26,665 nucleotides of DNA from a virus: positions 1-26,665 of IMG/VR virus record IMGVR_UViG_3300022602_000353; one strand, written 5' to 3'. The notes beneath the pieces are model-generated. The model was not told the DNA's origin and did no database searches. It worked only from the letters and a program-made list of their open reading frames with translations. A program made the position numbers and the translations under genes. This document shows, in pieces, positions 1-26,665 of the stretch (position 1 is its first letter; each line of letters opens with the position of its first letter).

Positions 1-73
1 CCAGTTGGCAGAGCGTTGATGCGCCGGATTGCAAACTCGGTTTAGGTAGGTTAAACTCCTACACTGGCCTCCA
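1..73 (+). tRNA. tRNA-Cys (GCA), 5' end cut by window edge
   Basis: The 3' acceptor strand ACTGGCC (63-69) is followed by discriminator T70 and an encoded CCA (71-73). It pairs with CCAGT at position 1 if two G residues precede the window, so about two bases are missing. The anticodon loop TTGCAAA gives anticodon GCA. The T arm is GTAGG-TTAAACT-CCTAC (46-62). U73 and GCA are both cysteine identity elements. A phage tRNA with encoded CCA fits the other three tRNAs in this window. Confidence 0.88.
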
Positions 74-360
74 AGTTTTGCCTGTTTCTTAAAACAGGCC
101 GGTGTAGTGTAAGAGATGAGGAATTGCTCCAGATTTTCGTCACAAACGAAAACCTGCTATTAAAAAACGTTCCATTGCTCCAAGGTATCCCGCATTGAGT
201 TGCACTGTTTGTTGATCCTTGGCATATTGGTAACAACTGCTTTTTGTCTTTTGCTTTGGTGACAGCGCCTGATAAGCGTTACTCCCAATGTCAATTGCAC
301 ATTGTCCCGCAATTCACTTGCTTACACTCACTGTCTTTTTCAAACACAAAGGAATTCAAA
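74..360. other. Intergenic stretch with two hairpins, no gene seen
   Basis: This stretch separates tRNA-Cys from the next gene. It holds a perfect 8-bp hairpin (GCCTGTTT-CTTA-AAACAGGC, 80-99) and a 6-bp hairpin with a 7-base loop (TTTTCG-TCACAAA-CGAAAA, 134-152). Neither is followed by a T-run, so neither looks like a terminator. The second mimics an anticodon arm, but U33 is missing and no T arm follows on either strand. The short sequence ATTGCTCCA occurs twice (about 124-131 and 174-181). I could not find a convincing coding frame, tRNA or clear promoter here. It could be an untranslated leader of the downstream gene. Confidence 0.4.
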
Positions 361-930
361 ATGAACATTACACTACGCAAAGCCAACGCACTACAAACAG
401 CAATTCAAGAACACATCAAAAGCATTGACATCAAAACATCGGTGTCCGTGAACGAATTCCAAAAGCCTTTTGATGAAATCAGCCACGCACGTGAAACTCT
501 GATTGCAAACGACAAACGCCGTGCAGACTTGACTGCTACCTTGTACGTGATCCGTGCCCAAGTGGGTGATGCAAACTCTACCAGCGGTGTCAGCGCACAG
601 TTGGCACAGGCAGCATACATCGACAAGCGTGTGGCACAGTTGAAGACCCTAGTCGACTCCAAAGCCTCAGACAGCCTTGATATTGTTGTAGGCAAGTTGG
701 ACAAGATCCGCAACGACAAGGGCGAAAGCCGTCGTAGCATCTATGCCAGCGACACAGTGGAAACTGGTGTGTTGGATGCAGCACAGATTGACCAGTTCAA
801 GACTGACATGCAGATGCTGAAAAAGCAAAAGCAGGCAATCAACGACAAGGTGTTGGAACTCAACATCCGCACAGAAATCACATTGTCCGACAGCGATGTG
901 GCACTGTTAAAGCAGGAACAGTTGATTTAA
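361..930 (+). CDS. Conserved phage coiled-coil protein, function unknown
   Basis: A 189-residue soluble, charged protein with long helical stretches rich in K, E, Q and D. It has no signal peptide or membrane segment. Heptad-like spacing around residues 40-75 and 135-170 suggests coiled coils. The ATG at 361 is chosen because AAAGGA lies just upstream at a proper distance; the same frame opens further upstream (to 244) without a comparable site. The look is that of a conserved protein of large myoviruses, but I do not recognise a named family. It is followed by a strong intrinsic terminator, so it ends a transcription unit. A structural or scaffold role is possible but unsupported. Confidence 0.75.
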   Translation: MNITLRKANALQTAIQEHIKSIDIKTSVSVNEFQKPFDEISHARETLIANDKRRADLTATLYVIRAQVGDANSTSGVSAQLAQAAYIDKRVAQLKTLVDSKASDSLDIVVGKLDKIRNDKGESRRSIYASDTVETGVLDAAQIDQFKTDMQMLKKQKQAINDKVLELNIRTEITLSDSDVALLKQEQLI

Positions 931-937
931 CTGCACA

Positions 938-957
938 GCCCCGCAAGGGGCTTTTTT
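938..957 (+). terminator. Rho-independent terminator
   Basis: A GCCCC stem, GCAA tetraloop and GGGGC stem are followed by six T residues. It lies 8 bases after the stop of the coiled-coil gene and only two bases before tRNA-Arg, so the tRNA needs another promoter or read-through. Confidence 0.9.
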
Positions 958-959
958 GT

Positions 960-1034
960 GGGTCCTTAGTTCAACGGATAGAATACCATGCTTCGAACTT
1001 GGGGATAGGGGTTCGATTCCTCTAGGACCCTCCA
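960..1034 (+). tRNA. tRNA-Arg (TCG)
   Basis: The acceptor GGGTCCT (960-966) pairs with AGGACCC (1024-1030). The D stem is GTTC/GAAT, with A20 in the loop, an arginine identity element. The anticodon loop CTTCGAA gives TCG, reading CGA. The T loop is TTCGATT, and CCA is encoded at 1032-1034. The anticodon stem has one T-T mismatch and the discriminator base is T, whereas A or G is usual for tRNA-Arg. The fold is otherwise standard. Confidence 0.88.
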
Positions 1035-1055
1035 AATCTAGTACTTTAGTGCTCA

Positions 1056-1084
1056 TTGACACTAAATGAATATGGTGCTATAAT
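1056..1084 (+). promoter_or_regulatory. Sigma70-type promoter for the phosphatase/kinase operon
   Basis: An exact TTGACA (1056-1061), a 17-base spacer and an exact TATAAT (1079-1084). TGC before the -10 box adds an extended -10 element. Transcription would start near 1091, just before the GGAGA ribosome site of the phosphatase gene at 1104. Confidence 0.88.
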
Positions 1085-1103
1085 ACAGGTAATGGAGAAC
1101 AAT

Positions 1104-1607
1104 ATGCCGTGGATTCAGAATGTAGCAAAAAGTGATATTAGTCAGGGGTTTCATATTGACCCGGGTCCTAACGCTATGCTGATACAGATTGTAGACTGCG
1201 GTTGTGAGTTCCCTGCTCCAAAATATTCTTTCAAAGAAGTTCACCAGTTTGAATTTCTTGATGTAGAGGAAAAAGATACAGTACTTGACGAGGCCATGCG
1301 TTGCAGTCCCGAACAGGCAGCAGAGCTGACCCGTTTGTTACAACACGCATTGGCGAACCACATGAATGTGATTGTTCATTGCCACGCAGGAGTGTGCCGC
1401 AGTGGTGCAGTTGCAGAAGTTGGCATCATGTTGGGATTCAATGATACAGAAGCATTTCGTGCTCCTAACTTACTTGTTAAGCACAGAATGATGAGAGCAT
1501 TGGGCCTGTACTATGATGAGAACGAAGCTCCAACCATCAATGGCAAGCCCTACCAATACAGCGCTGGGGGCATTATTTTGCCTCCAGATCATGAAGGTGA
1601 TGTTTAA
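1104..1607 (+). CDS. Dual-specificity/tyrosine phosphatase-like protein
   Basis: A 167-residue cytoplasmic protein with the cysteine phosphatase signature HCHAGVCRSG at residues 92-101. In the CX5R loop C93 would be the nucleophile and R99 the phosphate-binding arginine. D53 lies in a region where a general acid might sit. The start at 1104 is chosen for the GGAGA site seven bases upstream; an upstream in-frame opening overlaps the promoter. It is the first gene of an operon with a polynucleotide kinase, a metallophosphoesterase and an RNA ligase. Viral members of this superfamily include RNA 5'-phosphatases, so an RNA substrate is an inference from context. A protein phosphatase is the alternative. 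Confidence 0.8.
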   Translation: MPWIQNVAKSDISQGFHIDPGPNAMLIQIVDCGCEFPAPKYSFKEVHQFEFLDVEEKDTVLDEAMRCSPEQAAELTRLLQHALANHMNVIVHCHAGVCRSGAVAEVGIMLGFNDTEAFRAPNLLVKHRMMRALGLYYDENEAPTINGKPYQYSAGGIILPPDHEGDV

Positions 1608-1619
1608 AAGAGGTAAACA

Positions 1620-2090
1620 ATGAATCGTAAAAATTATTTGTACATGTTGATTGGTGTGCCTGCTAGTGGCAAGAGCACTTGGATCAACAACCAAGAATGG
1701 ACACGGGATATTCCCGTTGTTTCCAGTGATCGTTTCATTGATGACTATGCACAAAAGCAAGGCAAAACTTATAATGAAGTGTTTGATGAATACATCAAGA
1801 TTGCAACAAAGTTGATGGAAAACCAAGTGTTGGTCTGTCAAGCAAATAACAAGGATGTAATCTGGGATCAGACCAACCTGACAGCAAAAAGTCGTGCAGT
1901 CAAGTTGAATATGTTGCCCGACTACTACAAGATTGCAGTGGTGTTTCTAACACCGGCAACAGAAGAACACGCTCGTAGATTAGCAGGCCGCCCAGGCAAA
2001 GCTATCCCAGAAGGGGTATTGCGTTCCATGGCTGCTAACTTAGAGTTACCAATAGAAGCAGAAGGATTCCAAGAAATCTGGTACGCATAA
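1620..2090 (+). CDS. Polynucleotide 5'-kinase (P-loop, kinase domain only)
   Basis: A 156-residue P-loop kinase of the T4 polynucleotide kinase/AAA_33 type. The Walker A motif GVPASGKST lies at residues 12-20. SSD at 35-37 fits the acceptor-end binding aspartate, WDQTNLTAKSR at 82-92 is a family hallmark, and basic residues near 119-124 fit the lid. T4 Pnkp is about 300 residues with a C-terminal HAD 3'-phosphatase; that half is absent here. A GAGG site precedes the ATG. It sits 12 bases after the phosphatase and 10 before the metallophosphoesterase, so 3'-end healing may come from those neighbours. The likely role is 5'-phosphorylation of RNA ends before ligation. Confidence 0.85.
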   Translation: MNRKNYLYMLIGVPASGKSTWINNQEWTRDIPVVSSDRFIDDYAQKQGKTYNEVFDEYIKIATKLMENQVLVCQANNKDVIWDQTNLTAKSRAVKLNMLPDYYKIAVVFLTPATEEHARRLAGRPGKAIPEGVLRSMAANLELPIEAEGFQEIWYA

Positions 2091-2100
2091 GGATATAATT

Positions 2101-2643
2101 ATGACAAAATGGATTACAAGTGACTTGCATTTCGGACACGCAAACATCATGAATTTTTGTCCCGTAACACGGGCCGGCTTCACAGATGTGGATGACATGC
2201 GAGAAAAAATGATTGCAGAATGGAACGCAAATGTGCAACCAGATGATGAAACATTTATCTTGGGTGACTTTGCTTTCTTGCCAGCAAAAGACGCAGTACA
2301 AATCTTGCGCCGTTTGAACGGTACCAAGATTTTGATTGAAGGCAATCACGACCGCAAGTTGTTGAACGACCCCGCATTCCGTGCAGAGTTCAAGGAGGTA
2401 CATCAGTACTTGCGCTACAACCATGAAGGACAGATTGTGATTATGTTACACTATCCTATTCACGAATGGGACCAAATGCACCGTGGTGCGGTTCACTTCT
2501 ATGGTCATGTGCATGGCAAAGAAACTGGCTTGGAAAAGTATCGTGCTCGTGATGTGGCGTTTGACGCAACAGGTCGTGTGGTCAGCCGCTTGGATGAAAT
2601 GATTCGTGATGCGTTAAAGGGTGAAATCCGCGCTCATCACTAA
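2101..2643 (+). CDS. Calcineurin-like metallophosphoesterase
   Basis: A 180-residue protein with the full set of binuclear metallophosphoesterase motifs: DLHFGH (8-13), GD (55-56), GNHD (81-84), LHYP (116-119) and GHVHG (135-139). It has no signal peptide, so it acts in the cytoplasm. AAGGA lies eight bases before the ATG. It follows the kinase gene closely and ends at a palindrome that includes its stop codon. Family members hydrolyse phosphomonoesters or diesters. In bacterial Pnkp a domain of this superfamily removes 2',3'-cyclic and 3' phosphates from RNA, so an RNA-healing role is a reasonable inference here. The true substrate cannot be read from the sequence. Confidence 0.85.
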   Translation: MTKWITSDLHFGHANIMNFCPVTRAGFTDVDDMREKMIAEWNANVQPDDETFILGDFAFLPAKDAVQILRRLNGTKILIEGNHDRKLLNDPAFRAEFKEVHQYLRYNHEGQIVIMLHYPIHEWDQMHRGAVHFYGHVHGKETGLEKYRARDVAFDATGRVVSRLDEMIRDALKGEIRAHH

Positions 2644-2665
2644 AGTAGTACTCGAGTACTACTTT
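2642..2665. repeat. 24-bp perfect palindrome, copy 1 of 3
   Basis: AAAGTAGTACT-CG-AGTACTACTTT, perfectly self-complementary. It begins inside the stop codon of the metallophosphoesterase gene and its last base is the first base of the next promoter's -35 box. Copies with the same arms lie at 14704-14725 and 17748-17769. As RNA it would form a hairpin with flanking A and T runs, so it could be a bidirectional terminator. As DNA it could bind a dimeric regulator. Confidence 0.85.
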
Positions 2666-2693
2666 TGACTCAAAATGGTTTTGGTTGTATAAT
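2665..2693 (+). promoter_or_regulatory. Sigma70-type promoter next to palindrome copy 1
   Basis: TTGACT (2665-2670), a 17-base spacer and TATAAT (2688-2693). The stretch GGTTGTATAATA is shared with promoters at 14789 and 15052. It reads into the gene at 2727, whose leader ends in GGAGAACAAT like that of the gene at 1104. Confidence 0.85.
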
Positions 2694-2726
2694 ATACACA
2701 TACAGACAGCAAAACAGGAGAACAAT

Positions 2727-3071
2727 ATGAGCAACGGCGCCAAATTCTATGCTATTCGAATCAAGGGTACCGACTTTTTTAAGTGTAGTGGTAAAAACTT
2801 ATATTTTGCTACTTTTGAAGATGCCATGACCAAAGGCGTATACTTCAATCAGCGAAAAACTGCTGAAAAGGTACTGAAGGCCAACACAAAACAATTGGCC
2901 GCAGATGGTTGGCCTATTAATTACAGCCAATTCGTCATTATTAATGAAAATGAAGACAAGTACTACTCTGGTATACAACAATTTGTAGACAGCCAATCAG
3001 AATTGTATGAGATTGAGCATTGGAATATTGAGTTGGAAATTGTCGAACTGGCCATGGCCATCATAGAATGA
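2727..3071 (+). CDS. Phage hypothetical protein
   Basis: A 114-residue acidic soluble protein without recognised motifs. The start is set at 2727 by the GGAG site eight bases upstream; the open frame further upstream runs through the promoter. It is the first gene after the promoter at 2665-2693 and precedes two small genes and RNA ligase, so it is probably co-transcribed with ligase. No function can be given. Confidence 0.7.
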   Translation: MSNGAKFYAIRIKGTDFFKCSGKNLYFATFEDAMTKGVYFNQRKTAEKVLKANTKQLAADGWPINYSQFVIINENEDKYYSGIQQFVDSQSELYEIEHWNIELEIVELAMAIIE

Positions 3072-3093
3072 ACATTTCGGAGTTGAACTATGA
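3072..3093 (+). repeat. 22-bp coding/ribosome-site repeat, copy 1 (relic)
   Basis: The sequence from ACATTTCGGAG to AACTATGA is identical at 3251-3272 and 17386-17407. In the other copies it encodes the protein tail HFGVEL, its stop, the Shine-Dalgarno GGAG and the next gene's ATG. Here the HFGVEL frame is closed by TAG at 3064-3066, so only the tail of that reading frame remains and the repeat serves as ribosome site for the gene at 3090. The match with the copy at 17386 extends a further 11 bases past the repeat with one difference. Confidence 0.85.
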
Positions 3094-3272
3094 CACGAGA
3101 ACAAATGATGGCGTTGTTTGAAAAGTCCTGTGCTAACTGGGGATTTGATTTCACCAAAGATGACAAGAGCCCCAATGGAGTAATCTATGCTTCATACGAG
3201 ACTGGTGTGATGTTTGGTATATTTGACGCAGGCTTTGATACAGCAAAAGAACATTTCGGAGTTGAACTATGA
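3090..3272 (+). CDS. Small phage protein ending HFGVEL
   Basis: A 60-residue protein starting MTREQMM and ending in the tail HFGVEL that also ends the protein at 17150-17407. Translation starts from the GGAG inside the repeat just upstream. It overlaps the next gene by ATGA, so translational coupling is likely. The central part, with aromatic and Gly residues, matches nothing I can name. Confidence 0.7.
   Translation: MTREQMMALFEKSCANWGFDFTKDDKSPNGVIYASYETGVMFGIFDAGFDTAKEHFGVEL
3251..3272 (+). repeat. 22-bp coding/ribosome-site repeat, copy 2
   Basis: Identical to 3072-3093 and 17386-17407. It codes for the HFGVEL tail of the gene at 3090 and provides the GGAG ribosome site and start codon of the gene at 3269. 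Confidence 0.88.
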
Positions 3273-3448
3273 AAGTCAAAGATTTATTGAAACTGTTAGA
3301 GGGTGTAGACCCCGAATCCACTGTACTGGTTCGTGATAATGGAAGTATTTCTCCTACTGACAATTTTGACGAACACAATGACTATAATTGTGACCGGGAT
3401 GACGAATATGAATTCTTTATTCTTGTTGCCGAGGAGTGGGATGAATGA
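3269..3448 (+). CDS. Small acidic phage protein, 59 residues
   Basis: A short, strongly acidic protein (many D and E; begins MKVKDLLKLLEG and ends EEWDE). It overlaps the upstream gene by ATGA and RNA ligase by ATGA, so it lies inside a translationally coupled run. Phages often encode such small acidic proteins, with the pattern DPEStVLVrD seen in several, but no function is established. The tight packing and the ribosome site in the repeat support that it is real. Confidence 0.75.
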   Translation: MKVKDLLKLLEGVDPESTVLVRDNGSISPTDNFDEHNDYNCDRDDEYEFFILVAEEWDE

Positions 3449-4332
3449 ACAAAGAAGAATTACGAAAGTTCGTACTAGACAATCCCAAGTTGGTCACAAT
3501 GCGGCCAGCTGGCGATGGCATCTATGTGCTAAAGTACAAGCGTACTGTGTTCTACGATAACTTGTGGAATGACTACTTAGAAGAATGCCGTGGCACAATC
3601 GTTGATGCAGACTTTAACATTGTGACTTATCCATTCACCAAAATCTATAACTATGGTGTTGAAAAGAACGCACCTGTGTTTGCCGATACTGATTTGGTAA
3701 CTGCATATCGTAAAGTCAATGGATTCATGGTTGCTCTGACTTGGTACAACAACGATGTGTTGGTGTCTACTACTGGTAGCACTGATAGTGATTTTGTTGG
3801 TTATGCACGGGAAATGATGTTGAAGCACATGCCTTGGGCTGACTGGCAAATGGCATTCGCCAATGACGATATGCAGGGTATGACTTTTATGTTTGAATGT
3901 GTGCATCCTTCAGATCCACACATCATTCCAGAAGAAATGGGCATGTACATCTTGGGCTATCGTGAAAACGAATTTGGCTCTAAGATTGGACACGATGCTT
4001 GCGTATTGCAAGACTTGTCTATCATGTTCAAGTGCCACAAGCCAATTGGGCTTACAGCTTATATGTCAGAAGTAAAGACTCTGGCTAAAGAATGTAAGCA
4101 CGAAGGTTTTGTATTCTATCACACAGATGGTCGTGCTGCTAAAATCAAGAGTCCATACTACTTGGTGAAGAAGGCATTGGCACGAAAAAAAGATATTATG
4201 TCTCTAAACAAGGAATTGGTAGAGGAAGAATATTTTCCATTAGTCGCTCACTTAACAGAAATAAAAGACCAGTTCAACGAAATGGGCGAACAGCCCCGAT
4301 TGGAATACATTCGGTCATTTCTTAATAAGTGA
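3445..4332 (+). CDS. RNA ligase, T4 Rnl1-like
   Basis: A 295-residue ATP-dependent RNA ligase. The adenylation motif KVNG lies at residues 90-93, with K90 the likely AMP-linked lysine. Upstream are ECRGTIVD and the PFTKIYNYG block typical of Rnl1-type enzymes. Motif IV is EGFVF (around 220) and motif V is KIKSPYY (around 231). Rnl1 of T4 is 374 residues, so the C-terminal tRNA-specificity domain is shorter here. Rnl1 seals tRNA cut in the anticodon loop after Pnkp heals the ends. The kinase, two phosphatase-like genes and tRNA genes nearby support the same pathway. Its 3' end overlaps the convergent homing endonuclease gene by 18 bases. Confidence 0.88.
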   Translation: MNKEELRKFVLDNPKLVTMRPAGDGIYVLKYKRTVFYDNLWNDYLEECRGTIVDADFNIVTYPFTKIYNYGVEKNAPVFADTDLVTAYRKVNGFMVALTWYNNDVLVSTTGSTDSDFVGYAREMMLKHMPWADWQMAFANDDMQGMTFMFECVHPSDPHIIPEEMGMYILGYRENEFGSKIGHDACVLQDLSIMFKCHKPIGLTAYMSEVKTLAKECKHEGFVFYHTDGRAAKIKSPYYLVKKALARKKDIMSLNKELVEEEYFPLVAHLTEIKDQFNEMGEQPRLEYIRSFLNK

Positions 4333-5007
4333 TTTGCAGTTGGTGTCGTGCCAACGAAAGTAGTTTCCACTACTCACCTGTTTACCACAATGTGGGCAGG
4401 TGAGTTTTGGTTTGTTCTTCATAATATCAGACTGTTTCTTCTTATGATCTTCGGACTTGGGTCTCTGCATCTTCGCACGAATCTCGTTAGCCTGGTCATT
4501 ACCATGCAAGTCTTCGAGACTGCGTCCTATTAGTGAGTTGCGTATAGCATCTTTGTGTGCTTGTGACTTCGGCCCATCATGTTTGCCTTGACCACTGGCT
4601 CGCATTTTTTGTCGTGTAAGCTCGGAGTGAGTTTTTCCAAACATTGGATTTAACTCACCTGAACGAGACTTCCCAAACCAAGGGTTTTTATTTCCCTTTA
4701 TGTCTGTGTGAAATGTGCCGTATCCCGTTGCTTGATTGATATATAATGGATTTTTATGAACTTGCAGTTTCTTGTGAAAGTATTCCTCTTTCTCTGCGGA
4801 TTCCTTTTTAGTGGAGTGTAGTGTCAATATACGAGTTTCAAACAAGTGTGGGTTACGATAAAGTTCTTCCAACCAAATCTGCTTGTATAGTTTGCTTGTG
4901 ACAGACCCGCGATACCCTGTTTGGATCCTTTTTACCGAAGTCCGTCCAATATAGAACGGTGGCATTTTGTCACCCTTGTAAGTCGTGAGATAAGTGCAGT
5001 AATCCAT
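4315..5007 (-). CDS. GIY-YIG homing endonuclease with NUMOD3 motifs
   Basis: A 230-residue protein read on the minus strand. The N-terminus has YLT (6-8) and FYIG (18-21), the GIY-YIG core with the first element altered, then basic residues near 27-33 and a candidate catalytic glutamate at 74 or 75 before PLYIN. NPWFGKSRSG and NPMFGKTHSE (about 108-129) are NUMOD3 DNA-binding motifs. The C-terminus has a possible zinc finger with C204, C207, H220 and C224. It is free-standing, not in an intron, and convergent with RNA ligase with an 18-base overlap. A TATAAATA octamer lies about 30 bases upstream, so late expression is likely, as known for T4 endonuclease genes. Confidence 0.85.
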   Translation of the reverse strand: MDYCTYLTTYKGDKMPPFYIGRTSVKRIQTGYRGSVTSKLYKQIWLEELYRNPHLFETRILTLHSTKKESAEKEEYFHKKLQVHKNPLYINQATGYGTFHTDIKGNKNPWFGKSRSGELNPMFGKTHSELTRQKMRASGQGKHDGPKSQAHKDAIRNSLIGRSLEDLHGNDQANEIRAKMQRPKSEDHKKKQSDIMKNKPKLTCPHCGKQVSSGNYFRWHDTNCKSLIKK

Positions 5008-5036
5008 TTGACATTTAATCCTGATTGTGATATACT
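5008..5036 (+). promoter_or_regulatory. Sigma70-type promoter
   Basis: TTGACA (5008-5013), a 17-base spacer and TATACT (5031-5036). It faces the plus-strand small genes from 5080 on and starts right beside the endonuclease start codon, so the two transcripts are divergent. Confidence 0.85.
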
Positions 5037-5044
5037 TATTTATA
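5037..5044 (-). promoter_or_regulatory. T4-type late promoter octamer
   Basis: TATAAATA reads on the minus strand, 29 bases upstream of the endonuclease ATG. This is the consensus recognised by the T4 late sigma factor gp55. About three exact copies are expected by chance in the window, so its position is what gives it weight. Confidence 0.6.
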
Positions 5045-5079
5045 TGAATATTACCCTTTCATTGATTTTAGGAGAAACT

Positions 5080-5127
5080 ATGGCATCGAAGACAGCATGG
5101 GTTCGTGACTTCTTGGAGGTTGCCTAA
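5080..5127 (+). CDS. Possible 15-residue leader peptide
   Basis: A short frame beginning MASKTAW, with a good AGGAG site seven bases upstream, is the first frame after the promoter at 5008-5036. It ends four bases before the next ATG, and GGAGG for that gene lies inside it. It may serve to couple translation to the next gene. Its shortness makes it uncertain as a functional protein. Confidence 0.35.
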   Translation: MASKTAWVRDFLEVA

Positions 5128-5131
5128 GGAA

Positions 5132-5335
5132 ATGCTTGATCCTGGATACCGTACGGTACCGAGAAAGCAAATCGTTCATGCTTGGCGACCCTGGTTCGCT
5201 TGGCGTCCAGTCCAGATACACGGCCGGCGTGTTTGGCTAAAAACCATATACCGCCGTTGTATCAATACCTACGTTGACATGGACGATTGGGAAAGATGGG
5301 AATACGGCGATATATTTGATGTATTGAAAGAATAA
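5132..5335 (+). CDS. Small conserved phage protein rich in W and R
   Basis: A 67-residue basic protein with many Trp and Arg residues (WRPWFAWRPV, VWLKTIYRR, DDWERWEYG). This pattern recurs in many tailed-phage hypotheticals, but I know of no function. The ATG at 5132 follows GGAGG by 12 bases; a GTG at 5105 in the same frame is an alternative start. It is followed one base later by the next gene. Confidence 0.7.
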   Translation: MLDPGYRTVPRKQIVHAWRPWFAWRPVQIHGRRVWLKTIYRRCINTYVDMDDWERWEYGDIFDVLKE

Positions 5336-5336
5336 C

Positions 5337-5615
5337 ATGCAAGATGAAAGTCATTTACCAGTCAGTGAACAAAGTCTAGTCTACCGCTTGCGTAAACGGG
5401 CAGAGATTAGACGCAACATTCAAGACAGAAAAAGTGTGCAAGAGGGCAAGCCTGACCGTATTGCCGACCTGCTGGAAGAAGCCGCAGACGAGATTGAACT
5501 CTTGACTACTAAGCCCGTAGAACGGAAGTGTTGCGTATGTGGCACTACTGAAAATCTACACAAAGATGGGTGGTATGGATATCGTTGCAACAGTGACGAT
5601 TGTGTGCCGTTTTAA
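5337..5615 (+). CDS. Small zinc-ribbon-like phage protein
   Basis: A 92-residue protein. The N-terminal part (about 14-57) is charged and likely helical. The C-terminal part has C-x2-C (CCVCG) and a later C-x5-C pair (YRCNSDDC), a probable zinc ribbon, ending VPF. Such four-cysteine modules bind nucleic acid or partners. It closes the unit started at 5008. No specific role can be read. Confidence 0.72.
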   Translation: MQDESHLPVSEQSLVYRLRKRAEIRRNIQDRKSVQEGKPDRIADLLEEAADEIELLTTKPVERKCCVCGTTENLHKDGWYGYRCNSDDCVPF

Positions 5616-5635
5616 AACATGTTTAACCAAACTGT

Positions 5636-5664
5636 TAGACAATCAATGATAAGTACAGTATAAT
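5636..5664 (+). promoter_or_regulatory. Promoter for tRNA-Leu and the omega-like gene
   Basis: TAGACA (5636-5641), a 17-base spacer and TATAAT (5659-5664). Transcription would begin near 5671, about ten bases before tRNA-Leu, and could read through the omega-like gene and tRNA-Gly. Confidence 0.7.
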
Positions 5665-5679
5665 AACACATTAAACAAT

Positions 5680-5763
5680 GCGTAAGTGGTGGAATGGTAT
5701 ACACTCTGGTCTTAGAAGCCAGCGCCGCGAGGATTGAGAGTTCGAGTCTCTCCTTACGCACCA
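5680..5763 (+). tRNA. tRNA-Leu (TAG)
   Basis: The acceptor GCGTAAG pairs with CTTACGC, with A73 and an encoded CCA. The anticodon arm CTGGT-CTTAGAA-GCCAG gives TAG, reading CUA. It has the long variable arm expected for a class II tRNA (84 bases) and the T loop TTCGAGT. Confidence 0.95.
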
Positions 5764-5784
5764 ACAATTCAATGAAAGTAAAAA

Positions 5785-6012
5785 ATGTCACTTGCAACAT
5801 ATAGTCGTGGTCCAAGTCTTGATCTTGAAAAATGCGTAGAAAACATGGCAGACAATCGTTACATGTTGGTTGTTGTAGCAAGTGCCAGGGCACGAGAAAT
5901 CGCAGCCAAGAATAGACACAGTACTAGATTTGAACATCTTCATCCAGTTATCACTTCATTGAAAGAAGTCGAAGATGGTATCCTTGATATCACTGGTATC
6001 AAGAACATTTAA
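5785..6012 (+). CDS. rpoZ-like: RNA polymerase omega subunit homologue (RpoZ-like)
   Basis: A 75-residue protein aligning by eye with bacterial omega. NRY at 24-26 corresponds to the NRF core of omega, and VVVASARAREIA (29-40) to the LVLVAARRARQ helix. HPVITSLKEVEDGIL (53-67) corresponds to the TVIALREIEEGLI segment. Cellular omega is 70-91 residues and folds around the C-terminus of beta-prime, aiding assembly. In a phage it might replace host omega or alter sigma or ppGpp response; this is inference. The gene lies between tRNA-Leu and tRNA-Gly, six bases before the latter. The ribosome site (GAAAG) is weak. Confidence 0.78.
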   Translation: MSLATYSRGPSLDLEKCVENMADNRYMLVVVASARAREIAAKNRHSTRFEHLHPVITSLKEVEDGILDITGIKNI

Positions 6013-6018
6013 GAATAT

Positions 6019-6092
6019 GCGGGATTGGCATATTGGTTGTGTCCCAGCCTTCCAAGCTGGTTAAAGGAGTTCGATTCTCCTATCCCGCTCCA
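6019..6092 (+). tRNA. tRNA-Gly (TCC)
   Basis: The acceptor GCGGGAT pairs with ATCCCGC, with discriminator T and an encoded CCA. The anticodon arm CCAGC-CTTCCAA-GCTGG gives TCC, reading GGA. The T arm is GGAGT-TCGATTC-style with the TTCGATT loop. U73 is normal for glycine tRNA. Confidence 0.93.
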
Positions 6093-6096
6093 AGTT

Positions 6097-6273
6097 ATGA
6101 CAGAAGAAAAGAAATCAAAAAACCCATTTATTAATGCGGCAAATGCTGCCAAAGCAGCAGCAAACAACCCTCGTGTACCTGGATCAACATCATCAAAGGT
6201 ACAGCAAGCCAAATTCAAAAATCAAGTCAGCATGAATAGGCCGACTAGTAGAAAAACTGGCCGAGGTGGATAA
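6097..6273 (+). CDS. Small basic phage protein abutting tRNA-Gly
   Basis: A 58-residue basic, low-complexity protein with an Ala/Asn-rich middle (NAANAAKAAANN) and an Arg/Gly tail (RPTSRKTGRGG). Such tails are common in small tailed-phage proteins. The ATG is only five bases after the tRNA CCA, and the nearest AGGAG lies inside the tRNA T arm, too far off. After tRNA processing the message would be nearly leaderless. It overlaps the next gene by one base (TAATG). Function unknown. Confidence 0.6.
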   Translation: MTEEKKSKNPFINAANAAKAAANNPRVPGSTSSKVQQAKFKNQVSMNRPTSRKTGRGG

Positions 6274-6743
6274 TGAAACCCAAATTTCAAAAACTTTATA
6301 TGGACTGGGCACTGCGTGCCGCAGATTTAAGTTATGCACGAAGACTCAAAGTTGGAGCTGTGGTTGTCAAAGACGATACAGTTATTAGTTACGGTTACAA
6401 CGGTATGCCTGCAGGGTGGGACAACAACTGCGAATACTGGCACGAAGATGGTGACCAAGGGTCGGAATGGCGAACTCGACCAGAAGTGCTCCACGCTGAG
6501 TCAAATGCTATTGCAAAATTGGCGAAGTCTAGCAACAGTGGTCTTGGTGCTGAGTTATTTGTTACTCACAGTCCCTGCATCCAATGCGCAAAACTTATCT
6601 ATCAGTCAGGTATTGCTCGTGTATATTATGGTGCAAACTATCGTGATGATGCTGGCGTTCAATTCTTAAAAAATTCTGGTGTTGAAGTTTCTCACTTTGA
6701 TGCTGATATTAGTATAAATACTAATCTAACCAAACAATCTTGA
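6273..6743 (+). CDS. dCMP deaminase
   Basis: A 156-residue zinc-dependent deoxycytidylate deaminase. HAES (74-77) holds the zinc-binding histidine and the catalytic glutamate E76. PCIQC (101-105) holds the two zinc-binding cysteines. GAVVVKDD and GYNGMPAG are family features near the N-terminus. It turns dCMP to dUMP to feed thymidylate synthesis, as T4 Cd does, and length is close to the usual size. It starts at the TAATG overlap with the preceding gene. Its 3' end contains a TATAAATA octamer probably serving the porin gene. Confidence 0.92.
   Translation: MKPKFQKLYMDWALRAADLSYARRLKVGAVVVKDDTVISYGYNGMPAGWDNNCEYWHEDGDQGSEWRTRPEVLHAESNAIAKLAKSSNSGLGAELFVTHSPCIQCAKLIYQSGIARVYYGANYRDDAGVQFLKNSGVEVSHFDADISINTNLTKQS
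6713..6720 (+). promoter_or_regulatory. T4-type late promoter octamer upstream of the porin
   Basis: An exact TATAAATA inside the end of the dCMP deaminase gene, 81 bases before the porin ATG. A start near 6726 would give a leader of about 75 bases that includes the hairpin at 6755-6773. A weaker sigma70-like pair, TTGACT (6740) and CACAAT (6763), is an alternative. Confidence 0.55.
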
Positions 6744-6754
6744 CTTTTGATTGT

Positions 6755-6773
6755 ATATCATTCACAATGATAT
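6755..6773 (+). other. 8-bp hairpin in the porin leader
   Basis: ATATCATT-CAC-AATGATAT is followed by TTTT. It is an AT-rich stem with a T-tail, so it may be a weak terminator for upstream transcription, an RNA stabiliser, or an operator. The porin ribosome site AAGGAA is at 6791-6796, outside the stem. Confidence 0.6.
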
Positions 6774-6801
6774 TTTTCAACAACTTATATAAGGAAATTA
6801 A

Positions 6802-7812
6802 ATGAAGAAATTCGCTCTTTTGGTCGCTCTGCTTGCTAGTTTTAGCGTAGCACATGCTGACATTAATCTAGTAGGCACTATGGATGCTGGATATTCCGGT
6901 GTTAAAGCCCCTGGCTCAACCACATCAACTACTAGTTTTTCTAGTGGCGGTATGACAACAAGCTATGTTGGTCTTACTGGTAAAGAAGATTTGGGCAATG
7001 GTGCAAAGGCAATCTATGAATTGACCAGCTTCTTGAACGACGGCAATGGTGCCGTTCAAGGTGGAACAACTGTCAACACATTTGCTCGTAGCGCTTTTGT
7101 TGGTCTAAGCACAGAATTGGGCACAGTTACAATGGGTCGCCAAAGCAACCCAAGTTTCTTGCCAGTTGTCTTGTTCAACGCTTATGGTGACTCAGGTGCT
7201 TATGGTCCTCTATGGCATGCTACTTATTTTGGTAACACTGGCAATGCACAAACTCAGTTGTACAACGATACAGCATGGGATAACAGTATCAACTATAGCT
7301 CGCCAAATATTCTTGGTGCAACAGTTAATGTTCAAAGTGCTAAAGGTTCTACTGGTGGTACTAACGGTGGTGCTAATGTCTTGTTCTTCAAGGGTGATCT
7401 TGGCTTGACAGCATTCTATCAATCAACTGGTTTTAACAGTTCTGGTAGTTTCCAAACCAATGTGTTTACAGCATATCAACCTGCTGTAGCAAAAGGTGTT
7501 GGCGCAAGCTATGACTTGCATGTTGCTAAATTGTTTGCAACATACACAGATGCCAAAGACGATAGTTTGAATGTAAATGGCAAAACTTCACAAGTTAGTG
7601 CTCTTGTGCCATTTGGCAAAGGTAACATCATGGCAGAATTTGCTGATACTCGTTATACTAGCACTAGTGTCACTCACTATAAAGAGTATGCAGTTGGCTA
7701 TGACTACAACTTGAGCAAGAAAACCGATGTATACGCAACATTTGGTCGTACCGATGTGACAGCACAAACTGCTGGTCAAACTGTTGGTGCAGGACTTCGT
7801 GTTCGCTTCTAA
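6802..7812 (+). CDS. Outer-membrane porin of betaproteobacterial type
   Basis: A 336-residue protein. The first 19 residues are a signal peptide (MKKFALLVALL core, cut after AHA). The mature part starts DINLVGTMDAGY and has alternating beta strands, with YVGLTGKEDLGNGAKAIYEL and FARSAFVGLS-LGTVTMGRQ blocks typical of trimeric Gram-negative porins. The last residue is F336, the signal read by the BAM machinery. Length is normal and no frameshift is seen. AAGGAA precedes the ATG. It stands alone between a late-type promoter and a terminator. Porins pass small solutes and serve as phage receptors, so in a phage it may change uptake or replace a receptor. Recent host origin is likely but base usage looks like the neighbours. 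Confidence 0.92.
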   Translation: MKKFALLVALLASFSVAHADINLVGTMDAGYSGVKAPGSTTSTTSFSSGGMTTSYVGLTGKEDLGNGAKAIYELTSFLNDGNGAVQGGTTVNTFARSAFVGLSTELGTVTMGRQSNPSFLPVVLFNAYGDSGAYGPLWHATYFGNTGNAQTQLYNDTAWDNSINYSSPNILGATVNVQSAKGSTGGTNGGANVLFFKGDLGLTAFYQSTGFNSSGSFQTNVFTAYQPAVAKGVGASYDLHVAKLFATYTDAKDDSLNVNGKTSQVSALVPFGKGNIMAEFADTRYTSTSVTHYKEYAVGYDYNLSKKTDVYATFGRTDVTAQTAGQTVGAGLRVRF

Positions 7813-7887
7813 TCAGTAAATGAATATATTAGAAATTACTTGAGCATGAAACAAGGCTCAAGACGAAACAATATAGAATGGTAAAAT
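7813..7887 (+). other. Porin 3' region with a small hairpin
   Basis: It holds an inverted repeat CTTGAGC/GCTCAAG (7839-7862, ten-base loop) and AT-rich DNA before the terminator. No gene is seen. Confidence 0.45.
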
Positions 7888-7912
7888 AAAAACCCGCTTC
7901 GGCGGGTTTTTT
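7888..7912 (+). terminator. Rho-independent terminator after the porin
   Basis: AAAAACCCGC, loop TTCG, then GCGGGTTTTTT. A strong GC stem with a UUCG loop and a T-run. Confidence 0.93.
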
Positions 7913-7913
7913 A

Positions 7914-7942
7914 TTGGCTTTTTATTCTGCATGTGTTATAAT
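7914..7942 (+). promoter_or_regulatory. Sigma70-type promoter for the 51-residue gene
   Basis: TTGGCT (7914-7919), a 17-base spacer and TATAAT (7937-7942), with an extended -10 TGT. It directly follows the porin terminator. Confidence 0.78.
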
Positions 7943-7971
7943 AACAGTATCAACTAACTCAAGGAACCCTT

Positions 7972-8127
7972 ATGTTTGAAAGTATCGAAATCCGCAAAGC
8001 CGCAAATGGCTTCATTCTTGTCATTAATACAGAAGATGACACAAAAGAATTTGTCTATGACACAGAACGAAAGTTAATGAGGGCATTAAAAATGCAACTA
8101 GGTGAGAAGATCACTGATTCTGAATAA
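7972..8127 (+). CDS. Small phage protein, 51 residues
   Basis: A small protein with beta-strand pattern (SIEIRKAANGFILVI, then TEDDTKEFVYDTERK). AAGGA sits six bases before the ATG. It is monocistronic, with its own promoter and terminator. Similar short proteins with a DDTKEFVFDT-like block occur in tailed phages of aquatic bacteria, from memory of the pattern. Function unknown. Confidence 0.78.
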   Translation: MFESIEIRKAANGFILVINTEDDTKEFVYDTERKLMRALKMQLGEKITDSE

Positions 8128-8128
8128 C

Positions 8129-8153
8129 AAAAAGCCCCTTTCGGGGCTTTTTT
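8129..8153. terminator. Bidirectional terminator
   Basis: AAAAAGCCCC, loop TTTC, then GGGGCTTTTTT. The A-run and T-run on opposite sides allow use by the plus-strand small gene and by the minus-strand epimerase gene, which ends at 8152. Confidence 0.93.
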
Positions 8154-9183
8154 ATCGTTCAAACAATTTCTTTTGAAAATCTTGCTGTAGTTCCTCAGCA
8201 TTCCTATTTGCTTGATACCACTCAATGGTCTTGGTAATGCCTTCTCTAAAGCTGACCTTGGGTTGCCACCCTAACCATAGTTCTTGATTTGCTGTGGCTG
8301 CGGCACGAGCATGTACCCCTTCTGGCTTAGTTGTATCAAAGAAGAATCCTTCTGATGGTGTAAAATTCATAATCTCGCAAACAGTTTTCACAGCATCTGC
8401 GATTTTAGTAATTTCACTTGTACCAATATTGATACTGCGACAGTCTGTGATTTTTTCTGCTGCCAATTTTAATCCTTCTACAATGTCGCTAACGTAGGTA
8501 AAGTTGCGATCTTGTTGTCCAGTGCCCCAGACTTCATATGGATTTTGTTGAATCATGGCTTTGGCAATGAAAGCAATAATAGCATGGCTTTCATTTTCTC
8601 TGGGACCATATACAGTGAATAAGCGGCAACTTACGCCCTTAGTACCAAACTGTTTATTATAACCTTTCAGAGCCATTTCGCCCATGAACTTGGCCCAACC
8701 ATATTCGCCATCTGCCAACGCACATCCTTCTTTGAAAGGATCTGCCATTTCTTCGCTTAGATAGCGTTGTTGCTGTGGCCCTTCTGCTTGTAGATTTGTT
8801 GGATACGCACATGCGCTGGATGTATAAACGATTCGATCAACATTATTCAAGTGACTGTAATAAAATACATTACCATCAATCAAAAAGTTCTGGCTGATTT
8901 CGCCTGGATGAGTTTCAATGAATCCGCGTCCACCGTGAATGTTTGCCAAATGAAATACAATATCTTTATCTTTGGTAACTCTTTGAGCGACTTGTGCATC
9001 CCGCAAATCACCCAATACAAATTCTACTTTATCACGAACTTGTTCCAAATTTTCTAGCTTGCCACTGCTTAGATCATCTACCACTGTGACTATTGCACCA
9101 TCTGCCAATAAACTTTCTACCAAGAAACTACCGATAAAGCAGCAGCCTCCCGTAACTAACACTCGTTTATCTTTATAAAACAT
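8152..9183 (-). CDS. NAD-dependent nucleotide-sugar epimerase/dehydratase
   Basis: A 343-residue extended short-chain dehydrogenase. The Rossmann motif is TGGCCFIGS (11-19), with a Cys where Ala or Gly is common. TSSAC (121-125) and YGWAK (161-165) supply the catalytic Ser and the Tyr/Lys pair. The pattern SSACAYP with a following YGPR resembles GDP-mannose 3,5-epimerase and related NDP-sugar epimerases, but the exact substrate is uncertain. AAAGGA precedes the ATG on the minus strand. It is downstream of the beta-propeller gene with a nine-base gap, so both are one operon. It likely makes a sugar donor for the glycosyltransferases encoded across the divergent region. Confidence 0.87.
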   Translation of the reverse strand: MFYKDKRVLVTGGCCFIGSFLVESLLADGAIVTVVDDLSSGKLENLEQVRDKVEFVLGDLRDAQVAQRVTKDKDIVFHLANIHGGRGFIETHPGEISQNFLIDGNVFYYSHLNNVDRIVYTSSACAYPTNLQAEGPQQQRYLSEEMADPFKEGCALADGEYGWAKFMGEMALKGYNKQFGTKGVSCRLFTVYGPRENESHAIIAFIAKAMIQQNPYEVWGTGQQDRNFTYVSDIVEGLKLAAEKITDCRSINIGTSEITKIADAVKTVCEIMNFTPSEGFFFDTTKPEGVHARAAATANQELWLGWQPKVSFREGITKTIEWYQANRNAEELQQDFQKKLFER

Positions 9184-9192
9184 ATTATTCCT

Positions 9193-9990
9193 TTAAAATT
9201 TAACTTCGTACAGACATTGTTGACCATGTTGGTCATCGAATCCCCATACTTTATTTGTTTCGCATGTCATTAGGTAATATTTACCATCTTTAATAATGAA
9301 TGCTGCGGGATCAATGATATTATAGCTATTATCCCATTGATAATCAATATCTTGTATCTCTGCTTTCTGATTTAACATATCCAAACGCCACACATACGGG
9401 CGATGTACGATTGTTTTAATATCTGTGTTACTTGTGCTTTTTGTTGTATGTCCAAATCCCAACACAGTATTCTCATCCACTTGTAGTGCATTACAGCCTC
9501 CGCGCAGTGTCGGGTACGAATCAAACGCCAAACGATCGGACTCTACGCTCTGTTCAAATACTGTAGAAACTGTATCTCCATTCATCTTCAAAAGTCTAAA
9601 TGGACTCACAGAGTGTACGAAATAAACTTCTTCGTTGTAGACAAATGGCATCCAATTCTTGCCACAGATGAGGTTGTCGGTGATAGACAAAGCGATGGTA
9701 TTCCAACCATCGTTGTTGAAAAACACCTGCGGAATAAACTGTCCGGTCATTCCGTTGAAACGTATGGCAAAACATGCTGGCATACCTAATAAATTAAAAG
9801 CTCTTGGATCTTCGCCATAACCAATTTGGTTGCCATTGGCTTGGATAGTGGTCGTTTCCCATTGCAAGTTTTCCACATGACGAGTGAACACTGTAGAGTT
9901 ATTGTCAACAATACATTCACTGTGGAAGATATCAAAAGAAGTTTTATTAAATGGGTATGTGGATAAGATTTGTTTGTTAGAAAGGTTCAT
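9193..9990 (-). CDS. Beta-propeller glycosidase/phosphorylase-like protein
   Basis: About 265 residues from the ATG at 9990; the open frame extends to 10053 but only by a TTG and across the promoter. Repeated aromatic beta segments suggest a five-bladed propeller. EDPRAFNL, GKNWMPFVYN and LRGGCNAL resemble blocks in GH43/GH130-like propellers that act on or bind mannosides. I cannot confirm catalytic residues. No signal peptide is seen. The ATG has no clear Shine-Dalgarno. It starts 21 bases after a TATAAATA octamer, so its message would have a very short leader. It shares an operon with the epimerase, so a role in glycan processing is inferred. Confidence 0.65.
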   Translation of the reverse strand: MNLSNKQILSTYPFNKTSFDIFHSECIVDNNSTVFTRHVENLQWETTTIQANGNQIGYGEDPRAFNLLGMPACFAIRFNGMTGQFIPQVFFNNDGWNTIALSITDNLICGKNWMPFVYNEEVYFVHSVSPFRLLKMNGDTVSTVFEQSVESDRLAFDSYPTLRGGCNALQVDENTVLGFGHTTKSTSNTDIKTIVHRPYVWRLDMLNQKAEIQDIDYQWDNSYNIIDPAAFIIKDGKYYLMTCETNKVWGFDDQHGQQCLYEVKF

Positions 9991-9996
9991 AAAAAC

Positions 9997-10025
9997 TTGA
10001 TTGTTTGAAATATTTATAGTAGAAT
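9997..10025 (+). promoter_or_regulatory. Sigma70-like promoter for the plus-strand glycan operon
   Basis: TTGATT (9997-10002), a 17-base spacer and TAGAAT (10020-10025), upstream of the GT17 gene at 10078. It overlaps the minus-strand late octamer, so the two directions could interfere. Confidence 0.55.
10011..10018 (-). promoter_or_regulatory. T4-type late promoter octamer for the minus-strand glycan genes
   Basis: TATAAATA reads on the minus strand 20 bases before the ATG at 9990. It is the third exact octamer in the window and again sits just before a transcription unit. Confidence 0.6.
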
Positions 10026-10077
10026 ATTTACATAGCGAAAAATATGAGAACAAGCAATCGCTACACTTAAATACACT

Positions 10078-10941
10078 ATGAAAATTTACGACTGTTTTAC
10101 ATTTTACAATGAATTCGACTTATTAGAAATACGTTTACAAGAACTATATGACCATGTCGATCACTTTGTATTAGTTGAGGCTAATACTACTTTTACAAGC
10201 ATACCAAAATCATTTTTATTTGAAGAAAATAAATCTCGTTATGACAAATGGCTAGACAAGATCATTCATATAAAAGTTGAAGATATGCCAAATAGCCCAG
10301 ATGCTTGGGTCAATGATAGATTTCAGCGTGATCAAATCTACAGAGGCATAGTTGACGCAGACCCAGATGATTTAATTATGATAAGTGACTTGGATGAAAT
10401 TATTCGTCCAGAGGCAGTTGAATATATGCTCAATAGCGATCAAACTCTGTTTGCACTTCGCATGCCATTGTTCAATTTCAAATTCAACTACATGCGTACA
10501 CGCCCCGGTATATATGATATTTGGGGAATGGCTGGCCGCCGCAGCTTTTTTGAACAAATCAAGCCAGACGGATTCAGATTCCTGCGTTTTCAATTTATGG
10601 AAGCATCATATCAATATAAAAATAATGGCTGCGAGGTCATTGAGCATGGCGGCTGGCAGTTTAGCAATCTAGGTGACAATGAGTTTATGTTAAACAAGTT
10701 GCGCAGTTTTGCACACCAAGAAGTAAACTATCCTGAATACATGGCTCAAGTAGATATAAATGCAAGCATTCAAGAAGGCCGTGGTGTTGGCAGACAATAC
10801 GAAGATCAAGAATATAAAGTGGTCGAGATTAATGACTACTTCCCCAAAACACTAGTAAACAACTTGGGCAAGTACCAGCAATATATACTTGAAAATCCAA
10901 CTGTAGATGCAAAAACAATGCTTCCAGAATATCCCTATTAA
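10078..10941 (+). CDS. Glycosyltransferase family 17-like protein
   Basis: A 287-residue protein. The start DCFTFYNEFDLLEIRL (5-20), followed by VDHFVLVEANTTFT, is the hallmark of GT17, known from the animal enzyme that adds bisecting GlcNAc to mannose. SDLDEI at 103-108 is the DxD-type metal and sugar-nucleotide site. It has no signal peptide or membrane segment, so it acts in the cytoplasm. No clear ribosome site lies before the ATG. It leads a six-gene run of glycosyltransferases and methyltransferases with gaps or overlaps of a few bases. Acceptor and sugar cannot be read from the sequence. Confidence 0.85.
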   Translation: MKIYDCFTFYNEFDLLEIRLQELYDHVDHFVLVEANTTFTSIPKSFLFEENKSRYDKWLDKIIHIKVEDMPNSPDAWVNDRFQRDQIYRGIVDADPDDLIMISDLDEIIRPEAVEYMLNSDQTLFALRMPLFNFKFNYMRTRPGIYDIWGMAGRRSFFEQIKPDGFRFLRFQFMEASYQYKNNGCEVIEHGGWQFSNLGDNEFMLNKLRSFAHQEVNYPEYMAQVDINASIQEGRGVGRQYEDQEYKVVEINDYFPKTLVNNLGKYQQYILENPTVDAKTMLPEYPY

Positions 10942-10942
10942 T

Positions 10943-11656
10943 ATGACCAATCACGCATTTTTAATCACTAGCGCCATCAACACTAAGTTTGGCGTATTCA
11001 CAGCAGAACAACGATTACAACAGACCATTGATACAATCAATAGTATTGTTGGTCGTGTACCCAATGCAAAAATTCATTTGCTTGAAATGGCCGCTATCCC
11101 ATTAACTGATGAGCAACGCAATCAATTGAATCCACTTGTAAATAGCATTATTAACTTTGATGAAGACCCAGATGTTAAAGACATTTTCAACTGTAGTGAT
11201 AGTTGGGATTGGGTAAAGAACGCAACAGAAGTCATGTGCTTTAGTCAAGCGATTGAGGGTCTTATCAAAATGGGCACATTGGGTGATACTGACCGTATTC
11301 ACAAAATAAGCGGTCGTTATACACTGAATGATGATTTTGATTTGGATGTGTATGAAAAACATCCTGATAAAATTATTATCAAACATGCAATGAACAGTCA
11401 ATTCCCTTATCAAGCAACTTTAGTAGAAAAACAATACATGAGTCGTCTTTGGAGTTGGCCTGTTGGGTTAACCAGTGAAGTCATCAAAGCATACGAAGAT
11501 GGATTTACGTATATTGCTTGGCGCATTTCAGAAGGTGGATACTGCGATATCGAGCACATGCTCTATAAGTTCCTACCACGAGATTGTGTACATGAAGTTG
11601 CTAAAACTGGCCTCAGCGGCAATCTTGGACCAAACGGCGCAAGGGTGGATGACTAA
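10943..11656 (+). CDS. Putative glycosyltransferase-like protein
   Basis: A 237-residue protein starting two bases after the GT17 gene. The start is placed at MTNHAFLITSAIN because the earlier in-frame Met lies inside GT17. HKISGRYTLNDDFD (around 128-141) resembles a segment found in some phage and bacterial sugar transferases, and ITSAINTKFG begins like a GT-A Rossmann half. The match is weak, so glycan work is inferred mainly from the neighbours. It overlaps the next gene by one base (TAATG). Confidence 0.55.
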   Translation: MTNHAFLITSAINTKFGVFTAEQRLQQTIDTINSIVGRVPNAKIHLLEMAAIPLTDEQRNQLNPLVNSIINFDEDPDVKDIFNCSDSWDWVKNATEVMCFSQAIEGLIKMGTLGDTDRIHKISGRYTLNDDFDLDVYEKHPDKIIIKHAMNSQFPYQATLVEKQYMSRLWSWPVGLTSEVIKAYEDGFTYIAWRISEGGYCDIEHMLYKFLPRDCVHEVAKTGLSGNLGPNGARVDD

Positions 11657-12567
11657 TGAAACTTGCTAAAAAAGTAACTTTTTTGATGAAGCGCAGAGGT
11701 GCCATCGGTGATGTTATCATGACAACCGGTGTTGTGCGACAAATGAAGGAACTCTACGGAGATAATATCCAAATTGTTGTTGCTACTGATTGTTTTGCAG
11801 TCTATAAAAATAATCCATATGTTGACGCTGTTATTCCATGGGAAGCAGCAGATGCAAATAAGTTTACACTATTCATGGATTTGGATGATGCATACGAGTT
11901 TGAAACAAATGTTAATTATCTAGATGCATATTTTATGGTTGGGTTTAACAGCACACAAACTCAAAAGCATGTTGAATTATTTCCCGATGAATTAGATCAA
12001 AAAACAATCAAAGATATTCAGAAAGAACACGAACTTGACAAGCACAAGTACATTGTTGTTCATATGCGCAATTGGCATTGGCAAGCAAAAAATATTTCCA
12101 TGACAGTTTGGTTCGATATATTTACCAAACTGTTTGAGAAAAATGATAATTTTAAAATTGTCACAGTGGGTGGGGCAACAGATCATACTGTAGAGCATCC
12201 AAATTTTATTGACCTCCGTGACAAACTTAATGCACAGCAAACAAAATTGCTGTGTGATGATGCAAAATGTTTTGTTGGTATCGATAGTGCTCCTTATTGG
12301 TGCGCTGCGGCAAGTTCGACAACACTTATTCCCTTGCTAACGCATCTTTTACCGGAAAGAATTTATCCATATAGGAATTGTGATGAAACATACAATATGG
12401 TTGATTATAAATTTATTCCTATCACTACATTAGAAGACTGTAAAGGATGCAATGATAGACAACAACGTCCTGTCAGACAAATTGTATGTGAAAAAGGCAA
12501 TTACCCCTGTACAAGTAACTTTGATACCAACAATATAGCAGAAGAAATTTTAAAGGTACTAGAATAA
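11656..12567 (+). CDS. GT9 heptosyltransferase-like protein
   Basis: A 303-residue protein. RRGAIGDVIMTTGVV near residues 13-27 is the N-terminal glycine loop of GT9 (ADP-heptose:LPS heptosyltransferase) proteins. VVHMRNWHW and CFVGIDSAPYWCAAA (about 205-219) match the C-terminal donor half, where the D/S...P pattern binds the nucleotide. The tail has four cysteines (CKGC, C, C) that may bind metal. It overlaps its neighbours by one base on each side (TAATG), so it is translationally coupled. A role in adding heptose or another sugar to lipopolysaccharide core is inferred from the family. Confidence 0.82.
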   Translation: MKLAKKVTFLMKRRGAIGDVIMTTGVVRQMKELYGDNIQIVVATDCFAVYKNNPYVDAVIPWEAADANKFTLFMDLDDAYEFETNVNYLDAYFMVGFNSTQTQKHVELFPDELDQKTIKDIQKEHELDKHKYIVVHMRNWHWQAKNISMTVWFDIFTKLFEKNDNFKIVTVGGATDHTVEHPNFIDLRDKLNAQQTKLLCDDAKCFVGIDSAPYWCAAASSTTLIPLLTHLLPERIYPYRNCDETYNMVDYKFIPITTLEDCKGCNDRQQRPVRQIVCEKGNYPCTSNFDTNNIAEEILKVLE

Positions 12568-13121
12568 TGGAACATTTTTATCAACAGATACAGGGTTGGT
12601 TTAACTACGAATCTATATACGACAGAGCCGTAAGAGTGGCACCAGAACCCGCTCACTTTGTAGAAATTGGGTCTTGGCGTGGTAAAAGTAGCTGTTACTT
12701 GGGTGTGGTAATTGCCAATAGTGGTAAAAACATTAAAGTGGACTGCGTTGATACATGGCGCGGAAGCCTAACAGAAGAAGTGCATCAAACCGATCCTGCT
12801 GTGTTAAATGACACGTTATACGATGAATTTTTAAATAATACCGAATCGTTGCGACATATTCTTAATCCAGTTAGGATGAGTAGTATGGAGGCAGTGAAGC
12901 AATATACCGACAATAGTTTGGATTTTGTTCTTATTGATGGCAGTCATGAATATCGAGATGTTGTAAATGATATCACTGAATGGCTGAAAAAAGTAAAACC
13001 AGGTTCTATACTAGCAGGTGATGACTATGCGTGGGAAGGGGTCAACAGAGCAGTCAATGAATTATTGCCTACAGCAGAAATCATCCACGGCCCCGGTCTT
13101 TGGGTATATGTAAAGCCGTAA
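12567..13121 (+). CDS. Class I SAM-dependent methyltransferase
   Basis: A 184-residue Rossmann-fold methyltransferase of the Methyltransf_24 type. Motif I is FVEIGSWRGKSS (31-42), VDCVDTW follows as the acidic motif II, and FVLIDGSHEYRDV lies near 118-130 with DDY around 152. Family members in glycan clusters methylate sugars. It has no membrane segment. It starts with a one-base overlap with the GT9-like gene and is followed 19 bases later by a second methyltransferase of a different family. Confidence 0.87.
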   Translation: MEHFYQQIQGWFNYESIYDRAVRVAPEPAHFVEIGSWRGKSSCYLGVVIANSGKNIKVDCVDTWRGSLTEEVHQTDPAVLNDTLYDEFLNNTESLRHILNPVRMSSMEAVKQYTDNSLDFVLIDGSHEYRDVVNDITEWLKKVKPGSILAGDDYAWEGVNRAVNELLPTAEIIHGPGLWVYVKP

Positions 13122-13140
13122 TACGAATTAAGGAATAATA

Positions 13141-13947
13141 ATGGAAACTATTTTTGAAGTACCGAAAGTACGAAAAGGGCATAGAGTAGATATAGCAGAC
13201 ACATCTTGCTATTGGTTTGAAATGGATCATCCAGGAGAAACTTCTAGACCACTACTTGAAATTTTTGATCTTTATCTAAACAAATATCAATGGGACAAAT
13301 TTATCAAGCCAGGTGCAACAGTAATTGATGTTGGCGCACACAGCGGTGATACAGCAGTGCCAATGCAGTTTCTTGCAAGAGGTACAGTTTTATGTGTGGA
13401 ACCAAATCCTTTAACTCGCCCATATCTAGAGTTAACCTGCAATATGAACACGCCGTTGGGCAAATTTGTGGTTGCAGAAGAAGCAGTCACTACAGAAGAT
13501 ATCGAAGAATTGGAAATTCTAGATCACAACAACGCTTTGTGTAATGGTGGATTGATTGATCCAAGTTGGTCTAACAATTTAAAACAAACAATGGTTCAAA
13601 TGGCAAGTGACAAGATCACTGTCAAGGGTATGACTTTGCAACATCTTTGCGAAAAATATCTTACACAGGAAGAAATAGAAAACATCACTTTTATTAAAAC
13701 TGATACTGAAGGTCATGATGTGAGTATCATTGAATCAAGTAAAAATTTTATTGAAAAAATTAAACCAGTTTTATTCATTGAGTGGTTCTATCATTACACA
13801 GAAGTCGAAAACGAACACATGTTTAGTGTAATCGAAGATTTGAACTATCAAGCATTCGATCCAGAAACTCTTGAGCCAGCAGACATTTTGAAACCAATTC
13901 ATGATCTAGTATTAATACATAAATCAAAGATCCAAGACTATCTATGA
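13141..13947 (+). CDS. FkbM family methyltransferase
   Basis: A 268-residue SAM-dependent methyltransferase. ATVIDVGAHSGDTA (59-72) is motif I, LCVEPNP about 90 carries the acidic residue, and FIKTDTEGHDVSIIE near 183-197 is the FkbM hallmark. FkbM proteins often O-methylate hydroxyls of sugars or polyketides. AAGGAAT precedes the ATG. It overlaps the next gene by ATGA. Its place at the end of a glycosyltransferase run suggests methyl-capping of a sugar chain, but the substrate is unknown. Confidence 0.9.
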   Translation: METIFEVPKVRKGHRVDIADTSCYWFEMDHPGETSRPLLEIFDLYLNKYQWDKFIKPGATVIDVGAHSGDTAVPMQFLARGTVLCVEPNPLTRPYLELTCNMNTPLGKFVVAEEAVTTEDIEELEILDHNNALCNGGLIDPSWSNNLKQTMVQMASDKITVKGMTLQHLCEKYLTQEEIENITFIKTDTEGHDVSIIESSKNFIEKIKPVLFIEWFYHYTEVENEHMFSVIEDLNYQAFDPETLEPADILKPIHDLVLIHKSKIQDYL

Positions 13948-14705
13948 AAATTTACAGACATTCAGGCACACTCGGTGACTTGATCTACTCATTAAGTATC
14001 GTTAAGAAAATGGCACAAAACGATGTGCTGTTTAAGATAGCAATCAACAACATTGAAAACTGTGTTGCACAATACGGATACAGACCCGATGAGGTTGCAC
14101 CAGAACATCGTGGCAGATTCACAGAAAAAGACTTTGAGTGGCTGTTGCCCCTGTTGCGTAGACAACCATACATTGAATCTGTGGGTCGTTGGTATCAGGG
14201 TGATGATGCACCCGATGTTGATCTAGACCGGTTTCGTGGTACACTATTCCGTGGATTTGAAGGCAACTATGTGCAGGCCTATCACTTGGCATTTGATCTG
14301 CCATTTGCCATGCAGGACTATGACACCCCTTGGCTAGAAGCAGATCCAATCGAGACCAAGCCTATCGTAGTTAGTCGAACTAGTAGATATCTTGATCCTG
14401 CTGGTGATGCAAAATGGCGTGAGATTGTTGCGCCAACTGCGGAAATGGCAGTGTTTGTTGGCACAGAAAAAGAACATAGTGACTTTGAACGAGTCATTGG
14501 CACCAAAATTGACTACAGACCGGTTGCAGACTTTTTAGAGTTAGCTGGCATAGTTGCTGGTGCTGAACTTGTTTGTGCAAATCAAAACTTTGTATATAGT
14601 CTAGCAATGGGCTTGGGCAAGTCTTCTATCCTTGAAACAATCAAAATCAAACCATTACAACAGAATGAGTGCTTTTTCCCAAGAACTAACTGTCAGTATT
14701 TTTAA
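13944..14705 (+). CDS. GT-B fold, GT9-like protein
   Basis: A 253-residue protein starting with SGTLGDLIYSLSIVK, a glycine loop like that of heptosyltransferases. The C-terminal part (GAELVCANQNFVYSLAMGLGKSSILE, around 208-232; read as separate blocks) looks like the donor-binding half where position and a small loop replace the usual D-S pattern. Asn replaces acidic residues often seen there, so activity is uncertain. It is coupled to the FkbM gene by ATGA. Its stop codon TAA is part of palindrome copy 2, followed by a strong terminator, so it closes the glycan operon. Confidence 0.65.
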   Translation: MKIYRHSGTLGDLIYSLSIVKKMAQNDVLFKIAINNIENCVAQYGYRPDEVAPEHRGRFTEKDFEWLLPLLRRQPYIESVGRWYQGDDAPDVDLDRFRGTLFRGFEGNYVQAYHLAFDLPFAMQDYDTPWLEADPIETKPIVVSRTSRYLDPAGDAKWREIVAPTAEMAVFVGTEKEHSDFERVIGTKIDYRPVADFLELAGIVAGAELVCANQNFVYSLAMGLGKSSILETIKIKPLQQNECFFPRTNCQYF

Positions 14706-14725
14706 GTAGTACTCTAGTACTACTT
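14704..14725. repeat. 22-bp palindrome, copy 2 of 3
   Basis: AAGTAGTACT-CT-AGTACTACTT, with ten-base perfect arms. It overlaps the stop codon of the GT-B gene and is followed by a separate GC-rich terminator and then a promoter. Because a full terminator follows, the palindrome need not be the terminator itself. Confidence 0.85.
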
Positions 14726-14727
14726 TT

Positions 14728-14766
14728 GGGGGCGTTGTATTTGTGCAACAGCCCCCATTTTTATTT
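14728..14766 (+). terminator. Rho-independent terminator of the glycan operon
   Basis: GGGGGC with GTTG pairs with CAAC and GCCCCC, with a one-base bulge, followed by ATTTTTATTT. Confidence 0.88.
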
Positions 14767-14794
14767 GCCCAAAAATAGAAAATGGTTGTATAAT
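14765..14794 (+). promoter_or_regulatory. Sigma70-type promoter beyond palindrome copy 2
   Basis: TTGCCC (14765-14770), an 18-base spacer and TATAAT (14789-14794), within GGTTGTATAATA shared with the promoters at 2688 and 15052. It reads into the gene at 14826. Confidence 0.78.
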
Positions 14795-14825
14795 AGAGGC
14801 TTAGTAAGACAAACAGGGGTTTAGA

Positions 14826-15032
14826 ATGTCGTTTGAAAAAGAAGTTCTCGCAAAAGTTGCCACAGTTCTCAAAGACGAAAGCGCCGCTAGTTTCTTTTGT
14901 GGATCATTAAGCGTGATTTGTGACGAAAATCAAGCCCGCAAAATCTTTCACAAACTTGCAAAAGACTATAAGAACAAAGTTCAAATTTCAAAAGATGGTT
15001 CTTACGGCTACATTTACGATTTTGTTGCTTGA
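14826..15032 (+). CDS. Small phage hypothetical protein
   Basis: A 68-residue lysine-rich protein, partly helical (EKEVLAKVATVLKDE, then QARKIFHKLAKDYKNK) with aromatic end SYGYIYDFVA. AGGGG sits eight bases before the ATG. It lies between two near-identical promoters, so it is likely transcribed alone or with the ATPase. Its stop codon lies within the next promoter's -35 box. Function unknown. Confidence 0.72.
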   Translation: MSFEKEVLAKVATVLKDESAASFFCGSLSVICDENQARKIFHKLAKDYKNKVQISKDGSYGYIYDFVA

Positions 15033-15057
15033 CGATAAAAGATTTTGGTTGTATAAT
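15029..15057 (+). promoter_or_regulatory. Sigma70-type promoter for the AAA+ ATPase gene
   Basis: TTGACG (15029-15034), a 17-base spacer and TATAAT (15052-15057), again with GGTTGTATAATA. It lies about 30 bases before the ATPase start. Confidence 0.82.
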
Positions 15058-15086
15058 AACTGTATTGAAACGAAAAAGGAGTTGGT

Positions 15087-16106
15087 ATGTCAAAAAGTTT
15101 TGTTCGCATCGTTAACGGTACTTATCGTAAAACTGATGTTAGCGGTCAAGTGTTTGAGCTAGTCGAACAATTTAAAATCGGAGCCAAAGGTAGTTTCGTG
15201 ACAGTTGCCAACTCTGGTCAGTTCCCTGGCTTCCCAGACAAAATTCGTGTCACTGTTACGGGCCCTATGGACTATCAGTTTGTTACCGACGCTGAAAGTG
15301 TTGCTCCTGTTGTTGAAGCCGCTCAAGTCGAAGAAACCGACGAGCAGGTCATGGAGCGTATTCGTGAGCGTTTTGATATTCTTACTGAAATGACAAAGGC
15401 TGCTACAAACGGCGACATTCGTGCTATGATTGTGAGTGGCCCTCCTGGTGTAGGTAAGTCATTCGGTGTTGAGCTTGAGATTGAAAAAGCCACTCTGTTT
15501 GATCAGATTGCAGGCAAACGTCTTCGTGCAGAAGTTGTCAAAGGTGCGGCAACTCCCATCGGTCTGTATCAAACCTTGTACAAGTATTCGGATCCAAACT
15601 GTGTGGTTGTGTTTGATGACTGTGACAGTATTTTGCTTGATGATGTTAGCTTGAACCTTTTGAAAGGTGCACTTGATTCTGGCAAAAAGCGCAAGATCAG
15701 CTGGTTGTCAGAGTCTAGCACACTGCGCCGCGAAGGTATCCCAGACAGTTTCGAATTCAAAGGTTCAGTTATTTTTATTACTAACTTGAAGTTTGATCAA
15801 ATGAAATCGCAAAAGTTGCGTGATCACTTGGACGCATTGCAAAGTCGTTGTCACTATCTTGACTTGACTTTGGATACAATGCGTGACAAGTTGTTGCGTA
15901 TCAAGCAAATTGCCGCAGATGGTGAGTTGTTTGCCGACATGGATTTGGATCAAACTGCTCAAGAAGAAATTTTGGCATTCATGGACATTAACAAAAACAA
16001 ATTGCGTGAAGTGAGTTTGCGTATGGCAATTAAAGTTGCTCAGTTGCGTAAATCATTTCCAGAGCGTTGGATCATGATGGCTAAAACAACCTGTATGAAG
16101 GCCTAA
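15087..16106 (+). CDS. AAA+ ATPase, phage type
   Basis: A 339-residue protein. Walker A is GPPGVGKS (118-125) and Walker B is VVVFDDCD (173-180). IFITNLKFD follows about 232, where an N sensor-1 sits, and SRCHYLDL may form the arginine-finger region. The first 75 residues form a separate basic beta-rich N-domain (FVRIVNGTY, KGSFVTVANSG), then an acidic linker. There is no helicase or clamp-loader signature, so a remodelling role is more likely than replication. AAGGAG precedes the ATG. It leads a long run of small genes. A chaperone-like role, for example acting on a protein complex during assembly, is possible but unproven. Confidence 0.8.
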   Translation: MSKSFVRIVNGTYRKTDVSGQVFELVEQFKIGAKGSFVTVANSGQFPGFPDKIRVTVTGPMDYQFVTDAESVAPVVEAAQVEETDEQVMERIRERFDILTEMTKAATNGDIRAMIVSGPPGVGKSFGVELEIEKATLFDQIAGKRLRAEVVKGAATPIGLYQTLYKYSDPNCVVVFDDCDSILLDDVSLNLLKGALDSGKKRKISWLSESSTLRREGIPDSFEFKGSVIFITNLKFDQMKSQKLRDHLDALQSRCHYLDLTLDTMRDKLLRIKQIAADGELFADMDLDQTAQEEILAFMDINKNKLREVSLRMAIKVAQLRKSFPERWIMMAKTTCMKA

Positions 16107-16107
16107 C

Positions 16108-16263
16108 ATGAGAACAGTAGTCTACATCACAAGTGCCATCTCAAGTGTGGTGTTTGCTTGGGGTGTGACACTGGCAGTGGATCATTATCAACACCTAGGA
16201 GAAAAACATGGATCTCAAAGCAATGGAACTAGCAGCACAACAGCGTCTTCAACAGTTCATTGA
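16108..16263 (+). CDS. Small membrane protein, 51 residues
   Basis: Starts two bases after the ATPase stop. The N-terminal part (VVYITSAISSVVFAWGVTLAV, as short blocks around 4-24) is a membrane segment, followed by a polar Ser/Thr-rich tail. It overlaps the next gene by 56 bases in another frame. No lipobox is seen, so it is not an obvious spanin part. No clear ribosome site is found. Confidence 0.5.
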   Translation: MRTVVYITSAISSVVFAWGVTLAVDHYQHLGEKHGSQSNGTSSTTASSTVH

Positions 16264-16330
16264 TCGGGCGTTTGCAGAACTCAAACAGCAGGTAAATGCA
16301 AACTTTGCACAAGCAAGGGTTAAAAAATGA
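16208..16330 (+). CDS. Small helical protein, 40 residues, overlapping frame
   Basis: Starts from a good AGGAG site (16199-16203) inside the preceding gene, which it overlaps by 56 bases in another frame. It is Gln/Ala-rich and likely one amphipathic helix (LAAQQRLQQFIDRAF). It overlaps the next start by ATGA. The ribosome site supports it; function unknown. Confidence 0.55.
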   Translation: MDLKAMELAAQQRLQQFIDRAFAELKQQVNANFAQARVKK

Positions 16331-16431
16331 GCAGTGATACAGCATTTTTTGGTACCCTACTGGCCATGTTTGCACTCATGTGCGGACATCCTCTTGTGGC
16401 GTTCGCTATCTTTTTGGTGGCTGTATGTTAA
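16327..16431 (+). CDS. Small hydrophobic protein, 34 residues
   Basis: A short frame coupled by ATGA to the gene before, almost wholly hydrophobic (FGTLLAMFALM, then LVAFAIFLVAVC), so probably membrane-inserted. It overlaps the next ATG by seven bases. Confidence 0.5.
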   Translation: MSSDTAFFGTLLAMFALMCGHPLVAFAIFLVAVC

Positions 16432-16793
16432 TAAAAATTCGTTTGATTGGCCGGTTTGTCTTGTGGTGCCTGTCAGGCCTGTTTAGCCGCGCAGTTGGGT
16501 CTAAAAGTTTCCTTGGCGGCTACTGGCGGTTTACCAAAACTGCCTTTGAAGAAGCGGAAGTGGCTTTGTTGATTCCTATATTGGTTCTTGGCCCATTGGC
16601 AAGTATGATAGTTACTGCGGGGCTGATGTTGGCGTTTGACTACACTCATGATCAAGTTGATCGAGGTGCATTGGTTGCTTTTTGTAGTAACATGCTGTGG
16701 GCAGTGGCGGCAGGCACAAGTGTGCTGTGGGACCGTTTTATCTATGAATACGAGGAATCGTTTAGAATCTTGAAGGAGAAACATGATGTTTGA
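16425..16793 (+). CDS. Small membrane protein, 122 residues
   Basis: The start at 16425 overlaps the gene before. It has a basic amphipathic N-terminus (IRLIGRFVLWCLSG), then two membrane segments near 47-70 (LLIPILVLGPLAS, IVTAGLMLAF) and 83-100 (ALVAFCSNMLWAVAAG), and a charged tail. It resembles phage inner-membrane hypotheticals. No holin signature is strong enough to call. It overlaps the next gene by 11 bases. Confidence 0.6.
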   Translation: MLIKIRLIGRFVLWCLSGLFSRAVGSKSFLGGYWRFTKTAFEEAEVALLIPILVLGPLASMIVTAGLMLAFDYTHDQVDRGALVAFCSNMLWAVAAGTSVLWDRFIYEYEESFRILKEKHDV

Positions 16794-16893
16794 AGTTTGG
16801 GAAGGTGACCTGTTGTTGTATACTGTGGACACAGAATATGAGGCCGACGAAGCATATGAAGCTGGCTTTACTGTGGTGAGGTTTGATCAATAA
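16783..16893 (+). CDS. Small acidic protein, 36 residues
   Basis: Follows AAGGAG by seven bases; either of two adjacent ATGs can be used. The product is acidic and aromatic (EVWEGDLLLYTVDTEYEA). It overlaps the previous gene by 11 bases and the next by one (TAATG). Function unknown. Confidence 0.58.
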   Translation: MMFEVWEGDLLLYTVDTEYEADEAYEAGFTVVRFDQ

Positions 16894-17153
16894 TGAAACG
16901 GCACAACTGGGAATACGATGATGTTGTGACAGTGATCAAAGCTATTCGTGTAGGCAAGGGTACAGACTCCAAGGTCTATACCACTGCAAAGGCTGCGGCT
17001 GAGCGTGCTAGTTACCTTCGCAACGAAAATCACTTTATGCGCCTACGGCGACGGGGCGGTAAAAATGTTCCCAATAATGACGCTGAATTTTGGGCACGGA
17101 ATGAAAGATTGTACTCCAAACTGTTGCGACTATTTGAAAGGTATTTGAAATGA
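16893..17153 (+). CDS. Small basic phage protein
   Basis: An 86-residue basic, mostly helical protein (AAAERASYLRNENHFMRLRRRGG). The TAATG and ATGA overlaps with both neighbours suggest coupled translation. The positive charge could fit nucleic-acid binding, but no motif is recognised. Confidence 0.68.
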   Translation: MKRHNWEYDDVVTVIKAIRVGKGTDSKVYTTAKAAAERASYLRNENHFMRLRRRGGKNVPNNDAEFWARNERLYSKLLRLFERYLK

Positions 17154-17407
17154 ACGACCGAATTCGAGAACTCTTTAAAAGAGCAGGTGGTAAAACATCT
17201 ATTCATAACCTAATGAGTAATCCAGTGCAACAACGAGAATACAATGAACTATGGGATGACAATATTACAAAGTTCGCCGAGTTGATTGTCAAGGAATGTG
17301 TAATGCTGTGCGATAAAGTATATGAACAGAATGATAATGTAAAGATCCAAGCAGGTGCTACATTTTGCCGTGAAGATATTAAGAAACATTTCGGAGTTGA
17401 ACTATGA
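17150..17407 (+). CDS. Small phage protein of the MNDRIREL...HFGVEL type
   Basis: An 85-residue protein with N-terminus MNDRIRELFKRAGG, centre KFAELIVKECVMLC and tail KKHFGVEL. This architecture is very common among small proteins of tailed phages of aquatic and enteric bacteria. The tail is encoded by the 22-bp repeat that also makes the next gene's ribosome site. It overlaps both neighbours by ATGA. The function of the family is not established to my knowledge. Confidence 0.78.
   Translation: MNDRIRELFKRAGGKTSIHNLMSNPVQQREYNELWDDNITKFAELIVKECVMLCDKVYEQNDNVKIQAGATFCREDIKKHFGVEL
17386..17407 (+). repeat. 22-bp coding/ribosome-site repeat, copy 3
   Basis: Identical to 3072-3093 and 3251-3272 although 14 kb away. 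With 3072 the identity extends into the next gene's first codons (MTxEQ) with a single base change. It codes the HFGVEL tail and provides GGAG and ATG for the gene at 17404. Confidence 0.88.
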
Positions 17408-17586
17408 CACCAGAACAAGCATATGAACGGTTGGACCGAGAACACCTTGACGCAGTAGATGCGGCTGTGTTTACAGGAGATGTTTTCCATGACGAAGACA
17501 ATCGCCGAAAGTTTCGCAGATTGTTACAGCGTTGGACACTTGAGCTGGACGCATTGGACACATCGGGATTTGGATTAAACCCTTAA
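17404..17586 (+). CDS. Small phage protein, 60 residues
   Basis: Starts in the 22-bp repeat. It is rich in D, E, R and L and probably helical (MTPEQAYERLDREHLDAVDAA). Its first codons resemble those of the gene at 3090, but the rest does not. Function unknown. Confidence 0.68.
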   Translation: MTPEQAYERLDREHLDAVDAAVFTGDVFHDEDNRRKFRRLLQRWTLELDALDTSGFGLNP

Positions 17587-17595
17587 GGAGATGTG

Positions 17596-17760
17596 ATGCG
17601 CGGAGCACAGTCACGCTATCATTGCAAGTCCTGTAACACACCGTTCCTGGCCAGAGTTGCAGATAGAGAGCGCGGTTGGGCACAGTTTTGCAACAAGAGT
17701 TGTAAACAGGTCTGGCAAGAACAAGCAAAGAAAATTTGGACTGCATTAAGTAGTACTTGA
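17596..17760 (+). CDS. Small zinc-finger phage protein, 54 residues
   Basis: Two cysteine pairs, HCKSC (9-13) and FCNKSC (31-36), frame TPFLARVADRERGW. This four-cysteine module is common in small phage hypotheticals and probably binds zinc. AAGGAG precedes the ATG by five bases. Its last codons and stop lie inside palindrome copy 3, so the final residues LSST are encoded by the repeat. Confidence 0.75.
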   Translation: MRGAQSRYHCKSCNTPFLARVADRERGWAQFCNKSCKQVWQEQAKKIWTALSST

Positions 17761-17769
17761 GTACTACTC
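17748..17769. repeat. Palindrome, copy 3 of 3
   Basis: AGTAGTACT-TG-AGTACTACT, nine-base perfect arms with an A/C mismatch outside. It overlaps the end of the zinc-finger gene and is followed eight bases later by a promoter. The centre dinucleotide differs in each copy (CG, CT, TG) while the arms stay the same. Confidence 0.82.
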
Positions 17770-17776
17770 TTGTGAT

Positions 17777-17805
17777 TTGCTCAGAAATGGCATCCGTGCT
17801 ATAAT
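17777..17805 (+). promoter_or_regulatory. Sigma70-type promoter beyond palindrome copy 3
   Basis: TTGCTC (17777-17782), a 17-base spacer and TATAAT (17800-17805), with TGC as extended -10. It reads into the gene at 17838. Confidence 0.8.
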
Positions 17806-17837
17806 ATAGACATAGCAAAGCAAAACAAGGTGGCAAA

Positions 17838-18059
17838 ATGAAAACAGTAACCATCACATATTTTGGCAAAGAGTACGAATACCCTTTGCTCACTGTTGAG
17901 GACATTGGAACGGATAGAATTGTTCGTTTGTGGAAATATGAAATCAGTGTGCAAGGCTATGAACAATGTTACAATAACACCCAGCGTTTTCATTTCTTGT
18001 CCACCAAAGAAGAACTGGCAAAACTGGAACAACTGAGGAAAGCCAATACCGATGCTTGA
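17838..18059 (+). CDS. Small phage hypothetical protein
   Basis: A 73-residue soluble protein, beta-rich at the start (KTVTITYFGKEYEYP) and helical at the end (KEELAKLEQLRKAN). AAGGTGG precedes the ATG. First gene of the run after the promoter at 17777. It overlaps the next gene by eight bases. Function unknown. Confidence 0.7.
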   Translation: MKTVTITYFGKEYEYPLLTVEDIGTDRIVRLWKYEISVQGYEQCYNNTQRFHFLSTKEELAKLEQLRKANTDA

Positions 18060-18228
18060 AATCTTACTTGTGGCCGCCATGACCCTGCCCAATACCGCGC
18101 ATGTTGTGTACGAAGTAGATGGCACCTATGCCAACTTGGCAGCATGTGATCGGGCCAAACGGCAAGCCGAACAACTGCCCCAATCAGTCAAGATAACCTA
18201 CGCTTGTCTCAAATCCAGTAAGGACTGA
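18052..18228 (+). CDS. Small exported or membrane-anchored protein, 58 residues
   Basis: A short hydrophobic N-terminus (MLEILLVAAMTLP) suggests export. The rest has two cysteines (AACDRAK, YACLKS) about 20 residues apart that could form a disulfide in the periplasm. AGG lies upstream inside the previous gene, which it overlaps by eight bases. Function unknown. Confidence 0.58.
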   Translation: MLEILLVAAMTLPNTAHVVYEVDGTYANLAACDRAKRQAEQLPQSVKITYACLKSSKD

Positions 18229-18229
18229 C

Positions 18230-18277
18230 ATGGCAGCAGTTATTATCATTATTTCAGAAATCATTAGAGGTGCATGA
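18230..18277 (+). CDS. Possible 15-residue hydrophobic peptide
   Basis: A short frame (MAAVIIIISEIIRGA) preceded by AAGGA and ending in ATGA at the next start. It may only couple translation to the gene at 18274. Confidence 0.25.
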   Translation: MAAVIIIISEIIRGA

Positions 18278-18636
18278 TGGCAGGTTTTGCAATGGTTCAA
18301 CGAGTGCATAGACTGGAAAAGCAGTTGGCTGATTTGGGTATGCAGTGGGGCAATGACCGGCACGGCAGCTATGGTGGTATGGAACACGGTGAGCGTGTTG
18401 CAGTATTTCCAGACAACAACGATGGATTGCCAATCTACAATCGTGATGCTCAGTTGTTTACTGGCACCATCGAACAGGTGGAAGTGTGGTTGGCTGGCAT
18501 TGAATGGAGTCGTGCTTATGACCGTATGTTGGGACTTGGTGTACACAAACGGCGTGAACGCAAAGAGCAAGACTACCGCAATCAGCGTCTAGTGGGCATA
18601 CTCAAAGATCAACAGCCTGAAGTGCAGGTGAAATAA
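18274..18636 (+). CDS. Phage hypothetical protein, 120 residues
   Basis: A soluble protein with a helical N-terminus (VQRVHRLEKQLADLG), a central mixed part and a basic C-terminus (HKRRERKEQDYR). AGAGG precedes two adjacent ATGs; the first is used here. One base separates its stop from the next ATG. No recognised domain. Confidence 0.7.
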   Translation: MMAGFAMVQRVHRLEKQLADLGMQWGNDRHGSYGGMEHGERVAVFPDNNDGLPIYNRDAQLFTGTIEQVEVWLAGIEWSRAYDRMLGLGVHKRRERKEQDYRNQRLVGILKDQQPEVQVK

Positions 18637-18637
18637 C

Positions 18638-19087
18638 ATGATCAAATTTTGGCGACCTAGTGGCGGATACTACATGCTGTGGACTGGTATTGTCTACACC
18701 ATAGTAGGTGCAGCTGATGTATTTTGGCTGCATTTTTGCCCTGTTGAATATCTCAGTATGGTCTGGTCAATAATCTTGAGTTTACCACTTGTGATCCCAC
18801 CCCTGGGACGCTACTTGAACATGACGCCACTTTGGACTAGAAAGGAACCAGTAATGAGTGATAATGTATTCAGCTTACCTGATGTGAGCCTGCCCGCGAG
18901 ACCTGCCCCACCTCCCATGCCGCCAGCCAAACAAGAAGAACACTACCGTGTGGGCGTTACCAGCGATGGCAGAACCACCCTGACCTTCTTGGGTTCAAGC
19001 GGCGCAACAATGACCTTGACCATGGGCCGTGATGCGTGTGAGCAGTTGATCCGGTTGCTAGAAGCAACATTTGACGACGAGGAATGA
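18638..19087 (+). CDS. Two-part protein: membrane domain plus soluble domain
   Basis: A 149-residue frame. Residues 1-72 start FWRPSGGYYMLW and hold two membrane segments (around 13-30 and 42-58) with a Trp-rich loop. From M73 the sequence is soluble: proline-rich (PARPAPPPMPP) and then a beta-alpha domain (RTTLTFLGSSGATMTLTMG, EQLIRLLEATFDDEE). The two parts look like two separate small phage genes joined in frame. An AAGGA ribosome site lies just before M73, so a separate short product is also likely. Confidence 0.68.
   Translation: MIKFWRPSGGYYMLWTGIVYTIVGAADVFWLHFCPVEYLSMVWSIILSLPLVIPPLGRYLNMTPLWTRKEPVMSDNVFSLPDVSLPARPAPPPMPPAKQEEHYRVGVTSDGRTTLTFLGSSGATMTLTMGRDACEQLIRLLEATFDDEE
18854..19087 (+). 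CDS. Internal start giving the soluble half alone
   Basis: ATG at 18854 is preceded by AAAGGA (18841-18846) and is in frame with the longer gene. The 77-residue product MSDNVFSLPDVS to FDDEE would resemble a free-standing small phage protein. The same DNA may yield both forms. Confidence 0.45.
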   Translation: MSDNVFSLPDVSLPARPAPPPMPPAKQEEHYRVGVTSDGRTTLTFLGSSGATMTLTMGRDACEQLIRLLEATFDDEE

Positions 19088-19088
19088 T

Positions 19089-19325
19089 ATGACCAACTAC
19101 GCAGAATACTTTGAACGCAGAGCGGCAGAGCTGCCCAGACCCAAGTTCAACTCTGGTGACAGAGTATTTGGGCGTTGGAATAAGATTCCCTTTATTGGCA
19201 GTGTTGTTAGAAATCAAGGCAAGTTGGTGCTGGTGCATTTAGACTTGCCAATAAAACACAACGATGTTATCCATAATGTCTTGCATCTAGCACAAATGGA
19301 TGTTAAACTATTGACAGTATTTTGA
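19089..19325 (+). CDS. Small phage protein, 78 residues
   Basis: A helical N-terminus (YAEYFERRAAELP) then a beta-barrel-like stretch (FNSGDRVFGRWNKIPFIGSVVRN) resembling a short SH3-like fold. GAGGA lies upstream; a TTG at 19071 is the alternative start. Function unknown. Confidence 0.66.
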   Translation: MTNYAEYFERRAAELPRPKFNSGDRVFGRWNKIPFIGSVVRNQGKLVLVHLDLPIKHNDVIHNVLHLAQMDVKLLTVF

Positions 19326-19354
19326 AGTTCAAACGCAAACAGTTGGAGGATAAA

Positions 19355-19804
19355 ATGGGATTAGATATGTACGCTTATGTTGGTCGTCCAGGTCAACGCA
19401 ATGAGTTTTACGAACAGGACGAACTAGAGTTCAATAGTAAAACTGGTGATTGGGAAGTTCCAGAAGGTGGTATTGAAAAGCCTCGTGAAATTGCCTATTG
19501 GCGCAAACATCCTAACCTACACGGATGGATGGAAGCACTTTGGATAAGCAAAGGCAAACCTGGAGTAGATCCAGCAGACGGTGATCGAGATTTTGACTTT
19601 AACGGCATTGAGCTAGAACTAACCTGGGCAGACATCGAACTGTTGGAACAAGATATCAAAAACAAGCAGCTTCCCCTGACTGGTGGATTCTTCTTTGGTG
19701 ATCCAGCAGACGACTACTACCGTGAACAGGACTTGGCATTTATTAGAAACGCCAAGGCAGAGTTGTTCTTGGGACTACAAGTATTTTATAACAGCAGTTG
19801 GTAA
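19355..19804 (+). CDS. MGLDMY-type phage protein
   Basis: A 149-residue acidic protein starting MGLDMYAYVG, an N-terminus seen in many phage and bacterial hypotheticals. YWRKHPNLHGWMEALW (around 47-62) and WADIELLEQDI, GFFFGDP further on are family-like blocks. GGAGG lies seven bases before the ATG at 19355; the open frame upstream to 19322 lacks a site. Function unknown. It overlaps the next gene by one base (TAATG). Confidence 0.78.
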   Translation: MGLDMYAYVGRPGQRNEFYEQDELEFNSKTGDWEVPEGGIEKPREIAYWRKHPNLHGWMEALWISKGKPGVDPADGDRDFDFNGIELELTWADIELLEQDIKNKQLPLTGGFFFGDPADDYYREQDLAFIRNAKAELFLGLQVFYNSSW

Positions 19805-20865
19805 TGATAAGAGAGATTTGTATAATTGGATCCGCTAACAATAAGGTATTACAAGAATATCTTGATTTTAATCGCATAGATTATTCTACAAGAAATTTTT
19901 GGAATACTGATATAGACAAGGCTGGGGTTCTTTATATTCCAGACGAGCTATACCATCAGGAAAATTGTTTGTTAGTGATGGACATGGCATCATTCACAAT
20001 AATGTGTGAATTAGAAATTTCAAGGACTCGTTTAATTGATTTTTCTAAGAAAAATTATGTGTGGGTTTGGAGTGATATAGATGGACTTTTGACCTTGTTG
20101 GTAATCAATCCCGAATTAATGAATCATGTAGATAAGATTGATAATATCAAATGGTTCATAGATGGTAGTTCGGCAGAATTGGAACTTAACAATAATATCG
20201 TAAAGTTCCCTACCAATTGGTTTATGAAAATGCCTAGGATACGACTCGGGGTGAGCAAAAAGTTAAATTGTCAGTATGATTACCTACTGACAACTATCAC
20301 TAAAAGCGGTAGAGAGCATAGAAGTGTCTTGTTAAACGATCTCTACAGCAGGCAAATTAAAAAACATGGATTGATTTCAGTGCATAACGATACTCAAAAT
20401 ACTAATGAATGGGTGGGAGAAACTCCCATTTATAATGATTGGTATGGTGGTTATCCTTCTATGGACTTGTATAGAAATTGCTGGTTCGAAATTGTTCCAG
20501 AAACACTATATAAAAACGGTCACTATTTTACAGAAAAAACAAATAAACCAATTGCAACAAAGACACCGTTTTTAACTGTTTCTTCTCAAGGATATCTAAC
20601 TTACTTAGAGTCACTTGGGTTTCGAACATTTAAAGATTTGATTGATGAATCATACGATAAGCAAGATCGTATAGAAGACAGAGTAAGTCTTATGCTTGAC
20701 CAGGCTGAGGATATTATTAAAAACGGGAGTGAATCATTCTACAACGCATCTAAAGAAATTTTAGATCATAACCAATCTAGATTGCAAGAATTATCTGGAT
20801 CGTTTGAATTGGTGTTTGATTCATTTATTACAGATCAACTAGAGAAAATAGGTAAAATATTATGA
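19804..20865 (+). CDS. Putative glycosyltransferase (GT10-like C-terminus)
   Basis: A 353-residue protein. FTEKTNKPIATKTPFL (around 242-257) followed by LGFRTFKDLIDESYD is the donor-site block of fucosyltransferase-like GT-B proteins. It occurs in many phage and marine bacterial sugar transferases. The N-terminal 200 residues are diverse. No signal peptide or membrane segment is seen. It is AT-richer than its neighbours, which suggests transfer. It is coupled to both neighbours (TAATG before, ATGA after), and stands apart from the main glycan island. The acceptor may be the same envelope or virion glycan. Confidence 0.68.
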   Translation: MIREICIIGSANNKVLQEYLDFNRIDYSTRNFWNTDIDKAGVLYIPDELYHQENCLLVMDMASFTIMCELEISRTRLIDFSKKNYVWVWSDIDGLLTLLVINPELMNHVDKIDNIKWFIDGSSAELELNNNIVKFPTNWFMKMPRIRLGVSKKLNCQYDYLLTTITKSGREHRSVLLNDLYSRQIKKHGLISVHNDTQNTNEWVGETPIYNDWYGGYPSMDLYRNCWFEIVPETLYKNGHYFTEKTNKPIATKTPFLTVSSQGYLTYLESLGFRTFKDLIDESYDKQDRIEDRVSLMLDQAEDIIKNGSESFYNASKEILDHNQSRLQELSGSFELVFDSFITDQLEKIGKIL

Positions 20866-21365
20866 AAATTTACATTGACATGGATGATGTAGTGGCTGAT
20901 TGGATTGGCTTCGCACAAGAATTTTTCAAGAACCCAGATTTGGGCACTCCTGGTACAATCATCCCACAAGATGAATGGGAGAAGTTGCGCACACAGCAAC
21001 GCATGTATCGTGACCTGAAAGTGCGTGAAGGTGCTAAGAGTTTGATTGCTTGGCTTACATGGTATGCGACAGCGAACCCTGATACAGAGCTTTTCTTTCT
21101 CACTGCTATTCCGCACAACAACGACATGCCCTGGGCTGTGCAAGACAAAGTATTTTGGGCACAAAAGCATTTCCCCAATATCCCAGTGTTCATTGGCCCA
21201 TACAGTCATGAGAAGTACATGCGCTGCACTCCGGGAGATATCTTGATTGACGACCGCACAAGCAATTGTGAAGAATGGCGTCGTGAGGGTGGGCTTGCAC
21301 ATGAGTATCGTGAATGGCCAGAATGCAAAACATGGCTCGAACAAACTCTGAACTACAAACTCTAA
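20862..21365 (+). CDS. 5'(3')-deoxyribonucleotidase (HAD family)
   Basis: A 167-residue HAD phosphatase. YIDMDDVVADW (4-14) has the DxD catalytic pair (D6, D8) in the arrangement of the mammalian cytosolic 5'(3')-deoxyribonucleotidase. FFLTAIP near 84-90 is motif II, and ILIDDRTSNCEEW about 128-140 is motif IV with the acidic pair. Such phage enzymes dephosphorylate dNMPs and regulate pool balance, which fits with the dCMP deaminase. The ATGA overlap couples it to the glycosyltransferase gene. A terminator follows. Confidence 0.88.
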   Translation: MKIYIDMDDVVADWIGFAQEFFKNPDLGTPGTIIPQDEWEKLRTQQRMYRDLKVREGAKSLIAWLTWYATANPDTELFFLTAIPHNNDMPWAVQDKVFWAQKHFPNIPVFIGPYSHEKYMRCTPGDILIDDRTSNCEEWRREGGLAHEYREWPECKTWLEQTLNYKL

Positions 21366-21371
21366 GTAAAT

Positions 21372-21392
21372 GCCCCAATTGGGGCGTTTTTT
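21372..21392 (+). terminator. Rho-independent terminator
   Basis: GCCCC-AATT-GGGGC followed by G and six T residues, six bases after the nucleotidase stop. Confidence 0.9.
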
Positions 21393-21393
21393 A

Positions 21394-21422
21394 TTGACAA
21401 TCGATAACATTTTTGTTAAAAT
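21394..21422 (+). promoter_or_regulatory. Promoter giving a near-leaderless message
   Basis: TTGACA (21394-21399), a 17-base spacer and TAAAAT (21417-21422). The predicted start falls at about 21429, the A of the ATG of the next gene, which has no Shine-Dalgarno. Confidence 0.72.
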
Positions 21423-21428
21423 ATAAAC

Positions 21429-22625
21429 ATGAAAACATTTACCTTTGTAGAAGATTATATCGAAGTTATTGCTGGTTACAGAGATATTCAAACTGGTACC
21501 AAACTATCTTCATCATTCTGGTCAAGTTTTGAACCAGTCATTAGTCTTGCCCGGTATGATGTTAATGTGCTCGATTCTATGGCAGCGGCTGTGTCGTCTG
21601 GCAAAGCATTGACTACACGACAAGCCGAACTTGCCAAAAAAATCATTCTGAAATATCAGCGTCAACTAGCACAAAAAGGTGTTGATGTTAGTCCAGTAAA
21701 TGAACCACAATGGCGTATGCCACTCCGTGTCATGGATTACAGCAAACTCTTGTACATCAAAGATGACACTATAATGTTAGAGTTTCCATTCAGCAATCAG
21801 TTGATTGAAGGTCTTAGAGAATTCCGCAAAGATAGTCAAGGCAAGGCTGAATGGAATAAAGAGCACCGACGTTGGGAGTTTGATTTAACAGAATACAATC
21901 TGGTATATCTGCTGACTTGGGCACAAGCCAATGAATTTGAAATTGATAAAGAAGCTCATAAGTTGAATGAACTTATTGCAGAAGTAGAAAAAACACCATA
22001 CGCCATTGAACTTGATGTTGTCGATGGTATCTTGACTATCAAAAATGCTCCAAACAGCATGATGGAATATATCAATGAACACGGTAAATTATCAATTGAT
22101 AATCTGGCACAATTGATTGATTTGGCACCAATATTAGGTTACACCATCGGAGAAGATATTCAAGCAGCATGGGCGCAAGAACATGGTAAGATTAATATGT
22201 TTCTCAGCGCCAATAGGCAAGTTAGATTTCCCGAAGATCAATACCAAATTATTCAACAAGTATTGGACTATGCTGATAAAGCACAAAAATGGCCAGTGGT
22301 TATTTTTGAACCAGATACAAGTAACATGATGATGGGACAAATTTGGCAATATCGTGAACGCAGTTTGTGTCACCTGCATCGTGGCAGAAATATGATTGAT
22401 ATGTCAAGTGTGCCAGAAGGTGTTAAATACATTCATACCACCGTTCCAATCAAGAATCTTGATATCCCTTTGCTAGTCAGCACTGCGGGTATGATGTTTG
22501 GTGGAGACAAGAGTTTAATGTTACAACGAGCAGACAAAATCGTATACTTTGCTGCCGATGTTCATACACATAAAAAAGAAAATAAGGTAGCCACTTTTGA
22601 AAGCGAAACTAGTAATCAGGGATGA
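21429..22625 (+). CDS. HARP-like protein upstream of UvsW
   Basis: A 398-residue protein. LEFPFSNQLIEGLREF through WNKEHRRWEFDLTEYNLVYLL (around 118-160) resembles the HARP domain of annealing helicases (SMARCAL1 type), which grips DNA forks. It has no Walker A motif, so it is not itself a helicase. The rest (alternating helices and strands, to about residue 385) is unrecognised. It ends with a 29-base overlap into the uvsW-like gene, so the two are translationally coupled and probably act together in fork remodelling. The start ATG has no ribosome site but lies on the predicted transcription start. The HARP resemblance is my reading only. Confidence 0.65.
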   Translation: MKTFTFVEDYIEVIAGYRDIQTGTKLSSSFWSSFEPVISLARYDVNVLDSMAAAVSSGKALTTRQAELAKKIILKYQRQLAQKGVDVSPVNEPQWRMPLRVMDYSKLLYIKDDTIMLEFPFSNQLIEGLREFRKDSQGKAEWNKEHRRWEFDLTEYNLVYLLTWAQANEFEIDKEAHKLNELIAEVEKTPYAIELDVVDGILTIKNAPNSMMEYINEHGKLSIDNLAQLIDLAPILGYTIGEDIQAAWAQEHGKINMFLSANRQVRFPEDQYQIIQQVLDYADKAQKWPVVIFEPDTSNMMMGQIWQYRERSLCHLHRGRNMIDMSSVPEGVKYIHTTVPIKNLDIPLLVSTAGMMFGGDKSLMLQRADKIVYFAADVHTHKKENKVATFESETSNQG

Positions 22626-24126
22626 ATGTAATGTAAAGATTGAGGGACTTGAACTATCAACTCGCAAAAAGTTGATGGACAGATTTAAGTACGAGATTCC
22701 TGGGGCACGATTTACTCCAGCAGTAAAACTGGGCAGATGGGATGGTAAAGTAAGCTATTTCAGTTTAGGTGGTAGTACATTTATTAATCTGCTACCCGAT
22801 ATCATCCCATTTCTTGACAACGAGGGATATGAGATTGATCTAGATGATCATCGTACTTACTCTGTTCCAATCACATTTGATCCAATCAAAGAAGATACTT
22901 TTGCGCACAAGTTGTGGCCAAAAGGTCATCCAGCGGAGGGACAACCTGTATTGTTGCGAGACTATCAAGTGCAGATTGTCAATGACTTTCTTGAAAATCC
23001 GCAAAGTGTGCAAGAGATTGCAACTGGGGCTGGCAAGACCTTAATGACAGCATCACTTAGCTTGATGGTAGAGAAGTATGGCAGAAGCGTTGTCATCGTT
23101 CCAAACAAAGATTTGGTCAAACAAACCGAAGCAGATTACAAGAACTTGGGTCTTGATGTTGGAGTCTACTTTGGTGATAGAAAAGAAGTTGGTAGAACAC
23201 ATACTATCTGCACATGGCAAAGTTTGAATATCTTACTAAAGAACAGTGAAGGCAGAAATTCAGAAGACGAGCCAGCAAGTTTTAGATTGATCAAAGATCC
23301 AAAAGATTACATCATTGACGATCTAACTGATGGCGTTGCACTGGTCATGGTCGATGAAGTTCACATGGCCAAAGCAGATGCCTTAAAGACTTTACTCACT
23401 GGCCCATTCTCAAGAGTACCAATTCGTTGGGGCTTAACTGGCACAGTACCAAAAGAAGATTATGCCAAGATCAGTATTTTCTGTAGTCTGGGCCCAGTTG
23501 TTGGTAAATTGGCAGCAAGCACATTACAGGATGCTGGACATTTGGCACAATGTCATGTCAACATTTTACAAATACAAGATTTCAAAGAATACAAAAACTA
23601 TCAAGAAGAATTAAAGTATCTTGTGACTAACACAGAGAGATTGGCAAATATAGCAAGAATGATTGACAAGATCAAAGATACTGGCAATACACTTATTTTG
23701 GTAGATAGAATTGAAACAGGCAAGTATCTACAAGCAGAACTCAGCAACTTGTTTAGTTTGTTGAGCGACAAACCAGATGTGCCATTTGTCTATGGCAATG
23801 TAAAATCAACAGATAGAAAAGAGGAATATGACGATGTTGCGACTGCTACTAACAAGATTATTGTGGCGACTTACGGTGTGGCCGCTGTGGGTATTAATAT
23901 TCCTCGTATTTTTAATTTGGTTCTTATTGAGCCCGGAAAGAGCTTTGTCCGTGTTATACAAAGCATTGGGCGAGGCATTAGAAAAGCGGCAGACAAAGAC
24001 CATGTTGAAATCTACGATATCACATCGAACTGCAAGTTTGCGAAAAGACACCTCACTCAGCGTAAGGCCTTCTACAAGGAAGCGAATTACCCGTTTACTA
24101 TCGAGAAAATAACCTGGAAAGATTAA
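22597..24126 (+). CDS. uvsW: UvsW-type ATP-dependent DNA/RNA helicase
   Basis: A 509-residue SF2 helicase close to T4 UvsW in size and layout. The N-terminal domain has the FTPAVKLGRWDGKVSYF block (38-54). Motif I is ATGAGKT (142-148), motif II is DEVH (about 253-256), motif III GLTGT (about 282), and motif VI SIGRGIRKA (about 455). It starts with TTG: no in-frame ATG lies early enough, and the N-terminal domain is needed. The frame overlaps the HARP-like gene by 29 bases. UvsW unwinds branched DNA and R-loops, and shifts replication from origin to recombination mode late in infection. A role in stalled-fork regression is well known for T4. Confidence 0.93.
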   Translation: MKAKLVIRDECNVKIEGLELSTRKKLMDRFKYEIPGARFTPAVKLGRWDGKVSYFSLGGSTFINLLPDIIPFLDNEGYEIDLDDHRTYSVPITFDPIKEDTFAHKLWPKGHPAEGQPVLLRDYQVQIVNDFLENPQSVQEIATGAGKTLMTASLSLMVEKYGRSVVIVPNKDLVKQTEADYKNLGLDVGVYFGDRKEVGRTHTICTWQSLNILLKNSEGRNSEDEPASFRLIKDPKDYIIDDLTDGVALVMVDEVHMAKADALKTLLTGPFSRVPIRWGLTGTVPKEDYAKISIFCSLGPVVGKLAASTLQDAGHLAQCHVNILQIQDFKEYKNYQEELKYLVTNTERLANIARMIDKIKDTGNTLILVDRIETGKYLQAELSNLFSLLSDKPDVPFVYGNVKSTDRKEEYDDVATATNKIIVATYGVAAVGINIPRIFNLVLIEPGKSFVRVIQSIGRGIRKAADKDHVEIYDITSNCKFAKRHLTQRKAFYKEANYPFTIEKITWKD

Positions 24127-24136
24127 AATATAACTT

Positions 24137-24640
24137 ATGAGAATATTAACAATACAAAATACAGCATACGAATTAGATGAAATACCAAATGAAATTGAAG
24201 AACTAAACTTTTGTGTGCTTGATAATAGCAACCCAAAAGAACCAGATTATTTTTATATCCCATTGATCTTTATGGAGTCGTTTAATAGTCCAGCACTAGT
24301 ATTGCGTATTGGTAAACATATCATTAAGATGCCAGCAGATTGGCAATTATTGATCGGTGAAAAAGACTTGGGTGATCTTGAAGTTGTCCCACTTACAAGT
24401 ATCAATGATCGCGGATTCAGTGCTTTTGCATTTAACCCCAAGACCAGTTTCAAGCCAGACTTTTATCCAGTTGAGATTATGGACATTTATCAAGATGTCA
24501 AATGGTACTTTCCAAAATTGAAACCAGGACAGATGCTGGCAGTACCCTTAGAAGTTGGAACAGATGGTCCCATGTGTGCATATTTTGTAAAAGATATCAG
24601 CAGACAAAGTGAAGTAGTAGATTATTCGAAGGTGTGGTAA
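24137..24640 (+). CDS. Conserved T4-like phage protein next to uvsW
   Basis: A 167-residue acidic protein starting MRILTIQNTAYELDEIP. DRGFSAFAFNP and DVKWYFPKLKPGQMLAVPL are distinctive blocks. My recollection of T4-like phages of cyanobacteria is of a similar protein in the replication region, but I cannot name it. No catalytic motif is seen. No clear ribosome site precedes the ATG; it is ten bases after uvsW. It overlaps the next gene by one base (TAATG). Confidence 0.7.
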   Translation: MRILTIQNTAYELDEIPNEIEELNFCVLDNSNPKEPDYFYIPLIFMESFNSPALVLRIGKHIIKMPADWQLLIGEKDLGDLEVVPLTSINDRGFSAFAFNPKTSFKPDFYPVEIMDIYQDVKWYFPKLKPGQMLAVPLEVGTDGPMCAYFVKDISRQSEVVDYSKVW

Positions 24641-25419
24641 TGATTACATTGATTGGACATGGATATGTTGGCGAACATATTGCACAAGAATTGAACGCAC
24701 AAAAAATTGACTATGCATGGATTTCTCACCGTGATTCAGTGCCTACAAACACAGCAGCAATTATAAACGCAGCAGGTTATACTGGCAGCCCCAATGTAGA
24801 TGCATGTGAAATACATCGACAAGAAACCATTGACGGGAATGTAACATTCCCAGTAAAACTAGAACGCAATAATCCCCATACACCCATTGTGCATATCAGC
24901 AGTGGCTGTGTTTATACTGGCTACGAAAAGAAGTTCACAGAAACAGACTCGCCCAATTTCACATTTGACAACGGCAGCTTCTACAGCGGAGCCAAAGCAT
25001 TGGGGCAAGAAATGCTGATGCCATATATGGACAAAAGCTATCTGTTGCGTATTCGTATGCCGTTTGGTGATCGCCATCATCCCAAGAACTTCTTGACTAA
25101 AATGGTCAAGTATGATAAACTAATTAGTTATGAAAACAGTCTGAGCTATATGCCAGATGTTGCTACAGTAGCAGTGGGCATGGCATTAAATAGAAAAATT
25201 CAACCCGGCATCTACAACTTGTGTAATCCGGGCAGCAGCAATGCTCGTGAAATTGTTCAAATGATGGGCATTGAAAAAGAGTTTTTCACAGAAGAAGAAT
25301 TCCAAAAAGCCGTAGTGGCTCCTCGCAGTAACTGTGTGTTGAGCACAGCCAAACTGGATGCCATATATCCTCTTCGACCAGTACATGAAGCATTAGAAAT
25401 GGCAATATCTAAACTATGA
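24640..25419 (+). CDS. RmlD-like NAD(P)-dependent reductase
   Basis: A 259-residue short-chain dehydrogenase-like protein. LIGHGYVGEHIA (about 4-15) is the GxxGxxG-type dinucleotide site with His in place of the second Gly. AAGYTG, VHISSGCVYTG (Ser near 87) and FYSGAKALGQEM (Y...K near 116-120) give the catalytic set of dTDP-4-dehydrorhamnose reductases. It is shorter than RmlD (about 299). It likely reduces or epimerises a nucleotide-sugar for surface glycan. Oddly it lies between replication genes (uvsW and gp62-like) instead of in the glycan island. It overlaps its neighbours by TAATG and ATGA. Confidence 0.8.
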   Translation: MITLIGHGYVGEHIAQELNAQKIDYAWISHRDSVPTNTAAIINAAGYTGSPNVDACEIHRQETIDGNVTFPVKLERNNPHTPIVHISSGCVYTGYEKKFTETDSPNFTFDNGSFYSGAKALGQEMLMPYMDKSYLLRIRMPFGDRHHPKNFLTKMVKYDKLISYENSLSYMPDVATVAVGMALNRKIQPGIYNLCNPGSSNAREIVQMMGIEKEFFTEEEFQKAVVAPRSNCVLSTAKLDAIYPLRPVHEALEMAISKL

Positions 25420-25640
25420 CAAAAATCTATGAAAGCCCCGATGGTGGTGCTACAATATATGCACGAGAACATGGTTCTACAGAACGCACAATAGTTCGAG
25501 AAGATACTAGTACACTAGATCGACTTCGTGAAAGTAAAATGTGGGGTGAGATTCGCAGAATGGCAAAAACTAATGCAGCAATGAAAGAATACACAGATCG
25601 TTGCATTGAACTCTATTATCTATTGAAGGATCACAAATGA
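25416..25640 (+). CDS. Small phage hypothetical protein, 74 residues
   Basis: A soluble, charged protein (YESPDGGATIYARE, then a helical C-terminal half). It overlaps both neighbours by ATGA and so is translated with them. No function is known to me. Confidence 0.72.
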   Translation: MTKIYESPDGGATIYAREHGSTERTIVREDTSTLDRLRESKMWGEIRRMAKTNAAMKEYTDRCIELYYLLKDHK

Positions 25641-25939
25641 GCAACGATTTTGCAAAGTTTAAAAATTCAAAACGCAGACACAAAACAGATGTTTTTATTG
25701 CACGACAGTTGTCAATTGCCAAACAGAGTATAACCCATGATACTCGTTTGGATAAAGAGCCACATCGTCTGGCAAAACGTCATGCAATGGATTGTGGTAA
25801 GCCTGGCTGCACACTGTGTGGTAATCCACGCCGTAATGAATGGTTCAAGAAAGAGCGTAGAACAACACAAGAACGCAGGCAGATGCAGGATATTGATGCA
25901 CAACAAAACGGAGTAAAAGATGGCGACTCAGACCAGTGA
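25637..25939 (+). CDS. Small basic phage protein with a CxxC motif
   Basis: A 100-residue, strongly basic protein. HAMDCGKPGCTLCGNPRR (49-66) holds three cysteines near two histidines, a likely zinc-binding knuckle; this block is shared by many phage hypotheticals. The tail is Gln/Arg-rich and helical. Ends overlap the start of the gp62-like gene by 20 bases. A nucleic-acid-binding role is possible. Confidence 0.7.
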   Translation: MSNDFAKFKNSKRRHKTDVFIARQLSIAKQSITHDTRLDKEPHRLAKRHAMDCGKPGCTLCGNPRRNEWFKKERRTTQERRQMQDIDAQQNGVKDGDSDQ

Positions 25940-26399
25940 CAAACTAAACATTGCAAATGAAATGTTACAGTTTGATCGTAAGAACAGAGCATTTTTTGAT
26001 GAACTCACAGAAGAGGAACAAAAGAAGTTTAGTCCATTCTTAATGGTCAGATGGGGTGCAGATGTTCAGGGCAGCGCAGAACTTCAAGCATACTACTTGA
26101 TGAGCACTAACGAACGCCTGAACAAGAATTTCTTTGATATCAGCACAAAAGATCACAAAAAGTTTCAATGGCTATTGGCAACAACAGTAAGTCCAGGAAT
26201 GGGAAAACAATACCATAAATGGCTTGCGGCAAAGAAAAAGACCAGCGATAATAAAGCAGAAAGATTCTTGGCAGCTTTGTATCCGCATATGCGTGACGAT
26301 GACATTAAATTACTTGCAGAATTGAACAGTAAAGATGACCTTAAGCAACTTGCTAAAGAACATGGATGGGATGATAAGCGAATCAAATCAGAGCTATAA
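25920..26399 (+). CDS. 62: gp62-like clamp-loader small subunit
   Basis: A 159-residue protein. FFDELTEEEQKKFSPFLMVRW at the start and LMSTNERLNKNFFDI...HKKFQWLLATTV...GKQYHKWL (about 59-101) follow the pattern of T4 gp62 and its cyanophage relatives, where a similar YLM/FKW-type run ends in a KW motif. The C-terminal third is helical. gp62 joins gp44 in the clamp loader that places gp45 on DNA, which is also needed for late transcription. gp44 is not in the window. GGAG lies about eight bases before the ATG. Identity is by pattern only. Confidence 0.66.
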   Translation: MATQTSDKLNIANEMLQFDRKNRAFFDELTEEEQKKFSPFLMVRWGADVQGSAELQAYYLMSTNERLNKNFFDISTKDHKKFQWLLATTVSPGMGKQYHKWLAAKKKTSDNKAERFLAALYPHMRDDDIKLLAELNSKDDLKQLAKEHGWDDKRIKSEL

Positions 26400-26665
26400 G
26401 TGTAAATATTGTAGTAAAGATTTCAAGCGTGAGAGTACTCTCATGGCGCATAGCTGTGAGCAGAAAAGACGATATGACCAGCAGAAAGAAACTGGAGTTC
26501 AATGGGGACTAAGAGCATACTTGAGATTTTACGAACATACACAGGGCAGTGCCAAACTGAAAACTTACGATGATTTTGCTAGAAGTCCTTATTATCTTGC
26601 TTTTGTTAAGTATGGCAGATACGCTGTTGCTATTCGTTGCATTAATTTTAATAATTTCACCGATT
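26362..26665 (+). CDS. C2H2 zinc-finger protein, 3' end beyond the window
   Basis: The frame starts at 26362 inside the gp62-like gene (38-base overlap); 26371 is an alternative ATG. YKCKYCSKDFKRESTLMAH is a classical C2H2-like finger, with the last ligand H or C in AHSC. The following RAYLRFYEHTQGSAK and FVKYGRYAVAIR blocks look like a conserved T4-like phage protein. It runs off the window after FTD. Role unknown, likely nucleic-acid binding. Confidence 0.7.
   Translation, partial: MDGMISESNQSYKCKYCSKDFKRESTLMAHSCEQKRRYDQQKETGVQWGLRAYLRFYEHTQGSAKLKTYDDFARSPYYLAFVKYGRYAVAIRCINFNNFTD

Follow-up and report, generated by a model that had tools for sequence, protein, structure and literature searches.

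Fork-reversal enzymes are expected to bear a junction-binding domain beside the motor, according to the available part of one report (PMC4666394). A HARP domain was located there at the N-terminus of T4 UvsW (PMC4666394), and two HARP domains were described in vertebrate SMARCAL1 (PMC4035279, PMC4666394; available parts). Other SNF2 motors gained annealing-helicase activity when HARP domains were fused to them (PMC4035279, available part). Work on UvsW, the model motor for fork regression in phages, has treated it as an enzyme acting alone; in the available part of that report, T4 UvsW alone was a robust rewinding enzyme and was discussed as monomeric (PMC3778716). A small neighbour of the T4 motor, UvsW.1, was presented as a potential DNA-binding partner of UvsW in a jumbo-phage survey, and the word HARP did not occur in its main text (PMC7824862). 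No uvsW neighbour like the one described below was named in the listed titles and abstract beginnings of papers on UvsW with the HARP domain and on the HARP domain with phage helicases.

The window analysed here was the whole of a 26,665-base virus record, a 26.7-kb fragment. In the window, uvsW is preceded by an overlapping gene named H, which encodes a HARP-like UvsW neighbour (Table 1). Like the SMARCAL1/HARP annealing helicases, the H/UvsW pair ties a HARP module to an SF2 motor. However, H carries its HARP module as a protein of its own that lacks ATPase motifs, and the motor is UvsW, not SNF2, with a HARP-type domain of its own. The SMARCAL1-type arrangement, in which ATPase motor and HARP share one chain, was not found in H. 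The pair also resembles UvsW and UvsW.1 of T4, where the motor has a small neighbour that is a potential DNA-binding partner (PMC7824862, available part), but H is HARP-like, has 398 aa and is located upstream of uvsW. The UvsW.1 profile (PF11637) matched 1 of 16 records, the T4-like RB7, and none in the window record, and it may miss diverged copies since UvsW.1 was reported in jumbo subgroup 2.2 (PMC7824862, available part). H was rejected as a UvsW.1 replacement, since jumbo phages lacking H likewise gave no UvsW.1 match, which left no pattern, with a profile that may miss copies. RecC and AddB are dead helicase subunits in SF1-type nuclease complexes. By analogy, H may resemble them in that a helicase-like subunit without activity partners a working motor.

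The window UvsW showed UvsW_N and two motor lobes with intact motifs. Its Pfam matches were UvsW_N (1.5e-7), ResIII (8.9e-17) and Helicase_C (3.1e-9), and its PHROG match was DNA helicase (5.6e-72). The Walker A, DExH and motif VI patterns were present in all 87 UvsW sequences (32 of them in alignment A5). The preliminary description had recognised a HARP-like block and an SF2 motor, UvsW, in adjacent overlapping genes, and this reading held, with a 29-bp overlap and HARP support at profile level. Its wording of a HARP-like protein fused by overlap had to be dropped, because these are two overlapping genes and no fused protein.

Table 1. Features of the H/uvsW region, with positions in the window.
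Feature	Position	Strand	Basis or remark
Intrinsic-terminator-like hairpin and T run closing the upstream unit	21368..21389	+	Consensus scan
Sigma70-like promoter, TTGACA-17-TAAAAT, 11/12, TG before -10	21394..21422	+	Best in region
Gene H (398 aa), encoding the HARP-like neighbour of UvsW	21429..22625	+	ATG start
N-terminal helical module, H residues 36-92	21534..21704	+	Model helices 42-56, 63-75, 77-82
HARP-like domain, H residues 107-172	21747..21944	+	Profile comparison and strand order in model
Linker, beta hairpin and helices, H residues 174-250	21948..22178	+	Model
RecA-like lobe without Walker A, H residues 253-390	22185..22598	+	VIA-align and motif census
AAGGT, Shine-Dalgarno-like site of uvsW in H codons K386-V387	22584..22588	+	Putative function
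H/uvsW overlap, 29 bp	22597..22625	+	
uvsW, SF2 helicase, 509 aa, TTG start	22597..24126	+	Pfam and PHROG matches
UvsW_N domain (PF21241), UvsW residues 5-83	22609..22845	+	Pfam
UvsW Walker A (ATGAGKT)	23020..23040	+	
UvsW DEVH motif II	23353..23364	+	

The HARP-like domain was compared with Pfam and with a set of phage HARP repeats. The window H protein alone gave no HARP match in Pfam by hmmscan. A one-record HARP profile search on the window gave 12.4 bits (E 0.003) against the Pfam cut-off of 25 bits, at a permissive setting under which 5 of 14 control genomes gave matches too. PF07443 was found at E ≤ 1 in 11 of 80 H relatives (best E 0.012), the most members of any Pfam family; the next family was DUF6953, with 7 of 80 and a best E of 0.0068. 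Four of the five displayed HARP matches lay at H residues 118-161, in profile register 3/4-40. The 25-bit cut-off was reached by no H member seen, the top score being 14.8 bits, and PF07443 matched 0 of 16 members of a diverged H subfamily. In the case of the HARP protein of phage vB_BcoS-136, the Pfam score was 44.4 bits; its 58%-identical homologue scored only 13.0, and a 57%-identical homologue gave no PF07443 match. Of the four reference proteins, those other than L173 and L174 were scanned, and the vB_BcoS-136 protein alone passed Pfam HARP. By the yardstick of the homologue scores, the cut-off treats phage HARPs strictly. Since the direct Pfam support was weak and stayed below the cut-off, H was named HARP-like and was not placed in PF07443.

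Profile-profile comparison gave a clearer result. The HARP reference profile combined a SMARCAL1 fragment with seven repeats drawn from four phage HARP proteins. The slice of H residues 100-175 matched it with a probability of 95.5% and a score of 43.1. None of 300 column shuffles reached this score (mean 10.3, maximum 19.8), and the reversed slice gave 9.0. The slice of the diverged subfamily gave 94.2 and 39.1, again with 0 of 300 shuffles reaching it (maximum 19.2); alignment A8 combined 24 of 74 main-family slices and 9 of 16 diverged-subfamily slices. When the SMARCAL1 fragment was removed, the best H slices still scored 42.6 against the HARP repeats, and none of the 62 slices cut from UvsW and SNF2 alignments exceeded 13.5. 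These were pairwise tests of one hypothesis and not a database search. The signal was weaker when whole proteins or a single sequence were compared (9.4%, 66.9% and 66.0%), each time with HARP placed on HARP. SMARCAL1 was not returned by a PDB sequence search with the H HARP slice, and SMARCAL1 4O66 was not returned by PDB searches with the window H protein and the H family. The H slice and UvsW_N were considered as kin, and the profile comparison showed none; likewise, a likeness between UvsW_N and the HARP repeats was undetectable by sequence in profile comparison. Mason et al. 2014 are said to have replaced the UvsW N-domain by HARP.

The predicted model of H had a mean pLDDT of 91.2 and a pTM of 0.62. 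It showed strands at 107-111 and 114-118, a helix at 123-133, strands at 140-143 and 148-152, a helix at 155-167 and a two-residue strand at 171-172, so that residues 107-172 are predicted to form a sheet of five strands and two helices, arranged in the order of HARP. F119, E155 and N157 were kept in 80 of 80 sequences, K/R at 147 likewise, and W149 in 75 of 80. These results suggested that H belongs to the HARP superfamily at profile level, in the right register, and the HARP part of H is well supported at that level. The HARP-like block that the preliminary description had placed at residues 110-165 was thus found there by the profile-profile match, and the part of its HARP profile check that fell short was the Pfam cut-off.

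H is more than a HARP block; it consists of a helical N-module, HARP, a linker and a C-terminal lobe, the last of which the preliminary description had overlooked. In the N-module, the match was to phrog_21015 (unknown function), which reached E ≤ 0.1 in 73 of 80 members, with 9.1e-6 as its best value. The linker gave no match to the HARP reference profile. VIA-align placed H residues 253-398 on SF1/SF2 motor lobes with Z 9.8-10.7 among the 50 rows listed, which span only H residues ~229-398. All titles among these matches were helicases or translocases, or complexes containing them, and within a complex the matched chain is presumably the helicase or translocase. T4 UvsW (1rif residues 93-282) gave Z 10.2 and rmsd 3.6 over 136 aligned residues. 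A first, shallower H model had the same outcome (Z 9.3-10.2). In Foldseek, four of the eight best solved chains (E ≤ 0.001) were named XPB, with low TM of 0.18-0.24. The N-terminal part of XPB is also HARP-like.

The predicted lobe appeared to be dead as an ATPase. A P-loop/Walker A pattern was found after residue 240 in none of the 80 H members (one has the pattern elsewhere), and DExH/D-like letters after residue 240 in three. The H lobe compared with UvsW and SNF2 lobes by hhalign stayed below 1% throughout, whereas the control, UvsW against SNF2, was detected at 97.2% and 91.0%. The RecA-like fold of the C-terminus was therefore assigned on the predicted structure alone, and the dead lobe is supported at predicted-fold level. 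A motif-V-like stretch seen by eye in the lobe was discarded, as profile comparison gave nothing, and H was not retained as a UvsW paralogue because the whole-profile comparison found no similarity.

H represents a real conserved family tied to UvsW and is undescribed within reach of our searches. The number of relatives in IMG/VR was 14 by one protein, 34 by an alignment and 210 by a broader one, from which 80 were kept. A query led by distant H members gave 181 relatives, with 79 loci kept. The diverged subfamily, of about 340 aa, was reached through UvsW, and its profile matched that of the main subfamily with 99.4% (3.1e-21); alignment A7 used 16 of 17 listed sequences, omitting L209 for its unclear start. 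In BFVD, an uncharacterised protein with 36% identity came from an uncultured phage. Three family members used as tblastn queries gave no match in 50,697 phage records, and none of 40 H pattern matches in genome contigs was confirmed. Seventeen columns were invariant across the 80 sequences. The dN/dS by part, in 18 of 26 close pairs, was 0.094 for the N-module, 0.089 for HARP, 0.162 for the linker and 0.153 for the lobe; the whole-gene median of the 26 pairs, some of which share sequences, was 0.093 (maximum 0.297). Every part of H is under purifying selection. Alignment A3 left out five duplicate, five truncated and one short sequence as well as the short fragments L012-L014; in one of the truncated sequences, L025, H looks frame-broken.

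The tight linkage to an intact SF2 motor gene was borne out across loci. After removal of 40 duplicates by the last 150 H residues, 166 H loci gave 126 distinct ones. H lay upstream of uvsW in 125 of these, and the remaining locus ends at the contig edge. The uvsW gene was overlapping or within 60 bp in 105 and 0.6-3 kb away in 20; under another deduplication rule (35 removed) the counts were 111, 19 and 1 of 131, with two or more short UvsW-like pieces counted as uvsW. When the spacing was taken for 81 distinct loci, 58 pairs overlapped, 13 were within 60 bp and 10 were more distant, numbers which argue that the overlap is not due to chance. In the opposite direction, 80 of at least 600 UvsW loci were kept, and 65 were informative: 46 with H and 19 without H in at least 1.2 kb upstream, the other 15 being too short. 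UvsW can thus do without H. In six of the 19 H-less records, all possible fragments, H was not found elsewhere when they were searched whole.

The loci with 0.6-3 kb between H and uvsW included L006, L018, L019, L046, L064, L100 and L102, and the uvsW start was ATG in 9 of 10 distant pairs looked at. In L018, a 53-aa UvsW-like remnant (2211-2369) overlaps H and the full uvsW lies 1.1 kb further on, an arrangement suggestive of an insertion that detached the former uvsW start.

The nearest isolated relatives of the window UvsW were from jumbo phages, namely Phosso (52.6%), Atu_ph07 (50.1%) and then the Cassandra/PA5oct group. In Sinorhizobium phage Phosso, gp418 gave 40.8 bits with the H profile over the N-module and HARP and, like H, is located upstream of uvsW (gp420). 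However, it has 212 aa, the RecA-like lobe is absent, and gp419 lies between the two genes. Phosso gp419 (L175 2369-3871) has 500 aa and gave no match in Pfam, phages other than Phosso or viral contigs. SNF2 motifs read in it by eye were dismissed, as 169 of 200 shuffles scored at least as high against the SNF2 first lobe. In Atu_ph07, AUZ94890 (181 aa) is probably the BFVD match A0A2L0UZF7, judged from phage and length; with 3.1 bits against the H profile, it was not counted as an H member. The genes before uvsW were annotated as nuclease, polymerase or homing in 121Q, RaK2, Kaldavass and RB7 and were hypothetical in Cassandra, Vibrio 2.275, SCTP-2, RAS14 and P-SSM2. The H profile matched none of seven upstream proteins from five of these nine phages.

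Like H, the HepA-related HARP protein of vB_BcoS-136 (AYP68137) is phage-encoded and has no motor in the same chain. It differs in its 245 aa, its two HARP repeats and the absence of a RecA-like lobe. In a Foldseek search of the H model against viral models it took rank 33 (E 3.2e-3, prob 0.85), with a TM of only 0.15. Kinship between the N-module of H and the N-terminal part of AYP68137 was unsupported (1.7%). No gene named uvsW was listed in the first 50 of 160.6 kb of the vB_BcoS-136 record.

H heads a unit of its own, with the terminator-like hairpin and a promoter of leaderless type just ahead of it (Table 1). The scan of the region gave 8 terminator-like hairpins against a shuffle mean of 2.4, and 15 promoter-like sites against 11.8. 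The -10 element before H ends 6 nt before the ATG, so that the H mRNA is probably leaderless. A promoter-like site of at least 10/12 was present within 61 nt upstream of H in 42 of 77 loci, compared with none of the 77 control stretches taken from within the gene, and in 36 of these 42 the -10 ends 5-7 nt before the ATG. A ribosome site before H was seen in 3 of 80. Among 30 gene starts checked across the window, a single one had this arrangement, and in loci of at least 9 kb it occurred at 23 of 53 H genes versus 16 of 543 other ORFs. The promoter position, the scarcity of ribosome sites and these control counts together suggested that the H transcript is probably leaderless. On the uvsW side, AAGGT lies 8 nt before the TTG, and K386 and V387 were invariant in the nine sequences of alignment A1. 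TTG was the commonest apparent uvsW start (47 of 81 distinct loci, starts chosen by script). Directly after uvsW, a 167-aa gene of phrog_11279 (24137-24640) has a 9/12 promoter-like site 7 nt before its ATG, with no ribosome site found, and similar ORFs come after uvsW in several H loci.

We judge it an evenly balanced question whether H is a DNA-binding, ATPase-dead HARP accessory subunit of UvsW. Such a subunit would combine a HARP-like junction-binding module with a RecA-like lobe whose ATPase motifs were lost or never present. It would be produced in step with UvsW, from the promoter directly before H and a probably leaderless mRNA, and uvsW would be translated from its TTG behind the ribosome-site-like motif in the last codons of H. 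The HARP module may bind the branched DNA of D-loops or stalled forks, and the RecA-like lobe may dock on UvsW. The motor would gain a second junction-binding domain and might be biased towards rewinding, branch migration and the regression of forks. In this view UvsW would receive a further HARP module from H, comparable to the two of SMARCAL1. Against this, UvsW already has an N-terminal HARP-type domain, T4 UvsW works alone, 19 of the 65 informative loci have no H, and the genes lie apart in 20 of 126 loci; nor does a complex follow from operon linkage alone. H could instead be a stand-alone ssDNA- or junction-binding recombination protein, placed in one operon with uvsW only to match dosage and timing, and never touching UvsW. 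A helicase-less HARP protein does exist in Bacillus phage vB_BcoS-136, and both genes are still kept where they lie apart. However, H was away from uvsW in none of the 126 distinct loci (one cut at the contig edge), and a free-standing protein would not need this constant neighbourhood. The predicted lobe also suggests a role in protein or DNA docking, and we regard a free-standing H as rather unlikely.

The preliminary description had suggested that H and UvsW may form a two-protein annealing helicase, which would make them halves of a single SMARCAL1-like enzyme with the HARP function supplied in trans. The starting point of this model, a HARP block and an intact SF2 motor in overlapping genes, remains. 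However, this proposal did not survive well, because the window UvsW keeps its own UvsW_N domain, T4 UvsW alone rewinds DNA (PMC3778716, available part), and 19 of the 65 informative UvsW loci showed no H; we consider it improbable. H as the remnant of a one-time HARP-SF2 helicase, retained chiefly as a leader that couples the translation of uvsW, would agree with a lobe without motifs and with the ribosome-site-like motif of uvsW inside H. The dN/dS of 0.09-0.16 in all parts and the 17 invariant columns argue for a working protein, and make this the case to which we would give very little credence. For the accessory subunit, we tentatively extend the proposal, with some doubt, to a heteromeric fork remodeller in many uncultivated phages, in which a dead HARP half-helicase complexed with UvsW would supply a second junction-binding wedge in trans. 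If true, it would be a phage counterpart of the tandem HARP domains of SMARCAL1 and of inactive-helicase subunits such as RecC and AddB. The strictly linked HARP-bearing neighbour suggests a built-in UvsW partner in a wide phage group. Since HARP module and motor can be examined separately, the contribution of HARP to a rewinding motor is directly testable with two small proteins.

Other genes of the window were also noted. A Gram-negative porin gene (PF13609, 4.1e-37) is located at 6802-7812 of this phage record; the porin was not found by tblastn in 50,697 phage records and is encoded on five other IMG/VR contigs with 64-69% identity. An ORF with NUMOD3 motifs, of homing-endonuclease type, lies on the minus strand at 4315-5007. 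At 1620-4332, an AAA_33 kinase-like gene is accompanied by a T4 Rnl1-type RNA ligase, and the two are perhaps an RNA-repair set.
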